Below are positions 1 through 64,000 of a stretch of 64,000 nucleotides of DNA, one piece after another. Positions within the stretch are counted from its first letter, which is position 1. Each line of letters opens with the position of its first letter. The notes under the pieces are model-generated. The model saw nothing but the letters and a program-made list of their open reading frames with translations, did not search any database and was not told where the DNA came from. Origin of the DNA: Butyrivibrio sp. (GTDB taxonomy: Bacteria > Bacillota > Clostridia > Lachnospirales > Lachnospiraceae); contig SVFZ01000026.1 in assembly GCA_015056585.1 (NCBI GenBank), forward strand, positions 1 through 64,000, written 5' to 3'. The position numbers were made by a program, and so were the translations under genes.

Positions 1-10
1 ATATAAAAAA

Positions 11-84
<74 letters not shown>

Positions 85-109
85 ATTTGGAACAGATAAG
101 CTCTGTTCA

Positions 110-180
110 AGCGGGTGATGGGAATCGAACCCACGTATCCAGCTTGGAAGGCTGGTGTTCTACCATTGAACTACACCCGC
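110..180 (-). tRNA. tRNA-Gly (anticodon TCC)
   Basis: Minus-strand cloverleaf with acceptor stem GCGGGTG/CACCCGC, T-arm GGGTTCGATTCCC, and anticodon loop CTTCCAA between CCAGC and GCTGG, giving anticodon TCC. Middle member of the tRNA cluster. Confidence 0.96.
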
Positions 181-208
181 ATATACGGACGTTACATCTT
201 AAACCTAG

Positions 209-283
209 TCGGGGTGACAGGATTCGAACCTGCGACCCCCTGCTCCCAAAGCAGGTGCTCTAGCCAAGCTGAGCCACACCCCG
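209..283 (-). tRNA. tRNA-Pro (anticodon TGG)
   Basis: Minus-strand cloverleaf with acceptor stem CGGGGTG/CACCCCG and anticodon stem-loop CCTGC-TTTGGGA-GCAGG, giving anticodon TGG. First in transcription order of the three-tRNA cluster; the promoter probably lies in the AT-rich gap before the GH30 gene (284-381). Confidence 0.96.
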
Positions 284-381
284 TGACCTGTTACGCATTG
301 GCTTAAGCCGTAACGCAAGAAATATTATATAACGATTCGAAACAGAATGTCAACACTATTTTTGTAATATTTTTTGTGTTT

Positions 382-1905
382 TTATTCTCGCGTTAAAACC
401 AGCGTCGTTACTGTTCTTTTAGCAATTGTAACAGGCTTGGAAGCCTCGTATCCCTCATTCAGGACACACTCCAGATCAAGATCATCACTTGTCACGAAAG
501 CTGCAATATTATTATACCCCTGAATGCCATCCAGCACAAAGGTTTCATCATTCATGCTTTCATTTATAAAAACCATTACAAGTTCTTCTTTTCCCTGATC
601 ATTTGTGCCCACAAAGGCAACAGGCAGCATATCTTCCTGGGACTTTGAAGAAGTTTTAAGGTCAACTCTTGTATAACCGGGACGCACGTATCTGCTGTAA
701 TTGCCAAAGCTGTAGAGTCTCTTGAGAGCCGTGAATTTCTGTGTCTTTTCATCTATATAGATAAGTCCGTCTCTATAGCCTCCGGGAGCTACTCCAACCC
801 AGTTCTGCCAGGAAACCACATTAAGAATGCGCAGATCATTTGCTATCTCCTGAGCAATATGATATGCGGAATCCATAGTCACATCCGAGCCGTTCACCAT
901 CTCGCACCACTCGCTGGTACGGAGCTTAACATCAGGATAATTAACGTCCATCCAGGTTCTGAAAGTCATCTTGTCCATGGTGGAAGACCAGTAGGAGTGA
1001 TTATCTATGGTATCAAAGTGTGCAGCAAGTCTTTCATCGTTCAAAAGAGCTGAAGTATAGTTTTTTGCCTGCCCCTTCCACTCTCCGCTTTCAGGGCCTG
1101 AGAGCTTAACATCCTTAAGTGCAGGTCTTTTTTCAAGCTCATCCAGAAATGCCAGATATACTCCCGGAATCTCTTCAGGAGCATAATGACAGCCCTCCTG
1201 GCCTCCATACCAGTCCCACTGAGGTTCGTTTATGGGAGAAATGAACTTTACAGGAACTCCTTCCTCAACAAAATGCTCTGCCACATCAAGGCAGTATTTG
1301 GCAAAAGCAGGATAATTTGAAGGATCAAGGTTTGTCCTGCTGCCACCCTCAGTCATATGAGCCATCCCGTTTTCAGTAAGAGTCACAAGGGGAGAGTTGC
1401 AAAAAAGCACAACTTCACCTACGCCCATCTCTGTGGCTTTTTTCAAAAACCATACTGCATTCTCATCCTTGGAAAAATCATAATTTCCGTTTTCATCAAG
1501 AAAGTTCTGAGCCCGTCTGTGAATATCGGAAAAATCGCCGTTTTTTGCCTCAACAGAGCCTGCCCCGAGATTAAAGCGGTAGCAGGAAAGTCCAATGCCT
1601 TTTTCTCTGTCAAACAAAAGAGTTGCAATGGCATCACGGGTGGACACCCCATCCTCATCAGGATCTTTGTCAAACCCGCCCACATACTGGCTCCACCAGC
1701 ATCCGCTGGTGCCAAAACTCTCAATTGTCTGATACTTTGTATTTTCATCAATAGTGATCATCTCATACTCCTGCTGAGCCACCTGCTCCTGTTCTGCAGT
1801 GTCCGGTATATTCTCCGGTACTTCCAAAGAAGTCTCCCCTGCCGGGCTTCCGCACCCCACAAGCATCGCACAGATTCCAAGTATCGCACAAAATCTCTTT
1901 CTCAT
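382..1905 (-). CDS. GH30-family glycoside hydrolase, lipoprotein
   Basis: A 507-residue predicted extracellular glycosidase. The N-terminus is a lipoprotein signal with lipobox LVGC, so the mature enzyme should be tethered to the membrane outer face. A short acidic linker follows, then a (beta/alpha)8 catalytic domain opening with the GH30-like YQTIESFGTSGCWWS segment and ending in a beta-rich side domain (about 400-507). The likely acid/base is Glu ~227 in INEPQW and the likely nucleophile is Glu ~332 in RTSEWCEM; both strand positions match clan GH-A. GH30 members cleave xylan, beta-1,6-galactan or beta-1,6-glucan. The subfamily, and so the substrate, cannot be fixed here. Location with other plant-wall genes fits a hemicellulose or pectin side-chain role. 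Confidence 0.85.
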   Translation of the reverse strand: MRKRFCAILGICAMLVGCGSPAGETSLEVPENIPDTAEQEQVAQQEYEMITIDENTKYQTIESFGTSGCWWSQYVGGFDKDPDEDGVSTRDAIATLLFDREKGIGLSCYRFNLGAGSVEAKNGDFSDIHRRAQNFLDENGNYDFSKDENAVWFLKKATEMGVGEVVLFCNSPLVTLTENGMAHMTEGGSRTNLDPSNYPAFAKYCLDVAEHFVEEGVPVKFISPINEPQWDWYGGQEGCHYAPEEIPGVYLAFLDELEKRPALKDVKLSGPESGEWKGQAKNYTSALLNDERLAAHFDTIDNHSYWSSTMDKMTFRTWMDVNYPDVKLRTSEWCEMVNGSDVTMDSAYHIAQEIANDLRILNVVSWQNWVGVAPGGYRDGLIYIDEKTQKFTALKRLYSFGNYSRYVRPGYTRVDLKTSSKSQEDMLPVAFVGTNDQGKEELVMVFINESMNDETFVLDGIQGYNNIAAFVTSDDLDLECVLNEGYEASKPVTIAKRTVTTLVLTRE

Positions 1906-1955
1906 AACACTCCCTAAAAAACAAAACTTCTTATTTTACTAAGCAACTGATTTTG

Positions 1956-2438
1956 TCAGAGATATTTGATCTCATAACTGATGGAGCCATCTTCATGGGT
2001 GTACAGGAGCAAGTAGCTGGGTCTCTTCCCCTCCTGTCGCGGATAGGACAGGCTTCCCGGATTAAAGAGATACACTCCGTCCACCTGCTTTGCCACAGGT
2101 TTGTGAGTATGCCCAAAGATAATGATATCCGCTCCCCTGGCAATACCTTCGGACTTGATGTTCTCAAGATCCATGCTCACAAGAAAATGATGGCCATGAG
2201 TCACAAAGAAAGTATGGCCATCCAGCTCAAAATCTATTTCTCTGTTGAGCGATGAGAAAAAATCATTATTTCCCGACACAAAGAAAACAGGACAGTTAGC
2301 CGCCAGGGCAAACTTCCCCTCAGATCCTTCAAAGTCTCCGCAGTGGATTATTCCATCCACCGGTTCCTCTATATCGAGAACATCATAAAAATTCTCATCT
2401 CTCCCGTGAGTATCACTGACTACCAGATACTTTTTCAT
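1956..2438 (-). CDS. YfcE/MJ0936-family metallophosphoesterase
   Basis: A 160-residue phosphodiesterase with the complete calcineurin-like metal-binding set: SDTHG near residue 8, HCGDFEG near 32, SGNND near 55, THGHH near 80 and GHTHKP near 107. Family members hydrolyse phosphodiester model substrates with Mn2+; the cellular substrate is generally unknown. The length is normal for the family. It overlaps the end of rdgB by 4 bp and is the last gene of a translationally coupled operon. Confidence 0.92.
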   Translation of the reverse strand: MKKYLVVSDTHGRDENFYDVLDIEEPVDGIIHCGDFEGSEGKFALAANCPVFFVSGNNDFFSSLNREIDFELDGHTFFVTHGHHFLVSMDLENIKSEGIARGADIIIFGHTHKPVAKQVDGVYLFNPGSLSYPRQEGKRPSYLLLYTHEDGSISYEIKYL

Positions 2439-3043
2439 AATGCTTCCTCAAGAAGCTTTGCCATGCTCCTTAACGCCTTTCCTCTGTGGCTGATGGCATT
2501 CTTCTCATCCTCGGATATCTCCGCGCTGGTCTTACCATACTCAGGTAAAAAGAATATAGGATCATAGCCGAATCCATTTTTTCCGGCGATCTCATAGCCT
2601 ATTCTTCCCTCCATTTTTCCGAGGGTACTGAGCTCTTTTCCATCAGGAAGCACAGCTGAAATAGCACACACGAACCTGGCAGTTCTGTCCTCATCCTTAA
2701 CTCCTGAGAGTCTTTCGATAAGTGCTGCATTTTTTTCGGAATACGGAGTGTCATGCCCCATATATCTGGCAGAATAGATTCCCGGTTCGCCGTTTAGATA
2801 GTCTATCTCAAGGCCTGAGTCGTCAGCAAGTACTATCGCTTCACTTTCTCCCTTGGCCTTTAATTCCTCTGCAACAGCCCTGGCCTTTATCATGGAATTT
2901 TCTGCAAAAGAGCTTCCGTTCTCCTCCACATCACCGTCCACCCCGGCTTCGGCCATGGACAATATCTCCATTCCAAGACCTCCAAGAATCTTTCGGATTT
3001 CCTTCATCTTACCTTTATTTCCCGTAGCAAAAACTATTTTCAT
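2435..3043 (-). CDS. rdgB: XTP/dITP diphosphatase (RdgB/HAM1)
   Basis: A 202-residue house-cleaning pyrophosphatase that removes deaminated purine nucleotides (XTP, dITP, ITP). The N-terminal TGNKGKMKEI substrate loop, the acidic DDSGLEID segment with GIYSARY, the GFGYDPIF motif and the C-terminal SHRGKAL motif are all present. It overlaps its upstream and downstream genes by 4 bp each, a coupled arrangement in which RdgB is usually followed by a YfcE-like phosphodiesterase in Clostridia. Confidence 0.96.
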   Translation of the reverse strand: MKIVFATGNKGKMKEIRKILGGLGMEILSMAEAGVDGDVEENGSSFAENSMIKARAVAEELKAKGESEAIVLADDSGLEIDYLNGEPGIYSARYMGHDTPYSEKNAALIERLSGVKDEDRTARFVCAISAVLPDGKELSTLGKMEGRIGYEIAGKNGFGYDPIFFLPEYGKTSAEISEDEKNAISHRGKALRSMAKLLEEAL

Positions 3044-4101
3044 TTTATCTCCTCAAAAGCTTCCACAATGCCCTGATAAATTCCGGCTGAAAGCTTATTT
3101 TTATATGAACTGTCACTTAAAAGGTCTTTATCGACACTACCCTTTTCATCACCAATAAGCACTCTGCAGGAAGGAATACATGACTTTTTCAAAACCTCAT
3201 CGTCCTCTGGTGCCGCCTCCATTCCAAGTGCATAGCCTCCGGCTTTTGTGGCACAGTTTTTTTCAATAATGTTGCAAAGCTTAGCATTACTGAGTTTTCT
3301 CAGATAAAAAGAGTCATTATATGTGGTCAGGATTCCATCTGTATGCGCATTGTCAGCTGATCTTGTGCCTATTCCGATAAGCATGTCTGCTTTAGTCTCA
3401 TCTATAAGTCTTAGCACATCCTCGGAAGTAACTTCGCTTTTTAATCCCGCTACTCTTGTGTAATAAAACTTTATGTTGTTGGCTTCATCTTTTTCCGAAA
3501 CGCCTTTTAGCGCCATCGCCACATCAAGAGCTGCATCATCTTCCGTAAAAGAAATACCACTCCCGGCCGCTTTCTCTTTTCCCACTTCGGGATCTATTAC
3601 GACAATCTTGTCATACCCTTCGCGAGGCTTAAAAAACTCAACTTCAATATTCCCTGATTCAGTCAAAGAGCTGTGATTGGCATATAATGAATCGAGCTTA
3701 AAGTCCAGGCACACAGCGCCCGTATCGTTTTCCGAAATGCAGACGGCACTCTCGATAATATCAAGGTCGGTCTTCACTGCATTATCAAGGTAAAAACCCT
3801 CTTCTCTGCTGTCAATGTATATCAAAAGCTCATGATCCATGTACCTGTCTTCAAGAACGATATCATCTGAGCCGACGCTCCTTGAAAGCGGGATAATAAG
3901 CTTTCCGGACTGGCTATCCGATACCTCTTTATCCACAAGAAGCTTGAAATACTCTTCACTTGCTCCACGGTCAATTGTTGTCCCGGCAGCATCAGTTATC
4001 ATGATGTGCTTGGTGGCTGCTCTGTGAAGTATTAGCGTTATGCTGATAGCCGAGAAAATTAAAGACTTTATAAGAAATTTTTTCATATCAGCAGCTGTCA
4101 T
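3040..4101 (-). CDS. Membrane-anchored amidase-fold protein, active site degenerate
   Basis: A 353-residue protein with one N-terminal hydrophobic segment (about 9-27) and an extracytoplasmic part. Residues ~170-350 follow the N-acetylmuramoyl-L-alanine amidase (Amidase_3) layout: a VVIDPEVGK strand, an FYYTR strand, a DMLIGIGTRSADN segment and a C-terminal helix. The zinc ligands of active enzymes are missing: the usual DPGHGG reads DPEVGK, and the usual SIHxN reads GIGTRS. The sequence therefore supports a non-catalytic amidase-like domain, perhaps binding peptidoglycan (inference). It overlaps its neighbours by 4 bp on each side. Confidence 0.65.
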   Translation of the reverse strand: MTAADMKKFLIKSLIFSAISITLILHRAATKHIMITDAAGTTIDRGASEEYFKLLVDKEVSDSQSGKLIIPLSRSVGSDDIVLEDRYMDHELLIYIDSREEGFYLDNAVKTDLDIIESAVCISENDTGAVCLDFKLDSLYANHSSLTESGNIEVEFFKPREGYDKIVVIDPEVGKEKAAGSGISFTEDDAALDVAMALKGVSEKDEANNIKFYYTRVAGLKSEVTSEDVLRLIDETKADMLIGIGTRSADNAHTDGILTTYNDSFYLRKLSNAKLCNIIEKNCATKAGGYALGMEAAPEDDEVLKKSCIPSCRVLIGDEKGSVDKDLLSDSSYKNKLSAGIYQGIVEAFEEIK

Positions 4102-5255
4102 TGTGTAGTTCCATTTCTCTTCGGTGGCTTGGGTCCCATGAACTGATAAAAGTAAGTCTTTATCATACCGTTATATATTTTCCTGTTCTTGGTTGCCTTT
4201 AGTCCTAAATATTTCTCCGCCTGCTCAAAGCCTGTTATCAGATACATTGACCAGGCATCAAGCTCCTTATAGCGCTGTCCTATTGTCTTGTAGAGCTCTG
4301 GAAGCTCATTTTGTTCACCGATTCTCTCTCCGTAAGGAGGGTTTGTTATTATAAATCCGTATTTCTTCCTGTGGCTAAGATCCGCTATATCTCTGGCCTG
4401 GAAATGGATCATGTGGTCCACGCCGGCCTTCTTGGCGTTGATCCTGGCTATCTCCACCATCTCCGGATCAAGGTCATAGCCCTGTATATCGGTATCAACA
4501 TCTGTTATGATCTCATCTTTTGCCTCATCCCTGACATCCTGCCAGTTAGAAGGAGTGATGATATGTGTCCAGCTCTCGGCAGTGAAATTCCTGTTCATGC
4601 CAGGGGCAATATTGGCAGCCATCATGGCAGCTTCAATCGGGATTGTTCCGCTTCCGCAGAAAGGATCCACAAGAATCCTGTCGCCATGCCACGGTGTCAG
4701 CATAATGAGGGCTGCTGCCAGATTCTCCGCAATGGGAGCCTTGGATTCAAGCTTTCTGTAGCCTCTCTTGTGAAGTGAATCTCCGGTAGTGTCCAGAGCC
4801 ACAGTAACTTCATCCTTCATCAGAAAGACTCTTATGGGATAGCTCTCCGCATCCTCCTTGAACCAGTCGGTACGATAGCTTTGCTTCATTCTCTCCACTA
4901 TGGCTTTTTTAACAATTGACTGGATATCTGATGGGGAAAAGAGCTTGCTCTTTACGCTGGATGCCTTTTTTACCCAGAACTTTCCTCTCTCCGGAATGAA
5001 CTCTTCCCAGGGAAGGCTCTTTACTCCCTGATACAGATCCTCAAAAGTTTCAGCGTGAAAACTTCCCACCTTGATAAGAATCCTCTCAGCAGTTCTCAGG
5101 CAAATATTGGCACGACAGACAGCGTCCGCATCCCCGGCAAAGGTAATGCGTCCGTCCACAGACTCTGTGATGTCATACCCCAGATCGATTATTTCTTTTT
5201 TTAACACCGCTTCCAGGCCAAAATGGCATGGAGCTATCAACTCGAATTTCATCAT
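4098..5255 (-). CDS. THUMP-domain class I SAM-dependent RNA methyltransferase (RlmL/YpsC-like)
   Basis: A 385-residue methyltransferase expected to modify 23S rRNA guanine (RlmL-type m2G). Residues ~1-160 form the ferredoxin-like/THUMP RNA-binding region; residues ~165-375 are a Rossmann methyltransferase with VDPFCGSGTIPIEAA (SAM site, residue ~195) and the N-methyltransferase signature TNPPYGER (~305). E. coli RlmL carries an additional C-terminal domain; this is the shorter Gram-positive form. It is the first gene of a four-gene operon with 4-bp overlaps. Two adjacent ATGs make the exact start ambiguous by one codon. Confidence 0.9.
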   Translation of the reverse strand: MMKFELIAPCHFGLEAVLKKEIIDLGYDITESVDGRITFAGDADAVCRANICLRTAERILIKVGSFHAETFEDLYQGVKSLPWEEFIPERGKFWVKKASSVKSKLFSPSDIQSIVKKAIVERMKQSYRTDWFKEDAESYPIRVFLMKDEVTVALDTTGDSLHKRGYRKLESKAPIAENLAAALIMLTPWHGDRILVDPFCGSGTIPIEAAMMAANIAPGMNRNFTAESWTHIITPSNWQDVRDEAKDEIITDVDTDIQGYDLDPEMVEIARINAKKAGVDHMIHFQARDIADLSHRKKYGFIITNPPYGERIGEQNELPELYKTIGQRYKELDAWSMYLITGFEQAEKYLGLKATKNRKIYNGMIKTYFYQFMGPKPPKRNGTTQ

Positions 5256-5322
5256 AATAAAAGATTATAGCACAAGGACTACAAGTTCTCTACGAAACAA
5301 TTTCTCCATAAACGCAAAGCAA

Positions 5323-5340
5323 GGTGCCATTTCTGGCACC
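5323..5340 (-). terminator. Stem-loop after the giant pectinase gene
   Basis: A perfect 7-bp hairpin, GGTGCCA-TTTC-TGGCACC, lies 40 bp downstream of the stop codon of the 2677-residue gene and before the methyltransferase operon. The following T-tract is weak on the minus strand (TTGCTTTGCG), so termination is plausible but not certain. Confidence 0.45.
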
Positions 5341-5379
5341 CCGCTCTGAACGTAATTATGAAAGGAAATATTGAAGCCT

Positions 5380-8300
5380 TTATCTGGTTATTCCAATAAT
5401 TGCGAGCAATTTTGCAAAGATACCGGTTTTTATAGCTGCCACAACTGCTGCAATAATAATTATAACTGCCCCTGCAATTGGAAGAACAGGAAGCGGACTT
5501 TGAGGTTTATCACTTGTTGGTGCTGCCTCGTCTTCAATTGCTTTTGTTTCCTGCTGCTCATTCTGAACTGTTTCTGTGCTCTGCTCTTTTTCAGGATTCT
5601 GTACTGTCTCTGTACTCTGATCAGATGAAGAATTATTGGTCACTTCTTCAGCTGTCTGCTCAGTTGTCTTCTCAGTTTCTTTTGTACCATCCTCATTTGC
5701 AGTACTTTCAGAATTCTCTGCAGCTTTCTCATCATTATTTCTGACTGCACCTGCAACCTGTGCACCACCTGCGCCTGATGTATTTCCGGTTGTTGTTCCG
5801 GAAGTTGCTGCGCCGTTTGAAGTATTACCGGTTGTTGCGGTCGTTGCAGCAGATGAAGTGCCTGATGCAGTACCTGATGATCCGCTCTGTCCGCTATTTG
5901 AAGAAGAACTGCCGCTGTCAGATGAGCTGCTGCTTCCTGATGAACTTCCGCTTCCCGATGAGCTTCCACTTCCCGATGAGCTTCCGCTTCCGGATGAACT
6001 TCCGCTTCCTGATGAGCTTCCGCTTCCGGAGGTTCCTGTGCCGCCTTCACTACTTCCGCTTTCTTCTGATGTTTCGTCTTTCTTTGAATCATCTTCAGAG
6101 CCTGAAATTTCTCTCTCGTCCTTGAGCGATGAATATTCTCCGTGAAGAAGCGCTACAACACCCTTATAGTCAACACCTGCAGCTGAAATAGCTTCTGCGC
6201 CTTTCTCTGTGAGCTTTAAGAAGTCTCCAAGGTCTATTGAACCGTCAGCTGCGCGAATAGAAGCTGCAACTGCATATGGATCTGAAGCGCTTGCCTTAGG
6301 TGCATCAAGTGATACAAACCAGTCATCTGCAGCCGTAACGCCTTCACTGTTAGCTGACTTTCCATCATTCCAGAAGAAGTTGTTCTTTCCGTAGATCTTT
6401 GCTGTATCCTGTGTTCCCTTAGCCTTTATGTTCTCGTTTGTACTCTGGTTCTCAGTTCTGTATGAGAGAACACCATTTACAAGATAATCAGTATTTGCAG
6501 AATCATTTGTGTAAAGTGCAACGTTGTTTGATCCGTTGTTGAAGGACATGCTGTTATAAACCTGGATGTTAGGACCGGAGTTTGAATCAATACCCTTTGC
6601 CTTGTTATTCCATGCCACAGAGTTTATCAGCTTATGGTTACCGGGCATACTTGATCCGCCCATCTTAAAGCCGTTACCGTTTCCTTCGTTTGTTCCGTCC
6701 ACACCATAGCCGTTTCCAAAAGCTACACTGTTCTGGATAGTAACCTGTCCGATTGTTCCTGTCTCTACCTTTGCAAAGAGATCCCAACCGTCATCAGCAT
6801 TGTTGTAAGCAATACATCCGTCAAATACAACACCGTCGCCAACAGTTAGCTTTGCTGCAAATCCGTCAGCATCCTCGTAGCCTGCATCAGCATTGCTGAA
6901 GGAAGTGCAGTTGCGGATAAGGTCATAGCTTGGCCAATCTTCGTATCCATCTGTTGAAAGGTATCTGCTCACCTGAATACCTGTGTTTCCGTTTTCGTAA
7001 GCACGAATATCCTCAAGTGTGATATGACTTCCGGATACCTGAATACCCTTCTGGGAATTAGCTGACTTTGTGCAGTCAATTCCGCTCACGTACCAGTAGT
7101 CACCTGCAAATATAAAGCCTGCGCACTTTCCGCCAAAATCAAAGACAGCTCTTCCGTTTTCAGCCACCATTCTTATAGGCTTTGATGCGGTTCCGCTGAT
7201 TCCTCTCTCAACCTTTACTGTGGAAGAAAGATTATATGTACCTGCCTCAAGAACGATCGTCTGTCCGGGCTGTGTGTACTTAACAGCAGTATAAATATCT
7301 ACAGGAGAATTCTCTGTTCCTTCTCCATCAGCCTTTCCTGCTGCTGACACGTATATCTTTTCATTATCATTTACAGTTGCATACTTAACTGTGTGTGTAA
7401 GCTTTGCAGTCTCGTATGAAGAAAGAACATTGTATTCTTTTCCTTCCGGATGGAAACCTTCATTTGGTGTAAATACAGCCTCAAAGCTGTTATTGCCCTT
7501 GACAAGGCTTGTTGCAGCCTTTACTACTTCATTCTCCGTTACTTCTTTTGCATCAACAAGCTTCTTGCCGCTTGCATCTGTTATTGTCAGAACGCCATCA
7601 GCATTTGCTGTGAATACAAGTTCATATTTTGCAGTATTTGAATTTGTTGCAGAGATGAACTTGTAATTTGGCGCTACAAGTACCTTATCTCTCTCCTCTG
7701 CAGGAGCATCATCCTCAGGATCAATAAGTGTGATAACTGTATCTGAGAATGTAACCTTAAATGTTCTTGAAGTGAAGAATCCAACATAAACATAGTCAGA
7801 ATCCAGCTTCTCAAGAGCATCTGTCTCATAAAACTTCTTGGTATAAAGAGTATTTCCGTTATCATCCAGATAGCTTACAAAGTATCCTGTGTTATTCTTC
7901 TGGATCCTGAGAGTTACCTCTGTAACCGGATTATCAATTGTTCCCTGGACAGTGCCACTCTTTTCTTTTCCAAAGAGATTGTATGTGCCTGAGCCGTTTG
8001 CTGCACATGTTGTCTCCAAAGGATACATGTTTGATGAAAACTCACCTGTTACTGTTGCTGTATCATTAGCCTCAAGGCGGGAAAGATTATCTTTTGTTAC
8101 TCCAACCTTTTCCTGAGCTCCGAGACCAAGCTTCATTGTAACCTTTGTACCGGTCTCGTCTTTTGTTGCCTCGCCCTTGTCAGAATCGTAGTAGTACTCA
8201 ACCTTTGTTCCGGAAGCCATATAGGAGTTGTTCCAGAATACACTTGAATTACCGTTAACTCCGACTCTGTCACAGGCCATGATACCAAAGCCTTCCTGAG

Positions 8301-11300
8301 CGTTTGTAAATGTCCAGGAGTCAATCTTGGCCTTTGCTGTAAAGGTAAAGTTCTTTGCAGCGGGGATGGCTGTGTAGTAGAAAGAAAGGCCATCTGTACT
8401 TGCAGGAACAATCTTTCCCTTATTGTTAAGATCCCAGACTGTCACGCTGCCATCATCATTTACTGTATATCCGCAATCACTTGACTTGGAAGATACACCC
8501 TGTCCAAATGCCGCAAAGGTCCACTCTGCCTCTTCAGTTTCACTGATCTCCACTTCCATTTTTGACTCTTTTGAAGTCTCATCGCCACGGCTGGCAATAA
8601 GTGTAAGCTCATAAGTATGCCCTACAGTAAGTCCCACAAATGTGTATGAATATTCTGTTGAAGTGTTAAATACAACTTCCTCAGGAGTAACTATAGTTTT
8701 AACAACTGCTGCCTTCTCATCTGTCTTATCTGTAGCATAGAGAGTGTAGCCATCTGCCTCTGATACTGAGTAGAACTTTACTACCAGTTTGCCGTTTCCT
8801 TTATTAGTTGCATTCTTGAACTGAGGCTCTGTAAGTCCGTATACAAAGGATACCTTATCTGATTCCCTGCTTACCTTTACCTGTTCCTCTTCTTCACGGG
8901 AAAGAACTGCTGTAAAGTAGTATTCTCCTGACCTGTCCGGGGCAAAAGAGAATTCGAACTGAGTATCTTCTTTCAAAGACTTAGCTGAAAGCTTCTCATT
9001 TCCCTCTGCGTCATACATTGTTACAACAAGCTCATCTCCACCGTTTGTTCCGATTTCAGATGCAGCCTTTACAACAATCTTGTTTTCTTCGTTTATGCTT
9101 ACTTCTGAAATAACCGGCGCATTAACCTCTGCCCAGTCTTTTCTTGTAACTTCTGCCTTAGCACCGTCAGTTACCTGAACCTTAAAGATATAATTGTTGT
9201 TTGTGGCACCACCAAGGTAGTATGTTCCTGCCTCAGCAAGCTCAAGTTTTGAGTAGTATGGGCTATTCTTTGTATATGTTCCGTCAGTTACTGCGGCAAC
9301 ATTTCCGTCTGCGTCGAGAATAGCCATCTGACGGTTGTCATCGCCGCCTTCTGCCCACCATACTTCTACCGTTGCCTCAGAAGCTGTTGTGAACTTGATC
9401 GCATTCATTTCAGTTGTAGCTTTTCCACCAAGGTTAAATCTTACTCCGGATGTATAGCCATCCTCCCATGTCTTGGTGCTTGTATCAATCTTGGACTTTG
9501 CACTGTAAAGAACTGTGAAGTAATCATCTGTTCCGCCCTTTACTGCCTCTCCGTCAGCCTTGGCACCTGCTGCGAATGTCTCAAAGTCAGAAGCTTCAAT
9601 CACAGATACTACAGGCTCTGCTGCCTGCTCCTCTTCCACTTCAACTCTGAAGATATAGTTGCTTCCGATGTCTCCACCAAGATAATATGTACCTGCATCT
9701 GCAAGCGAAAGGCTTGAAATCATAAGAGCGTTCTTGGCTGTTCCTGCCTCTGAAGTTGTCACAGTTTCAAAGGACTTATTAAGGATAGTCATTGCTCTTC
9801 CTGCATCGCCGGCTACCCAATAAACCTTCACAGTAGCAGGGTTTGCTGTGGTGAACTTAACTGTACCGTAATCAGCTGAAGCAGGTTTTCTGAAATTGAT
9901 CCTCTTTGTTCCTACATATCCATCATCGAAGGACTTGTTATTTTCATCAATACTTGAAGCACTGCTGAAGATGAGTTCAAAACGGTCATCTGTACCTGCT
10001 TTGATTGTATCTCCGTCCTTAAAGCTGTTCTGAGCTACAGTATCAAGTTCACTTGCCTCAAGCACATATTTGCTGCTTGCAACAGGCTGTGGTTCCTCAC
10101 CCTGAGGCTCTTCGATTTCACTTCCGTCAGGAAGCTTTATTGTCATGTCATCGCCGTTGTCAGAAAAAGGATTCCAGCTGCCAAGGAATGTTGAAACCGC
10201 GATATCCTTGCCATCTGTTGTCTTGGCTTCTGTACTTACCGGTGCCCAGTCTACTCTTGAAGAAGAGTTGTCAACGCCTGACATCTCAACTGTGCCGTAC
10301 TCAACATTTCTCTTTGTTGTTCCGCTAAGGGTTGAAAGCCAGCCCACAGGATTGATCAAAGAAGCTGATGTATCCTTGTACTGCTCGCAAGTTGCATCGA
10401 TAACCGTGTTGTAGAAAACAACCTCTGAAGTATCTGCCTGCCAAGGTCTTCCGAGATATCCCGGCTTGGAAGCATAAGCTGATGCTGTGTTTACACCGGG
10501 TTCTGTGGATGTAACACGGCAGTTATACATAAGGAAGCCTCTTGAAGAAGCACTCTTCTGCTGAGCTGCTGTGATGTAGCCTACGTCGTTTTTGTCCTCG
10601 CTTGTGTTAAAGATAAGATCACACTTTGCAAAAACAGCTGTCATTCCGCCAAAGATATAATCTGTTCCGCCGTAGATATCGCAGTCATAAAAAGCTTCTG
10701 TTGAACCCTGATCGCCATAAAGTGTATCCTGACGTCCGATAAATGCGCAGTTGTTAAAATATGTTCCTGTTGCAGCTGCTCTCATGGCAATAGCTGCAGC
10801 TCTTTCAACATATGCCTTGTTCTGAACAGTAGTATCTCCAGCTGCCATAGATGCGCGGGATACTGTTCCTTCTTTTCCGGAACTCTGCTTAACGGTCACA
10901 TCACCTGCTGCCAGCTCTGACTGATACTGGTTAAAAGAGTTTTCGAAAATAATATCGTATGCATTAAAGCCCGGAGCGTTTACCACTACTGTCGCATTCC
11001 AGTAGCTGCCTGCTGTTGTTCCTGAGCCCGGATTTACAAAAGATGCATATCCGTTGTACTTGTTTACTTCAAGAAGCTCAGCATCATACTTGCAGTCATC
11101 GCCCATGCTGTAATATGTATAGCCATGTCCGTAGTAACCTGTGATACGAACAGAGTCAGCTGAAAGAGAAACTCCGCTGTTTACAGGAACAACGCTTGCT
11201 CCGGAAACCGCATTCTTAAAGGTTACGTTAGGAGTGTCGATCACAAGCATCTCCTGATAGTCACCCGGCTGGATCTCAACGGTTACTCTCTGAGTATCGT

Positions 11301-13413
11301 CTCTGTCCATATTGCGGATTGCTTCAAGAGCAGCACCGATTGTCTCAAAGTCTTTTCCCTGACCAACAGTTATTGTCTCTTTGTAAGCTGTCTTTTCAGC
11401 CGCATCTGTGCTCTCAAAAGGCACTATAAGGTTGTGCTTTCCATCTGTGATGTGCGCTTCATCAATGATCGCATCTCTTGAATGAGCTTCATCAAAGGCA
11501 TAGCCTGATGGAACACCTGTAACCTCAACTCTGTACTGGCCGCCACGAAGTGCTGCCTTTCCGGCAGCTACATCTTCTCCGGAAAACTCGTAAAAGTACT
11601 TTGTGTCCTCAAAATCTTTTTCCTTATCAAGAAGGATGAATCTAAAGGTTGCGTCGGAAAGCTCTGAAAGAGCAATGCCCTTGGTCTCTACTACAACCGG
11701 AGTAATATCCTTTTTAACAAATTCAAGGACTACGTCCTTAGTATCCTTGTCAAAAGAAACTGTGTCAGTAACAAGTGTATAATCATCAACACCTGCAACT
11801 TCAACTGTATACTCAACTCCTGCCTGAAGTGTTACATCAAAGCTTCCGTCCTCTGAAAGAGTAAGCTTTGGAACGTAAACAGAAGCTTCGTCTGCAGGGG
11901 TAAATGTAAACTCTGCATTCTCAGAAAATGATGCAAGATCGTTTTCTTCAACACCTGAAATCTTACCGCTAACCATGGCAAGATCAATTCCCACTACAGT
12001 AACATTAAGGTCCTGATCACCATCAATGTTTACAACGTGGTCTGAAGTGATAACGTATTCATCTGCACCCTCAAGGCTAAGTTCATAGTCAAAGCCCTCT
12101 GCAAGCTCAGCTGTGAATGAACCGTTTTCTACTGTGCCTCTTACCTTGTTTCCGTTCTTGCTGTTTGTGAATACCACATCGAAAGACTCAGTACCTGTGT
12201 ATCCTTCAACGCTTCCGGAAACAGTGCCATAGTCTGCATGCTGACGATATATTCTTCCGATAACAAGCTTCTCATTTGATGAGTAAAACTTGTACTTACC
12301 ATTTGATGAAGGATAGAACTCCATCTTTGTGGCCGGGCTTCCACCTGCATAAGTCTGGAATACATCGTTCTCAGCATCGTCCACATTTGCAAAGTGAATA
12401 TCAGAATCTGTTCCGTTACTTGAAACGATAGCCGTTATAATATCATCGGCCTTACACTCAAGTGCAACGTAAACATCAGCATTTGAGCTCTTATTGGAAT
12501 AAATATATCCGTTATAAACGTTTCCATCAGCATCTGTGAGAGACTTGCCGTCATATCTGGTCAATGACTCATTTTTACTTCTGAGCCTGTGTGCTGTAGG
12601 ATAACCTCCGTCATTAAATACGAAGTCTCCGTCATCCACTGAAAATGAAGGGATATTTACACCTGTTGCTCCTGCTGTCGTACCCTCAGGATAAAAACTG
12701 TTGATGGTGTAAACATCAAGTCTGTTGTTGTAGCTATCTCCCAGATCTTCTGCACCGAAATCCCAGACGTCTGTCTTGGAATCGTCGAAGTCACGGGAAG
12801 GTGCTGACTCAGAATCTGTCTCGGAGCTTGTCAAAAGAGCTTTCGCAGCCTTTTCAGTTTCCTCTGCTGTCTTCTCAGCATCAGCCGCATCTGACTTATC
12901 TTCGACTTTCTCAGCGTCAGCCTCAGACTCTGTGGACTTTGTATCTTCTCCGTCTGTTCCATCAGTAGTCTTTCCGGTTTCTGAATCTGTTGTTGCAGAA
13001 TTCTTGCCATCTTCTGACTCAGTTGTTCCTGCGGCGTTACTGCCGGCATCTGACTGCTTGTTTGTTCCTGAAGTTGTCGTTGTTTCCGAAGTCGTCGACT
13101 TGTCTGAACTCGTCGACGTTCCTGAAGTCATCTCTGCTCCTGAATTCTTGTTTTCTTCAGCTTCACTGCTTAGTGAAGATGCCTGGTTTGAAGCACTTCC
13201 GCCTAAATCATCACCGGCTTCCCCTCCGGTCTTTTCGGCTTCGCTTGCCTCTGCTGCGGAGACAGTCTTTTCATTTCCGTCTTCCCCGGTCTCCGCAATC
13301 GCATTCCCGCCCGGCAAAGCAGCAGAGAGAGATGAAAAGGCCATAGCTGCAGAAAGAATAACTGCACCGGCCTTGGCTCCCAAGCCTTTTTGCATTCTTG
13401 TCCTTCTTATCAT
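5380..13413 (-). CDS. Giant surface protein: pectin methylesterase (CE8) plus PL9-type pectate lyase
   Basis: A 2677-residue secreted, membrane-anchored pectin-degrading enzyme. Order: signal peptide (~1-41); Ser/Thr/Glu-rich linker (~42-205); a beta-rich, possibly carbohydrate-binding region starting near KTDVWDFGAEDLG (~210-390); two to three SpaA/Cna-like beta domains (~390-600); pectin methylesterase (~675-1075) with GRQDTLYGDQG, DYIFGGMTAVFAKC and YLGRPW, the right-handed beta-helix CE8 motifs with catalytic Asp; two homologous ~150-residue modules (~1113-1265 and ~1269-1418); two Fn3-like domains (~1424-1620); a DUF1349-like beta-sandwich (~1628-1905); a PL9-like parallel beta-helix lyase (~2019-2338) with DGFAAK and NNADDGWDLF; a Ser/Gly linker; a C-terminal transmembrane anchor (~2640-2668) with a short basic tail. 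De-esterification followed by eliminative cleavage in one chain fits attack on methylated homogalacturonan. Single gene with a regulated-looking promoter. Confidence 0.9.
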   Translation of the reverse strand: MIRRTRMQKGLGAKAGAVILSAAMAFSSLSAALPGGNAIAETGEDGNEKTVSAAEASEAEKTGGEAGDDLGGSASNQASSLSSEAEENKNSGAEMTSGTSTSSDKSTTSETTTTSGTNKQSDAGSNAAGTTESEDGKNSATTDSETGKTTDGTDGEDTKSTESEADAEKVEDKSDAADAEKTAEETEKAAKALLTSSETDSESAPSRDFDDSKTDVWDFGAEDLGDSYNNRLDVYTINSFYPEGTTAGATGVNIPSFSVDDGDFVFNDGGYPTAHRLRSKNESLTRYDGKSLTDADGNVYNGYIYSNKSSNADVYVALECKADDIITAIVSSNGTDSDIHFANVDDAENDVFQTYAGGSPATKMEFYPSSNGKYKFYSSNEKLVIGRIYRQHADYGTVSGSVEGYTGTESFDVVFTNSKNGNKVRGTVENGSFTAELAEGFDYELSLEGADEYVITSDHVVNIDGDQDLNVTVVGIDLAMVSGKISGVEENDLASFSENAEFTFTPADEASVYVPKLTLSEDGSFDVTLQAGVEYTVEVAGVDDYTLVTDTVSFDKDTKDVVLEFVKKDITPVVVETKGIALSELSDATFRFILLDKEKDFEDTKYFYEFSGEDVAAGKAALRGGQYRVEVTGVPSGYAFDEAHSRDAIIDEAHITDGKHNLIVPFESTDAAEKTAYKETITVGQGKDFETIGAALEAIRNMDRDDTQRVTVEIQPGDYQEMLVIDTPNVTFKNAVSGASVVPVNSGVSLSADSVRITGYYGHGYTYYSMGDDCKYDAELLEVNKYNGYASFVNPGSGTTAGSYWNATVVVNAPGFNAYDIIFENSFNQYQSELAAGDVTVKQSSGKEGTVSRASMAAGDTTVQNKAYVERAAAIAMRAAATGTYFNNCAFIGRQDTLYGDQGSTEAFYDCDIYGGTDYIFGGMTAVFAKCDLIFNTSEDKNDVGYITAAQQKSASSRGFLMYNCRVTSTEPGVNTASAYASKPGYLGRPWQADTSEVVFYNTVIDATCEQYKDTSASLINPVGWLSTLSGTTKRNVEYGTVEMSGVDNSSSRVDWAPVSTEAKTTDGKDIAVSTFLGSWNPFSDNGDDMTIKLPDGSEIEEPQGEEPQPVASSKYVLEASELDTVAQNSFKDGDTIKAGTDDRFELIFSSASSIDENNKSFDDGYVGTKRINFRKPASADYGTVKFTTANPATVKVYWVAGDAGRAMTILNKSFETVTTSEAGTAKNALMISSLSLADAGTYYLGGDIGSNYIFRVEVEEEQAAEPVVSVIEASDFETFAAGAKADGEAVKGGTDDYFTVLYSAKSKIDTSTKTWEDGYTSGVRFNLGGKATTEMNAIKFTTASEATVEVWWAEGGDDNRQMAILDADGNVAAVTDGTYTKNSPYYSKLELAEAGTYYLGGATNNNYIFKVQVTDGAKAEVTRKDWAEVNAPVISEVSINEENKIVVKAASEIGTNGGDELVVTMYDAEGNEKLSAKSLKEDTQFEFSFAPDRSGEYYFTAVLSREEEEQVKVSRESDKVSFVYGLTEPQFKNATNKGNGKLVVKFYSVSEADGYTLYATDKTDEKAAVVKTIVTPEEVVFNTSTEYSYTFVGLTVGHTYELTLIASRGDETSKESKMEVEISETEEAEWTFAAFGQGVSSKSSDCGYTVNDDGSVTVWDLNNKGKIVPASTDGLSFYYTAIPAAKNFTFTAKAKIDSWTFTNAQEGFGIMACDRVGVNGNSSVFWNNSYMASGTKVEYYYDSDKGEATKDETGTKVTMKLGLGAQEKVGVTKDNLSRLEANDTATVTGEFSSNMYPLETTCAANGSGTYNLFGKEKSGTVQGTIDNPVTEVTLRIQKNNTGYFVSYLDDNGNTLYTKKFYETDALEKLDSDYVYVGFFTSRTFKVTFSDTVITLIDPEDDAPAEERDKVLVAPNYKFISATNSNTAKYELVFTANADGVLTITDASGKKLVDAKEVTENEVVKAATSLVKGNNSFEAVFTPNEGFHPEGKEYNVLSSYETAKLTHTVKYATVNDNEKIYVSAAGKADGEGTENSPVDIYTAVKYTQPGQTIVLEAGTYNLSSTVKVERGISGTASKPIRMVAENGRAVFDFGGKCAGFIFAGDYWYVSGIDCTKSANSQKGIQVSGSHITLEDIRAYENGNTGIQVSRYLSTDGYEDWPSYDLIRNCTSFSNADAGYEDADGFAAKLTVGDGVVFDGCIAYNNADDGWDLFAKVETGTIGQVTIQNSVAFGNGYGVDGTNEGNGNGFKMGGSSMPGNHKLINSVAWNNKAKGIDSNSGPNIQVYNSMSFNNGSNNVALYTNDSANTDYLVNGVLSYRTENQSTNENIKAKGTQDTAKIYGKNNFFWNDGKSANSEGVTAADDWFVSLDAPKASASDPYAVAASIRAADGSIDLGDFLKLTEKGAEAISAAGVDYKGVVALLHGEYSSLKDEREISGSEDDSKKDETSEESGSSEGGTGTSGSGSSSGSGSSSGSGSSSGSGSSSGSGSSSGSSSSSDSGSSSSNSGQSGSSGTASGTSSAATTATTGNTSNGAATSGTTTGNTSGAGGAQVAGAVRNNDEKAAENSESTANEDGTKETEKTTEQTAEEVTNNSSSDQSTETVQNPEKEQSTETVQNEQQETKAIEDEAAPTSDKPQSPLPVLPIAGAVIIIIAAVVAAIKTGIFAKLLAIIGITR
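5920..6031 (-). repeat. 18-bp tandem coding repeats (Ser/Gly linker)
   Basis: Tandem copies of an 18-bp unit, GATGARCTTCCRCTTCC plus one base on the plus strand, encode the GSGSSS linker between the lyase region and the membrane anchor. Such low-complexity units act as flexible stalks and are prone to copy-number change. Confidence 0.8.
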
Positions 13414-13464
13414 TCTTGTCCTCCCAATCTTCCAGAAAAAAATAAGTTTATAAAATGTTTATTT

Positions 13465-13478
13465 TGTAACCGCTTACA
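13465..13478. promoter_or_regulatory. cre / LacI-family operator-like palindrome
   Basis: TGTAACCGCTTACA is centred on CG and fits the CcpA/LacI-family operator pattern TGWNANCGNTNWCA. It lies 52 bp upstream of the giant pectinase start and about 15-28 nt downstream of a predicted transcription start, a position suited to repression. Whether CcpA or a dedicated LacI-type pectin regulator binds cannot be told from sequence. Confidence 0.55.
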
Positions 13479-13500
13479 TTTTTCTGTGAAATGTGCCTTT

Positions 13501-13530
13501 ATCTTAGCATATCCAGATTGACGAAAACAA
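13501..13530 (-). promoter_or_regulatory. Candidate promoter of the giant pectinase gene
   Basis: On the minus strand TTGTTT (13530-13525) and TAAGAT (13506-13501) are spaced by 18 bp, directly upstream of the LacI-like operator. The 13,531-13,731 stretch further upstream is AT-rich and shows no gene. Confidence 0.4.
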
Positions 13531-13731
13531 TAGAAAATTGTAAGTTTCTTTCATTAATTTCGCTTAAAACTAAACAAAATTTCAGTGGATTGTTTTGTGT
13601 ATTATGCACTAAAATCAGACCAGTTGTGGAAGAATCAAATCGTACCAAATTAGAATGATAGCGTTTTCATAGTTCATTATAATTTAACAGAATAGCGTGA
13701 CAATTATAAAAAAAGCATAAACAAGTCAGAT

Positions 13732-13769
13732 AAAAAGGACAGGTCTCTATCATAAGGCCGGTCCTTTTT
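13732..13769 (-). terminator. Rho-independent terminator of the tocopherol-cyclase-like gene
   Basis: The arms AAAAAGGAC and GTCCTTTTT enclose a further two-pair extension and end in a T-run on the minus strand, 62 bp after the stop codon at 13831. The A-run/T-run symmetry means it could also work in the other direction. Confidence 0.75.
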
Positions 13770-13830
13770 GTTATTCCCATTATCAAGTTAAACTTTTCTG
13801 CTCAAATATGTCAAACATGCGAAATATGTA

Positions 13831-14979
13831 TCATATGTCCGAATATTCCCCATATTCACATCCGACATGAGTAGCTTCAATCTCGTCAACCAATATAAGT
13901 TCATCACCTTTTTTGTCATAGAGCTTAACTGTTCCCCAGCCATTACCTCCGTTCCATAGGCGATTGTGGAGCTTTTGACCGTCAGGCGCTTCATAGTTCA
14001 CGAAAAGCATATCCTTCTTCAGGCAGTGTATTTCTGTTTCCATGGCTGCGCGGATGTTTTCCTGGCGCACATGCCAGATGACCTCTGTGTCCGTTTCCTC
14101 AAAGCTAAACTCAGTCTTGACGTGGAGATGCAGCTTGGAAAAATTGAAATCATACTCTTTTCCCTCATAATAAAAGACTCCAAGAAGCCTTCTATCCAGC
14201 GGAACGAAGTAAACCTTAGGTCTTCCGCCACCGATGTCAAAGGCACTGTTTTTAAGCTGCTCATCGGTTTTCTTGCTGAAGAGACAGTTTGACGACAGCC
14301 ACACCCAGGGGCTGGTAAAATCTCTTCCCCAGTTTTTATCCGCATATCCATAGCTCTTTGCGGGAGTTACAATGTACTTTCTGCCATTAAAGGTAATGGT
14401 TCCGCCATAGGCACTCTTCATTCCTTCCGCATGCCAGTACATAGCAAAGGCTTCGATGTCTCTTAGAGGCTTGCTGGCTCCGTATCCCACATTGAACGTA
14501 ATCTGCTTATCTATAGTAAGATCAAAAGATATTTCTCCTGCATCACACATCCACTCAGGATGCGCTTTTGCATCTTCCTCTGATATGCTGATGCTTCCCT
14601 GAAGCGCATTTTCCGACGCGAGGCAATCACCTGCTTTTATGCTATAGGGTGCACTTCCATGAATCTTCACATCTTTAAGGGAAAAGAATCTGTGAAGTTG
14701 GCAAGCATCTTCTCCCCAGGTTCCGGCCTTTACCATGAGGTACGAGGGCTGCTTCCCACTCTTTTTGTTTTCCGGAAGCTGTCCGAAAACAGGCTCTTTT
14801 TCCGCAAGAGCAGGGTTACATACAAAGAACTCGATAAAGAAAGGCTTGTCTTCTCCGGTCTGGGCATCCTGAGCCGTAAATGAATGCCACCACCAGTCAT
14901 ATCCCATGTGGGCCAATGGGCCATGGAGCATGAAAGCATCTCTCCTTCTGCTATGTCTGTTAAACTTCGTAATCTTCAT
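13831..14979 (-). CDS. Tocopherol cyclase / CrtC-superfamily-like protein
   Basis: A 382-residue beta-rich protein without signal peptide or membrane segment. The YADKNWGRDFTSPWVWLSS segment (~210-228), together with paired Trp-rich strands in both halves, resembles tocopherol cyclase-like and carotenoid hydratase-like lipocalin-type double barrels. The start is set at 14979 because GGAGG sits 8 nt upstream; the ORF track begins 16 codons earlier without a better ribosome site. In a non-photosynthetic anaerobe the substrate is unlikely to be tocopherol; the real function is unknown. Single gene ending in a strong terminator. Confidence 0.5.
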   Translation of the reverse strand: MKITKFNRHSRRRDAFMLHGPLAHMGYDWWWHSFTAQDAQTGEDKPFFIEFFVCNPALAEKEPVFGQLPENKKSGKQPSYLMVKAGTWGEDACQLHRFFSLKDVKIHGSAPYSIKAGDCLASENALQGSISISEEDAKAHPEWMCDAGEISFDLTIDKQITFNVGYGASKPLRDIEAFAMYWHAEGMKSAYGGTITFNGRKYIVTPAKSYGYADKNWGRDFTSPWVWLSSNCLFSKKTDEQLKNSAFDIGGGRPKVYFVPLDRRLLGVFYYEGKEYDFNFSKLHLHVKTEFSFEETDTEVIWHVRQENIRAAMETEIHCLKKDMLFVNYEAPDGQKLHNRLWNGGNGWGTVKLYDKKGDELILVDEIEATHVGCEYGEYSDI

Positions 14980-15115
14980 ATGTATATCCTCCATGCTTCT
15001 TCTAGGTTTCTCTGTGGTTTTTTTCATGAATTCTCTAAATGATCAAAGATAAGATCACATTAATTATACACTCTCATGGTTACTCGAATGTCCAGAAACA
15101 TATCTTATAATATCC

Positions 15116-15431
15116 TTTTCATGGGACGAGCTCACTTTTCTCTGTATATTTGAAAAATATCAGCTCACTAACGTTATCTTCTTTTGCTTTTTCATGGGGA
15201 ACTCTACCCTTTGCCCATATATTTGAAAGATCCAAGTCAAACAGCGCTTTCTTCCTCTGATTTTTCATGGGTAAGTTTCGCTTTACTCTCCATATTTGTA
15301 AAATCCATTCAACCTGCCTTCCTGACCACTGTTTTTTTCATGGGTAGATTTCACCTTTCTCCCTATATTTGTAACCCCATGATCATCGGCATTCACACCT
15401 TCGATTTTTTCATGAGAAAACTTTAGAACAA
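15116..15431. repeat. Degenerate ~73-bp tandem repeat, 4 copies plus a partial fifth
   Basis: Copies begin near 15116, 15188, 15261, 15334 and 15406, giving periods of 72, 73, 73 and 72 bp. Each starts with TTTTTCATGGG (last copy TTTTTTCATGAG) and copies 1-4 carry a second conserved block like CTATATTTGTAA about 25 bp later; the remainder diverges. The period is not a multiple of three throughout, so it is not a conserved coding repeat. It fills most of the 15,028-15,633 gene-free stretch between the divergent-looking neighbours; all flanking genes are on the minus strand. Confidence 0.7.
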
Positions 15432-15449
15432 GTCATATATCAAAAAAGA

Positions 15450-15495
15450 AAAAATCATGTTCTGTCCGGATAATTCCAGATCAAAACATGATTTT
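15450..15495 (-). terminator. AT-rich inverted repeat downstream of the tandem repeats
   Basis: AAAAATCATGTT and AACATGATTTT form an 11-12 bp dyad with a 22-nt loop, between the nucleotidyltransferase 3' end (15634) and the tandem repeat block. The low G+C makes it a modest terminator candidate. Confidence 0.35.
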
Positions 15496-15633
15496 CACAA
15501 TCTCAATATTACATAAAGCTTTTCTATATTTCTGCGACTTGTCACATCTCCTGAATCACAAAGCTTGTCAAAGACATAAAACATCAGCTTTTAAGCCGGA
15601 TGCATCTTGTAGCCATCACTTACAGCCTCATTC

Positions 15634-16359
15634 TTATGCCTCCGGCCCCTTGTAGCTGTCTCTTACGGCCTCGTAGGACTTCATGTCGCCGATATCGTGT
15701 CTGCCGCCGGTCATCTTCCAGGCATGAACCTTAGTCTGTCTGCTGAGCCATGCAGCGTAGCTTCCCGGAGCATCTGCGTTGCAGCCAAGGTCAAGCGCTT
15801 CCTGGATACGGCTGATATCTTCAGCGCGGTAGAAATAAAACGGAGGAACAGCCAATGTTCCCTTAGGCTCCTTGGGTTTCTCCTCATAGGAAGTGATAAG
15901 TGAATCATCGTCAACAGTGATAACTGCTGTTCTCTGAAGTGCCTCAAGCCTGTTCTCGTCGTGACACATTACGCAGCTTGTTTTCTTTTCCTGAGCAAAC
16001 TTAATGAACGGAACAAGAGAGAAACTAAGTACATTATCTCCTGCCATAACAAGGACATCCTCTTCAAGTCCCTTAGCCGCCAGCTGGATATCTCTGACTG
16101 CGCCAAGTCTTGTTTCATTTGTCTCAGTGCCATCATCGATAACACGGATCTTCTCTTTATGTCCCTCAGCCCAGCTCTCAAACTGCTTTGCAAACTTGTG
16201 ATTGGACACAACTATAAATTCATCTATAACAGAACTAAGATCCTCAACAAGCCAGTCAAGGATCGCTTTTCCGCCAACCTCAAGAAGCGGCTTGGGGAAG
16301 TTCTCTGTAAGAGGGTAGAGCCTGGTTGCATAACCGGCTGCCAGTATTATTGCCTTCAT
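15634..16359 (-). CDS. Sugar-phosphate nucleotidyltransferase
   Basis: A 241-residue NTP-transferase. The N-terminal AAGYATRLYPLTENFPKPLL is the nucleotide-binding signature of RmlA/LicC-type enzymes that join a sugar- or choline-phosphate to an NTP with release of pyrophosphate. VMAGDNVL (~104) holds the metal-binding Asp, and a second Asp is in GRHDIGDMKSY (~219). The single domain is short for the family. It overlaps the kinase gene by 4 bp (ATGA), so kinase product is the likely substrate. With a galacturonokinase-like partner, uronic acid-1-phosphate is a reasonable guess; phosphocholine and hexose-1-phosphate remain alternatives. Confidence 0.8.
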   Translation of the reverse strand: MKAIILAAGYATRLYPLTENFPKPLLEVGGKAILDWLVEDLSSVIDEFIVVSNHKFAKQFESWAEGHKEKIRVIDDGTETNETRLGAVRDIQLAAKGLEEDVLVMAGDNVLSFSLVPFIKFAQEKKTSCVMCHDENRLEALQRTAVITVDDDSLITSYEEKPKEPKGTLAVPPFYFYRAEDISRIQEALDLGCNADAPGSYAAWLSRQTKVHAWKMTGGRHDIGDMKSYEAVRDSYKGPEA

Positions 16360-17540
16360 CCTTTGTTTCCTCCTGTTAAATCAACGCCGTCAGCTGAATT
16401 GCAAAGTGCTCCCACATATTTGCCCTCAAGCTCAGGGAACTCTTCAAGGTACTTCTCTTCAACGCTCTTCATAACGTCATCAGCCTTATTCGGATCAACA
16501 AGAGCCATGCAGCACCCCTTAAAGCCCGCGCCGGAAAATCTTCCGCCATAGATTCCGTCTGTCTGTGTCATTATCTCATAAAGCTTAATAAGTTCGGGAC
16601 ATCCGCACTCATAATTCTCAATACTGGATTTGCCGGATTCAAATACCAGCTTGCCGTAGCCTTCGATATCACCGGCTTCCCAGCATTTAACACCATCCTG
16701 GACTCTCTGATATTCAGTAAAATAGTGAAGAGCTCTTTTTCTGAAAGGTACAGGAAGCTTGTCCTTATTGTTCTCAAAAGCCTCTCTTGGTACTTCTCTC
16801 AAAACAGTGTCCGAAAACTTGCCATAATCAAGGCCTGAAAAAGCCATAATATCGTATGCTGCTGCCTTACACTCATCCTGTCTTAAGTTGTAAGCTGAGT
16901 TTGCAAGGCTGCGCTCAAGTCCGCTGAAGAATATGGCAATTTTAAACTCTTTTCCCTTCCAAGGGATAAGTTTGTAACTGTCATCCTTGCAGTCAAGGTA
17001 AAGAAGCTGATCCTTCTTGCAAAGTACCTCACAGGACTGATCAAGTTTACCGCAGTTAACACCTACATACTTGTTCTCAGCAGCCTTGGCCATCATTATT
17101 GTCTGCCAAGGCTCAAGCTCAATCTGGTTAACAGCTGCAAGAGCTGATAAAAAGGCGATAATAACAGCTGCAGATGAACTAAGTCCGCCAATAGGAAGAC
17201 TTCCCTCAATAACAGCACTTACACCAAACTTAAGCTTGTACTCTTCTCCAAGCATCTTGGCCGCTGCTCTGCAGTGATCTGCCCAGTCGCCCACCTTATT
17301 CTCCGGAATATCCCTCACATGAAACTGTGCTCTCTTCTCAAAGTCCAGTGACCTGAGCTCACATATTCCTGATTCCTTAAGTCCATAGGCAATATGGATT
17401 CCTTTATCGATAGCAAGGCCATTGATAGCCCCCAGCTGATGGTCTATATGCGCTCCCAACGGAGCAATTCGATAAGGGCAAAAAGCCACATTGTCAGGAT
17501 CTTTGCCATAAATTTCAATGTACGTTTCTTCACACTTCAT
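16356..17540 (-). CDS. GHMP kinase, galactokinase family (galacturonokinase-like)
   Basis: A 394-residue sugar-1-kinase. The N-terminal substrate motif reads CPYRIAPLGAHIDHQLG rather than the GRVNLIGEHTDY of true galactokinases; this SPYRI.P.GAHIDHQ form is the one known in plant galacturonokinase. The ATP loop GSLPIGGLSSSAAV (~115) and the C-terminal GRFSGAGFKGC motif (~345) are intact. Start at 17540 (MKCEETY) is preferred over the track's start 4 codons upstream. It overlaps the nucleotidyltransferase gene, suggesting salvage of a pectin-derived sugar to a nucleotide sugar. The substrate is inferred, not shown. Confidence 0.75.
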   Translation of the reverse strand: MKCEETYIEIYGKDPDNVAFCPYRIAPLGAHIDHQLGAINGLAIDKGIHIAYGLKESGICELRSLDFEKRAQFHVRDIPENKVGDWADHCRAAAKMLGEEYKLKFGVSAVIEGSLPIGGLSSSAAVIIAFLSALAAVNQIELEPWQTIMMAKAAENKYVGVNCGKLDQSCEVLCKKDQLLYLDCKDDSYKLIPWKGKEFKIAIFFSGLERSLANSAYNLRQDECKAAAYDIMAFSGLDYGKFSDTVLREVPREAFENNKDKLPVPFRKRALHYFTEYQRVQDGVKCWEAGDIEGYGKLVFESGKSSIENYECGCPELIKLYEIMTQTDGIYGGRFSGAGFKGCCMALVDPNKADDVMKSVEEKYLEEFPELEGKYVGALCNSADGVDLTGGNKG

Positions 17541-17635
17541 AACAACAATCAAACCCCATAACTTTTCTCACCCTCAGGTGCAAATTATACATAATTACTG
17601 CTACAGTAAACCATATCATGACTCTTTTATCAATA

Positions 17636-19447
17636 TCAATTATTGCCAAGCTGTTCCAAATATCTTTCAACATTCAAATATTTGATACCGTCAATTACTA
17701 TATCATGTCCGCGATATAGTACAGCCTTCTCTTTAATGGCACCGTACCTGAATTCTATGCGCCTGCACATATCCTCATTCACAAGATGTCTGTATTGATG
17801 AGGATCCGGATTTTCTGTATGCTTGATTTCAAACAGTCTGCAGCAATAGTTCTCCTCATCAAGGATCACCATATCTATTTCCCCGGCGCTAAACTCCAGC
17901 TTAAATGCTCTTTTCCCTCTTGGAAGAGTCTTGATTGTCTCCAGAAGAACAATTTCCTCAAGCATTCTTCCTCTGACCTCCTCCAGGATCAGGTTACTGA
18001 TTTCGCCGCGGGAAGCTGCAGGGTAAGTGTTGAATATTTCATCTTTCACAAGAGAAAACACCAACGCCTGAGCCTGGCAATACCTCATTCCGGGCTGGCT
18101 AAAAATAATTCTTTCATAGGTTCCTTCCGCATCTATAGACTCACTTCTGCAATCCATTATAAGATCAAGCATCAGAAGGTACTCTTTGATTTCCGCGACA
18201 TGGGCTTCTGATATCTCTATCCTTCTCTCATCACGATTCCTTATATCCAATATCTTACGAAGCCTGTCCACAACTGCCGAAGTGTCTATTGTATCAAGCA
18301 CACTTTCTTTCCCCTCTCTGGCAGCTCTTTTCCTGTCAATCTGCCTTGCAGATCCAAGGTCGTGGGATTCGAAATCCCGTTCCAGTACCGACAGCAGGAA
18401 CCTGTGGTTCATATCCTCGATTATTCGGTTAATAGCACCGGTCAGCTCTCCCGCTTCATATAAATCTGTAAGATGCCTGAAATGGCCGCCCGTTCTATAA
18501 CAAGCAAGACTGTGCTGAATATTCCTTGCAATTGCCGTATCTATATATTTCCTGGCAGATTCATCATCCCTGAATGAAATTCCTTCATCCATAAGGTCTA
18601 GGTCATCAAAATCCGTCTCGCCTACTCTGAAAGTTCCTCCATATCTTATGTATTCGTCAATGTCTCTTTTTCCAAGGAGTCCTGCGTATTCTCTAAATGG
18701 TATGAATGTTGTATGAATGGTAAAAGACCTGTCGTAGAGCTCATCATCTGTTGATAGCAAAAGTCCCAGAGAATCAGTTCCCGATAAAACAATCTTCATC
18801 CCCATCATGGCATAAACATCTGACAAAAGAGATGCTGAATCGATGAAGTCCTTAATGAGCGTAACTTCATCAATAAATACATTTTTTATTCCTTCATCGG
18901 AAAGGCGCTTTAAGTCTCTGTTGAGCATTGCCATACTGTCTGTCGAAAGAGCCTTTATATAAACCGTATCCTGCAGTGAAAGCTGGGAAATTGCCTGCAA
19001 AACCAGGGTTGTCTTTCCGGTCCTTCGAAGTCCATAGATAAGGCATACTTTTCCCGAAGAGTTGCTCTTAAGAAAGCGCTCTAGCTGGCTAAAGCACTCT
19101 CTTTTTTCATAATTATCCACGCTTCTGCACATGGCAAAAAGAGCTCCTCCCTTCACCACACGCATTTCATAGTCCACATCTGCTCCATTGGTAGAAGAGT
19201 TGCTGCGAATAATAGTGTCAGCATATAAATTGGCTCTGATCTGCCGTTCCAATTCCTTGCGCCTGGCAACCTTTGAAGCTATAAGTTCTTCATCAGCAGC
19301 TTTTACATATACACTCTTTTTCCTGCCATTCTCGGTCCATTGGAGATACATCCGTCTCCTGCCTCTTATGGTCTTGAATGTGATATTACCCTTGGGCAAA
19401 GTATCTATCTCTGCTTGTATTTGCTGCAACAAACTCATATTATCCAT
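17636..19447 (-). CDS. P-loop ATPase of the archaeal-type/DUF4143-like class
   Basis: A 603-residue protein. Residues ~1-70 form a basic domain rich in Arg/Lys (FKTIRGRRRMYLQWTENGRK), possibly nucleic-acid binding. An AAA/STAND-like ATPase follows with Walker A YGLRRTGKTTL (~137) and Walker B NVFIDEVT (~190), and the C-terminal part carries a PD-(D/E)XK-like stretch (EFSAGEIDMVILDEE then RLFEIKHTE, ~535-565). This architecture is common in Lachnospiraceae and in many copies per genome; the function is unknown. It ends host DNA on this side; its start is 169 bp from attL. Confidence 0.75.
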   Translation of the reverse strand: MDNMSLLQQIQAEIDTLPKGNITFKTIRGRRRMYLQWTENGRKKSVYVKAADEELIASKVARRKELERQIRANLYADTIIRSNSSTNGADVDYEMRVVKGGALFAMCRSVDNYEKRECFSQLERFLKSNSSGKVCLIYGLRRTGKTTLVLQAISQLSLQDTVYIKALSTDSMAMLNRDLKRLSDEGIKNVFIDEVTLIKDFIDSASLLSDVYAMMGMKIVLSGTDSLGLLLSTDDELYDRSFTIHTTFIPFREYAGLLGKRDIDEYIRYGGTFRVGETDFDDLDLMDEGISFRDDESARKYIDTAIARNIQHSLACYRTGGHFRHLTDLYEAGELTGAINRIIEDMNHRFLLSVLERDFESHDLGSARQIDRKRAAREGKESVLDTIDTSAVVDRLRKILDIRNRDERRIEISEAHVAEIKEYLLMLDLIMDCRSESIDAEGTYERIIFSQPGMRYCQAQALVFSLVKDEIFNTYPAASRGEISNLILEEVRGRMLEEIVLLETIKTLPRGKRAFKLEFSAGEIDMVILDEENYCCRLFEIKHTENPDPHQYRHLVNEDMCRRIEFRYGAIKEKAVLYRGHDIVIDGIKYLNVERYLEQLGNN

Positions 19448-19578
19448 GGCATATTCCTCTCAAGAAAAGGGTAACATAAAAGCAGCCCTAAAGCAACTAC
19501 TTACAGGGTTGCCTTGGGGTTGCTCAAATTTTCCTGTGCATTACAATATCAAAAAGCAGAACCGTTCTTATATGAATC

Positions 19579-19613
19579 AAAAAAAAGGAACCACTCCGAA
19601 GAATGATTCCTTT
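19579..19613 (-). terminator. Original tRNA-Arg terminator, stranded by prophage insertion
   Basis: On the minus strand AAAGGAA...TTCGG...TTCCTTT forms a stem with a UUCG-type tetraloop followed by eight Ts. It begins 3 bp beyond the 3' end of the attL tRNA fragment, exactly where the terminator of the uninterrupted tRNA-Arg gene would lie. After integration it is 38 kb from the working tRNA. Confidence 0.8.
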
Positions 19614-19615
19614 GA

Positions 19616-19660
19616 TGTGCGTGACAGGATTCGAACCCACGACCTTCTGGTCCGTAGCCA
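19616..19660. other. attL: 45-bp duplicated tRNA-Arg 3' segment
   Basis: Identical over 45 bp to 57801-57845. It covers the tRNA from the discriminator base through the T-arm and variable region to the 5' side of the anticodon stem; identity stops at the next base. The 5' half of a tRNA is not restored here, so this copy is not a functional tRNA. Confidence 0.95.
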
Positions 19661-19707
19661 AAAGTTCAATTGCTCAACCATGCGATTTATCCGGGTTGAA
19701 TTTTACA

Positions 19708-19790
19708 GATTTTTTACATTATTATAAAAATACTTTTCGTTTCCTCTATATTAATGGAAACTACTTTCGTTTACTTTTGACTACTTTTAA
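19708..19790. repeat. Left attP arm: putative integrase arm-type sites
   Basis: GATTTTTTACATT (19708-19720) and TTTACTTTTGACTACTTTTA (19770-19789) recur at the other end of the prophage (57699-57711 and 57710-57729, the latter with one change). Repeats flanking the core on both sides are typical of arm sites bound by the N-terminal domain of tyrosine integrases. This region is otherwise gene-free (19,661-19,810). Confidence 0.6.
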
Positions 19791-19810
19791 ATACTATTAT
19801 AGTCAAAATG

Positions 19811-20605
19811 TTATTTCTGTAAAGCCAGCTTGTTTACAAGTTTCTGTATTTCATTGTAATCATATCCTGCCCTGGAGAGTAATGTCCTCCTCGTGGGATT
19901 GGTCTCTTTAGTTCCCCATTTATTTGCAAGCACTTCTCTTGCTATCTCCTCATTGGTCTTTTTTGTGGGAGTAGTTGCAATCAGTGATACTACACCGTCA
20001 TAATCCACATCCAAGTCGCATCTCGTTCTTATGCCTGCTACATTTCCCTTTGATGAGTACTGCCAGGCTACAGCTATCCTTGGAGATGGCTTGAGACTTG
20101 ATGTCTTATTGTAGGCTCCTGAATCCTTGCTTGGGTATCTGGCTATCCAAAAATCGAAATCTCTCTTAAGGTCATCGTGAATAAGGCGAATATACCAGTC
20201 ACGATTGCAATAGATACCAACGTAATAACCAGCATTAATAAAAATATCGGAATACTGATAAGCAAGATTTCTAATATATGACTTCCCCTTCGCATCTACA
20301 GTCTTGTCCTCCAAGTCAAGCCATATGCCATATTCAAGCTTTCTACCATTAAGATGCTTCAAAAGAGATCTTGCATCTGCTTCAGGATCTGTCATGGAAG
20401 CCCTGGCTATATAGATATATACACCTCTAGCCAGTCCATGCTTCCCGGCTTCAGCATAGTTATACTCAAAGTACTCATCTATCCTGTGGCTCTGGGCCTC
20501 ATACTGGCATTTCAGGATGGCAAACTTTTTATTGTCCTTTGACACCTGCTGCCAGTCAATCTGTCCCTGGTGGTGGCTTACGTCTATTCCAAACACTTCT
20601 CCCAT
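19811..20605 (-). CDS. Endolysin: GH25 muramidase with Cpl-7 wall-binding domain
   Basis: A 264-residue lysozyme. Residues ~3-205 are the GH25 barrel: GIDVSHHQGQIDW at the start, YGIWLDLED (~97) carrying the catalytic acidic pair, YVGIYCN, FDFWIARY and a late DLDVDYDG strand. Residues ~215-264 (EIAREVLANKWG ... RAGYDYNEIQKLVN) match the Cpl-7 peptidoglycan-binding repeat. There is no signal peptide, so release depends on the adjacent holin. Last gene of the late operon, 1 bp after the upstream holin gene. Confidence 0.93.
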   Translation of the reverse strand: MGEVFGIDVSHHQGQIDWQQVSKDNKKFAILKCQYEAQSHRIDEYFEYNYAEAGKHGLARGVYIYIARASMTDPEADARSLLKHLNGRKLEYGIWLDLEDKTVDAKGKSYIRNLAYQYSDIFINAGYYVGIYCNRDWYIRLIHDDLKRDFDFWIARYPSKDSGAYNKTSSLKPSPRIAVAWQYSSKGNVAGIRTRCDLDVDYDGVVSLIATTPTKKTNEEIAREVLANKWGTKETNPTRRTLLSRAGYDYNEIQKLVNKLALQK

Positions 20606-20606
20606 A

Positions 20607-20918
20607 TCAGTCCTCCTTCACATCCTCCAGCTGCCTGAGGAGCTGCACGGTCTTGTCGTACCCGATCATCGATCCGATCCAGACTACAACTATCATGAGC
20701 ATCAAACAGATGATATTGTTTACAGTCCACGGGATTCCCAGGAGCATGTATGCGCAGGCTGTGCCAAGGCCTCCTACCACCACTGCATTTATGAGTGCAA
20801 TAACATTGGCGGAATAGTCCTTGCCTGCATTCATATATGCTCTTTTTACTGCTTCAGTGAGAAGGGCAGAAACAGCTGCCCCAGCTGTAAAGATTGAAAT
20901 AAACAATGTTACTGTCAT
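20607..20918 (-). CDS. Phage holin-like membrane protein
   Basis: A 103-residue protein with about three hydrophobic segments (~1-22, ~38-60, ~64-86) and a charged C-terminus (QLLRQLEDVKED). Size, topology and position directly before the endolysin support a holin that permeabilises the membrane at the end of the lytic cycle. The start overlaps the preceding gene by 4 bp. Confidence 0.75.
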   Translation of the reverse strand: MTVTLFISIFTAGAAVSALLTEAVKRAYMNAGKDYSANVIALINAVVVGGLGTACAYMLLGIPWTVNNIICLMLMIVVVWIGSMIGYDKTVQLLRQLEDVKED

Positions 20919-21184
20919 TCCTCCAATCCTCCTTTTCCTGCTTTAAAATCCTCAAGCTCCTGCTTTTTTTGTTGCTTAGTTTCAAAATATGCCTTAGCCA
21001 TATATCCCAGGATCACTGCAACCACTTCCGTAATCCACGCAATCCCAAGCTCAGTGCAAGGGTCTTTCCCAAGAAAGGCCAGTACATAAGGAACCTCTGC
21101 ATTGATGACTCCTATTACGAGAAGCGATTTTACAGCTTTCTTGGTATATGTCTTAAAAGTTTCATATTTTCTCTTGATACTCAT
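20915..21184 (-). CDS. Second small lysis-module membrane protein (holin-like)
   Basis: An 89-residue protein with a basic N-terminus, two hydrophobic segments (~19-40 and ~46-68) and a charged, Gln/Lys-rich C-terminus. It is coupled to the next holin-like gene by a 4-bp overlap. It may be a holin partner or antiholin; the sequence does not decide. Confidence 0.6.
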   Translation of the reverse strand: MSIKRKYETFKTYTKKAVKSLLVIGVINAEVPYVLAFLGKDPCTELGIAWITEVVAVILGYMAKAYFETKQQKKQELEDFKAGKGGLEE

Positions 21185-21195
21185 GTAGTCACCTC

Positions 21196-21537
21196 TTACT
21201 TCTTGGCCAGGTAATTATGCAGGATCTCCTTTGCCTTCTTAAGATCGTCCGAAGGCGCCTTATTCTCTGTAAGACAATACTGAATTTCAAACTCGATGAG
21301 AGCCAGTACGCAATGGATGAGTACATCGTTTGCTTCATCATGCTCCCGGAATTTATCATTCCCTTTATGAAGAGCATCTTTGATGTCTTTAACGTCCTTC
21401 TCAAGATCTGTGACTCTCTTCTCGATAGTCTCCTGAGGCTTTCTTAAGAATTTCCTTAAGGTGTATAGCAATGTGATAATGGTTGCTGCTGATATGAACA
21501 GCTGCATTCCTGTTAAGATCAACTCTACTGTGCTCAT
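21196..21537 (-). CDS. XhlA-like membrane/coiled-coil protein
   Basis: A 113-residue protein with one N-terminal hydrophobic segment (~5-27) and a following coiled-coil-like stretch (ETIEKRVTDLEKDVKDIKDAL). Haemolysin XhlA-like proteins in Gram-positive phages have a similar plan and assist holins. The start at 21537 is chosen because GGAGGG precedes it and its A is shared with the TAA stop of the upstream gene (TAATG); the track starts 6 codons earlier. Confidence 0.55.
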   Translation of the reverse strand: MSTVELILTGMQLFISAATIITLLYTLRKFLRKPQETIEKRVTDLEKDVKDIKDALHKGNDKFREHDEANDVLIHCVLALIEFEIQYCLTENKAPSDDLKKAKEILHNYLAKK

Positions 21538-21734
21538 TATCCCTCCCTCGAACAAATTGCATTGTCAATGCATTCTTTCATAACAGCTACGTGATTTATT
21601 TTCTGCACTTCTTTGCTTTTATCCAGTTCTTCGCCTGGGACATACTGTAAAAGTAAAAGGAACAGGTTGTCTATCACATCAGCCTGCTCCTTTATGATCA
21701 TGTTCTGTCTTTCAATAAGCTCAGTTAAGCTCAT
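21537..21734 (-). CDS. Small phage protein, unknown
   Basis: A 65-residue, acidic, helical protein (MSLTELIERQN ...). It overlaps both neighbours by one to four bases, so it is translated as part of the coupled late operon between the tail and lysis genes. No motif recognised. Confidence 0.6.
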   Translation of the reverse strand: MSLTELIERQNMIIKEQADVIDNLFLLLLQYVPGEELDKSKEVQKINHVAVMKECIDNAICSREG

Positions 21735-21883
21735 TCATCTTCTCCGGACACAACAGTTCCATCCTCGTTGATAACAAAACCATCTGCCTCAATGATTGCT
21801 CTTACAGCATCCTGGCGTTTCTTTGGCACAGAAAAGAAGTTCTTTCCATCTTTCTCACAAGCTGTAGCATATACTCTGTTCAT
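21731..21883 (-). CDS. Small phage protein, unknown (missed by ORF track)
   Basis: A 50-residue ORF (MNRVYATACEKDGKNFF ... VVSGEDE) with AAGGAGG 6 nt before the ATG and an ATGA overlap with the next gene. It is below the track's length cut-off but fills an otherwise empty gap in a densely packed operon. Confidence 0.65.
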   Translation of the reverse strand: MNRVYATACEKDGKNFFSVPKKRQDAVRAIIEADGFVINEDGTVVSGEDE

Positions 21884-21894
21884 AGTGTTCCTCC

Positions 21895-22350
21895 TTAACC
21901 TTCAATCTCTTCAGACAGCTCCATAACAGCCGCTCTGAGTTCAACAATATCTGTCACATTTGCTTCTGTCTCTTCGGAAGTTTCCATGAGGCCTTCCCTT
22001 GTGTCAGCGATATCTTCCTCACTGATTTCGATCCTGATTGTCAGTTCATCATTTGTGGCCGGAACAACATCCTCATTCTCTCTGAATACCCCATTGTCAT
22101 AAATGTACTTTCCAGGAGCGTAATCATCAGGAATAATGTCGCACGGAATAACATCAAGGACATTGTAATAGTCCTCTGTGAAGGACTTTAATACGAATGG
22201 CCTTATTGTGCTCTCTGAGCTTAATACTCCCAGAGCCTCTTCTCTGTCTCTTACAATGACAGTTTTACCGGTAGTCTGATTTTTGCCAATAAGAATACAG
22301 TCTTCCGTGACATCGATCACTACCTGATTAAGGTTTACATGAACAAACAT
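21895..22350 (-). CDS. Late-operon protein of unknown function
   Basis: A 151-residue acidic protein with a beta-rich N-terminal half and a Glu-rich coiled-coil-like C-terminus (~105-151). It overlaps the end of the reverse-transcriptase gene by 23 bp and precedes the lysis genes. In tailed phages proteins in this slot are often minor tail or fibre-associated components; no specific family is recognised. Confidence 0.6.
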   Translation of the reverse strand: MFVHVNLNQVVIDVTEDCILIGKNQTTGKTVIVRDREEALGVLSSESTIRPFVLKSFTEDYYNVLDVIPCDIIPDDYAPGKYIYDNGVFRENEDVVPATNDELTIRIEISEEDIADTREGLMETSEETEANVTDIVELRAAVMELSEEIEG

Positions 22351-23554
22351 CTCTCTCCTCCTTCATTGATTCTATGAATAGCTCATCAAAGAGCTTATCC
22401 ATCCTTGTTATTGTTTCGTATTCATTCTTGTATTTCTTGGAATAGTGCTGAGAAGTGGCCGGAGTATGTTTAAGATATCCTCTCCATGACCTGTATTGCT
22501 GCTCTATCATCTTGTAAGTCAGCTCACCCTCATCCATGAGGCGTTTAAACTTCTTAAGCTTCCGGCGCTCGTAAGTGATGTTCTTTCTTGAGTGCCTGGT
22601 GATTATCCGGCCAGAATCCTTGAGAATATATCTTTTCTTCAGAATGGTAAATCCTTTTGAAAGCTTCGTGATATACGTTTTTCTTTCTGAAAGGATTATT
22701 CCTAAACTTTTGGTAATAATTCTGATACTCTCAAGGATCCTCTCTGCCTCTTCTTTAGTCTCACAAAACAGATAAAAGTCATCGTTATATCTGTGATAGT
22801 GCCTGACTCCTAAAACTGTCTTGATATAATGATCCAACTTGTTAGGTATCGATATCGCATAGATCTGATTGAGTTCGCTGCCAAGGCCAAGTCCTCTTTC
22901 TCCATAGTGACTTATGGACTTCCTTGTGTACTCAACAAATCTCTTATCTTCAAAGTGTTTATCGATGATCCCAAGAAGGACATCATGATCAATGCTGTCG
23001 AAAAATGAAGTAAAATCTCCCACGATAACATATCCACTATTTCCATGAAAGTGATACCAGTTGTGAAGATGCTTAAGTATTCGCTTTCTCGCATAGTCTG
23101 TCCCTCTTCCTTTGAGGCTGGCGCTGTTATCATATATGAGAGAGTTCCGCAGCATAGGAACAAATGAGTTTACAGCCAGGCTCTTTTCGATGCATCTCTC
23201 CGATATATGGATGCTCCTTATCTTACGTTTCTTGCCTCTTTCATATATCTCGAACTGATAGAATCCTTTGAAAGTGTCTTTGCCCTCTTTCAGATTCCTG
23301 TGAGCGCGGTGGCTATTCCTGCAAAGATTAAAGCCATATCTCTGGACTGAAGACTTCCATCTTACATTACCTCTGCAATTAAAATATGCTTTTATATGCT
23401 CAGTCATGGAGATAGCCTTGTCATAGTCTCCATACAAGACATTCAGCTCATGCTTTCTCTTTAGCCTTTTAGCTTTTCTCCTCTGATACCTTAACTCATG
23501 TCTTTCTTTTGAGTTCACCCTGTACAGCGTTCCTTTCCCGGCTATTAGCTGCAT
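22328..23554 (-). CDS. DGR reverse transcriptase
   Basis: A 408-residue reverse transcriptase. Fingers-palm motifs in order: KKRKIRSIHISERCIEKSL (motif 1-2 region), GDFTSFFDSID (catalytic Asp ~180), GLGLGSELNQ (motif 4), HRYNDDFYLF (YxDD box as YNDD, ~255-258), then a thumb ending near 400. The basic N-terminal ~80 residues fit RNA binding. There is no maturase, endonuclease or protease domain and no intron structure around it. The family usually shows SQ in motif 4; here it is NQ. The TR, an Avd-like gene and two VRs confirm the DGR role: copying TR RNA into adenine-mutagenised cDNA. The ATG at 23554 has a poor ribosome site; a GTG 11 codons later is an alternative. Confidence 0.95.
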   Translation of the reverse strand: MQLIAGKGTLYRVNSKERHELRYQRRKAKRLKRKHELNVLYGDYDKAISMTEHIKAYFNCRGNVRWKSSVQRYGFNLCRNSHRAHRNLKEGKDTFKGFYQFEIYERGKKRKIRSIHISERCIEKSLAVNSFVPMLRNSLIYDNSASLKGRGTDYARKRILKHLHNWYHFHGNSGYVIVGDFTSFFDSIDHDVLLGIIDKHFEDKRFVEYTRKSISHYGERGLGLGSELNQIYAISIPNKLDHYIKTVLGVRHYHRYNDDFYLFCETKEEAERILESIRIITKSLGIILSERKTYITKLSKGFTILKKRYILKDSGRIITRHSRKNITYERRKLKKFKRLMDEGELTYKMIEQQYRSWRGYLKHTPATSQHYSKKYKNEYETITRMDKLFDELFIESMKEERDVCSCKP

Positions 23555-23717
23555 AGCTCATGGACATGAAACAGGGTGCCAAGCCTGCCATGCAAGAAGC
23601 GTCCGTCCATGAGACATCATGATGTAAAATTTACCTTTTCAGGAAGGTCATAGGCTCCTTCATTACTTTTTATCAGTGCTTTCACTCATAAGAGCTACTT
23701 TGTCGTTATCTTTGTAA
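23555..23717 (-). ncRNA. TR-RT spacer of the DGR template RNA, structured
   Basis: The 163 bp between TR and the RT start hold strong dyads: CTCATGGAC (23557-23565) pairs perfectly with GTCCATGAG (23605-23613), a smaller CAGG/CCTG hairpin lies inside, and ACATCATGATGT and GTAAAATTTAC palindromes follow. In phage BPP-1 the equivalent spacer is required for cDNA priming on the template RNA. The same role here is inferred. Confidence 0.5.
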
Positions 23718-23843
23718 TGAATCAGGGGAGCACACCATTAGAGTTGCTGGCGTTGTTGTTGTTCGGAGCGCCCGAAGTGTTGACATTGCAGAAGTTCGTG
23801 CTGTTGCTGACATTCGGCGAAGCCAACCAAACATTCACGGCGG
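23718..23843 (-). repeat. DGR template repeat (TR), 126 bp
   Basis: Read on the minus strand the TR carries many AAC/AAT (Asn) codons in the frame used by both variable proteins. It has 31 adenines; VR1 differs at 14 positions and VR2 (over 112 bp) at 16, every one at a TR adenine. The reading would hit TGA near the 3' end where both VRs have TGC, so TR is a template and not a gene. It sits between avd and the RT as in BPP-1. Confidence 0.97.
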
Positions 23844-23858
23844 TAATAGCCTATAACC

Positions 23859-24263
23859 TTATTTCATTCTTGTTTTATCTGATTCTATCCAGTTCTTGAT
23901 CAGTTTCTCTTCTTTCTGAAGCATCTCTCCAATTTCCAGGAGAATCCCTTCCGGGATCGTGAAGTCAAGCTCTTCGGCCAGGATGATCTTTCTGAAGAGA
24001 AATTCTATCCGGATGAGAGCTTCCTTCTGATAGGTGAGCCTTCTTTTTAAGAACTCCGGCGAGAGATCTGTCTTGTTGGCCGCCTCTATATAATCGACCA
24101 GCTTGTGCGCATCCTCTATCATGGATGTAACGAGGATAAACCTGTATCTCTTTGGAAAGTATTTCTCATTCATGCACAGCTTTATGATCCTGACTTCTAT
24201 CTTCCTGGCATCATCCCTGACTGCAAAGGGAGACTCGCTTCTGAATCTTGCAAGTACGCTCAT
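23859..24263 (-). CDS. Avd-like accessory protein of the DGR
   Basis: A 134-residue, mostly helical protein consistent with the four-helix-bundle Avd family (accessory variability determinant), whose pentamer binds the RT and template RNA. Basic stretches (RLTYQKEALIRIEFLFRKI and KYFPKRYRF) fit nucleic-acid contact. The order variable protein, avd, TR, RT is the canonical one. AAGGAG lies 4 nt before the ATG, and the DGR hairpin of VR1 ends 13 bp upstream of the start. Confidence 0.88.
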   Translation of the reverse strand: MSVLARFRSESPFAVRDDARKIEVRIIKLCMNEKYFPKRYRFILVTSMIEDAHKLVDYIEAANKTDLSPEFLKRRLTYQKEALIRIEFLFRKIILAEELDFTIPEGILLEIGEMLQKEEKLIKNWIESDKTRMK

Positions 24264-24275
24264 GTGTCTCCTTAT

Positions 24276-24297
24276 GTGGGCGCAAGTGTGCGCCCAC
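24276..24297 (-). other. DGR hairpin downstream of VR1 (9-bp stem, CACT loop)
   Basis: GTGGGCGCA and TGCGCCCAC form a perfect 9-bp stem with loop CACT on the coding strand, 45 bp after the end of VR1. In BPP-1 a hairpin/cruciform just downstream of VR is needed for efficient retrohoming. The VR2 copy has a different stem but the same loop. Confidence 0.8.
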
Positions 24298-24322
24298 GAT
24301 TATGCTGATTCCCTCCTTCTGC

Positions 24323-25225
24323 TTACGCAGCCGGAGCAATTCTGAAGCAGGGGAGCACACCATAAGAGTTGCTGGCGCCGTTGGAGTACGGAGCGCCCGA
24401 AGTGGCGACAATGCAGAAGGCCGTGCTGTCGCTGACATGCGGCGAAGCCAACCAAACATTCACGGCGGCTCCATTTACTCCCTGAGTCCTTACTCTACTG
24501 GCTGCGTTAGTAAATACTGGGTACTGGTTATTTACTGAGTTCTCAGTGCTTCCAGAATATGTTATGCCACCAAATACCTCTTTCTCAGTAGGGATCCAGA
24601 TCTTGTCATTCGATGTGACAATCTGGTTGACCTGAGAGCCTGATGTTGCCTTAACAGGCTTTGCTGATATAACAGCCTGGAGATCTGAAGGAAGTGATGT
24701 GATAAAAGTCTGATTGAGCCAGGTCCTTAAATCAGATGCATTCCAACCTCCGGCGTTAGTATTTGAAGTGTGGTGCTGTCTTGTGTTGGCCAGACAGTTG
24801 GCAGGGATAAAGTCAACCTCTCCAAGGCCGTAGGTGTTGACATTGGCCTCAAAGTATACAACCTCTCCGCCGGAGAGTGTAACAGTGAATCTGTCTCCGT
24901 TATGAATATAAGAAGCTGCAAGGCCGCTATCGATGATCCTCTTGACACCATCCCAAGTTGCAGTTGTAAGCCCCATGTCTAACTCATGGTATTCACCGAA
25001 ACCACATACAACATATGTGGTGTAAACCACAGTGCTTCCATTAAGAAGCTGGACAGTATACTTGTCTCTTGGCGGTACTATGACCTTGACAACCAGGCTT
25101 GAGCCTATGGTAGTTGTTGATATTACCGTTCCGGCACTAGATGTTACCTTGATTTTCTTGTTTTGATCTGCTGATGCGCATTTGCATACCAGCTGACAAA
25201 AAGCTCTGAATCCTACTTCTGACAT
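24323..25225 (-). CDS. DGR variable protein 1: tail protein with C-terminal lectin-fold domain
   Basis: A 300-residue protein, probably at the tail tip as the receptor-binding variable unit. Residues ~1-85 are a beta-rich attachment region (IKVTSSAGTVIST ... VYTTYVV); ~90-300 form a DUF6273/formylglycine-type C-type lectin fold with WLASP (~260) and a closing GVLPCFRI strand. The last ~42 residues are written by VR1; variable codons all derive from TR Asn, Ser or Thr codons (for example H, D, A, I, Y). It is next to the tail fibre gene and starts 12 bp after its stop, giving the phage a way to switch host receptor. Confidence 0.93.
   Translation of the reverse strand: MSEVGFRAFCQLVCKCASADQNKKIKVTSSAGTVISTTTIGSSLVVKVIVPPRDKYTVQLLNGSTVVYTTYVVCGFGEYHELDMGLTTATWDGVKRIIDSGLAASYIHNGDRFTVTLSGGEVVYFEANVNTYGLGEVDFIPANCLANTRQHHTSNTNAGGWNASDLRTWLNQTFITSLPSDLQAVISAKPVKATSGSQVNQIVTSNDKIWIPTEKEVFGGITYSGSTENSVNNQYPVFTNAASRVRTQGVNGAAVNVWLASPHVSDSTAFCIVATSGAPYSNGASNSYGVLPCFRIAPAA
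24343..24468 (-). repeat. DGR variable repeat 1 (VR1)
   Basis: 126 bp colinear with TR, 112 identical. All 14 differences are at TR adenines (coding strand). The invariant GC-rich 3' end (GTGCTCCCCTG) is the probable initiation-of-mutagenic-homing site; its TGC codon against TGA in TR could be the IMH/IMH* difference. Confidence 0.96.
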
Positions 25226-25236
25226 TCCATTTCCTC

Positions 25237-26928
25237 CTATGCAGTCTTTGTTACAGTTATGGTCTCAACACCAGCTGTCGTAAACGAATGAGATATTGTA
25301 TATACATCACCGGAGGTATATGTAACTACTTCCGTATAGCTCAATCCGTTGGCATTGTATGTTGTGACTGTAGTTTTTTCCGGGTCAACATCCGTAATCG
25401 TTAGCCCATTGCTTGACGGAGTTATGGTCTCCGTTCCAACCAGTGGAGTGCTTCCACCTCCCGTAGGTGGCACCGCCCAGTTACCTGCACCATTCATGAA
25501 GTGCGTAGCATCTCCATCCAGCTTCTTTAATAATCCGTTTGCGCTGGTGGTTGCCACACCATATGTTGTATTGGTAGTCGGTGGTGTGTATCCGAGTGCA
25601 TCAGTAACATTGGCCTTGGTCAACTCACTTCTTATGGTGGCTGATGATTTATTCTCCACATTACCAAGTCCAACCTGAGTCTTTGTGACGCTGTGGGGAT
25701 TGGATGTGTTGGCTAAATGTGAGATAAGGCTGCTTATGGCTTTGGCTATCTTTCCAAACGCTGTTGACAGTACTTCTCCACTCACAAGTTCAGCGTTTTC
25801 TGAAGCAGCTGTGTAGGTAACAGTCTGGTTATTGGTTGTCACATTTGGTACATTTCCAAGCCCTATGTTGCTCTTAGTGATATTTACATTTCCGGTCCTG
25901 TAATTGGATTCACCGTCTCCTTTGACCCCTGTTACAGGAGCGCTTGGAATATCCGCCTCAGTTATGTATCCTACGTCATTGGTCCATTGTGATATGTTGT
26001 CATTTATACCAAGCTGCGACTTTGTGACTCTGTGCGGATTAGATGTGTCGGCCAGATGTGCTATGAAGCTCTTAATTGCCTTTGCAATCTTTCCGAATGC
26101 AGTTGACAATGTTTCTCCGCTGGTCAGTTCAGTATTGCTGGCCGCTTCTGTGTATGTCGGCGTCTGGTCATTTGTTGATACGTTAGGTACATTGCCAAGT
26201 CCAACCTGAGTCTTTGTGACATTATGAGGATTTGATGTGTCTGCAGTATGGTCCGACAGATTCCCTGAAAGCGTCTGCACAAGGCTGTTAAGCGCAGCTG
26301 CGCTGTCAGCGTGCGAACTAATCCAGTCTGATATCTCCTTTAATGTGTCAAAAGAAGCAGGGGCATCCGCTATGACTGCAGCTATGGCATCGTCAATAGC
26401 TTTAGAGACCGAGCCTGCACCAGATCCATTAAGTGTATCTATAGCACCAGACAAGGCAGCTTCAGCAATCTGAGCCCTAGTCTTCTCATCGTTAACTGCT
26501 TTATAAACAGAGCCGTTACCGGTTCCATTAAGAGTGTCGATCAGAGCCTGAAGTGCAGCTTCAGCAATCTGAGCCCTAGAGCTCTCTGAAGATATGTTGC
26601 CGCTTAGAGTACTTTCTACTCCCTCTGCCCTTGTTCTTTCAGCCGAAACGCTGTCGCTCAGATTTCCCTCTGCCGTCTGAGCACGCGACTCTTCAGCTCC
26701 TACGGCACTCGCGACATGGTTATATAAGCCATTTACATTGTCGTCCATTATCGACAGCTGGCTGTTTACTTCTGTAATCCTTCTTACTAACTCTTCTATC
26801 GTGGCCTGATTCTCTACTTTGTAATCATCAAGATTTTCGTCGTTTTCCTTGACTCCATCCTCAAGATGATTTAAAGATGTATCTGTGATCAGCTCACGGT
26901 CCTGCCATGTATGCTTATCGTAGCTCAT
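25237..26928 (-). CDS. Tail fibre protein with NPH-type repeats
   Basis: A 563-residue fibre. The N-terminal ~100 residues attach and form a helical stalk; ~75-175 contain repeated SRAQIAEAAL-type coiled-coil units; ~225-430 contain three copies of a block with TSNPHxVTKxQ, LGNVPNV and ETLSTAFGKIAKAI, a classic trimeric fibre shaft repeat. The C-terminal ~100 residues are beta-rich. It overlaps the preceding gene by 4 bp and is followed immediately by the variable protein, which it may display. Confidence 0.88.
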   Translation of the reverse strand: MSYDKHTWQDRELITDTSLNHLEDGVKENDENLDDYKVENQATIEELVRRITEVNSQLSIMDDNVNGLYNHVASAVGAEESRAQTAEGNLSDSVSAERTRAEGVESTLSGNISSESSRAQIAEAALQALIDTLNGTGNGSVYKAVNDEKTRAQIAEAALSGAIDTLNGSGAGSVSKAIDDAIAAVIADAPASFDTLKEISDWISSHADSAAALNSLVQTLSGNLSDHTADTSNPHNVTKTQVGLGNVPNVSTNDQTPTYTEAASNTELTSGETLSTAFGKIAKAIKSFIAHLADTSNPHRVTKSQLGINDNISQWTNDVGYITEADIPSAPVTGVKGDGESNYRTGNVNITKSNIGLGNVPNVTTNNQTVTYTAASENAELVSGEVLSTAFGKIAKAISSLISHLANTSNPHSVTKTQVGLGNVENKSSATIRSELTKANVTDALGYTPPTTNTTYGVATTSANGLLKKLDGDATHFMNGAGNWAVPPTGGGSTPLVGTETITPSSNGLTITDVDPEKTTVTTYNANGLSYTEVVTYTSGDVYTISHSFTTAGVETITVTKTA

Positions 26929-27668
26929 CCGCCCACCTCACTCACGTTTACAATTGCCTGGCCAACACGTGAAGCTTCGACATTAAGAGTTTCTGTGTAG
27001 CCGCTGCTGTTGTAAACCGTCGTTTTTGTTGTGATGGTCTGTCCGGAACCAATATTCTGTACAAGCTCCTCAACCATCGTCATGCCATCTTCACTGTAGG
27101 TTGTTGTCTTTACAGAGCCATCTGCAAAAGTCTGGGTCTCTGTTCTGCCATCAGCACTATAATTAACTGACTTGGATTGCAGTCCAGGGCTTTCCATATA
27201 GTCTGCTTTGGTAAGCTTGTCAAATTCTCCGGTGATGGTCTCAAAGGTCTCTATGATGCTCTGGATTTCTCTTGTCGTCACTGTGAATGTGGCCAGTTCC
27301 ATCTCAAATATGCCATTGTCGAAGTTTACATTATCGTCCTGTTCAAGATCCGGGAGTGAAGCGCCGGAATAGGCAATAAGCTCAATGGGCTCATCCGTGT
27401 TTGAGAGATCCATTCTCACATAAATCCTTCCGCGATACGTTCCTGATGAAGGCATCCTTACTTCAAGATCCGTGTCGTATACTTCAAACAACCTTCCCTT
27501 GATCATTCCGTAGCCAGCTGACATATGAAGGGAGTTACCGCTTACATAAGTTACATTGCAACCTATGTAGATTCCGTTCATACACGTAAGCGCGTCCCTT
27601 ACTACAGCATCATGGAGTGGAGTGTTCAACTCTCCGCTCCAGGTCTTTAATACAATATTGTCTGCCAT
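26925..27668 (-). CDS. Baseplate/upper tail protein (BppU-like position)
   Basis: A 247-residue protein. The first ~120 residues are beta-rich (NIVLKTWSGELNTPLHD ... GRIYVRMDLSN), as in baseplate adaptor proteins that connect the tail tip to fibres; the C-terminal part has a repetitive beta pattern (YSADGRTETQTFADGS, YSEDGMTMVEEL). It lies between the Tal-like and fibre genes with a 4-bp overlap to the latter. The role is inferred from position. Confidence 0.6.
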   Translation of the reverse strand: MADNIVLKTWSGELNTPLHDAVVRDALTCMNGIYIGCNVTYVSGNSLHMSAGYGMIKGRLFEVYDTDLEVRMPSSGTYRGRIYVRMDLSNTDEPIELIAYSGASLPDLEQDDNVNFDNGIFEMELATFTVTTREIQSIIETFETITGEFDKLTKADYMESPGLQSKSVNYSADGRTETQTFADGSVKTTTYSEDGMTMVEELVQNIGSGQTITTKTTVYNSSGYTETLNVEASRVGQAIVNVSEVGG

Positions 27669-27671
27669 CTT

Positions 27672-29027
27672 CTAGCTCCTTCCTTTTATCTGTTTGGTAA
27701 GTTCAATCCTGACGTTTCCGTATATCAGCTTTACCGACTTATTTGTAACTTCTCTTCCTGTGAGGATTGTTCTGTAAGTACTGCCCTCATCAATGACATC
27801 CGTGAGCTGGCCAACTGACAGATCCTCAGGTGTAACAAGAGCATCATGCGCAAGGCATTCAATCTCAATGAGATTTTCATACTTGTTTGATCCAAATGTC
27901 TTTGCAGCCTTGTCTTGTGCTTTCTGATTGAACTCTGTCAGGGCCATCAGTACGCACCTGTTAGCGTACTCCTCTGTTATGACGTATTCATCTACAAGCT
28001 CCGTCATAGCATCTTTATCCCATCCTGCCACCAGGCCATCCTGATCAACAGTTATTGAGATGCCATCGACAGTGTTAAGTTCAACAGCTGCTGCCTCCTC
28101 ATCAGCTATAGTTTCCTCATCCAAGCTCTCGCCTTTCTCAAGTTTTTTCTGAGCTGATGTAATTTTAGATATCCCACTCGTAAGAGTCTTCTGATAATTT
28201 GCCTCGTACTCAGAAGCCGTCTTTGTAGAAACAGATTCAAGCTTGGGAGTGACCGGGCTTATCCTGTTGTCTGCGACAGTATCATAAGAGCCATCAGGAT
28301 GAAGGTAGTACGTCGTTCTCATCGAGCAGTCTTTCTTGTTGTATATCAGGTCCTTGTTGATCTCTTTCTTGATGGTCTTATATTTGACGCTTTTGGAGAT
28401 GATATTAGGAAATTCTGTCTCTATAGTCTTCACTGAAGCAGTATTTTTAGAAATTGTCGCCCTGATAGCCTTCGCTCCGATATCCCACACAAAGGACAGT
28501 CTGACTTCATACTTCCTGAATGCTCCAAGTATAATGTCATCAAGAAGGTTGACTTTGGTATAATGATCTGTATCATTATCTGCAGATATATCCAGAGTCC
28601 ATCCTGTTGTGCTTCCCTCTGCTGTCAGGGTCAAGCCTGGTATCCTCTGGTACTCATCCCCAGATACAAATACTTCAGCTATCCTGGCCATGATATACTG
28701 CTCAAGACTTCCGATTCCCAGCAGATCAATGTCTGCAAGAATGTCCACATCAAAGCATCCCATTATGTCAGTGTATGTGACATCAATCAGCTTCTTTTCT
28801 TTCTCCGTGCCCTTTTCTACTTTGGATACAATGCCCCAGATTTCTTTTTCTCCGTTAAGGATCCTTAGATAATCATTTACCGCAACTCTTGTTGGTGTCG
28901 GTATCTCTACCTTGTTTTTTTCCGGGTCCAAGTAGTCATATTTGTACTTGAATTTTTCATTGTTTATTCCGGTATGATCCTTGTAGTTAAAGTTGCTATC
29001 ATATATCTCAACATTAAACGGTCTCAT
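27672..29027 (-). CDS. Tail-tip protein (Tal / gp37-like)
   Basis: A 451-residue protein located right after Dit, the slot of the tail-associated Tal proteins that close the baseplate. The N-terminal beta domains (FNVEIYDSNFNYKD ... VAVNDYLRI) resemble siphovirus gp37/Tal hubs; the C-terminus holds an oligonucleotide-fold-like strand set. Start is taken at ATG 29027 (MRPFNVEIYD), which overlaps the end of the Dit gene by 14 bp; the track starts 6 codons earlier. No peptidase motif is evident. Confidence 0.75.
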   Translation of the reverse strand: MRPFNVEIYDSNFNYKDHTGINNEKFKYKYDYLDPEKNKVEIPTPTRVAVNDYLRILNGEKEIWGIVSKVEKGTEKEKKLIDVTYTDIMGCFDVDILADIDLLGIGSLEQYIMARIAEVFVSGDEYQRIPGLTLTAEGSTTGWTLDISADNDTDHYTKVNLLDDIILGAFRKYEVRLSFVWDIGAKAIRATISKNTASVKTIETEFPNIISKSVKYKTIKKEINKDLIYNKKDCSMRTTYYLHPDGSYDTVADNRISPVTPKLESVSTKTASEYEANYQKTLTSGISKITSAQKKLEKGESLDEETIADEEAAAVELNTVDGISITVDQDGLVAGWDKDAMTELVDEYVITEEYANRCVLMALTEFNQKAQDKAAKTFGSNKYENLIEIECLAHDALVTPEDLSVGQLTDVIDEGSTYRTILTGREVTNKSVKLIYGNVRIELTKQIKGRS

Positions 29028-29844
29028 ATAATACTCTGGCCTCAACTTTCAGCTTGGGTATAGTTACTCCATCCTGCGCCACAGATATTCTGTTTCTTCC
29101 AGCTCTCAGGAACACGAAGCGGTCCGTCGTCTTGTCGCTCTCATCATATCTGTCGTAAATAACATGGTTATATGCATCCTGCTCCGTTATGGAGAACGGG
29201 GAGCCTGAACAGTCAATGACAAGGCAATGGCCAGCTTCTATCTCAACCTCGCACCGTCCGGTCTCAACAATCATGTTGTTAAGATAATGCTTCCATGTGG
29301 GATTGATTACAGGACCATAGATGTAGATAACTGTAGGAGACTCCATATTGGAATCAACGTTTAATGATACTGTTCCAGCTCCTGAATCTGCATAGGTATA
29401 TGGATATGTGTAGTCGTAGATCTTTCCGCCCTCTACGTCAATGCCTGCCTCCATACTGTGGAGTCTATACCAATAGCCAAGTCCTACAAATTTTATCTCG
29501 CAATGAAGACCACTGCCCTCTATCTCTTTCTTATCCAGTTCCGAAATAATACACTCCAGGCAATATGTTGTACTGCCTGGAGTGTATTTTAGGGTGAGGG
29601 GAGTTTTGGATATAAACCTAGAAAACTGATAATACTTTTCATAAGCATCCGGGTTCTTAAATCTGATAACGCCCTTAGGAACCGGCTGCTTAATATTGTC
29701 ATTGTACGGCTTGAAATAACTGCCGATCTGTATAAAATTGGTATCTCTTTTAAATCCGAGATCAGAAGGTGAATACATAAAGAATTTAAGGTCATTAAGG
29801 TCATAGCACTCACCATTACAATTATATAGAGCAAATTTTCGCAT
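29014..29844 (-). CDS. Distal tail protein (Dit-like)
   Basis: A 276-residue protein in the canonical slot directly after the tape measure. The N-terminal half follows the Dit hub pattern (YDLNDLKFFMYSPSDLGF, IRFKNPDAYEKYYQF), and the C-terminal half a galectin-like beta-sandwich (YIYGPVINPTWKHYLNN ... LVIDCS). It should form the hexameric ring joining tail tube and tip. Confidence 0.82.
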   Translation of the reverse strand: MRKFALYNCNGECYDLNDLKFFMYSPSDLGFKRDTNFIQIGSYFKPYNDNIKQPVPKGVIRFKNPDAYEKYYQFSRFISKTPLTLKYTPGSTTYCLECIISELDKKEIEGSGLHCEIKFVGLGYWYRLHSMEAGIDVEGGKIYDYTYPYTYADSGAGTVSLNVDSNMESPTVIYIYGPVINPTWKHYLNNMIVETGRCEVEIEAGHCLVIDCSGSPFSITEQDAYNHVIYDRYDESDKTTDRFVFLRAGRNRISVAQDGVTIPKLKVEARVLYETV

Positions 29845-29848
29845 ACAC

Positions 29849-32800
29849 TCAGCCTCCTAAAGCTTCACCAAGTCTCTTATCAATGGCTGCAACCATACCA
29901 TCAATGTCCACGCTGGCCACTGCCTCCTCGCAGAGAGCTTTGATAGCATCACACACAGCACTTGTACCATCCTTAATACCCTGAGCCAGTCCTCCACATA
30001 TGCCATCTTTTCCTATCACGTAAAACTTATCAGATCGTCCTCCCTCTTCGTTGATACCGAGATTAGTTCTGGTTGTTTCAAGTGTGGTCTGCACCATTCC
30101 CTGTACTGCCGGCTTAAGATTTTCTTCTGTCTTCTGTGTGATGGTGGTTGCCATATCAGTGACAGTGTCGCCGGTTATCTGGGTCATGTTCTCTTTATGG
30201 GCATTGGCAGCGTCTTCTACATAAATCTGGTATTCGTCACGTGCCTGCTGCTGTTCTTCAAAATATGTGGCGAACAGTTCTTTTGTTTCATCAGTGTAAG
30301 ATTGATCCTGAACTCTGACTCCGGCATAGAGGTCTTCAGCCTCAGCCATGAGGTCAAGTCTTTCCTGCCACAAAGCTGTAATTTCTTCAAAGCCTTCTCC
30401 GGTATCGTTCATTTCCTGAAGAGCCTGTGTTAATTCGTGAACCTCAGGAGCTCCGTCTATACCAAGACCTACCGCCGTTTCTACAAGGTTTTTGAGGGCA
30501 GGATCCACATCTGCCTCGACAAGAGACTTTAAAAATTGGAGATCAGAGTTATACTGTGATAGTGCTTCGTTATCATCAGCCCATAATTTCTTCATCTCCT
30601 CGAAGGTCTTTGAGGATTCTCCGCCCAGTTCAGATAGCAGCCCTATAGAGCCGCCTATCTTATCGTTAGCCTCTTCGAGAAGCTTGGTGAAATCATCCCA
30701 GGCCTCTTCAGAGTAGTTCGTAGCTTCAGTGAGGGCCAGCTGCCCCTCTGCCATCTCATTAAGAGCTTCCACATTAGCTGCTGCCGGTTCAAGAACATCG
30801 TTCATGTATCCGGTGAGATTGTTTATCTCGTTGTTGAGTCCAGGAATGGTATCGTCTTTAAGCTCGTTTACCTTCTCCTGCCACTGCTCCTGCTCCATGT
30901 AGAGCTCATCATTGGCTTCAGCCACTTCATTTAATGTCCGGTAGAGGCCATCCAGTCTGATGTCGTACTGCTCGGCTGTTATCGCTCCGTCTTCATAAGA
31001 TTTTGTGAGATCATCAATCTGCTGCATGATCTCATCAAGCCCGAGCTCATCTTTTATCTCTGCCAGCCTCTGCTCTGCTTCATAGAGCTCATATTCAGCA
31101 TCTGCCTGAGCTTCCATAAGCTCAGTTATCTCTTCTCTGGCCTTCTGGAGCTGTATATATTTCAGCTGATCATCAATATTCGTTACAAGGGCAGCGCTGT
31201 TCTCATCCAGCTTTCCAGTATTATCATCAATCGAAATGCTCCAATCAGGGTAAAGCGTGTTGAGCTGGTTTACAATGCTGGCCATCTCTTTCTGTTCATC
31301 AGCCGTGAGCTTACTCTTACCGTTTAGCTCCTGGAGGCGTGAAGATAGATTGCTTACATAACCCTGCTGTGTTCCGAACTCTGACCTTAAGTTTTCGCTT
31401 GATGTCTTTGCATCATTGAAGGACTTAATGGCTTTCTCAGTGCTTTCTACTGCTTCATAGGTATAATCAACGCTCTCAGGTACCAGTAGATTGTATGCAG
31501 CAAGACCTGCTACAAGACCACCTATGCCTGTGATGAGCAGTCCTACTGGGTTGGCAGTCATAGCTGCATTTAATAGCCACTGTGCGACTGTAGCCCCTTC
31601 TGTAGCCGCCTGATAAGCCACCCATGAAGCCTGAGCAGCTGTAATAAATGGAATTATCTCTCCAAATATAAGCTGTGAGGCTGCAATTCCTGAAATGCCT
31701 GCTATGATCTGTCCGCTATTATCCAGGATCCATGTAAATAGATCTATCATAACTGGCAGTACATCTTCAGATGCTTTGGCGGCATTATCAATAAAATCGC
31801 CCAGCGCTTCAGACATCTTAGTAAAGGATACATTCAGCTTTCCGTTATTTACTGAATCTGTTAGCCTTCCTACCGCGTCTGTTGCTTCCTGAACACCTTT
31901 CCTAAGCTGCGCATCAAAAACCTTTTCACTGGCTATGCCAAGAGCTTCTAACGCTGAGTTGAGAATGGTGATATCACCTTTGAGGTTGTCATTAAGGACC
32001 TTGGCCATCTCATCAGCAGCGCCGGAAGAGTTTCTGATTTTTTCTGACAGAGTATCATATGACTTTCCGCTGTCCTTGATGAGCGCATTAACAGCTGCAA
32101 TATCGGTCTTATTAAATATCTTTCTGATTGTAGCTGCTTTCTCAACAGAGCCCAGATCAGCTATCGAGTTTCCCAGGTCCTTGATGATATCATTGAGAGG
32201 TCTCATGTCGCCTGTTGTGATATCCTCGACTGAAACTCCTAATTCTTTAAGCTTTGCAGCTGCCTTGTCTGTTGGCGCTGTAAGTGATAGAATAACGTTT
32301 CTTAAATGAGTGCCGCCTTCAGCTCCTTTGATACCGTTATTAGCAAGAATACCGAGCTCTGTATTCATAGTAACGATATCCTGCCCGGCCAGAGATACAG
32401 CACCAGCGCATACAAGAGAAGCTTCTCCCAGCTGTGATACGCTTGTATTTGAAGACTGGGCAGTCTTTGTCATCTGGTCAATGTATCTGTCCAGCTCATA
32501 GGTCTCCATACCAAGTGCGGCCATGGAGTCTGTAACAAGATCTGAAGCATAAGCAAGATCCATTCCTCCGGCTGCTGCCAGTGTGAGCACCTTGGGAAGA
32601 GTCTCTGCTGCTTTTTCAGCATCATAGCCAGCGAGGGCAAGGTAATTTAACGCCTCTGCGCTTTGAGACGCGGAAAACATCGTAGTTTCTCCACATTTCC
32701 TGGCAACTGATTCAAGTAGCTGATATCTTTCGCTTCCGTTAGCTATCTCTTCAGATGTCATTCCCATGGTAGCGGCCACCTGCGCCATGGAAGCGTTAAA

Positions 32801-33553
32801 CTGCTCACCTGTTTCTACTGCAGCTGTAGCAACTTTCTTAAGCCCATCTGCCATCTTTTTTAAGGCTTCAACTACAACTTCTGTTGCCACACCGGCGCCA
32901 ACAAGAGTCCAGAACTCATTTATTTCCTTCTTGGCCTCTTCGGTCTCATCGCCAAACTCATCTATTGATTTTGCACATTGATCTGTGCTGTTCTGTGCTT
33001 CTCTCAGATATTGTGATGTCTTCTGGAGCTCAGTGCCATATTCCTCCTCTTCCACCTTTGCATTATTGAGGTATGACTTATATTTATTCACTTCCTCAGT
33101 CGCCTTGGAATAGGTATCATTAGCCTTCTTCAGCTCTTTTTCAAGATTATCGACAACCTTCTGCTGTTCACTGATCTCTTCAGTGGTAGCAGAGCCTGAC
33201 TCCTTCATTGCATCAAGCTTTGATTTAGCATCATCATACTGCTGGCTTAAGCCTTCATGCTTTCTCTTATACTCTTCAAGCTTGGGGTTCGCCTCTTCAA
33301 TGATCTGTGTGTAGAGACTAACTGCCTTTTTCGCCTCTTCGTACTGCTTTGAAAGAATCTGCTCTTTAGCGGCAAGTGCCTGTGCTGTGTTGGCAGTATC
33401 CTTATATTCCGATTTGCAGGTCTTTAGTTCGCTCCTGAACTCAGAGAGATTAGACTTTATCTGCCTCAGTTGGTTATTATATTTATCAGGATCTTGAATA
33501 ACAATTTTGGTTGATATAACGCCCTGTCTACCCATCTGCCACCTCTGCGTCAA
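29849..33553 (-). CDS. Tail tape measure protein (TP901-family)
   Basis: A 1234-residue protein that sets tail length and lines the tail lumen. A long N-terminal coiled coil (~10-210) precedes the TP901 core (~240-560: QLLESVARKCGETTMFSASQ ... ALGMETYELDRYID) and hydrophobic Gly/Ala-rich membrane-active segments (~625-705). Further coiled coils run to the end. At 1234 residues, using about 1.5 angstrom per residue, a tail near 185 nm would be expected. It overlaps the frameshifted chaperone end by 4 bp. Confidence 0.93.
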   Translation of the reverse strand: MTQRWQMGRQGVISTKIVIQDPDKYNNQLRQIKSNLSEFRSELKTCKSEYKDTANTAQALAAKEQILSKQYEEAKKAVSLYTQIIEEANPKLEEYKRKHEGLSQQYDDAKSKLDAMKESGSATTEEISEQQKVVDNLEKELKKANDTYSKATEEVNKYKSYLNNAKVEEEEYGTELQKTSQYLREAQNSTDQCAKSIDEFGDETEEAKKEINEFWTLVGAGVATEVVVEALKKMADGLKKVATAAVETGEQFNASMAQVAATMGMTSEEIANGSERYQLLESVARKCGETTMFSASQSAEALNYLALAGYDAEKAAETLPKVLTLAAAGGMDLAYASDLVTDSMAALGMETYELDRYIDQMTKTAQSSNTSVSQLGEASLVCAGAVSLAGQDIVTMNTELGILANNGIKGAEGGTHLRNVILSLTAPTDKAAAKLKELGVSVEDITTGDMRPLNDIIKDLGNSIADLGSVEKAATIRKIFNKTDIAAVNALIKDSGKSYDTLSEKIRNSSGAADEMAKVLNDNLKGDITILNSALEALGIASEKVFDAQLRKGVQEATDAVGRLTDSVNNGKLNVSFTKMSEALGDFIDNAAKASEDVLPVMIDLFTWILDNSGQIIAGISGIAASQLIFGEIIPFITAAQASWVAYQAATEGATVAQWLLNAAMTANPVGLLITGIGGLVAGLAAYNLLVPESVDYTYEAVESTEKAIKSFNDAKTSSENLRSEFGTQQGYVSNLSSRLQELNGKSKLTADEQKEMASIVNQLNTLYPDWSISIDDNTGKLDENSAALVTNIDDQLKYIQLQKAREEITELMEAQADAEYELYEAEQRLAEIKDELGLDEIMQQIDDLTKSYEDGAITAEQYDIRLDGLYRTLNEVAEANDELYMEQEQWQEKVNELKDDTIPGLNNEINNLTGYMNDVLEPAAANVEALNEMAEGQLALTEATNYSEEAWDDFTKLLEEANDKIGGSIGLLSELGGESSKTFEEMKKLWADDNEALSQYNSDLQFLKSLVEADVDPALKNLVETAVGLGIDGAPEVHELTQALQEMNDTGEGFEEITALWQERLDLMAEAEDLYAGVRVQDQSYTDETKELFATYFEEQQQARDEYQIYVEDAANAHKENMTQITGDTVTDMATTITQKTEENLKPAVQGMVQTTLETTRTNLGINEEGGRSDKFYVIGKDGICGGLAQGIKDGTSAVCDAIKALCEEAVASVDIDGMVAAIDKRLGEALGG

Positions 33554-33825
33554 AGATCAGCAAGGGAAACTTCCGGCTCATTTTCCATCTGTATTCTCTT
33601 CATCTCATCTTCAACATCTTTGTATATTAATCGCTTGGTCTCAAAATTATACAGCTCCTTATAGCTTTGGAAGATATCGAGCCATTTTCCAAACAACATA
33701 TATTCAGCTTCCTTCTGACTGATTCCAAGCCTTGTCCTCGCAATTAAAAATACCCAGTCAAAATTAATTACTGGGTTTTCGTCTTCTGGTTCTCTGTTGT
33801 TTGATTTTTTTTTACAGCAAAACAC
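33550..33825 (-). CDS. Tail assembly chaperone extension (GT product by -1 frameshift)
   Basis: The downstream frame of the G/GT pair. Used alone it would start MFCCKKKSNN without a ribosome site; instead the A9 tract lets ribosomes of the upstream gene slip by -1 and continue into this frame, giving a fusion that ends NEPEVSLADL. In siphophages G and GT coat the tape measure during tail assembly at a fixed ratio. The 4-bp overlap with the tape measure gene fits. Confidence 0.85.
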   Translation of the reverse strand: MFCCKKKSNNREPEDENPVINFDWVFLIARTRLGISQKEAEYMLFGKWLDIFQSYKELYNFETKRLIYKDVEDEMKRIQMENEPEVSLADL

Positions 33826-34202
33826 CTGTTAAACTCTTCAGACAAGAGATCTGATAGTTCTGCTGGCTGCATCGTGCAGCATCTACCGATATACGCTTCA
33901 TTAACTTCACCCAGGCTGCATTCCTCCTGGTCCTTCATTACTGTGATCCCCTCATTTATCATCAGGGTTAATCCGAAGATCATTGTTTCAATGACATAAT
34001 GGTCAAATATCAGCTGTATTCTTCCATCTTCATCCCTTATAATATTTCCCTCTTCATCTGTCCTTGGTTTTGCTCCAAGAATGTCCCTTTCAAATTGTGC
34101 TACGCTCATCTTCTCCTGTATTTTTGACAATACAAACAGGTCGCAATAGTATGGCAGCTTCTCACCATTTATTTCAACTTCTTTAAGTGCTATCTTTCTC
34201 AT
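33768..34202 (-). CDS. Tail assembly chaperone (G-like)
   Basis: A 144-residue protein between the major tail protein and the tape measure, the invariant position of the G chaperone. It has a beta strand-rich start (RKIALKEVEINGEKLPYYCD) and a helical remainder with CSLGEVNEAYIGRC. Its last ~18 codons overlap the -1 frame extension. Confidence 0.85.
   Translation of the reverse strand: MRKIALKEVEINGEKLPYYCDLFVLSKIQEKMSVAQFERDILGAKPRTDEEGNIIRDEDGRIQLIFDHYVIETMIFGLTLMINEGITVMKDQEECSLGEVNEAYIGRCCTMQPAELSDLLSEEFNRCFAVKKNQTTENQKTKTQ
33805..33813 (-). promoter_or_regulatory. Programmed -1 ribosomal frameshift site (A9 tract)
   Basis: On the minus strand GCTGTA is followed by nine adenines; the zero frame reads GTA AAA AAA AAT and the -1 frame reads TGT AAA AAA AAA TCA. 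A-AAA-AAA is a strong bacterial slippery heptamer. The two ORFs are in exactly the right relative frame. Confidence 0.88.
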
Positions 34203-34212
34203 ATGGTCCTTT

Positions 34213-34250
34213 CCAAAAAGCTCCGGGAAGCAATGCGCTTCCCGGAGCTT
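34213..34250 (-). terminator. Strong intrinsic terminator after the major tail protein
   Basis: AAGCTCCGGGAAGC and GCTTCCCGGAGCTT form a perfect 14-bp stem with a 5-nt loop, followed by TTTTTGG on the minus strand, 19 bp after the major tail protein stop and before the chaperone gene. It probably trims late transcription so that tail tube subunit is made in excess. Confidence 0.85.
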
Positions 34251-34268
34251 ATGATCTGAGCATCAACA

Positions 34269-34829
34269 TCATGCGCTGATGTCTGAAATATTAAGATACT
34301 CTTTTACAAAGTTCTCGGCTGCTGCCTCTGTATCGAATGGAATGACAATCTTCCACTCATCGTCAGCATTTGTGATGGCCTTACCTTCGATGGTAGGAGT
34401 CTTAAACTCAAGGTTTTCTCCCTTGGTTGCGTACTCTTCAGCTCCTGCAGAAAACTTTGCTGTTGTAAGGATGTTTGCAGTGAAAACTTTTCTTCCATCG
34501 TCTTTCTCAGGAGTAACCCAGCCAACACCGACATAGTTACCCTCGTCATTGCCCTTGTATGTTATCTTACCAGTCGCTTCTTCTACAGTATGGCCGAACA
34601 TAGTAGACTCTGCCTTGGATGGAAGTGTTGTTACTCCCAAAGTCACTGTCGCATCCTTGAAGTTCTTCTCGTACTCAACCTGCTGATCATCTCCATAAAG
34701 AGATCCTTCAACATAGTTTGGAGTGATGTTGAGGCTTACACCATGAGAGCACTTGAAGCCCTCAGAATATACGCCTGTACTCCTGTCAAGCTTTGCAACG
34801 TATGGAAACCTGAATCCAATTTTTGCCAT
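34269..34829 (-). CDS. Major tail protein (tail tube subunit)
   Basis: A 186-residue, beta-rich protein of the size and position of siphovirus tube subunits (MAKIGFRFPYVAKLD ... YLNISDISA). Motifs such as YVEGSLYGDDQQVEYEKNF occur in the phi13/TP901-type major tail family. Followed by a strong terminator. Confidence 0.88.
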   Translation of the reverse strand: MAKIGFRFPYVAKLDRSTGVYSEGFKCSHGVSLNITPNYVEGSLYGDDQQVEYEKNFKDATVTLGVTTLPSKAESTMFGHTVEEATGKITYKGNDEGNYVGVGWVTPEKDDGRKVFTANILTTAKFSAGAEEYATKGENLEFKTPTIEGKAITNADDEWKIVIPFDTEAAAENFVKEYLNISDISA

Positions 34830-34833
34830 CGAT

Positions 34834-35193
34834 TTATACCTCCCTGAAATTAGTGATGTTCACGACAAAAGCCGTGTGTCTTTTGGTTACTTCGAGATTG
34901 GTCTTGCTGGTGTACGTCTCAAGCCAGCTCCTTGTAGATGTTAGCTCTCCGAGCGTTTCCAGATAATTCCTGATCTCGTGTTTTAGTGTCATGTAGTTAT
35001 AGTCTTTAGGTGTGTAAAGATTCACCTGGATGATTGCAGTGTCCTCCAGAGGCCTGTCGTCTCCATACAGCGAAGGACTCTCATCATTGTATGAATATGT
35101 GATGTATATTTCTTTTTTTCCCTCATATAGATCCGGGCTTACAGGAACATTCAGCATAGGACCAAGTGCCTGTATAAGAGTATTTGCATTCAT
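34834..35193 (-). CDS. Tail terminator / tail completion protein
   Basis: A 119-residue protein between the HK97 gp10-like protein and the tail tube, where the tail terminator (gpU-like) is found. The pattern of an N-terminal helix (NTLIQALGPMLNVPV) and a four-stranded sheet (IYITYSYND, AIIQVNLYTP) fits that fold. Overlaps the neighbour by 1 bp. Confidence 0.75.
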   Translation of the reverse strand: MNANTLIQALGPMLNVPVSPDLYEGKKEIYITYSYNDESPSLYGDDRPLEDTAIIQVNLYTPKDYNYMTLKHEIRNYLETLGELTSTRSWLETYTSKTNLEVTKRHTAFVVNITNFREV

Positions 35194-35624
35194 TATTCTG
35201 CTCCTATCAGTTCGTTGTATTTCTGCTGCATTCTTTCTTCAATCTGGCTCTGATACATACTTGTGGCTCTGTCTATCCAGGGCCTTGGAGCTTGTCTTCC
35301 AGAGACTCCATACTCCAGCCATATTGCCTTAAGCGCATTTGAAACCGGGTACTTCCTTTTACCCCGATTGAATGTGTGCTGGCTATATCCCTTTGGAACA
35401 ATGTTCACGATATATGCACCATTCTTGCAATGTTTAGGGTTTGTTTTCTTGATTGAATTTACAAGCTCGGAATCTCCTTCGTGCTGGATCACAGACCTTA
35501 AAGTCTTTTTGGTAGCATCCTCTAATAGAGGCGCAACGTCTTTCAGCAATTCAGGAGCAAGTTTCTCAAAAGATGTATCAAGAAACTTATCCAGAATACT
35601 TTCAGTCATGTCAAATTCAAACAT
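35193..35624 (-). CDS. HK97 gp10-like head-tail joining protein
   Basis: A 143-residue basic protein with the typical hallmarks of this family: an N-terminal helix (LDKFLDTSFEKLAPELLK), a NGAYIVNIVPKG strand and W/Y-rich C-terminal RPWIDRATSMYQSQIEERM. Likely the neck protein HK97 gp10. Single-base overlaps on both sides. Confidence 0.82.
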   Translation of the reverse strand: MFEFDMTESILDKFLDTSFEKLAPELLKDVAPLLEDATKKTLRSVIQHEGDSELVNSIKKTNPKHCKNGAYIVNIVPKGYSQHTFNRGKRKYPVSNALKAIWLEYGVSGRQAPRPWIDRATSMYQSQIEERMQQKYNELIGAE

Positions 35625-35956
35625 TACGACTCCACCTCCAGAGCATCAATCTTCACAGTCTCGTTTTTATGCATGACATTATCTACAAAAGTTATGATGT
35701 AAGGTGCTCCATCATACACTATTCTGAACTCTTTGGCCTTAACAGCATCCAGAGTCTTATGCCACCTCATAGTGAAGCGCACAGTTGTATCCGACTGGAC
35801 CTGTGCAGCATTCCACCTCTCTGTACCAGACAGATTATTGATATAAGCATAATTGGAATAGTAGTCTTCCCACTCCTGTAGAGGAAAGCCTTCTGCATCC
35901 TGCTCATGAGACCTGCGCTGTATTGTTATCAGTTTATTGTAAGCTCCTGCATTCAT
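35624..35956 (-). CDS. Head-tail adaptor (head closure, SPP1 gp16-like)
   Basis: A 110-residue beta-barrel-type head closure protein: NAGAYNKLITIQRRS at the start and IVYDGAPYIITFVDNV late are typical of the Phage_H_T_join family. It seals the portal and connector after packaging. Confidence 0.82.
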   Translation of the reverse strand: MNAGAYNKLITIQRRSHEQDAEGFPLQEWEDYYSNYAYINNLSGTERWNAAQVQSDTTVRFTMRWHKTLDAVKAKEFRIVYDGAPYIITFVDNVMHKNETVKIDALEVES

Positions 35957-36288
35957 ACTTTTTCTCCAGGTAAAAAATTAAACTGGTGTAAGGACAGGAT
36001 GCTTTCGGCTACCCTGTTGACATCTGACTTGTTTACAGAGTACTGCCTGTTATCATACATATCTGAAACAAGCACCATTACAGCATCTGTTATATCCTCG
36101 TAATCATCCAGCTTTCGGCCGTTACTGTCCGGCTCATCAACGCCATTAATACCGGTCCTCCCCTTTACATAAGCGATTGCAGCATCCAAAAGCAGCTGAA
36201 CGTGATTTTTCTCATCACTGCTTAACGCTTCTGGCTTTTCCCTTAGATGAACCAGTACTTTTTCTACTGTTATTTCGCTTACCAGCAT
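35953..36288 (-). CDS. Head-tail connector (HK97 gp6-like)
   Basis: A 111-residue helical protein (VEKVLVHLREKPEALSSDEK ... AVMVLVSDMYDNRQYS), matching the small gp6/gp15-type adaptor that docks under the portal. It overlaps the upstream gene by 74 bp in another frame. Confidence 0.85.
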   Translation of the reverse strand: MLVSEITVEKVLVHLREKPEALSSDEKNHVQLLLDAAIAYVKGRTGINGVDEPDSNGRKLDDYEDITDAVMVLVSDMYDNRQYSVNKSDVNRVAESILSLHQFNFLPGEKV

Positions 36289-36508
36289 CTTTTACCTCTT
36301 TCTCTGCTTTGGGCTCTTTTACCTTCTCTTCACCCTCGCCGGTATGTTCGTCTTTCCGTTGCGACGTCGCAACAGGTTCCGGCTTAAACTCCTCTGCATA
36401 CCTGGCTTTTATCAGGTCCTTTGCGACAGCATCGGGGAAGTTTTTTACTTCCCCTGCTGAACCACAAAAGTTAATGCCTGCAAAGCTTCTCAAGCATTTA
36501 ACTTTCAT
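36215..36508 (-). CDS. Small capsid-locus protein with charged tail, unknown
   Basis: A 97-residue protein. Residues ~1-42 form a compact domain (KVKCLRSFAGINFCGSAGE) seen after major capsid genes in many Gram-positive phages; the rest is a highly charged tail (Lys/Glu then Lys/Arg/Ser). Start 36508 has AAGGAGG 5 nt upstream. A 16-bp palindrome (36358-36373) lies inside the gene and encodes part of EPVATSQ. Confidence 0.65.
   Translation of the reverse strand: MKVKCLRSFAGINFCGSAGEVKNFPDAVAKDLIKARYAEEFKPEPVATSQRKDEHTGEGEEKVKEPKAEKEVKDAGKRNNSRKSTGSSKGKARSVKQ
36358..36373. repeat. 16-bp palindrome GTTGCGACGTCGCAAC, copy 1
   Basis: Perfect palindrome within the capsid-locus small gene, identical to copies at 48985 and 54591. 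See finding on the three-site palindrome. Confidence 0.9.
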
Positions 36509-36518
36509 AAGCACCTCC

Positions 36519-37697
36519 TTAAGCGGATACGCTTGAGTTCATCTTAAGAACTGCTACAGCCTGCTGATTTACGATCTTGGCATCTGCATCAATCCATGCA
36601 ACGATGCCGAGAGCGTGCTGTGTAGCATACTTCTCTCTGAGGATCTGTACGGAGTCCTCGATACACTTTGTAGAAAGACCTTCCGCAGCATTTACATAAA
36701 AGATCGCAGGTTCTCCAGCTTCAAGAGCAGGACACTGATCTGTTGTGTAAACAGGCTTTCCAAGAATGGTGCCTGAGAATCCCTGAGTGATGTCATCGTT
36801 AAACAGATACCTCTGATTGCCGTCCTTAAGAAGCTTAACAGCTGTAAGTGTTTCAGGTGCCATGACAAAGTATGCCCCTGCCTGATAAACACTCTTAAGC
36901 TTATCCTTAAGCATAATCAGCTCATCAGCGGTTACTGCTGTTGCAGATTTTGACTTAAGGATCTGTGTGGCATTTGAAAGGCCGGTAATTTTTCCGTTGG
37001 TTCCTACAAGGATTTCTCTGTCCATGAAAAGAGCAACGCTTGTAGCAATCTTGGCAACAACGAAATCAACAAGATCAATGTCTGTGCTATTAAGCAGTGA
37101 GATTGAGATCTTGGCCAGTACCCCTGCAAGGAAGTCCTGAAGATCCACTGTTAACAGTTTTGTACTCTTGGCCTCAAGCTCGTTGAACTCATCTGCGTAA
37201 GCAACTGTAAGATTGTCATTGCTCTCATCGACATAAGGAACTGCAACTGTACCCTTGATGTCGTATCTTGTTGCATCCTTGAAAAGAGGAGAAATGTCCT
37301 TAACCTTATCAATGATCCTCTTCATGATGGTTCTGGGGATAACAGCACCGTTGTCACCCTTGGTGATGTTGCTGTCAGCTCTTTCCCTGATAATGTTAGC
37401 GAAGGCTCTGACTTCCATAGCCTCTACGTCATCCTCATTGCCGGAATCTTCCTGTTTGGTCATCTTAAGACTCTTGGCTCTCTGAAGCATCTCCAGAGTA
37501 TTGTCGATTGACTGAATCTTTTTCTCAGTCTCCTCAAACTGCTGGTTCTCCTCATCGGTGAAAGCTCTCTTTTCCATCTCGATGGAATTTGTCATGCTCT
37601 CCATAGACTCAAGAAGCTCAGCTCTCTGCTCCTCAAGGCTCTTCTCGTTTGCAAGTGCTCTAAGCTGTAATTTCTTGAAAACTTCTGATCTTTTCAT
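36519..37697 (-). CDS. Major capsid protein (HK97 fold)
   Basis: A 392-residue capsid subunit. Residues ~1-95 form the coiled-coil delta/scaffold domain removed during maturation; the remainder is the HK97 core with IRERADSNITKGDNGAVIPRT, the TVDLQDFLAG region and FSGTILGKPVYTTDQ near the A domain. Located directly after the prohead protease. Confidence 0.93.
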   Translation of the reverse strand: MKRSEVFKKLQLRALANEKSLEEQRAELLESMESMTNSIEMEKRAFTDEENQQFEETEKKIQSIDNTLEMLQRAKSLKMTKQEDSGNEDDVEAMEVRAFANIIRERADSNITKGDNGAVIPRTIMKRIIDKVKDISPLFKDATRYDIKGTVAVPYVDESNDNLTVAYADEFNELEAKSTKLLTVDLQDFLAGVLAKISISLLNSTDIDLVDFVVAKIATSVALFMDREILVGTNGKITGLSNATQILKSKSATAVTADELIMLKDKLKSVYQAGAYFVMAPETLTAVKLLKDGNQRYLFNDDITQGFSGTILGKPVYTTDQCPALEAGEPAIFYVNAAEGLSTKCIEDSVQILREKYATQHALGIVAWIDADAKIVNQQAVAVLKMNSSVSA

Positions 37698-37702
37698 CCT
37701 TT

Positions 37703-38374
37703 TTATCTCCTTAATCTGTTAATAGTGTCGTGGTACCTGGTGTAGTCCACTTCTGTTTCGGGTTCCTCTTTGACCTGTTCAGGAGCTTTAGTTTCATCTT
37801 CAGCTCTTTCTTCAGGCTTTTTATCAGGAGTATCTGATGTGTAACTGATGACATCATTATCAAAGGCTCTGAGAAGAATTTCTTTCTTCTCCTCGGCTCT
37901 TGAATGAATACTTGTTCCTGCATATACGGGAGTCATAGTATCATCAATGATTGAAACTTCCTCAAGCTCCAGTTCCGTTACAACCGATCTTTCAACATGA
38001 TTAGAGTAGTCATAATCTGTCTTGGAATCCAGATAGTAGAAACCAAAGCTCCATCCTGAAAGTCTTTTAGCTCGTGCGAGCTCAATAACTTCAGCGTCTG
38101 TGATGATAACGTTGGCATGAAGCCCTATGTTGTCCTCTTCAAGCTTTAAATTGGTGTTGGTGTCTCCCAGCAGGCGTGCCTCATTATGATTAAGGAGACA
38201 CTTTACCGGCTTGTCCTCACCGCGCTTGTTCAGTGCTACAGCAAAGGCTCCGGGCTGTATCTGCTCAACAAATTCGTTTCCGTATTCGTCCCTGATACGC
38301 CTTGAATCTCTCCCAACTGCATTGACATAGCCGTCAATTTCAACCGAGCCATCAGCTCTTATCTGTACCTTCAT
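37703..38374 (-). CDS. Prohead serine protease (HK97 family, S78-like)
   Basis: A 223-residue maturation protease. Catalytic elements: His in CLLNHNEARLLG (~60) and Ser in KRLSGWSFGFYYLD (~108), followed by the conserved ELEEVSIIDDTMTPVY strand. The C-terminal ~60 residues are charged and dispensable-looking. ATG 38374 is preferred because AAAGGAG has proper spacing there; the start overlaps the portal gene. Confidence 0.9.
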   Translation of the reverse strand: MKVQIRADGSVEIDGYVNAVGRDSRRIRDEYGNEFVEQIQPGAFAVALNKRGEDKPVKCLLNHNEARLLGDTNTNLKLEEDNIGLHANVIITDAEVIELARAKRLSGWSFGFYYLDSKTDYDYSNHVERSVVTELELEEVSIIDDTMTPVYAGTSIHSRAEEKKEILLRAFDNDVISYTSDTPDKKPEERAEDETKAPEQVKEEPETEVDYTRYHDTINRLRR

Positions 38375-39755
38375 CGTCATTCTCCTTTCCGTTGGCTTTG
38401 TCCGTCACTTCCAGAGCCTGATTTATCGCAGGATCTGATGGGTTATTCCCATCGGTTCCGACCGGTAAATCGCCTCCGTTGCTCTCTTCCATTGCCTCCT
38501 TGATGTTATATCCTTTCCCCATGTTAGGGGTGAATATCGCTCCGGTTTCAGGATTGTAGAGAACATCCTGAAGACCAAGTTTAATAAATGGAATATCAAG
38601 AGCAGGCAGGTTTTCACTCTTTCTGATATCGTCTATCTGAAGGAATCCTGTCTTGTATGCAGTCGCGTATGCGTCATACCTTGTCTTGATATCACCCTGA
38701 GTCAGCTCTTTTGTATCAAAAGCCCAGAAATACTCTTTCTTTTCTTTCTCCAATAAAAAATCCCTATTGAGAGACTTACAGAAAGCCTCCAGTATAGGGA
38801 TAATACAGAACTGTATAAATCTAAGCTTATCCTGGTCTGTTGCAGTCCCGGAAACCATGTTCGGAGGGACATTAAAGAGTTTACAGATGTCAACAGCGTT
38901 TGTTTTCTTGTTCTCATTGAGCTGAAGTTCCAGTGATGTCTCGCTTGTTTCCTTGAACTTGATACCATTATTCAGGATGATTACATTTTCATTTTCATCC
39001 TGGTATAGCAGATTGAAACTTTTCTTGAGATCATCGATTGCTTCCTGCGACAGCACTCTTTCTGACTCAAGGAAACCTCTCTTATTTCCACCCTTATTCA
39101 CCTGCTTCCCTTCGAATTTAAGGCTCTTATATGCAGTCATAAGGATCTCTCTGTTTTCCTGAATAATCGTTTTTCCATAAAAGCCGTTCTTGGTGCGCCT
39201 TACAATTTTGATAAAATTGTGAGGCTTATACACTTTGCCACCACAAATAATCTCATAGTCTTTGAAAATCGGATCTTCAGAATATCTGAAGCTTACCTCC
39301 TCGGGCTTTACATAATTCAGCGAGGTAAATTTAGTACCGGACTTTCCGATAAATGCATATCCGCCTTTATCTGTGAGATAGTCATATATGATTGCCTTTT
39401 TAAAGTCAGCTCCGGTCAGAGTATCCTTTGTATCAACATTGATAAGGGCTACTCTCTCATCATCTGTAACCTTTTCTATAGAGTCGCCGCTTTTTTTGTA
39501 AAGGTAGACCGGAAGTGATGATATAGTATCGCATATGAGGTTGACACATCCTGCAAAAGCTGGCACGTTCATAGCCTTATCAAGCGTCATAAACTCTGTG
39601 CTTAAAAAAGCTCTTAGGAGAGTTTCTGCCAATTCAACACTGTTCTGGTCTGGGCTTTTAGTGTTTTCTACACTGGTTTCAACAACCTCTGTGTTCTCTG
39701 CTCTCTCCATTATTTCTGTGTTATCTTCTTTTTTCCTGTTGAATAGTAATCCCAT
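38352..39755 (-). CDS. Portal protein (HK97 family)
   Basis: A 467-residue dodecameric portal subunit. Typical features include the N-terminal VPAFAGCVNLICDTISSLPVYLY segment (~64-86), the clip/stem region, FNVPPNMVSG (~285) and the C-terminal wing ending in an acidic tail. Located 1 bp after TerL, before the protease, as expected. Confidence 0.93.
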   Translation of the reverse strand: MGLLFNRKKEDNTEIMERAENTEVVETSVENTKSPDQNSVELAETLLRAFLSTEFMTLDKAMNVPAFAGCVNLICDTISSLPVYLYKKSGDSIEKVTDDERVALINVDTKDTLTGADFKKAIIYDYLTDKGGYAFIGKSGTKFTSLNYVKPEEVSFRYSEDPIFKDYEIICGGKVYKPHNFIKIVRRTKNGFYGKTIIQENREILMTAYKSLKFEGKQVNKGGNKRGFLESERVLSQEAIDDLKKSFNLLYQDENENVIILNNGIKFKETSETSLELQLNENKKTNAVDICKLFNVPPNMVSGTATDQDKLRFIQFCIIPILEAFCKSLNRDFLLEKEKKEYFWAFDTKELTQGDIKTRYDAYATAYKTGFLQIDDIRKSENLPALDIPFIKLGLQDVLYNPETGAIFTPNMGKGYNIKEAMEESNGGDLPVGTDGNNPSDPAINQALEVTDKANGKENDDEGTDKS

Positions 39756-39756
39756 G

Positions 39757-41445
39757 TCATCCCACCTGTACTACAAAGCTGCCATATAACAGCTCCTGCT
39801 GAAGCAGATAGATTGCATTTATCAGAGCCACAACCATATCCACCTTGCCTGTAGATTTCTTTTTGTTAACGTATTTATTTAGATTTGTATCTTCTGTACA
39901 TCTCGCATTCTGGAAATTGATCTCCAGGAGACGGTTTTCATCATATTGAAACTTCTGACTTAAAGCTGCTTCTTTGAGGAGTTTTGTTGGTGCGTGAAGA
40001 GTAGAGCTGTGCTGCTTAATTTCTACACATTCATATCCAACACCTTCCAGCTTCTGGACTGTCGAGATAGCATTCCATCTGTCATATCCGACCTGCACCA
40101 CCGTAACACCAAATTGTTTTTCAAGGCCTGTTATGTACCTTTCCACCTCTGCGTAATCAATTACCTCTTCTCCGCATGGAGTACAGCACCCATCTTCAGA
40201 TAGCTTCTTATAGTCCACATTTTCTTTGTCCGTCTTTATGTCTATCCGGCCTTCTGGTAAAAAGCCCATTACCCTGGCATATATGGTCCCATTTTCTTCC
40301 GTGACCATTGCAACAGAAGTATTATCCTCTGATAATGACAGATCAAGGCCAATCCATACCCTCCTGCCTTTCCACCAACTGTCGCTCTTTTTTCTTTTGC
40401 AGAGCTTTACTTTCTGGATGTCTATATATCCCTCTACTCCAAGCCCTTTGTATAAAATATTGCAGTGCTTACACAGGAAGTTTTCTCTCTTGTTCTCGTA
40501 GAGAATGGCTTTGGTTCGCTGTTTTTTGAGTTCTTCAAAGATATACTCATGTGTAACTGCTACAGGATTAGCCTGATAAAGTATCCTGTCCTCTTTCATC
40601 CAGGCGTCACCCTGGCTGATCTCTTCATCCGGCTCATACAGGAGTGAAAAGTACCGCTCATCAGGCAATAACTCATCAAGGACCTTCTTTGCGTAGTCAA
40701 TTTCATCCTGCATTGCATTCAGATCCTTTGGATACTGAGTGCTTATTATAATCCCCAGCTTATTATGGAGCGTAATCTGGGATGATCTCATGGCCTCGAT
40801 GGGATATGCGTCAAGAGCTCCTGCCTCATCTGCCAGAAAAGCATTTGCAAGCTTTCCATCCATCCTGTCTTCAGAGTATGCAAGTGGTGTATACTCGTTT
40901 TCATTAAGGTTGCAGATAATATTACTACGAAGGACCTTGAAAGCCGGTTCCAGCTCGTCACAAAGAGCTGGGCTGCTCTTGATGATCTTTCTTATTGCCA
41001 GTTTAAGCTCTGATGAAAGAGCAAGATCCGGTGCCACAGAAAAGAATCTTGAGAAATCCGGTTCTGTGAGCATCAGTAATATGAAAATGACTGCACTGTT
41101 GAACGTCTTAAAGTTCTTTCTGGCTATCTCCAGAAGTGCAGTCACATAAAATCTTTCTTCGCTTCCTTTGCATTTTGTACAAAGCGTGGCTATGATGAGG
41201 AACCAAGCATACGGCTCAAGCCCTTCGTATATCGGACAGTGCAGATCTGGGTGGATAATGATCTTTAGCAGCCTTTCAATCTTGGCCACACTCTCCATGC
41301 CTACCACTGCTCTCTCATTGAGGCCGTCTGCAATGTTAAGCCATTTCTCACATTGCTTTTTTACGTATTTTGGAACCTTGCCCTCCGTCTCAGATAAGGC
41401 CCATTCAGCATATTGGTATGCCTTGTTATCTTTGATATTAGCCAC
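39757..41445 (-). CDS. Terminase large subunit
   Basis: A 562-residue packaging motor. ATPase domain: adenine-binding region YAWFLIIATLCTK, Walker A as EIARKNFKTFNSA (~110) with Phe at the usual Gly, Walker B AFLADEAGALD (~205). Nuclease domain begins at VWIGLDLSLSEDNTS (~345) with metal-binding Asp, and ends with VDMVVALINAIYL. It starts at a GTG with GGAGG 6 nt upstream and overlaps TerS by 8 bp. Confidence 0.94.
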   Translation of the reverse strand: MANIKDNKAYQYAEWALSETEGKVPKYVKKQCEKWLNIADGLNERAVVGMESVAKIERLLKIIIHPDLHCPIYEGLEPYAWFLIIATLCTKCKGSEERFYVTALLEIARKNFKTFNSAVIFILLMLTEPDFSRFFSVAPDLALSSELKLAIRKIIKSSPALCDELEPAFKVLRSNIICNLNENEYTPLAYSEDRMDGKLANAFLADEAGALDAYPIEAMRSSQITLHNKLGIIISTQYPKDLNAMQDEIDYAKKVLDELLPDERYFSLLYEPDEEISQGDAWMKEDRILYQANPVAVTHEYIFEELKKQRTKAILYENKRENFLCKHCNILYKGLGVEGYIDIQKVKLCKRKKSDSWWKGRRVWIGLDLSLSEDNTSVAMVTEENGTIYARVMGFLPEGRIDIKTDKENVDYKKLSEDGCCTPCGEEVIDYAEVERYITGLEKQFGVTVVQVGYDRWNAISTVQKLEGVGYECVEIKQHSSTLHAPTKLLKEAALSQKFQYDENRLLEINFQNARCTEDTNLNKYVNKKKSTGKVDMVVALINAIYLLQQELLYGSFVVQVG

Positions 41446-41971
41446 CCAAAGCCTCCCTCAGTGCGCTGGTCTTGGTCTCAGGAGTTTTAGGTATGCTCCG
41501 CAGTGCTGAAGCTATAGTCATGCAGCTTTCTTTCTCTATGGAAAAGAGCTGCTGCCTCTTTGCCTTCAGCTGCTTATCAATCTCCAGTATCGTTGCCTGA
41601 ATAGTTTCTGCTGCCTCAGCATATTCTTTAAAGTTCGAATAATCATCTCTGCTCTGCCGAAGCTCTTCAAGCAGCTCCTCCGACATCATCCTGGAATTTT
41701 CCAGCCGGTGAACCTCCGACGAGATCACAGCATACCTGTTTACTACAGCGCTGTATAACAGATCATCCTTGCCGATAGCCTTCATCATCTTCCTGGTGCT
41801 CTGGAAGATCTTATGGGCAACAGTGTCCTTCTTGACAGCAGGATCTTCTTTCATTGGAAAGCCTGATATTGTCTCCGCTTCCTTTGCGCTCCGATGAGCA
41901 AGCTCTTTCTTGGTACGGTGAGCCTTGCCCTCAATCGCTATTAACTTTGCAGGTTTTGACGGTCTGGCCAT
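41438..41971 (-). CDS. Terminase small subunit (P27-like)
   Basis: A 177-residue protein whose N-terminal basic segment (ARPSKPAKLIAIEGKAHRTKKELAHR) and central helical region are typical of P27-family small terminases that recognise packaging DNA. It is the first gene of the late operon and overlaps TerL. Confidence 0.85.
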   Translation of the reverse strand: MARPSKPAKLIAIEGKAHRTKKELAHRSAKEAETISGFPMKEDPAVKKDTVAHKIFQSTRKMMKAIGKDDLLYSAVVNRYAVISSEVHRLENSRMMSEELLEELRQSRDDYSNFKEYAEAAETIQATILEIDKQLKAKRQQLFSIEKESCMTIASALRSIPKTPETKTSALREALGG

Positions 41972-42138
41972 TTTGTACCTCTTTTTATATAAAAACTATT
42001 TTATTTTATATATACGCGCCCGAAAAAATCTCATTTTGGGAATTTTTTGTGTATATATGGCGGCTGTCGGTGTGGAAATCGTTAAAAATAACAGGCGCTT
42101 TGATAACCGGGGGACTTTCAGCACGACAGGCGACTTTC
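41972..42138. other. Candidate cos/packaging region and late promoter area
   Basis: A 167-bp gene-free gap between the HNH nuclease gene and terS, where cos sites of HK97-type Gram-positive phages are found. It contains AT-rich blocks around a CGCGCCCG stretch near 42015. I see no decisive motif; the call rests on position. Confidence 0.3.
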
Positions 42139-42519
42139 TCATCGTTTGTTTTTCTTTTTAATAATATCCTTGAGTATGCCTATGGGCACCCTGCCACCCT
42201 CTGCCATCTCATGATGAATTTCACATAAAGTAATAAGATTATCATCATCAAATGCTTTTGTTTCATCATCTTCAATCTTTACAATGTGATGAACACTCAA
42301 GCCCTCTGTCTGGTAGTGGTTTCTGGTCCCTTCATAATCGATCAGGCATAGCTGACAAAGATAATTGTCTCTTGCTTTTATGCTCTCCCTCTTCCGCTGC
42401 CACATTGAAGTGCTACGGATGCTGCCAGCTTTCGTTTCTCTTTTGCGCGGTTTAGGTTTCTTCCCACAATCAAAGCCTCGATCATGTATACGGCCGCAAT
42501 AGGGACAGGCTTTAAGCAT
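42139..42519 (-). CDS. HNH endonuclease next to terminase
   Basis: A 126-residue nuclease. An N-terminal zinc motif (CPYCGRIHDRGFDC) precedes the HNH core: CQLC, LSVHHIVKI (~85), NLITLCEIHHEMAE (~104). HNH proteins beside terS/terL assist cos cleavage and packaging in many HK97-like phages. Confidence 0.92.
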   Translation of the reverse strand: MLKACPYCGRIHDRGFDCGKKPKPRKRETKAGSIRSTSMWQRKRESIKARDNYLCQLCLIDYEGTRNHYQTEGLSVHHIVKIEDDETKAFDDDNLITLCEIHHEMAEGGRVPIGILKDIIKKKNKR

Positions 42520-42614
42520 GGCATAAAAAAGAGACAGATGTTTCTCTCACCTGTCCCTCATCTCCTTATTTTTCTTTGTATCATATTAACACAGAAACAT
42601 GTACTGTGATTCCC

Positions 42615-42791
42615 TTATTTTTTTCTTCCCAATTTTAAGAACCACTGGAACCAAGCAATTATTCCAATCAGTAAGAGTATCGCTGCAATTGCAAGAATGA
42701 ACACTCCAAAAGCATACTGTCCAATCATTATAGAGAACACTCCAAATATCACCAACAGTAACATATATCCGATGATCTTAACGAATGCCAT
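42615..42791 (-). CDS. Small two-helix membrane protein
   Basis: A 58-residue protein, almost entirely two hydrophobic helices with a GRKK end. Start 42791 (MAFVKIIG) has AGGAGG 8 nt upstream. Function unknown; it lies between HicB and the packaging genes. Confidence 0.6.
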   Translation of the reverse strand: MAFVKIIGYMLLLVIFGVFSIMIGQYAFGVFILAIAAILLLIGIIAWFQWFLKLGRKK

Positions 42792-42842
42792 AATCACACC
42801 TCCTTTGTCCTGCTGCCGGTCGCTTCCAATACTGCGAGCGTA

Positions 42843-43286
42843 TTACCTGGCTACTCCCAGCTTGTCCATCAGTGCATCCTGTAATATGCGAGATACGTTG
42901 ATATGTTCCTTTTCAGCCAACTCATTAAGCCAGCACGGTAGTGTTACGTTTTTCCTTACAGACTTACTATTCATCTTCCGTTTATAGGCTTCAAGGTCTA
43001 TATCTACCAGTGAAGCTATCGTATCCCCGTCTCCGTCAAATGTATTCTCTCTGCTTAACACTTCATTTAGATCGCTGGCCTTAGGTAGTTCCGATTCCTC
43101 TTTCTCATAACAGGCTGATCCAATATAGTCTCTGGCCATCATTATGGCATCGGCCATTCCGAATCCTTCTGTTAATCCATTAAGATCGGGAATCTCAATG
43201 AGAACTGTGTCTCTTTCGTCGTGTGTCTGGGTGAATAAAACAGGGTAAACAACTGCTGCCCTTTTTGCCTCTTCCTTAATTGCCAT
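42843..43286 (-). CDS. hicB: HicB-family antitoxin
   Basis: A 147-residue antitoxin: an N-terminal partial RNase H-like HicB fold (VLIEIPDLNGLTEGFGMADAIMMARDYI) and a C-terminal ribbon-helix-helix DNA-binding region (KNVTLPCWLNELAEKEHINVSRILQDAL). It should neutralise HicA and autorepress via the two upstream dyads. Order hicA then hicB on the minus strand, 41 bp apart. Confidence 0.9.
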   Translation of the reverse strand: MAIKEEAKRAAVVYPVLFTQTHDERDTVLIEIPDLNGLTEGFGMADAIMMARDYIGSACYEKEESELPKASDLNEVLSRENTFDGDGDTIASLVDIDLEAYKRKMNSKSVRKNVTLPCWLNELAEKEHINVSRILQDALMDKLGVAR

Positions 43287-43327
43287 TATTGTGGTCCTCC
43301 TTTTTTATCCTTCAAAGGAAAGGGACT

Positions 43328-43498
43328 TTATAAGTCCCATTTCCTTATGATTGCTCTTGCAAGCTTTTCGTTTATCTCTCGGTGTCTAGGTACCTGCACT
43401 TCATCATCTCCTCTTACGTAGATATCATGTTCTCCGCCATGTCTCAGGAATGTGAAGCCCTTTTTCTTAAGCTTGTTTACCAGGTCTCTATTCTTCAT
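43328..43498 (-). CDS. hicA: HicA-family mRNA interferase toxin
   Basis: A 56-residue double-stranded-RNA-binding-fold toxin with GFTFLRHGGEHDIYV, the catalytic His region, and VPRHREINEKLARAI. Cleaves mRNA when free of HicB. Start 43498 has AGGAGG 6 nt upstream; the track's GTG start would run through the operator. Confidence 0.92.
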   Translation of the reverse strand: MKNRDLVNKLKKKGFTFLRHGGEHDIYVRGDDEVQVPRHREINEKLARAIIRKWDL

Positions 43499-43522
43499 CT
43501 CTGACCTCCTTATAATTTTATT

Positions 43523-43573
43523 ATACACATTTTATGTGTATTGTCAATAGTTTATACACATTTTTTGTGTATA
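43523..43573. promoter_or_regulatory. Twin operators of hicAB
   Basis: ATACACAT-TTT-ATGTGTAT (43523-43541) and TATACACA-TTTTT-TGTGTATA (43553-43573) are inverted repeats with nearly the same arms, centred 31 bp apart (about three helical turns), immediately upstream of hicA. This suits cooperative binding of the HicB ribbon-helix-helix dimer. Confidence 0.8.
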
Positions 43574-43609
43574 AAATAAGCAAGGCGAAAACCTTGCTTA
43601 TCATTTTTC

Positions 43610-44017
43610 TTATGTTCTTTGACTAATGAGATAATAGATATGTTGTCTGCACTCGTAAAAGTAATTTCTGCAGCATGGCATATTCTTATCCTTTAGCTGA
43701 TAATATGTGAATCCGTAGGCCACGGCCAGGAGCAGATACTTGTACAGTGATTCATCCACCTCTTTGATTGTATCCTCAAGAAGCTTCGCTTTTAATGAGC
43801 TGTCAGCTCGTTTTATTGCTATTTCCTCTGTTGGACTTGTGGCCGTTGATGTCTGTATCTTGTCTTTATCATAGGTGATAGCTTTTCTGATATCTGCCTC
43901 AAATGAAGCTTCTCCTTTCCATCTTGGATATCTCAGGCACCAGTGAATAGCAGCCAACCTATCCTCTCTTGGCAGGTAATATTTATTTTTACTACTTAGG
44001 TTTCTATGTCTCCCCAT
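43610..44017 (-). CDS. Late transcription regulator, ArpU/RinA-like
   Basis: A 135-residue helical protein with a sigma-like C-terminal region (YKYLLLAVAYGFTYYQLKDKNMPCCRNYFYECRQHIYYLI). Position at the early/late boundary, just before the packaging genes, matches RinA/ArpU regulators that switch on the late operon of Gram-positive phages. Family assignment is by pattern and context. Confidence 0.6.
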   Translation of the reverse strand: MGRHRNLSSKNKYYLPREDRLAAIHWCLRYPRWKGEASFEADIRKAITYDKDKIQTSTATSPTEEIAIKRADSSLKAKLLEDTIKEVDESLYKYLLLAVAYGFTYYQLKDKNMPCCRNYFYECRQHIYYLISQRT

Positions 44018-44030
44018 AATCCCCTCCTCA

Positions 44031-45935
44031 CTAACCTACTACTCTAATCAGTTCTCCTTGATGATTGGATCTAAGCAGTTCCTCGATTCTGTCCTTATTA
44101 AAGCTTATGGTATCTCCCTTCTCATAATGCTGACCAGTATATTTATCTGTGAATCCTTGCAATATCTCAGCGAGGCATGTATCTCCAGGTTTGTAATCTC
44201 CAATAGGCTTTGTATCTCCTAAGATTTTTCTCCACATCCCTATTCTAAGTCCATTATCATAGCTGAAATGGAATCTGGGCACTTTCAAGAGCTTTTTAAC
44301 ATCAAATTCCATATCGAAAGGAATTATGTAGCCGGTTTTTCCATCTTCTACGCCTTCCTCGAAAAATGAATCTACCGGAGTACATATTACAGCTGTGTTA
44401 TTTGTAAGTGCTTCAAGGACCGAGTAGGAATATGCTTCCTGATCCGAGAGCTGCACAAGATAGTCTGCTTTTCTGATATACTCTTGTACATTTAATCTTG
44501 GTGACATGTTTATAAAGTTGTCCGGAGGATTGACCATTTCTTTATCCGAGAAATTCAGCCATATAAATGGAATCTCTTCGTCATTAAGCATCTTAGCCAG
44601 TTTTCTTATCCGTAACTCATTATCGCCCTTGTCTCTGGCACTGGCCATCCTTGTAGCAGAAACAATCATAAGAGCTTCCGTATTTTCGCTATATGAGAGG
44701 TTATTTATAACGATCCCTTTTGACGCTTCCGCTCCCCAGCTTTTCTTTGCTGCCTGTGACACATTTATAAGAATATCTCTGTCAGTTGGTATACGGAGGC
44801 TTTTCTGATAACAGGCATGGCAGATCTGAACACTCTTCTGAAATGATACGTTATGAGGTATTTGATCCGTAAGCCTATTCAGTATCAGCGTATCGCATAC
44901 TATCTCTCTTCCGTCATTTTTCCGTGCCGGCACAATGTCCAATAGTCGTTTTATATGACCGGAATCCATTGAATCAAAAAGGACCAGGATGTCGTAATAT
45001 GCTCTCATGTGCTGGCAGAAATTGTAAATAAATGTGGAGATGCCGCCTATTTTGTTGGCATACTCACAGTAGATAACTACCTGCGTTTTTATTGGTACCG
45101 GGATGATATTACAGTCATTGCATGGTTCTCCTCTTAAGTAATGTGTCCAGATGGACATGGGAGTATGTACCTGACAATATCTTTTGAGCTCCGGTATATC
45201 ATTTTGATCTGTAAGGAGCCATACTTCGTTGAGTTCATCCTCCTTTTTTATTTCATCAAGGAGCCAGGACATATCAGCCGTAACATGCCTGTAATAGTAT
45301 GTGATCCTTTTAGTTTTCATGAGCCCCTTTTTAAAACGCTTTATTTTGGAGTCTGTGACAGCTGTTCTGTAAAAATACATATATTCAGGTATGGCCGCGT
45401 GTATCATCTTGGTCTCTTTATCCAGATAACCTATCTTCCTTGAAAAATCTTCATCCTCAGTGCTGTCCTTTTGCTCATTAAAACGGACATCTCCAATAAA
45501 TGATCTTCTGAAAGCTCTTGTACAAACAGAGGGATTAGTCAAATAATCATCATCTGATCTTAAAATATGGTCATGCTGCGTGCCTTCAGCATTTAACGAT
45601 TTCCAACTGAAATCTATCACATCAGCTGATGATTCACTTATCTTTTTTAAAAGTCGCTCTATGAAGTAATCCGGTACCATATCATCTGCATCGATAAAAG
45701 AAATATAGTCACCGGTAGAATTATCAAGGCCCATGTTTCTGGCGCTGGCGCATCCACCATTTTTCTTACGTATTACTCTACACCACTTGTATCTTGTCTT
45801 GTAAGGAACCTTGCTTCCATCGTCAATCAAAATGACTTCTGTGTCTTTAGTGATCTGAGGAGCCAGGACAGCTAATAATTCATCTGTGTATTTTTTTGCG
45901 TTGTAATAGGGGATGATTATGCTTAAGGCTTTCAT
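44031..45935 (-). CDS. Two-domain glycosyltransferase (GT2 plus GT4-like)
   Basis: A 634-residue protein. Residues ~1-240 are a GT-A GT2 domain: LSIIIPYYN, VILIDDGS, NGGCASARNMGLDNSTG and the DXD metal site FIDADD. Residues ~285-590 are a GT-B-like domain (YCEYANKIGGISTFIYNF ... LVQLSDQEAYSYSVLEAL). The last ~40 residues form a small additional module. In a prophage it probably alters a cell-surface glycan, which could change phage receptor or block superinfection. It lies directly after variable protein 2 of the DGR. Start 45935 is the ATG of the GT2 first strand; the track starts 15 codons earlier. Confidence 0.85.
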   Translation of the reverse strand: MKALSIIIPYYNAKKYTDELLAVLAPQITKDTEVILIDDGSKVPYKTRYKWCRVIRKKNGGCASARNMGLDNSTGDYISFIDADDMVPDYFIERLLKKISESSADVIDFSWKSLNAEGTQHDHILRSDDDYLTNPSVCTRAFRRSFIGDVRFNEQKDSTEDEDFSRKIGYLDKETKMIHAAIPEYMYFYRTAVTDSKIKRFKKGLMKTKRITYYYRHVTADMSWLLDEIKKEDELNEVWLLTDQNDIPELKRYCQVHTPMSIWTHYLRGEPCNDCNIIPVPIKTQVVIYCEYANKIGGISTFIYNFCQHMRAYYDILVLFDSMDSGHIKRLLDIVPARKNDGREIVCDTLILNRLTDQIPHNVSFQKSVQICHACYQKSLRIPTDRDILINVSQAAKKSWGAEASKGIVINNLSYSENTEALMIVSATRMASARDKGDNELRIRKLAKMLNDEEIPFIWLNFSDKEMVNPPDNFINMSPRLNVQEYIRKADYLVQLSDQEAYSYSVLEALTNNTAVICTPVDSFFEEGVEDGKTGYIIPFDMEFDVKKLLKVPRFHFSYDNGLRIGMWRKILGDTKPIGDYKPGDTCLAEILQGFTDKYTGQHYEKGDTISFNKDRIEELLRSNHQGELIRVVG

Positions 45936-45969
45936 ATTTTGCCTGCTTTCCTTCTCTGTCGATATATTT

Positions 45970-45993
45970 CTGCTCCTCAAGTGTGAGGAGCAG
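45970..45993 (-). other. DGR hairpin downstream of VR2 (10-bp stem, CACT loop)
   Basis: CTGCTCCTCA and TGAGGAGCAG form a perfect 10-bp stem with loop CACT on the coding strand, 41 bp after the end of VR2 and 12 bp after the stop codon. The loop matches that of the VR1 hairpin exactly while the stem sequence differs. Confidence 0.8.
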
Positions 45994-46005
45994 ATTAAAA
46001 AAAGA

Positions 46006-46584
46006 TTATTCCGCTACCGCTTCACGATTGATCTTGAAGCAGGGGAGCACACCATAAGAGGTGCTGGCGCCGTCGTAGTCCGGAGCGCCCGAAGTGCCGA
46101 CAATGCAGAAGTCCGCGCTGTAGCCGACATACGGCGAAGCCAACCAGTACCATCTTGAGCATCCATGCTTATCTCCGTTGAGCCTTATTCTACCGTAGCC
46201 TTTCCTGAATAAGCTCCACTGTTTTCCCTTGCTCTTGTCCGCCCAGTCGCAATCCTCACGTTCTCCAAAGACCTCATTAAACCACGGGACAAATATCCTG
46301 CTGCCTTCTCGCTTCCCCATAATGTTCTTAAGGTCCTGAGGAAGTGTATCGAGGTATTCGTTGTTAAGGAAATCCATGAGGTCATCATGCGTCTGATCGT
46401 ACTTATCAGGCAGGCAATATCTTCTGACCATGTAGATATATTTCTTTCTGATCTCCGCAACCTCAAAGGCTGCCTTCCCGGCAATGTCCTCTGTTATAAG
46501 TCTGTCGCCCACTTTTAATGTGCTGGCCTTTGCCTGGACCTTAAACTCTTCGATTGTGTATTTCATTTTTCCGTTAAGCTGCAT
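46006..46584 (-). CDS. DGR variable protein 2: short lectin-fold protein
   Basis: A 192-residue protein with little outside the DUF6273-like C-type lectin domain: KVGDRLITEDIAGKAAFEVAEI (~22-43), SRIFVPWFNEVFGE (~95), then the VR-encoded end (YWLASPYVGYSADFC ... YGVLPCFKI). Last ~37 residues come from VR2. It lacks the beta-rich attachment region of variable protein 1, so it is either soluble, attached by another partner, or acts in the host cell. AAGGAGG precedes the ATG by 6 nt. The next gene is a glycosyltransferase. Confidence 0.92.
   Translation of the reverse strand: MQLNGKMKYTIEEFKVQAKASTLKVGDRLITEDIAGKAAFEVAEIRKKYIYMVRRYCLPDKYDQTHDDLMDFLNNEYLDTLPQDLKNIMGKREGSRIFVPWFNEVFGEREDCDWADKSKGKQWSLFRKGYGRIRLNGDKHGCSRWYWLASPYVGYSADFCIVGTSGAPDYDGASTSYGVLPCFKINREAVAE
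46035..46146 (-). repeat. DGR variable repeat 2 (VR2)
   Basis: 112 bp colinear with TR, 96 identical; all 16 differences are at TR adenines. Identity stops abruptly at 46146, 14 bp earlier than in VR1. The 3' GC-rich end is the same as in VR1, so both should be used by one template. Confidence 0.95.
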
Positions 46585-46596
46585 CTTGTGCCTCCT

Positions 46597-46794
46597 TTAG
46601 ATATTTTTGAATATCGGACAATATAAACAATAGGCATCTCCGAGCCATCCCATCGCTTCATCAGGATCCTTGAACTTCTTATAGGCTTCATCGTGATATT
46701 TGCAATAATCCTCGCACACTTCATCTGCGATTTTGCTCAATTGCTCGGTAATGGTCATCCGCTCTTTATTTTTCCGTCTCCTGTTCTGATTCAT
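46597..46794 (-). CDS. Small phage protein, unknown
   Basis: A 65-residue protein with a basic start (NQNRRRKNKER) and a helical remainder with three Cys (CEDYCKY ... YCLYC), perhaps metal-binding. Start 46794 has GGAGG 9 nt upstream within the preceding gene; an ATG 12 codons later is an alternative. Confidence 0.55.
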   Translation of the reverse strand: MNQNRRRKNKERMTITEQLSKIADEVCEDYCKYHDEAYKKFKDPDEAMGWLGDAYCLYCPIFKNI

Positions 46795-46891
46795 CGTGCA
46801 TCTCCTCCAGCTCGTCTCTGAATTGAATCCAATCAATAGCCATCTTCAGAACGAACAGAAATCCCAACAATATAAAAAGTCCTTCTTTCAT
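46766..46891 (-). CDS. Small single-pass membrane protein
   Basis: A 41-residue protein: KEGLFILLGFLFVLKMAIDW is one membrane helix, followed by an acidic tail. ATGA overlap with the gene before it, and overlap with the next. Unknown function. Confidence 0.55.
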   Translation of the reverse strand: MKEGLFILLGFLFVLKMAIDWIQFRDELEEMHDESEQETEK

Positions 46892-47097
46892 CTCGTCTCC
46901 CTCTGCTTTGCAATTAGTCTTTCGGGAGTCGCTGGCTCCCTCCAATGTGGATCCGGGCATATGGAAGTATATGCGTATGGAGGTCTGACCGCTGAGAAGC
47001 TGACATGAGCATCTAAACGGCCATAGTGATGATCATTAAGGAGATTGTCGAACTCATTATTTATCTCATGCCTTATATCTTTAAACTTCTTCCCCAA
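46888..47097 (-). CDS. Small phage protein with TTG start, unknown
   Basis: A 69-residue protein (MGKKFKDIRHEIN ...) with AAGGAGG 7 nt before a TTG start and an ATGA overlap into the next gene. A Tyr/Pro/Trp-rich middle (RPPYAYTSICPDPHW) stands out. No family recognised. Confidence 0.55.
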   Translation of the reverse strand: MGKKFKDIRHEINNEFDNLLNDHHYGRLDAHVSFSAVRPPYAYTSICPDPHWREPATPERLIAKQRETR

Positions 47098-47183
47098 CTT
47101 ATCTCCTCCTTCCTGCCCCGGAGGCCCGGGGCTGAGTCTATGACAATGGCTTTCATTCTGTGATAAATTCCTGCCAAAAGGTC

Positions 47184-47657
47184 TTAATTCCCTATGTATG
47201 ACGCAATGGTCCGGTATTTGTTTTCAAGCTGTGTGATTGCCTTCTGATGCCCCTGAATCTCGGCGTCTATCCTATCAAGTCCTTCCATAAGACATTCTCT
47301 GACAGCATCAGGAACAGGAAGCTGTCTTTCTTCGGCTGCTTTGTTCTCGCTTTCACTTTTTGCGATCATGTCCTGAACCGCCTCTTCAAAGTCTTCATTG
47401 ATGACTGCTGCCTTGCGCTCCTTGTAACCAATTTCCCCGGGAACAGGATCCGCTGCTTCTATCTCATGAGCATCTTTCTTCATGGGACCTGTCGGGATAT
47501 GGTCTGGCACTTCAAGGCCTGCATCCGATAATATCTTCTTGATGAAGGTTGCTTTTACGTTGTTCGCTTTGGCCAGGCTCTTGATCTGCTTAACAGGATC
47601 TCCCTTTTCAAAAGACTCTTTGTACAGGTTTATGATTGTCTCTTTATCCATTAACAT
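47184..47657 (-). CDS. Phage protein with HTH-like N-terminus, unknown
   Basis: A 157-residue protein. Residues ~5-50 read like a helix-turn-helix (VKQIKSLAKANNVKATFIKKIL); the C-terminus (~105-157) is a coiled coil (RIDAEIQGHQKAITQLENKY). The start at 47657 overlaps the stop of the small gene before it and is preceded by GGAGG; the track starts 8 codons upstream. Confidence 0.6.
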   Translation of the reverse strand: MLMDKETIINLYKESFEKGDPVKQIKSLAKANNVKATFIKKILSDAGLEVPDHIPTGPMKKDAHEIEAADPVPGEIGYKERKAAVINEDFEEAVQDMIAKSESENKAAEERQLPVPDAVRECLMEGLDRIDAEIQGHQKAITQLENKYRTIASYIGN

Positions 47658-47803
47658 TCTCGCTCCTCCCATACTTCGCATATCTGCCGGACTCTGATAA
47701 TTGATATCTTAAAGTGCTCTGCGATGAGCCTATATGGAATCCCGGCTTTGCGATATGCGACTATCTCCTTGTTCCTTTCGGTTTTTCTGTTGCGCTTTAC
47801 CAT
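47651..47803 (-). CDS. Small HTH protein (missed by ORF track)
   Basis: A 50-residue protein, basic N-terminus (VKRNRKTERNKEIV) followed by a sigma-like helix-turn-helix (YRKAGIPYRLIAEHFKISIIRVRQI). Its ATG overlaps the stop of the HNH gene (ATGGTAA) and its stop overlaps the next start, so it fits the coupled operon. Confidence 0.65.
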   Translation of the reverse strand: MVKRNRKTERNKEIVAYRKAGIPYRLIAEHFKISIIRVRQICEVWEEREC

Positions 47804-48138
47804 TTGCTATACCTCAGCTTGTTCTTGTCCCATCCTTCATGCCTGGCTCTCAAGTAAGCCTCGAATATGGTTATCATGTCATCGTGAAGTCCAAGATTTC
47901 CATTATCGAGCATGTTGTGATGCCATACACAGCCAAGAGCTAAGTTCTCCGGGATGCCAAGGCCACCTTGAGAGCGTGGGATAAAGTGCATGATCTGAAG
48001 CGTATTCCTTATAGTTGTGAACTCATCCTCAGGTGGCAGCATGTAACCAAGCCTACAAAAGATGCAGCCTCCGTCTCTTGCATGAACCTCTTTTCTTACT
48101 TTGTCCGATATATCACACGCTCTCGACCTTTTACTCAT
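47797..48138 (-). CDS. HNH endonuclease
   Basis: A 113-residue nuclease: R-x-x-V-x-x-RDGGCIFC, then LQIMHFIPRSQGG (HNH His ~50) and NLALGCVWHHNMLD. Second HNH gene in this prophage; located in the middle operon, role in DNA metabolism or homing unknown. 4-bp overlap with the gene upstream. Confidence 0.88.
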   Translation of the reverse strand: MSKRSRACDISDKVRKEVHARDGGCIFCRLGYMLPPEDEFTTIRNTLQIMHFIPRSQGGLGIPENLALGCVWHHNMLDNGNLGLHDDMITIFEAYLRARHEGWDKNKLRYSKW

Positions 48139-48518
48139 GCAAAATCAACCTCTTCATCAACCTTCTTGCCGGACTTGACTGTCAGATAACCGTCGCTGTT
48201 CAGGAATACCTTATGAGTCCAATCGCCCTCCTTGATGGTCACTGACTCGACGTCATGATTTGTGACATCCCTAAAAGCTATTGAGAAGATCTGAAGAACA
48301 TTCGGAGTGTTCTCGAAGCGAAGCTTCGCCCACTCGTTCGCCTTCTTTATCTTGCACTCTCTGTTATGGTGCTTCTTGGCTTCTTCGCAATCGCATTCAT
48401 CTGTAGCGATCTCGTCGGCCTCCTGCTGGGTGACTTCTCCAACAGTCTTGATTATCCTTGACTGTCCGCAAAATTTGCATGTGCCTGTGCTTGTTGGTAA
48501 TTCGTTATTGTCTTTCAT
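48135..48518 (-). CDS. Small zinc-finger-like phage protein
   Basis: A 127-residue protein with an N-terminal CKFCGQ ... CDCEEAKKHH four-Cys pattern that suggests a zinc ribbon, and a beta-rich C-terminus (VTIKEGDWTHKVFLNSDGYLTV). Overlaps both neighbours by 4 bp. Unknown function. Confidence 0.65.
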   Translation of the reverse strand: MKDNNELPTSTGTCKFCGQSRIIKTVGEVTQQEADEIATDECDCEEAKKHHNRECKIKKANEWAKLRFENTPNVLQIFSIAFRDVTNHDVESVTIKEGDWTHKVFLNSDGYLTVKSGKKVDEEVDFA

Positions 48519-49771
48519 ACTGTCCTCCTTAATGCGATGTCTAAGTGCATGGTGAATGCATCTGCCATGTCCATTGCTCTGTGATAATATCCATCTTCAA
48601 AGGCCTGATTGAGCCTTACAAGAGCGTCCTTTGCACTTCTGAAAGCTCCCTGATTCTGTACCGTGTCATGATTGTCAGCTGCTGCCTGCGGAGCTTCCTC
48701 TTCTTCTCCAGGAGGAAGAGGATCGTCGGGAGAGACATGTGTGATCTCTCTTTCTATGTCATCCGGGAATGGAAGCTCTTCGTCTTCCGCTTTGGGCTTT
48801 ATGCCACTTTCAGAGATTTCTTCTTTTTCTTCTTCAGTATTTTCGGTGCTTTCAGAGATTTCCTCTTTTCCGGATTGCTCTTCCGCTTTGGGAATAATCG
48901 GCTCTTCAGACTTTTTCTCTTCTTCAATGCCTGCTGCCGGCTCGCTTTCTTCGGGTTCGGTTTTCGGAATGTCTGATGTTTCCTGTTGCGACGTCGCAAC
49001 AGCTTTATAATATTCTGACCAAACATCATCATTTCCTGCCTCGTAAATATTGGCGTATATCCAATAGACTGTTTCAAGAAACTCGTCCCATGTCATTGTC
49101 TTTGGTGCTGGATCCGTGAGGAGCTTGTAGCTTATGCCTTTGTCGTAGCCATACATGAACAGAAAGCAAAGGCCTTTCTTGTGTGTGGCACTTCCTGAAG
49201 GATTCATGGCCTCAGCCGCTTCCTTGTGTGATGACTTTGGCATAGTGTGATATTCAAGGTCGATGACTTTGTTTAACATGTCTTTCTTGTCCTTGAAGTA
49301 GTCGATGATGCACAGCTCCAAGGGAGAGGGCTTGTCCTCGTCCTCATCGTCTCCGTTCATGCTCACAACGTCCTCCGGCTGCTGCCTGTCGAAGCTCTTA
49401 AGCTCTCTGATCTGCTTAACCGTTGTCTCTTCCGTGATAAGCTCACACTCTGAATCCGGGAGAGATAACATCTCGGAAAGCTTTGAGCTTGAGAATCCTT
49501 TGTACTGCTCCTTGAGCTCTAATGAGTTGCCTCCCTCTGAATACTTCTCATTGATTGCGATAAACCTTGAGACAGCACTCTTTGAGATTCCATACTCTTT
49601 CTGAGCGAACTCAAAGACGTCTGATGCTCCTCCGAAGTTGCCGGAGTCCCGGATCTGCTTTAAGCGATATCCGATGTAAACAAAATTCTGAGCTGTCTCG
49701 GAGAGCTTCTTCCTGATGTCTTCTACCCAGGAGCTCCACTCGTCCAATGTAATCTGATGATATTCTTCCAT
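48515..49771 (-). CDS. DUF3102/ParB-like HTH protein with long acidic tail
   Basis: A 418-residue protein. Residues ~15-80 hold a ParB-like helix-turn-helix (EFAQKEYGISKSAVSRFIAINEKY). The middle ~165-265 is a folded domain with KKGLCFLFMYGYDKGISY; ~275-365 is a low-complexity acidic linker with repeated EEISES-type units; ~370-418 is helical. The 16-bp palindrome copy 2 lies inside this gene (encoding AVATSQQ). It may bind DNA and organise phage replication or transcription; the target is unknown. Confidence 0.65.
   Translation of the reverse strand: MEEYHQITLDEWSSWVEDIRKKLSETAQNFVYIGYRLKQIRDSGNFGGASDVFEFAQKEYGISKSAVSRFIAINEKYSEGGNSLELKEQYKGFSSSKLSEMLSLPDSECELITEETTVKQIRELKSFDRQQPEDVVSMNGDDEDEDKPSPLELCIIDYFKDKKDMLNKVIDLEYHTMPKSSHKEAAEAMNPSGSATHKKGLCFLFMYGYDKGISYKLLTDPAPKTMTWDEFLETVYWIYANIYEAGNDDVWSEYYKAVATSQQETSDIPKTEPEESEPAAGIEEEKKSEEPIIPKAEEQSGKEEISESTENTEEEKEEISESGIKPKAEDEELPFPDDIEREITHVSPDDPLPPGEEEEAPQAAADNHDTVQNQGAFRSAKDALVRLNQAFEDGYYHRAMDMADAFTMHLDIALRRTV
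48985..49000. repeat. 16-bp palindrome GTTGCGACGTCGCAAC, copy 2
   Basis: Perfect palindrome inside the ParB-like HTH gene, identical to the copies at 36358 and 54591. Confidence 0.9.
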
Positions 49772-49781
49772 ACGGCCCTCC

Positions 49782-49877
49782 TTATCTGACCATGCCTATC
49801 TTGTAGGCAACATATGCTATCCATAACATGAATCCTGCTATCAGGATTTCCATTATCCACTCCAATACTTTTTTCAT
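49782..49877 (-). CDS. 31-residue membrane peptide (missed by ORF track)
   Basis: MKKVLEWIMEILIAGFMLWI and a short remainder ending IGMVR form one hydrophobic helix with a basic start. It fills the gap between the PcfJ-like and HTH genes; the start overlaps closely with the PcfJ stop region. Translation is plausible, not proven. Confidence 0.45.
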   Translation of the reverse strand: MKKVLEWIMEILIAGFMLWIAYVAYKIGMVR

Positions 49878-49880
49878 GCG

Positions 49881-51590
49881 TTATCCTGCTGCCTTTTGCA
49901 GCTCCTTAACGTTCTTCTTTACCTGCTTCATCCATCTATTCAGGACCTTCTGAACCTTCTCTTTATCCGGCTGACGGTCATATGCTGCATAGAACTGAAT
50001 CACCTTTGAGAGGTCACATTCGATTGTGTAATATGGCTCCTTTAGATTCTCTTTCTTTCTCAGGAATACAATGAATGTGCTCCTTGCGCACATCTTCTCC
50101 TTGTACTGAGGTTGAGCGCCTACGCAATGATGCTGGAGCCGGCCTTCTGTGTTGATGTCTGATGCATTCTTCGGGACGATGATCTGATAGCTGTCATCCT
50201 CCCAGGCGAAGATAGCCGTGTTGAGTTTGTAGTCCTTGCTGATGCCCTTATACTTGATGTTGTCTGATTTGTTTTGACTCTTCTGCTCTGCCTTGTGAAT
50301 CTCCTCAACATAGCGATTGTGATATTCCTTCCAGCGCTTGTTACGATAGACAATCTCATCATGAGGATTCATACCAAGCCTTAAGGCCATCTTCAAATAG
50401 TCCTGATATAGGCCGATGTTCGGAAGTGTCATTCCTCCGCTCTTCTCCATGAGCGTGTATATGTGATTGATGTTGTACTCCTTAGCAAGACCTATGATGG
50501 TCGATGCCTTAGCAAGGTCCTTGATCTTGCAGAAGTCCTTGAGGTTTTTGTCTAGTATCTTGGGAGCGACTTCTAAGAGCTCTCTTGCCTCCATGCCTCC
50601 GTTGAACTTTTTAAGCCTTTCATAGGTCGCATTGGAGACTTTGATAGGCGCTATGCTATAACGGCCCACAAGATCTGCTGCCATACGAAGACATCCCTTT
50701 TTAGCAATATACTCGATCTGAGGATTCTTCCGAACCTTGTAGAGAATGAATGAAGGATCGCATCTTCCGTCAAGGAGTCTTACTGTGTCCTTCTCGCCTT
50801 CGGGGAGCCCTAGTGAATCCAGGTTGTCATACACATAATGTCTTGTAGGAAGGTTATTCACGCAGGAATCTCTCTTTTTGTCCCAAAAGTGCTGGGCTCT
50901 TCCATATCTTCCGAACTTCTCGCCGTAGTACCATCTGAGCCACGTTCCGCCGGGTTCCTTTATGTAGGCCCTGCACAGTTCTGTGATGCGTGTTATACTT
51001 CCGTTGAAGTTCGTCACAGAGAAAATCCTTTCAATGTACCGCTCCTCATTGAACAATATTCCCTTGACCTTATGAGTGTAGGTGTAGGACTGCCATAATT
51101 TGATGTTGACCTTCTTTTCATCGGATTTTTCGAGCTTTCTGATGCAGAATCTCTTAAAGTCCTTCGGGAGAGCTGGGACATTCTTCATGAAGTCGTCTAT
51201 GCGCTTCTGCTTATTGTTCTCGGCTCTTATGCTCTTTCTGAACTTGACCTCTGATTCATACACCTCTATCGTATCGAGGTTGCGGTATGACTTATTACAG
51301 AAGCTTCCGATAGCTTCAAGGCTATCCTCATCGAAGCCTGTCTTTGAGACGTATGAATTAAAATATATTGTCGAGAGCATGTCCCTGGTCCAATAATCGC
51401 TCTTTGGATAATATGTGAGCCATCCTTCGTCCCAAGTGAAGTGAATGACTCCATCCTCCATTCTTCCTATGACCTGCCAATCAGGGAGGATGAGCATTAA
51501 GACCTTCTTTTCGCTCGCTTTGATGATCCGGGCCGTATTATCTTCAGGGAGCTTGTCGGGGATGGCTTTGATAAGTTCTAGCTTTCTCAT
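49881..51590 (-). CDS. PcfJ-like protein
   Basis: A 569-residue protein with the PcfJ C-terminal signature (~470-540): INTEGRLQHHCVGAQPQYKE, STFIVFLRKKEN and PYYTIECDLSKVIQFYAAYD. The remainder is basic and helical. PcfJ-like genes are found on conjugative plasmids and phages of Firmicutes, usually next to PcfK-like genes, as here. The biochemical role is unknown. The start is 2 bp from the PcfK-like stop. Confidence 0.85.
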   Translation of the reverse strand: MRKLELIKAIPDKLPEDNTARIIKASEKKVLMLILPDWQVIGRMEDGVIHFTWDEGWLTYYPKSDYWTRDMLSTIYFNSYVSKTGFDEDSLEAIGSFCNKSYRNLDTIEVYESEVKFRKSIRAENNKQKRIDDFMKNVPALPKDFKRFCIRKLEKSDEKKVNIKLWQSYTYTHKVKGILFNEERYIERIFSVTNFNGSITRITELCRAYIKEPGGTWLRWYYGEKFGRYGRAQHFWDKKRDSCVNNLPTRHYVYDNLDSLGLPEGEKDTVRLLDGRCDPSFILYKVRKNPQIEYIAKKGCLRMAADLVGRYSIAPIKVSNATYERLKKFNGGMEARELLEVAPKILDKNLKDFCKIKDLAKASTIIGLAKEYNINHIYTLMEKSGGMTLPNIGLYQDYLKMALRLGMNPHDEIVYRNKRWKEYHNRYVEEIHKAEQKSQNKSDNIKYKGISKDYKLNTAIFAWEDDSYQIIVPKNASDINTEGRLQHHCVGAQPQYKEKMCARSTFIVFLRKKENLKEPYYTIECDLSKVIQFYAAYDRQPDKEKVQKVLNRWMKQVKKNVKELQKAAG

Positions 51591-51591
51591 A

Positions 51592-52077
51592 TCAGCCTCC
51601 CATGTAATACTCGGTTATAAGCCTTTTGACTGTTGCCATTCCGGGAATCCCGAATGTTACCCTTCCGGCGCTGACGCCTGCTGCCTTCAGGATCTCCTTG
51701 TCGATAGGTCTCTGATGGCCAAAGGACCATTTAAGGATGTGAGCAATGCATCCGTTGAAAGTCTTTCCTTTGGCTCTGACTGCTTTTGACATAGCCTCTT
51801 CTTCCATGCATCTTTGCTTTATGTATTCACACCAATCGCTTATAAGCTCCTCTGCCTTAACTTCCTTTGATTCAATCTCAAGCTTGCCGATGGCTGCTGA
51901 CATATCATCGCAGAGGAATGGGATTATCCCATCAATAAAAGCGTTGGCCACTTCTTCGTCAATTCCATTCTCCTTTGCAAGGGCCTTGATTGAGTCCCTG
52001 TCGCCCTCGTTCTTTAAATTGGTCGCAAGCTCATTGATCTGGGCTGCGCTTTCCATTTCTCCGAATTTGTCAAACAT
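51592..52077 (-). CDS. PcfK-like protein (family that includes anti-CRISPR AcrIIA9)
   Basis: A 161-residue protein matching the PcfK-like family throughout: MFDKFGEMESAAQINELA start, LCDDMSAAIGKLEIE (~60), CIAHILKWSFGHQRPIDKEI (~118) and SAGRVTFGIPGM near the end. AcrIIA9, a Cas9 inhibitor, belongs to this family, but most members are untested. Start 52077 is chosen for AGGAGA 6 nt upstream; the track adds 26 N-terminal residues that do not fit the family. Coupled to the PcfJ-like gene. Confidence 0.82.
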   Translation of the reverse strand: MFDKFGEMESAAQINELATNLKNEGDRDSIKALAKENGIDEEVANAFIDGIIPFLCDDMSAAIGKLEIESKEVKAEELISDWCEYIKQRCMEEEAMSKAVRAKGKTFNGCIAHILKWSFGHQRPIDKEILKAAGVSAGRVTFGIPGMATVKRLITEYYMGG

Positions 52078-52090
52078 GTTATCTCTCCTT

Positions 52091-52519
52091 TCATGCTCCG
52101 CACTCGTTCTCCATCCAGGATGAGTATGAGTGCCTGTCACATAGTACCGTTTCAATGGTGTTATCCTTCAATAGCTCGTTGAAGCTTTCCCATTCTTCTT
52201 TGTGGGCGACGTCCTCGCCTTTGCTGTTCTTATAGCCTGTCATCTTCCAAGCTTCGTACCACTTATTCTGAATGGCAGATGCAAGGACTCTGTTCTGAAC
52301 ATGGATCTTGAGACTGCATGGCTTTTTAAGTCTCTGCAATGCTTCATTTATGGCTTTAAGCTCTGCATAGTAACTTGTAGCCTGCTCTATGTCCTTTGCT
52401 CCTTCTGTCATGGTGGCAGGTCCTTTTGATGTCTGAAACTCAAGAACAAATATATATTTCCCATCTGCCTGGCCTACGCCTTTGATGGATGTGTGAATGT
52501 AAAGGTCAATGTTATCCAT
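52091..52519 (-). CDS. RNase H-like domain protein
   Basis: A 142-residue protein with the RNase HI layout: first strand LYIHTSIKG with Asp near the start, central helix YAELKAINEALQRL with Glu, strand LKIHVQNRVLASAIQ, and late VLCDRHS. The first catalytic DG pair of classic RNase HI is not clear, so activity is uncertain. Sits between Rep and PcfK genes; a role in primer removal is inferred. Confidence 0.65.
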   Translation of the reverse strand: MDNIDLYIHTSIKGVGQADGKYIFVLEFQTSKGPATMTEGAKDIEQATSYYAELKAINEALQRLKKPCSLKIHVQNRVLASAIQNKWYEAWKMTGYKNSKGEDVAHKEEWESFNELLKDNTIETVLCDRHSYSSWMENECGA

Positions 52520-53312
52520 CCCTGCTCCTTTTCTTTATCCGTACCTCTGTGTAGTAGAGATACGATAGGCCCGTAAACTTATTGACACCTTTTCGGATGG
52601 AGTTCTGATCAATGTAGAAGCCTTCTCTGGGCTTTAAGTCCTTTTGTCCTGTGAGGATCTTCTTTAAGGTCCAATGACTATATCTGTGTTTCTCCGGTAC
52701 CGGCCTCTTTAAGTTCCTGCTGGTTGATATTGAAAGGATCTTCTTTCGGTCCTCGTCTCTGAAAGTAAATTCAATCTGTCCTATGTGCTCCACATCAGGC
52801 TTCTTGCATATATACTCTGCCAAGCCTCCGAACCCTCCGCTGTCGTCTATGGTCTGATAGTCAATAGCTCCTGCATCATCCGTGGCTGCTTTCCATGAGT
52901 CCCGTATAAGAAGATCTCCGTCCGATATTCTATTTATGACCATGTGACAATGCAGGCCTCCTCTTTTGCCGATCTCGATTCTATAGACGAACATGAGGGG
53001 CTGTCCTCTTGCCTTATACTTTTTCCTCAATCCATCCAGGAACTTTTTGACGTCTGCCTTGACTGCCTGAATCTCTTTTCGGGTCCCAGCCTTATACTTG
53101 ACTGTTATCCAGTAGTCCCCTGGATAGAAGTTAAGCTGAAGTGTTCTCCTTAACCTCTTTATCCTGTTCCATTGATTCTGTCTTTCGATCTGAAGGGGAG
53201 TCGGCTTTTCTTTCTTCTCTCGCTTTTCCCCTTTCGCTCCATATTTACCTTTGAAATTTATCTCGTGCTCAATATAATTTGGTGAACTGAATATCTTTTC
53301 ACTGTATGCCAT
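52512..53312 (-). CDS. Rolling-circle replication initiator (HUH endonuclease)
   Basis: A 266-residue protein. Motif 2 is GGLHCHMVIN (His-X-His, ~117-126) and the candidate nicking Tyr is in GLAEYICKKP (~170). Upstream YRIEIGKR forms the preceding strand. This is the HUH Rep fold that nicks an origin and stays covalently linked through Tyr. Such Reps occur in phages and mobile elements of Clostridia. A Rep of this type in a siphovirus suggests rolling-circle replication of the circularised genome. Confidence 0.82.
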   Translation of the reverse strand: MAYSEKIFSSPNYIEHEINFKGKYGAKGEKREKKEKPTPLQIERQNQWNRIKRLRRTLQLNFYPGDYWITVKYKAGTRKEIQAVKADVKKFLDGLRKKYKARGQPLMFVYRIEIGKRGGLHCHMVINRISDGDLLIRDSWKAATDDAGAIDYQTIDDSGGFGGLAEYICKKPDVEHIGQIEFTFRDEDRKKILSISTSRNLKRPVPEKHRYSHWTLKKILTGQKDLKPREGFYIDQNSIRKGVNKFTGLSYLYYTEVRIKKRSRDG

Positions 53313-53429
53313 TGATCCCCAACTGCTCCCCTAACTTTAATATGGTTATAAAGCTATAAAAACTAGATAAAATCTAGCTTTTTCTTGATTTCATGGGTTC
53401 AATGTAGTACAATATCTATGTCAAATATG

Positions 53430-53702
53430 TTATGTACTACAAGAACTTGAGAGCTTCCCTGGCTCTCTTTTCTTTTGCTCATTTCTAAAAGTCGTCAGGT
53501 TTAAAACCATCTGTCTATAGCAATCATCCAGCTCTCCCTTTGCCCTATAGAGCAGCTTCCTTTCATTGCCGAAGCCTTTATATATCTCTATGACATCTTC
53601 GTCCGGTTTAAGGAGCGTTGCTTTGATATGAGAGAATAGCTGATATCTCTTGCGGAGCGGTTCATATACTTCGTAGAATTGCTCATGTGGTGTTTTTTCC
53701 AT
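53430..53702 (-). CDS. Small early protein, unknown
   Basis: A 90-residue, charged, helical protein (EQFYEVYEPLRKRYQLF ... RQMVLNLTTFRNEQKKR). The 117 bp after it carries dyads (TGTAGTAC/GTACTACA and CTAGAT/ATCTAG) in front of the Rep gene; no gene is visible there. Confidence 0.5.
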   Translation of the reverse strand: MEKTPHEQFYEVYEPLRKRYQLFSHIKATLLKPDEDVIEIYKGFGNERKLLYRAKGELDDCYRQMVLNLTTFRNEQKKREPGKLSSSCST

Positions 53703-53734
53703 TCCCTTTTACTGCACCTTTCATTCCCTTTTAT

Positions 53735-54367
53735 CTACTTCTTGGTGAAAAAGTTGTGATGTTTGTAGTTGAAGGCAAACTTAAACCACTTCTCCAGGAT
53801 GTCTGTGCCTGTTACCTCAAAAGCTATGATCCCAGGGCTGACATCTCCGGTCTCAAGTCTTGCAAGAGCTGTGCCACTGTCTCCGGATGGCTTTGCTGTT
53901 TCAATCCTCCCATCAGCCACACAGCTAAATTGGTATATCTTCTTGCCTTCCTTGGTGACTCCGTACTGATTGATGACCTCATGGATTGTTGAAGGATATT
54001 CCGGATCCTGTACCCGGTTCCATACCACACTCATGACAAGCCACTGGCCCTCGCATCCTTCTCCTTCAGCTTCTGCTGTGGCCAGCTTCTTAAGCTCTGT
54101 AGCTTCGTCATAGGTCAGCTCTATCACTTTCCCTGCTGCCGGCGGAAGTTCCTCTGCAGGTTGTCTAACTTCTGCATACTCGACTTCCTGGACTGGCCCA
54201 TCGACTGCCATATCCTCTGTTTGTTCTTTTTCTTGGATATAGGTGTGTATTTCTTCATCCGGTATTTCCTCCCATAAGGTTTGCGCCTCCTCCGGTACCT
54301 GTAGTGATATTCCCGACAGGATCAATAACATTCCTGCTGTTATTAACATCCCCTTTAGCTTTCTCAT
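53735..54367 (-). CDS. SleB-type cell wall hydrolase
   Basis: A 210-residue secreted protein with an N-terminal hydrophobic signal (~7-23), an acidic linker, and a Hydrolase_2/SleB catalytic domain (~90-210): EATELKKLATAEAEGEG with catalytic Glu, QWLVMSVVWNRV, and FKFAFNYKHHNFF near the end. Related enzymes are spore cortex lytic transglycosylases. In the early region of a phage, a role other than final lysis is likely. Confidence 0.85.
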   Translation of the reverse strand: MRKLKGMLITAGMLLILSGISLQVPEEAQTLWEEIPDEEIHTYIQEKEQTEDMAVDGPVQEVEYAEVRQPAEELPPAAGKVIELTYDEATELKKLATAEAEGEGCEGQWLVMSVVWNRVQDPEYPSTIHEVINQYGVTKEGKKIYQFSCVADGRIETAKPSGDSGTALARLETGDVSPGIIAFEVTGTDILEKWFKFAFNYKHHNFFTKK

Positions 54368-54383
54368 GGCTTCCTTTCTCTAT

Positions 54384-54575
54384 TTAGTTAGTGCATTTAG
54401 CCTTTCTGTACTTTTCCAGCTCGTCAGTGTCGAACAGTATCGGGCTGTTAGCAGCATTATTCATCTTCCAGGCTATCTTTTGCCCAGGAGTGTTATAGAT
54501 CTGCCTCAAGCTCTGCTGTGGCCAGCCCATTTTTACAAGCTCTGTAGCTCTCATTACTTTTGATGGATAATTCAT
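54384..54575 (-). CDS. Small HTH protein, excisionase-like
   Basis: A 63-residue protein with a winged-helix/MerR-like pattern (ATELVKMGWPQQSLRQIYNTPGQKIAWKMN ... LFDTDELEKYRK), as in Xis and small phage DNA-binding proteins. Start 54575 has AAGGAG 5-6 nt upstream; the palindrome copy 3 lies 16 bp before the start. First gene after cro on the early transcript. Confidence 0.6.
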   Translation of the reverse strand: MNYPSKVMRATELVKMGWPQQSLRQIYNTPGQKIAWKMNNAANSPILFDTDELEKYRKAKCTN

Positions 54576-54590
54576 GTGTCGCTCCTTTCT

Positions 54591-54606
54591 GTTGCGACGT
54601 CGCAAC
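54591..54606. repeat. 16-bp palindrome GTTGCGACGTCGCAAC, copy 3
   Basis: Identical to copies at 36358 and 48985, here non-coding and placed just upstream of the ribosome site of the excisionase-like gene. Confidence 0.9.
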
Positions 54607-54628
54607 GACTTTGTTGTTCAAGATTGTT

Positions 54629-54660
54629 TAGTAGATACATATGTCAATATGTATCTACTA
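54629..54660. promoter_or_regulatory. Perfect 14-bp inverted repeat in the early leader
   Basis: TAGTAGATACATAT and ATATGTATCTACTA are separated by GTCA. The dyad lies between cro and the excisionase-like gene; as RNA it would form a long AT-rich hairpin, as DNA a dimeric operator. Confidence 0.7.
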
Positions 54661-54670
54661 TTTGTTACTA

Positions 54671-54698
54671 TTTCTCTGAGGGGTTCCCCTTAGAGAAA
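54671..54698. terminator. Stem-loop downstream of cro
   Basis: TTTCTCTGAGGGG and CCCCTTAGAGAAA pair with one mismatch around a TT loop. There is no good T-run on the minus strand, so it may be an antitermination or attenuation structure instead of a simple terminator. Confidence 0.5.
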
Positions 54699-54718
54699 TC
54701 CGCTCCATCCCCGGATTG

Positions 54719-54734
54719 GTTTAGTTTTCTAAAC
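54719..54734. promoter_or_regulatory. Lysogeny operator GTTTAG-N4-CTAAAC, site 2
   Basis: GTTTAGTTTTCTAAAC, identical to the site at 54972, overlaps the last codons of cro. A second repressor site on the far side of cro would allow looping or control of the downstream early gene. Confidence 0.65.
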
Positions 54735-54953
54735 TATTGTTGTAAAAAAATATATGGGGATATCCTCGTTGGAAATATTTAGCGCCTGAGTCATTCTAGC
54801 GATTTCATCCTGTGAGAAGTTTGATTGATTATTTAATCGCTGACTTAATGTCACGCGTCCTAGTCCTATTTTGGATGCAAGTGCATCCTGAGTACCGCAA
54901 ACTTCCTTGATTTTTCCCTTAAGCTTACTGTAATCAAACTGTATGCTCTGCAT
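54729..54953 (-). CDS. Cro-like XRE-family repressor
   Basis: A 74-residue HTH protein (LKGKIKEVCGTQDALASKIG, VTLSQRLNN). It is divergent from the cI-like gene, the classic phage switch. Start 54953 has AAGGAG 8 nt upstream; the track starts 17 codons earlier across the operator. Confidence 0.82.
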   Translation of the reverse strand: MQSIQFDYSKLKGKIKEVCGTQDALASKIGLGRVTLSQRLNNQSNFSQDEIARMTQALNISNEDIPIYFFTTIV

Positions 54954-54971
54954 ATTGTGCTCTCCTTTCGT

Positions 54972-54987
54972 GTTTAGTTTTCTAAAC
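54972..54987. promoter_or_regulatory. Lysogeny operator GTTTAG-N4-CTAAAC, site 1
   Basis: GTTTAGTTTTCTAAAC in the leader of cro. Half-sites GTTTAG (55011) and CTAAAC/CTAAACT (near 55040 and 55062) continue through the divergent promoter region, suggesting a graded operator array. A minus-strand promoter TTGACG-N18-TACCAT overlaps it. Confidence 0.7.
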
Positions 54988-55053
54988 TGTTTGTATGGTA
55001 TCACACTTTTGTTTAGCTCGTCAATATATTTTTTATCTTTTCTAAACTTTTTG

Positions 55054-55081
55054 TTGCGTTATCTAAACATTTATATATAAT
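55054..55081 (+). promoter_or_regulatory. Promoter of the cI-like gene
   Basis: TTGCGT (55054-55059) and TATAAT (55076-55081) with a 16-bp spacer that contains an operator half-site (TCTAAAC), 22 bp before the start codon and ahead of the GGAGG ribosome site. Confidence 0.55.
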
Positions 55082-55102
55082 GAGAGGTAGGAGGAAATAC
55101 TT

Positions 55103-55522
55103 ATGGAAAAGGTAAGTACTGCTGATCGTCTTAAAGAGCTCATGGCAGCAAGGGACGTTAAACAAGTAGATATTATAAGTTCTACCGGCATAACAAAGGG
55201 AGCTCTCAGCTCATATATTTCTGGTCGTTATGAGCCTAAACAGGACAACATATATCTATTGGCCAAATATTTTAATGTTAGTGAGGCATGGCTTATGGGC
55301 TATGATGTGCCGATGGAAAGAAAGCCTGCTGCCACTTCTCCATCTTCAGAGCTTTCTCTTGATCCTGAAGAGACCAGGCTTATAAATACATATAGGAGCT
55401 TTAATAAAACCGGCAAGGCCAAACTAATGGATTACCTGGCTGATCTTGATAGCTCTCCCAGAAATCATGGGGAAGTGCTGGATTCATATACAGATTTAAC
55501 AGAAAAGGATAATCTGGCCTGA
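55103..55522 (+). CDS. CI-like XRE repressor without protease domain
   Basis: A 139-residue repressor. The N-terminal ~65 residues form the XRE HTH (ARDVKQVDIISSTGITKGALSSYISGRYEPKQDNIYLLAKYF); the rest is short and lacks the LexA/S24 self-cleavage domain. Induction must therefore use another route than RecA-driven autoproteolysis, for example an antirepressor. GGAGG sits 8 nt before the ATG. Confidence 0.85.
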   Translation: MEKVSTADRLKELMAARDVKQVDIISSTGITKGALSSYISGRYEPKQDNIYLLAKYFNVSEAWLMGYDVPMERKPAATSPSSELSLDPEETRLINTYRSFNKTGKAKLMDYLADLDSSPRNHGEVLDSYTDLTEKDNLA

Positions 55523-55580
55523 TGGGGCTTGAGTGTGTTACTTGATAAAATTAAAGAGTATAGACTTTCATATAAAACAA

Positions 55581-55603
55581 GAAGCGCCCTTTTAAGGCGC
55601 TTC
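55581..55603 (-). terminator. Terminator between cI and the toxin gene
   Basis: GAAGCGCC and GGCGCTTC form an 8-bp stem with a 7-nt loop; on the minus strand it is followed by TTGTTTT, 35 bp after the toxN-like stop. It may also serve the cI transcript from the other side. Confidence 0.7.
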
Positions 55604-55637
55604 CGTAACTCCTTCTTCCTATTATTTGGTAGACGAG

Positions 55638-56171
55638 CTATTTATTGTTTGGATTAGGGATTGTTGCTTTAATTTTTTTCTTTTTAATATAATTTGGATC
55701 GTATTTTAGTGATTTGCGTTCAAGCTTTTCGAAATTACAACATACCTTCTTGTAAAGAGGCACTTTCCCGCTGAGGGCTTTTCTATATGTTGATTCAGCT
55801 CTCCTTAATATTATATCGCGGTTCTTGTTGCAAAACTCTAACTGGTTCAATAAGAGATTTTTGTACTTTTCATCACTTTCCTTTTGTATATCAAAGCTTA
55901 TCAGACAACTAGGAAGGACAGGAATCATGTTGTTGAATCCCATAATACCCAGCTTGCCGCCGTCCAGTTTCATTACAGGGCCACCGCCTTTTATGTTTGC
56001 ATGATTAGGCTTAGGAGATTCTAATGGAACAAAATAGTCCACTGTATTTATCGATAATACAATTCCAAGATAAGGTCTCCTTTGTCCCTTATTGTACTGG
56101 ACTTTATCATCTACGCTATGAAGATAGCTAATATAGTGTTCATTAATGTGATATAGTCGAAACTTGCTCAT
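55638..56171 (-). CDS. ToxN/AbiQ-family type III toxin (endoribonuclease)
   Basis: A 177-residue protein matching ToxN/AbiQ: FRLYHINEHYISYLHSVDDKV at the start, RPYLGIVLSIN, YFVPLESPKPNHANIK (the conserved substrate-facing region), and LGIMGFNNMIPV. The free toxin cleaves RNA at A-rich sites and causes abortive infection; the paired RNA antitoxin restrains it. The upstream repeats, terminator and promoter complete a type III locus. GAGAGG precedes the start by 5 nt. Confidence 0.92.
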   Translation of the reverse strand: MSKFRLYHINEHYISYLHSVDDKVQYNKGQRRPYLGIVLSINTVDYFVPLESPKPNHANIKGGGPVMKLDGGKLGIMGFNNMIPVLPSCLISFDIQKESDEKYKNLLLNQLEFCNKNRDIILRRAESTYRKALSGKVPLYKKVCCNFEKLERKSLKYDPNYIKKKKIKATIPNPNNK

Positions 56172-56183
56172 TGTACCTCTCAG

Positions 56184-56393
56184 AAAAATGCGAGGCGGCT
56201 ATCACCAACCTCGCACTTGCTTTTTTAACTTCCCACTTACGGTAGGGAGTCACCGCTTTTTTAGCTCCCTGCTTACGGTCAGGGCTCGCCGCTTTTTTAA
56301 TTTCCTTATTTTTCAACCAGGGTAGGAATCCCCTCTTTAGACTAGAAAGGAGGCGCGAAGCGTCTTTTTCTTGTCAGCGAGGTTTTCACCTCG
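56184..56393 (-). ncRNA. ToxI-like RNA antitoxin with 36-nt repeats and terminator
   Basis: On the minus strand two full 36-nt repeats (56258-56293, 56222-56257) begin AGCGG and end TTAAAAA or CTAAAAA, with CCC/GGG pseudoknot-type pairing; a diverged copy precedes them and a partial AGC start follows. Then a hairpin TGCGAGG/CCTCGCA with TTTTT (56184-56215) partially terminates the transcript before toxN, the standard type III design. A CGAGGT-GAAA-ACCTCG hairpin caps the 5' end. Confidence 0.88.
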
Positions 56394-56400
56394 TCCTTGG

Positions 56401-56430
56401 ATTATATACCTAAAAGCAACCAATTGTAAA
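56401..56430 (-). promoter_or_regulatory. Promoter of the type III toxin-antitoxin locus
   Basis: TTTACA (56430-56425) and TATAAT (56406-56401) with an 18-bp spacer on the minus strand, a few bases upstream of the GNRA-capped hairpin of the antitoxin RNA. Confidence 0.65.
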
Positions 56431-56502
56431 GCATTTTAACACTTATTTTATATACTTTATATCGTCATTTGAAGTTGAGAATTTAGTTTCAGGAGGTTCT
56501 TT

Positions 56503-57639
56503 ATGGCCAAAGCAAAGTATAAATACAATGAACGTATCCAGGGATGGAGTACTCTTGTCTGGGATGGTACCTATACCAAGGCAGGAGAAAAGCATAGGAA
56601 GGCTTTAGTCTCCAAGAAATCCTCGGCAGATCTTGAAAAGCAGGTGGCAGAGTTTAAAGCTCAGCTTAAGAATGGTGGTGCCTTGAACTATTCCGGCATG
56701 ACTTTTCCTCAGTATGCCCAAAAGTGGTTTGAGATCAGCAAGGCTACCTCTGAGATCAATACTCAGAGAATGTACCGGACAACCATTAAATACTTTGACT
56801 GTCTGTATGATGTCAGGATATCTGACATAAGACATTCACACCTGCAGATGGTCATCAATAATAACGCTGATCATCCTAAGACTTGTAAGAACATAGAAAC
56901 CACCTTCAGGCAGATCATACGAAGTGCTGTAAGGGACAAGCTGCTGCCCCGGAATGCTCTTGAAGATATCTGTTCTGACATCACACTTCCTAAGTATGTG
57001 AAACCTTCTAAAAGGCCTCTTGACGAGACTGAGAAAGAAGCTTTCCTGAAGGCAGAGCTCTCACCCATGAAGCAGGCTTTTGTTTCCATGCTGTATGCGT
57101 GCGGCCTTAGGAGAGGAGAAGCCCTGGCTCTGACAAGATTTGATTTTAACTGGGAAAGGAACGAAGTGAGTATAAACAAGGTTATTGTCTTTGACGGGAA
57201 TAATCCGGTGCTCAAGCCTTATCCGAAATCAGAAAGGGGCGTCAGGACCATACCAATACCTGCTGCCATGGTACCAAGAATAAAACCCTATGTGGAATCC
57301 TGCGACGGTTATCTGTTCCATGGTAGGGATTCTGAGATGATGACAGAAACATCCTTCAGAAGAATGTGGGCGTCAATCATTACATCAATGAATATAGCTG
57401 CCGGATATAACCCTCAGGCCAAGAAATTCAAGGGAGAAAAGCCGATAAAGGATCTTACCTGCCACATCTTCAGGCATAACTACTGCACAGAGCTGTGCTA
57501 TAAGGTGCCTCAGATCAGCACTAAAAAGATTGCCCAGCTCCTTGGTGATACCGAGAAGATGGTCCTGGATGTTTACAGTCATATTGTTGACTCAAAAGAG
57601 AACGTTGTGGAAACCATAAATGAAGCTTTGGGGATGTAG
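56503..57639 (+). CDS. int: Tyrosine integrase
   Basis: A 378-residue phage recombinase. The N-terminal ~50 residues bind arm sites (AP2-like), ~55-150 are the SAM-like core-binding domain (YAQKWFEISKATSEINTQRMY), ~170-375 the catalytic domain with Arg in CGLRRGEAL (~204), HIFRHNYC (~321-324) and Tyr in LDVYSHIV (~357). GGAGG lies 9 nt before the start. It is adjacent to attR/tRNA-Arg, its target. Confidence 0.95.
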   Translation: MAKAKYKYNERIQGWSTLVWDGTYTKAGEKHRKALVSKKSSADLEKQVAEFKAQLKNGGALNYSGMTFPQYAQKWFEISKATSEINTQRMYRTTIKYFDCLYDVRISDIRHSHLQMVINNNADHPKTCKNIETTFRQIIRSAVRDKLLPRNALEDICSDITLPKYVKPSKRPLDETEKEAFLKAELSPMKQAFVSMLYACGLRRGEALALTRFDFNWERNEVSINKVIVFDGNNPVLKPYPKSERGVRTIPIPAAMVPRIKPYVESCDGYLFHGRDSEMMTETSFRRMWASIITSMNIAAGYNPQAKKFKGEKPIKDLTCHIFRHNYCTELCYKVPQISTKKIAQLLGDTEKMVLDVYSHIVDSKENVVETINEALGM

Positions 57640-57657
57640 CAAACATACGTTTACTTA

Positions 57658-57730
57658 CATTTTTATTACATTAATGTAAAAATGGACCCAAAATTACCGA
57701 TTTTTTACATTTACTTTTAACTACTTTTAG
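57658..57730. repeat. Right attP arm: integrase arm-type repeats
   Basis: Contains GATTTTTTACATT (57699-57711) and TTTACTTTTAACTACTTTTA (57710-57729), matching the left arm at 19708 and 19770. A CATTTTTA/TAAAAATG dyad (57658-57684) precedes them. Forms the phage arm between int and the core. Confidence 0.6.
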
Positions 57731-57750
57731 TTACTTTAAACTACAACAAA

Positions 57751-57791
57751 AATAAGCGGAGCGCCCATATTTACTAGGTGTTCCGCTTATT
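57751..57791 (-). terminator. Phage-supplied terminator for the tRNA-Arg
   Basis: AATAAGCGGA and TCCGCTTATT form a perfect 10-bp stem with a 21-nt loop followed by TTTTTG on the minus strand, 10 bp beyond the tRNA 3' end. It replaces the original terminator, now at 19579-19613. Confidence 0.8.
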
Positions 57792-57800
57792 CATTGTAAG

Positions 57801-57845
57801 TGTGCGTGACAGGATTCGAACCCACGACCTTCTGGTCCGTAGCCA
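57801..57845. other. attR: 45-bp core within tRNA-Arg
   Basis: Direct repeat of 19616-19660. Identity begins at the discriminator base and ends in the 5' strand of the anticodon stem, so strand exchange at the anticodon loop leaves the tRNA intact. Confidence 0.95.
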
Positions 57846-57874
57846 GACGCTCTATCCAGCTGAGCTACACGCAC
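57801..57874 (-). tRNA. tRNA-Arg (anticodon ACG), prophage attachment gene
   Basis: Complete cloverleaf: acceptor GTGCGTG/CACGCAC, D-arm GCTCAGCTGGATAGAGC, anticodon TCTGG-CTACGGA-CCAGA (ACG), T-arm GGGTTCGAATCC. The 3' 45 bp are the phage-brought copy. Confidence 0.96.
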
Positions 57875-57963
57875 ATATTATATACATTTAAGCAAAATGT
57901 TCTTGCTCAAACGACAAATTATATTATATGCACGCCAAATAGCTTTGTCAACTGTTTTTTATT

Positions 57964-59088
57964 TTATGCCTGATTTCTCTCAGCCTCTTCTGCAGCCTTG
58001 GTCTGGATAACAAGTTTCTCCATATCCGGACGGGCAAACTCAAAGCAGGCCATAATCTTTGGTGAAAATACACCACACTCTCCGTTCTTTATCATCTCAT
58101 AGGCTTTGTCCAGAGGATATGCCTGCTTGTAAACTCTATCACTTACAAGCGCATCATAAACATCGGCTATAGCAGTGATCTGAGCAGCAACCGAATTTTC
58201 TTCACCCTTAAGCCCGTCAGGATAACCTCCGCCATCGTATCTCTCATGGTGATGTCTGACTATATCAAGGCAGATCTCATAGTTTTCTTTATCCTGAAGA
58301 TCTTTTATTCTCTCAATGATCTCGCTTCCTCTGGTGGTATGAGATTTCATAACCTCAAACTCCTCACTGGAAAGTCTTCCGGGTTTTAAGAGAATGTTAT
58401 CCGGAACGGATATCTTGCCAATATCATGCATGGCTGATGCCATGGTAATAACATCAATGAGATGCGGATTAAGTCCAAGCTCCGGGTAATTGTTCATGGC
58501 TGTAAGCGCCAGTATTCGGACGAATCCCTTTATTCTCTTAAGATGATAGCTGGACTCATTACTTCTGAATTCAACGATCGTGGCGATCATGTCCATCACC
58601 CTCTCGTTGTTATTCTTTAATTTTTCTTCCTGCTTCTTTAAATAGACAAACTGCTTTTTAAGAACCCTTGTCTGGTCATCAATCTGATTTTCAAGATGGT
58701 TCTTGTGGTCGTACAGTTCAACTGTCCTCGCCACACGTCTGTCTACAATAACAGGGTCAAAAGGCTTGTGTATAACATCGGCAGCGCCCTTCTGATAGCT
58801 GGTACGTTCAGCGTCTGTGGAGGTATCCGCCGTGATCATAAGGACAGGAATAGTATCATTCAGGTTATCTTTCTGCTGCATTGCCTCCAAAACAGCATAA
58901 CCATCCATCTCAGGCATGATAATATCAAGGAGAATGGCTGCCAGCTCAGATTCATGAGCCTCCATTTCCTTCATGGCCTGAATGCCATTATCCGCTTCTA
59001 TAATATTGTACTTGTCCTTAAAAATCTCGCCTAAAATTCCACGGTTGATCTCATTGTCATCCACTATCAGAATTGACCGGTCTGCCAT
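57964..59088 (-). CDS. Response regulator with HD-GYP phosphodiesterase domain
   Basis: A 374-residue protein. Residues ~1-120 are a receiver domain (SILIVDDNEINRGIL; phospho-acceptor Asp in LLDIIMPEMDG), ~125-170 a coiled-coil linker, ~175-365 an HD-GYP domain with MHDIGKISVPDNIL and HHERYDGGGYPDGL. It probably hydrolyses cyclic di-GMP under two-component control. Start 59088 has GGAGG 6 nt upstream. Confidence 0.9.
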   Translation of the reverse strand: MADRSILIVDDNEINRGILGEIFKDKYNIIEADNGIQAMKEMEAHESELAAILLDIIMPEMDGYAVLEAMQQKDNLNDTIPVLMITADTSTDAERTSYQKGAADVIHKPFDPVIVDRRVARTVELYDHKNHLENQIDDQTRVLKKQFVYLKKQEEKLKNNNERVMDMIATIVEFRSNESSYHLKRIKGFVRILALTAMNNYPELGLNPHLIDVITMASAMHDIGKISVPDNILLKPGRLSSEEFEVMKSHTTRGSEIIERIKDLQDKENYEICLDIVRHHHERYDGGGYPDGLKGEENSVAAQITAIADVYDALVSDRVYKQAYPLDKAYEMIKNGECGVFSPKIMACFEFARPDMEKLVIQTKAAEEAERNQA

Positions 59089-59175
59089 GTAATCCTCCAA
59101 AAAGAGTTCTGCACATCACTCCAATTGCCAGAACAAGGTTCAATCACGGAAATCACAGATTTCCTATTTTGCCTT

Positions 59176-60357
59176 TCATCTTTCCACAATAGCTGCGCAT
59201 CCCATTCCGCCGCCTACGCAAAGGGTAGCAAGTCCCTTGTGGACATCTCTTCTCTGCATCTCATAAAGGAGCGATACAAGAATTCTGTTTCCTGAGCATC
59301 CTACAGGATGTCCAAGTGCAATAGCACCACCATTTACATTGAGCACATCATTGCTGAATCCAAGATCATGCTGAACAGCAACTGACTGTGCTGCAAAAGC
59401 TTCATTAGCCTCGATAAGGTCAAAGTCTCCGATCTGATATCCGGCTTTCTTCATAACCTTCTGAGTAGCAGCTACAGGGCCAATTCCCATGATGCTTGGC
59501 TCAACACCTGCAAGTTCTCCTGCAATCCAGGTTCCGAGAGGCTTAACACCGAGCTCTTTTGCCTTCTCTTCACTCATAACAATGATTGCAGATGCAGCAT
59601 CATTGATTCCTGATGAGTTAGCTGCAGTAACAACGCCGCCGTCCTTCTTGAATGCAGGCTTTAAGTGGGAAATACTCTCAACTGTAACGCCCTTTCTTGG
59701 TCCTTCGTCTGTATCAAAGATAATTGTTTCTTTCTTTTTCTTGATCTCCACAGGAACAATCTCTTCCTTGAACTTACCTTCAGCAATGGCCTTTTCAGCT
59801 TTGTTCTGTGACCAGGCTGCAAATTCATCAAGCTGCTGCCTTGTAAGATGCCACTGCTCAGCGATATTCTCAGCTGTAATTCCCATGTGGTATCCGCCAA
59901 AAGCGTCTGTGAGGGCATCCTTGATCATAGCATCCTGAAGCTCTCCTGAGCCCATTCTATATCCGTAACGTCCCTGCTGCATAAGATAAGGAGCCATAGA
60001 CATGTTCTCCATACCACCTGCAACAATGATGTCAGCATCGCCCATTCCGATAAGCTTAGCTGCAAGGTTTACGCAGTGAAGTCCTGATCCGCAAAGTACG
60101 TTAATAGTAGTAGCCGGAACCTCTACAGGAATTCCCGCATTAATAGCTGACTGTCTTGCAGGGTTCTGTCCAAGTCCTGCCTGAATTACGCAGCCCATGT
60201 ATACTTCATCAACCTGCTCAGGCTTAACCCCTGCTCTCTTTAAAGCTTCTTTGATAACGATTGCGCCAAGTGCCGGAGCCGGTGTTGTGCTGAGAGTTCC
60301 GCCCATTGTTCCGATTGCTGTTCTGCATGCGCCCGCTAATACTACTTTTCTTGCCAT
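59176..60357 (-). CDS. thlA: Acetyl-CoA C-acetyltransferase (thiolase)
   Basis: A 393-residue thiolase condensing two acetyl-CoA to acetoacetyl-CoA, the first step to butyrate. Catalytic Cys is in [12 protein letters not shown] (~88), with [24 protein letters not shown] (His ~348) and CVGGGMGCA (Cys ~378). Start at 60357 (MARKVVLAG) gives the normal length. Monocistronic here: neighbouring butyrate genes are not in the window. Confidence 0.93.
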
Positions 60358-60481
60358 AATTTTCTTCATCCTCCAACTATTTCATTATTTCACGGGAAAA
60401 GAATTTCCTGATTTCCCGCAAGCACCATATTCACACATATCATTATTAATTTTATCATTATATTGAATTATTCTCAACGTA

Positions 60482-61222
60482 TCACTGGAGTTTTAAAGGG
60501 AGTTCCAGCCCATGACTCTCCAAAAGATTACCGTCGCTTAGAATTTCCTTTGTATCACCGTCAGCTATTATTCGTCCTTCATCCAAAAGAACTGTCCTCT
60601 CACAGGTATCCATTATAAAATCCAGATCATGTGAAGTTATGAGCTTTAGAGAATTTATCTCATTTAAAATGCCTATCAGGTTCTTCCTGTTTCTGGGATC
60701 CAGCGCTATCGATGGTTCGTCCATAATGATGATGTCAGGCTCCATGGAAAGAATTGTGGCGATTGCCGACAACTTCTTTTCTCCGCCGGAAAGCTTATAG
60801 GTCTGCTTTTTTCGCAGTTCCTCAATGTGTACCTTCGCAAGCGCCTCTGCAACGCGCTTTTCAACCTCTTCTTCAGAAAGTCCGTAGTTTCTTGGGCCAA
60901 ATGCCACATCGTCTTCCACAGTTGATAAAAAGAGCTGTGCATCAGAGTCCTGGAAAACATATCCGATGTGCTCTCTGATGTGATTGAGGTTCTTCTTGTT
61001 GACCTGGTGTCCGGCTACTTTCAGGATCCCGTCATAATCCAGATAAAGGCCTACAAGCAGTTTCATCAGCGTGGACTTTCCTATTCCGTTGGCTCCGATT
61101 ATTCCAATGCTCTCTCCATCATGGGCCACAAGATTGATATCCGCAAGAACCTGCTGCCCCTTCTCGTATGAAAAGCTCAAATGTTCAATTTTTAATAGTT
61201 CGCCATGTATTCCGGTGTGCAT
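60482..61222 (-). CDS. cbiO: ECF-type ABC transporter ATPase (CbiO-like)
   Basis: A 246-residue ATPase: Walker A GANGIGKSTLMKLLVG, Q-loop YVFQDSDAQLF, signature LSGGEKKL and Walker B IIIMDEPSIALDP. Start at ATG 61222 has GGAG 8 nt upstream; the ORF track extends 33 codons to a TTG overlapping cbiQ. It energises the adjacent CbiQ/CbiM metal importer. Confidence 0.9.
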   Translation of the reverse strand: MHTGIHGELLKIEHLSFSYEKGQQVLADINLVAHDGESIGIIGANGIGKSTLMKLLVGLYLDYDGILKVAGHQVNKKNLNHIREHIGYVFQDSDAQLFLSTVEDDVAFGPRNYGLSEEEVEKRVAEALAKVHIEELRKKQTYKLSGGEKKLSAIATILSMEPDIIIMDEPSIALDPRNRKNLIGILNEINSLKLITSHDLDFIMDTCERTVLLDEGRIIADGDTKEILSDGNLLESHGLELPLKLQ

Positions 61223-61317
61223 TCGCCCGCTCCAATCTAATATTTGCAATGTACAGTCTAAGCTATCCACGATAGTTCCATATTCATAAATACTATTATG
61301 CCAAGTGAATCCCTGTA

Positions 61318-62127
61318 TCAAAATGCCATCAATCTGCTGGCAAGTCCCAGCCTGATAAACACAAAAACGAGAATCCAGAATATAGGATATAGCATCTCTA
61401 CAGTTCTGACCTTCCTTCTCGGAACCACAAAATCCCCCCTAAAGCCCCGAAGCAACATGCTTTCGTAAACAATTCCTGCCCTGTCAATGCTTCGCAGCAG
61501 CCATTGTCCAACCAAAGTTCCCCAGGCTTTATAGTGAATACCGTTTTGCGACGGCGCCCTTAGCTTATAGGCGGTTGTTATCCTGTCTGCCTCATTTCCC
61601 ATAAGCCCAAAATATCTGTAAATAAGCATGATAACGATAACCACAACCTTCGGGATATGAAGGAGCCTCAGCGCATAACATATCTCATCTATTGAAGTGG
61701 TAGCTATCAGGATGTATGCAGCAAGCACGCTGTAGAAGCCCTTTAGCATCAGGGTTATCATAGACACCACACCACCGGTTATCTGTATCCCGGTGGAATT
61801 GCCGCCGGCTGCACCAATTGCAAAAATCGGTGTCTTGTCAAAAAAAGGATTGAAGATACCAACAAAGATCACAAGAGGCAGGATAAGTCTCATTCTGTAA
61901 AGACCTTCTTTAAATGACAATTCCCCTGCAATAAATCCAAATACCGGAAATACAGCCATAAGGATCAGTTGTGAAAGAGCGTATTTATGAAACGAAGCCA
62001 CAATTACTATGTAAAAAACGCAAACAAGCAGCTTCCCCATTGGATGAAGTCTGTTCATCCAATGGGAACGCTGCTGCAAATTCTGTAACCTGTCAAGTTC
62101 ACGTAACTGATTTTCAATTGAACTCAT
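61318..62127 (-). CDS. cbiQ: ECF transporter transmembrane protein (CbiQ-like)
   Basis: A 269-residue membrane protein with about five to six helices and the coupling motifs typical of T-components (VIVIMLIYRYFGLMGNEADRI and SIDRAGIVYESMLLRGF, an A-R-G-type region). Order cbiM, cbiQ, cbiO on the minus strand. Confidence 0.88.
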   Translation of the reverse strand: MSSIENQLRELDRLQNLQQRSHWMNRLHPMGKLLVCVFYIVIVASFHKYALSQLILMAVFPVFGFIAGELSFKEGLYRMRLILPLVIFVGIFNPFFDKTPIFAIGAAGGNSTGIQITGGVVSMITLMLKGFYSVLAAYILIATTSIDEICYALRLLHIPKVVVIVIMLIYRYFGLMGNEADRITTAYKLRAPSQNGIHYKAWGTLVGQWLLRSIDRAGIVYESMLLRGFRGDFVVPRRKVRTVEMLYPIFWILVFVFIRLGLASRLMAF

Positions 62128-62204
62128 TATAAATATGCCAGAGCAATCTCCGGTAGCTTATGAACTGTAACATAATCAGCCAAGCAGTTATTTCGCTAAA
62201 GTTC

Positions 62205-63227
62205 CTAAGCCTCGTTTGCCGCCCCTTCCTTCTTCTTAAAGAATTTAAATGCGTAGCTTGCACCAACCATAACGCCTACAACAACGAGAGATCCCACAAT
62301 TCCGGAAAAGCTGGTACCTGCTGCCGACTCGCTGTTCTTAAATGCATAGTCGGGAAGAAGTGATGTAGTCTCCTGAATGCCTGCTGCGGTATCATACGCG
62401 CCGCCATCAGCCTCAAGCTCCGCAGTTCCTGCGACCTGCTCCATGGACCACTCAAGCCCGTCAGGGAATGCAGATGCAAAAAGAGATACGATTCCGCCAC
62501 AGATAGCTGCTGCAGCTGCGATGGCAATAATAGTAGTCTTTAAGCTGAGCTTTCCTTCTTTCTTTACAACAACAGTTTCTGACTCTCCAACGCCCCATAA
62601 CAGCTCAGGTCTTGCTTCATAAACAAATATAAGAACCGCTGCCGTTATAAGACCTTCAACAAATCCAATAGCGAGATGGATTGGCTGCATTGTTGCAAGA
62701 AATACCGAAAACGGAAGCTCAGTAACTCCCGAAAGCAGCGTCTCGATCGTTACCGAAAACGCGCCCAGCTGAAGTGTCAGCACACATCCCAATATTGATG
62801 CCAATGCAATTTTTGCTTTAGTTGCTCCTTTTTTCATAATTGGCTTCCATATCAGAAGCGCCCCGACAAAGCACCCGTAGAAAGCCATATTCCATATATT
62901 ACATCCCAGTGCCAAAAGTCCTCCGTCAGCAAACAGGAGGCACTGAACAAGAAGTACCCCTATCATGGTAAGGAATCCGCCGAACGGTCCAAGAACTGCA
63001 GAGAGCATCATACCTCCGCAAAGATGTCCTGATGAGCCTGTTCCCGGAATAGTAAAGTTCAGCATCTGTGTCGCAAAAACAAATGCTCCCATAACTCCCA
63101 TTACAGGGATCTTTTTAGGATCATCCTCTTTCTTGACCTGATTTACGGATACTCCTGCCGCTGATGCGGATAAAACGTACATTGTTCCGGCTACTGCCGG
63201 TGCCACCAGGGCGTCAGCCATGTGCAT
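62205..63227 (-). CDS. cbiM: Cobalt/nickel ECF substrate-binding protein CbiM with C-terminal PDGLE-type extension
   Basis: A 340-residue S-component. The N-terminus MHMADALVAP keeps the conserved second-residue His that binds metal after Met removal; HLCGGMMLSAVLGPFGG and IGFVEGLITA are core CbiM motifs. Beyond ~225 residues it continues with a membrane helix, FPDGLEWS (the CbiN/PDGLE motif), and a final helix, so the CbiN function is fused. Confidence 0.9.
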   Translation of the reverse strand: MHMADALVAPAVAGTMYVLSASAAGVSVNQVKKEDDPKKIPVMGVMGAFVFATQMLNFTIPGTGSSGHLCGGMMLSAVLGPFGGFLTMIGVLLVQCLLFADGGLLALGCNIWNMAFYGCFVGALLIWKPIMKKGATKAKIALASILGCVLTLQLGAFSVTIETLLSGVTELPFSVFLATMQPIHLAIGFVEGLITAAVLIFVYEARPELLWGVGESETVVVKKEGKLSLKTTIIAIAAAAAICGGIVSLFASAFPDGLEWSMEQVAGTAELEADGGAYDTAAGIQETTSLLPDYAFKNSESAAGTSFSGIVGSLVVVGVMVGASYAFKFFKKKEGAANEA

Positions 63228-63357
63228 GATAAAATTCCCCTTTTTCTAATTTTTATGAGGTAAAAAGAGCTAAGTACTGGGCTCTGATTATCTTCATTGT
63301 CGTGTGTAAGTCTCCCACAACAATTAGAGTATAGGTTCAAGCTATATGGCTCACAAG

Positions 63358-63369
63358 CCCCCTAGGGGG
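63358..63369. promoter_or_regulatory. CCCCCTAGGGGG palindrome upstream of cbiM
   Basis: A 12-bp GC palindrome in the 220-bp gene-free stretch between mtnA and cbiM (63,228-63,447). Followed by TTATTTTT on the plus strand. It could be a metal-regulator operator or a terminator; no riboswitch is recognised here. Confidence 0.35.
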
Positions 63370-63447
63370 TTATTTTTACACATTTTTCGTTACTACATTC
63401 TCGCTTGCATCTTGCTCCGGCAACTGATTCGTCTGCTCTATAAACTA

Positions 63448-64000
63448 TTATCCCTGTTTTTTCTCAAAGAGCTTTCTGATAGCCTCATCATAGGGAGCTC
63501 TAAGAACGCCATACTCCGTAACAATGCCCGAAATAAGTTCATTGTCTGTCACATCGAATGCCGGGTTATATACCTTGACTCCCTCCGGAGCCATGCGCTC
63601 TTTGTACCACATTTCTGTAACTTCCTCAGGTTTTCTCTGCTCAATTTTGATATCGTCACCTGTAGGAGTGTTTATATCGATGGTAGAAGTCGGCGCACAT
63701 ACATAAAAAGGCACGTTGTACCTCCTCGCCACAGTCGCAACAACGCTGGTGCCGATCTTATTTGCCGCATCTCCATTGGCAGCAACTCTGTCGCAGCCCA
63801 CAAATATCGCATTTATCGCTCCACTCTTCATAAGCGAAGCAGACATATTGTCACAAAGAAGTGTTGTGTCTATTCCGGCAGACTGCAGCTCATAAGCTGT
63901 AAGTCTCGCACCTTGCAAAAGAGGTCTTGTCTCATCGCAGTACACCTTTATCTTGTATCCTTTTTCGTGAGCAAGATACATTGGTGATGTAGCAGTTCCG
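63448..64000 (-). CDS. mtnA: S-methyl-5-thioribose-1-phosphate isomerase, C-terminal part
   Basis: The reading frame stays open to the window end, so the start is outside. Seen residues match Mtn[48 protein letters not shown] (catalytic Asp and Cys region) and [17 protein letters not shown]. Converts methylthioribose-1-P to methylthioribulose-1-P in methionine salvage. Confidence 0.92.

Follow-up and report, generated by a model that had tools for sequence, protein, structure and literature searches.

Hairpins with a common CACT loop follow both VRs of a Butyrivibrio prophage DGR and are likely target elements for retrohoming

Why would two genes of one prophage, both targets of the same diversity-generating retroelement (DGR) and each with its own variable repeat (VR), be followed by a hairpin with the same four-base loop on a different stem? 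The 64-kb stretch of DNA analysed here (the window) contains a Butyrivibrio prophage with a DGR and two targets. The original prediction read the hairpins behind both VRs as a structural retrohoming signal, of a class different from that of phage BPP-1. Our analysis partly supports this reading as a whole.

The prophage is bounded by a partial (19616-19670) and a complete (57800-57874) copy of tRNA-Arg. Outside of it, four direct repeats of approximately 41 nt are found at 15115-15374, with an exact 73-nt spacing. A perfect TTGACA-16-TATAAT promoter-like site is located at 43520-43601 on the minus strand, beside a terminator-like hairpin. All parts of the DGR lie on the minus strand: the reverse transcriptase (RT, 22328..23554; PF00078, phrog_1423), the template repeat (TR, 23718..23843), between these two the spacer RNA (23495..23712; Rfam RF03077 ‘RT-2 RNA’, 122 bits), and Avd (23859..24263; phrog_3206 ‘Avd protein of DGR’, E 1.9e-9). 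Both target genes, also on the minus strand, are DUF6273 genes. The first (24323..25225) carries VR1 (24343..24468, minus strand) and adjoins tail fibre genes, and the second (46006..46584), with VR2 (46035..46146, minus strand), lies 22 kb off, upstream of a glycosyltransferase gene. The TR differs from VR1 at 14 TR adenines and from VR2 at 16, with no mismatches elsewhere. The locus is thus a DGR, as indicated by the adenine-only differences and by the DGR-type RT, the Avd and the spacer RNA.

The closest named relative is Butyrivibrio sp. INlla18, which belongs to the same genus as the window. At its 3′ end (near 23718 in the window), the TR reads GATT in 68 of 98 relatives, a sequence present at only three VR ends. 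The VR ends read GCTT in the examples inspected, and this fixed A/C difference looks like the IMH*/IMH distinction of the clade.

Each VR is followed by a hairpin with a CACT loop on the coding strand, as predicted, and these two are the sole dyads of at least 7 bp with a CACT/AGTG loop in the 64 kb. The VR1 hairpin (24276..24297, minus strand; GTGGGCGCA-CACT-TGCGCCCAC on the coding strand) has the expected perfect 9-bp stem and starts 45 nt past the end of the TR/VR1 identity. The VR2 hairpin (45969..45994, minus strand; TCTGCTCCTCA-CACT-TGAGGAGCAGA on the coding strand) is perfect as well, but its stem has 11 bp. The 10 bp described previously (45970-45993) are the inner part of it, and the distance from the end of the TR/VR identity is 40 nt instead of 41 nt. 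The stems, first regarded as unrelated, are mostly different but not wholly so: both end in CA/TG beside the loop and hence have the 8-mer CACACTTG in common. Perfect hairpins with a stem of 9 bp or more and a loop of 3-8 nt are few in the window, with just seven distinct cases. Three of them have 4-nt loops, namely the VR1 and VR2 hairpins and a third with the loop GTCA. DNA folding yielded −11.5 and −11.7 kcal/mol (z = −5.7 and −6.3) for the VR1 and VR2 hairpins, respectively.

Similar structures are known from BPP-1 and its phage relatives. In BPP-1, the stem must pair while its sequence is free, and the loop acts in a sequence-dependent manner; the hairpins arise on supercoiled target DNA and influence how efficiently integration proceeds, not where it occurs (PMC3240598). 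The published target hairpins have a GRNA loop consensus, a GC-rich stem of 7-10 bp with free sequence, and a distance of 4-34 bp, described as ‘quite flexible’ (PMC3240598). BPP-1 with its GAAA loop, the comparison made originally, is one member of this described family and not an isolated case. When the system was reconstituted in Escherichia coli, deletion of the stem-loop impaired homing severely, though not completely (PMC12875486). Group IIC intron targets, from a related retroelement family, also use a DNA stem-loop as target, but there the loop sequence matters little and the sites are terminators (PMC3240598).

The window hairpins share with the BPP-1 family (PMC3240598) the position 3′ of the VR as inverted repeats, the GC-rich stem of free sequence, the short loop, the flexible distance, and the placement after the VR and not after the TR. 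Their stems of 9 and 11 bp agree with the published range, with VR2 slightly over it. In contrast, the 4-nt loop on the sense strand is CACT in both cases instead of GRNA, a tandem AATC precedes the stem, and the distances of 45 and 40 nt from the end of the TR/VR identity exceed 4-34 bp. This excess is small, because the same pipeline gives 15 for BPP-1, published at the low end. Taken together, it is very probable that both hairpins are cis-acting DGR target elements which raise retrohoming efficiency, the counterpart of the BPP-1 hairpin/cruciform.

A survey of relatives paints a similar picture. From IMG/VR and related genomes, we gathered 158 loci in which a TR/VR pair could be recognised and applied one hairpin rule throughout, covering about 100 related phage DGRs and 133 distinct VRs. 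As a positive control, the same pipeline retrieved GAAA in BPP-1, GGTA in VP58.5, and GATA in phiARM81mr and ACA1. Within 130 nt, 86% of the 133 distinct VRs had a perfect stem of 7 bp or more, compared with 5% in shuffled sequences. Within 90 nt, hairpins followed 108 of the 133 VRs, and only 9 of 133 TRs; in this range, about a fifth of the VRs lacked a perfect stem of that minimum length. An absence of post-VR hairpins in relatives, which would have spoken against the original prediction, was thus not seen. GC-rich hairpins of at least 8 bp reached 7.2 per kb after the VR. The remainder of these loci had 0.076 per kb per strand, so that the density after the VR is approximately 95 times higher. 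Furthermore, a second, distant DGR target of about 200-400 aa is common in the relatives, usually 10-25 kb from the RT (e.g., in loci L067+68 and L249, and in the IMG/VR records of L109, L148 and L223). The survey shows that VR-downstream hairpins mark the targets of the hypermutation machinery in related phages. The distance between VR and hairpin, used previously as an argument for a variant class, is weak evidence, given the flexible published range and the 18-55 nt (10-90% range) in the related DGRs.

GC-rich stem-loops at the 3′ ends of target genes could also be intrinsic transcription terminators, and a T-rich tail does follow 11 of the 127 hairpins of the relatives. However, no T tract follows either window hairpin, a terminator scan calls neither of them, and in the same loci T tracts are rarer near VRs (6 of 74) than elsewhere (40 of 246). 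The VR1 hairpin directly precedes the avd ribosome-binding site, and the TR, in the same operon, is usually without a hairpin. This largely refutes the terminator reading, which we regard as highly improbable, and supports DGR target hairpins both in the window and in the approximately 100 related DGRs. A function in the mRNA, either in protecting the 3′ end or in insulating a downstream ribosome-binding site, would agree with the Shine-Dalgarno-like sequence present at most 20 nt downstream of 55 of the 127 hairpins, and with the strand bias of the stems (5′ arm C-rich in 97, G-rich in 24). It is nevertheless very unlikely, considering that the hairpins follow VRs anywhere, also at second targets that belong to other operons, and seldom occur elsewhere in these phages.

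The INlla18 phage has an RT 76% identical to that of the window, and its VR1 region can be aligned gap-free. Between the two VR1 stems there are three double, compensatory changes and no broken pair, while the loop and the near flanks are kept. By itself, this two-sequence comparison is weak, with 51 of 500 shuffles scoring equally high. The comparison of all four hairpins of both phages is stronger: of nine pairs, seven have changes in both arms, and 36 of 36 cells are paired, compared with at most 50% in slid controls, although these percentages lean towards structure because the hairpins were chosen as perfect dyads. The proposed conservation of pairing without conservation of stem sequence is borne out by these compensatory changes, and the suggested search for covariation around a fixed loop found all stem changes compensated and the loop either fixed or different by one base.

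Another shared feature is a tandem AATC directly before the stem. It abuts the VR1 hairpin (24298..24310, minus strand; AATCAGCATAATC) and abuts or overlaps the foot of the VR2 hairpin (45993..46007, minus strand; AATCTTTTTTTAATC), and the commonest spacing is 8 nt from start to start. Two AATC within 26 nt were present in 34 of 98 non-redundant DGRs, from which relatedness was partly removed, as opposed to 3.4 in shuffles (maximum 8). Part of this enrichment may come from stop codons (TAATC). In the literature searched, we found no description of a tandem AATC as part of a DGR target site.

The CACT loop itself is confined to the window phage and its 76% relative, the INlla18 phage, with three CACT and one TACT. 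CACT as a wide class was rejected, as closer relative searches yielded no further phage with this loop. When the VR end was used as a DNA pattern, the scan was mostly unspecific, with the window's own phage as the sole match recognised. The variant class proposed originally therefore stands in that the loop at both sites is not GRNA, and falls in that CACT, found in two phages only, is not a broad class.

The wider clade nevertheless has a loop class of its own. Among 127 hairpins, only two have GRNA loops; five-nt loops dominate (71), followed by four-nt (24) and six-nt (21) loops. Of the 71 five-nt loops, 63 have complementary bases at positions 1 and 4 (shuffled mean 29, maximum 42), and these pairing loops include 18 distinct loop sequences on 54 distinct stems, with T or C as base 5 in 60 of them (for example CTTGT, TTTAT and CTCGT). 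In the same loci, 1-4 pairing was found in 38 of 42 five-nt loops after VRs, but in only 9 of 44 elsewhere (Fisher P ~2e-11). Six-nt loops show 1-5 pairing in 15 of 21 cases. The loop plan of the clade is thus that base 1 pairs with base n−1, followed by one extra base, mostly a pyrimidine, which gives mostly YNNRY-type loops where the BPP-1 family has GRNA. CACT fits this plan only with the top A-T pair opened, as ACACTT with an A1-T5 pair and an extra T. It can be read in this way, although folding favours the plain CACT tetraloop over the opened form. In GRNA loops, too, positions 1 and 4 are in contact, as a sheared G.A pair that encloses a loop of two bases, and the GRNA and paired-loop classes may achieve one geometry in two ways.

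In the open-licence literature searched, the only DGR loop rules found are GRNA (PMC3240598) and a GRA version in archaea (PMC4372165). The nanoarchaeal hairpins are likewise associated with VRs and constrained in their loops, but these are GRA trinucleotides inside the target gene (PMC4372165). Judged against this literature, what is new here is the class of the loop, whereas the DGR target element that carries it, and the system as such, are of a known kind.

Does the identity of the loop matter, beyond its plan? We drew second VRs from the source records of the loci and compared 25 pairs, leaving out three remote candidate VRs, which were too weak, and one duplicate. Identical loops at both targets were found in 10 of the 25 pairs, the sharing seen in the window being thus repeated in its relatives, compared with 0.72 expected from permuting partners. 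Where the stems differ next to the loop, 5 of 17 pairs still have identical loops (0.46 expected). The loops of the other 15 of 25 pairs do not match exactly, so that the agreement within a phage is a tendency, and recognition cannot be a matter of strict identity everywhere.

Part of the loop sharing could go back to the duplication of a cassette of VR and hairpin, and it might be that nothing reads the loop at all. For example, the VR2 of the INlla18 phage and the VR1 of the window share AATCAGCATAATC ahead of the stem, and in loci L117, L173 and L176 the stems at both sites are identical or near-identical, which makes them uninformative on loop sharing. L126 (CTTGT) and L109 (TTTAT) have identical loops on partly similar stems. 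On the other hand, identical loops sit on different stems in the window phage (CACT), in L067+68 (GCACA), in L223 (CGTGT), and in the mutually related L148 and L160 (both TCAAT), and the stems of the window and INlla18 phages have changed by compensation around a loop that is fixed or different by one base. Duplication as the only cause is weakened by this, because common origin by itself does not keep a loop constant on a changing stem, and we consider it unlikely.

Alternatively, the loop could be selected solely for the physics of the apex, such as easy extrusion or a compact mini-loop. The regularity of 1-4 pairing plus an extra base over 18 different five-nt loops points in this direction. 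So does the proposal that the stem-loop prolongs the opening of the target during lagging-strand synthesis (PMC12875486). The same paper describes target finding and target opening by DGRs as steps that are not yet fully understood. Apex physics leaves unexplained, though, why exact loops are shared more within phages than between them, and why a CTTT substitution in the loop abolishes homing of BPP-1 (PMC3240598). As the sole explanation, it appears rather doubtful. Reading of the loop by a factor is favoured, because a role in opening would not by itself lead one to expect that targets of one phage share their loops.

An RT tree rooted with BPP-1 places the window, its 76% relative, L107 and L108 together with good support (SH-aLRT 96), nested in a larger clade of 92 rows in which the paired loop plan prevails. 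The GRNA phages VP58.5, ACA1 and phiARM81mr make up a clade apart from these. Exact loops agree with this tree only modestly, which counts against our reading, with 77 changes (shuffled mean 84.5, minimum 80 in 300 shuffles), and loop length requires 33 changes compared with 43 in shuffles. The RT-2 RNA (RF03077) of the window was also detected in 11 of 20 relatives tested and thus looks like the DGR RNA of the clade, whereas BPP-1 has Phage_DGR (RF03022); VP58.5, phiARM81mr and ACA1 gave no Rfam match. There was no support for pairing between the loop and the DGR RNA, as the reverse complement of the loop was not enriched in the TR-RT spacer (permutation P 0.28), before the TR (0.77) or in the TR (0.48). 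The loop sequence itself was slightly enriched upstream of the TR (P 0.01) in one of six tests.

Judged from sequence comparisons, our results support a loop-dependent retrohoming signal. A GC-rich stem of free sequence would present a short apical loop just 3′ of the VR on the target DNA. Acting as DNA, the stem-loop would raise the efficiency with which TR-derived, mutagenised cDNA is written into the VR, and it may be needed for retrohoming here, as it has been shown to be in BPP-1. The loop may be read by a cognate trans-acting factor, be it the RT, Avd, or an RT-2-class RNA complex, which would explain why loops tend to agree within phages and differ between them. It is possible, and we put it forward tentatively, that the loop serves as an address, with each DGR reading its own loop and one phage marking all of its targets alike.

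The hairpin signature is useful for finding distant DGR targets. With a second widespread loop class and the agreement within phages, the question of recognition becomes a simple loop-swap experiment, and the loop becomes a rule for designing DGR-based directed evolution in cells that contain two or more such machines. If the loop is indeed an address, different DGRs would use mutually exclusive loops, loop swaps would redirect hypermutation, and GRNA and the paired-loop class would be two alphabets tied to the class of the RNA, Phage_DGR or RT-2.
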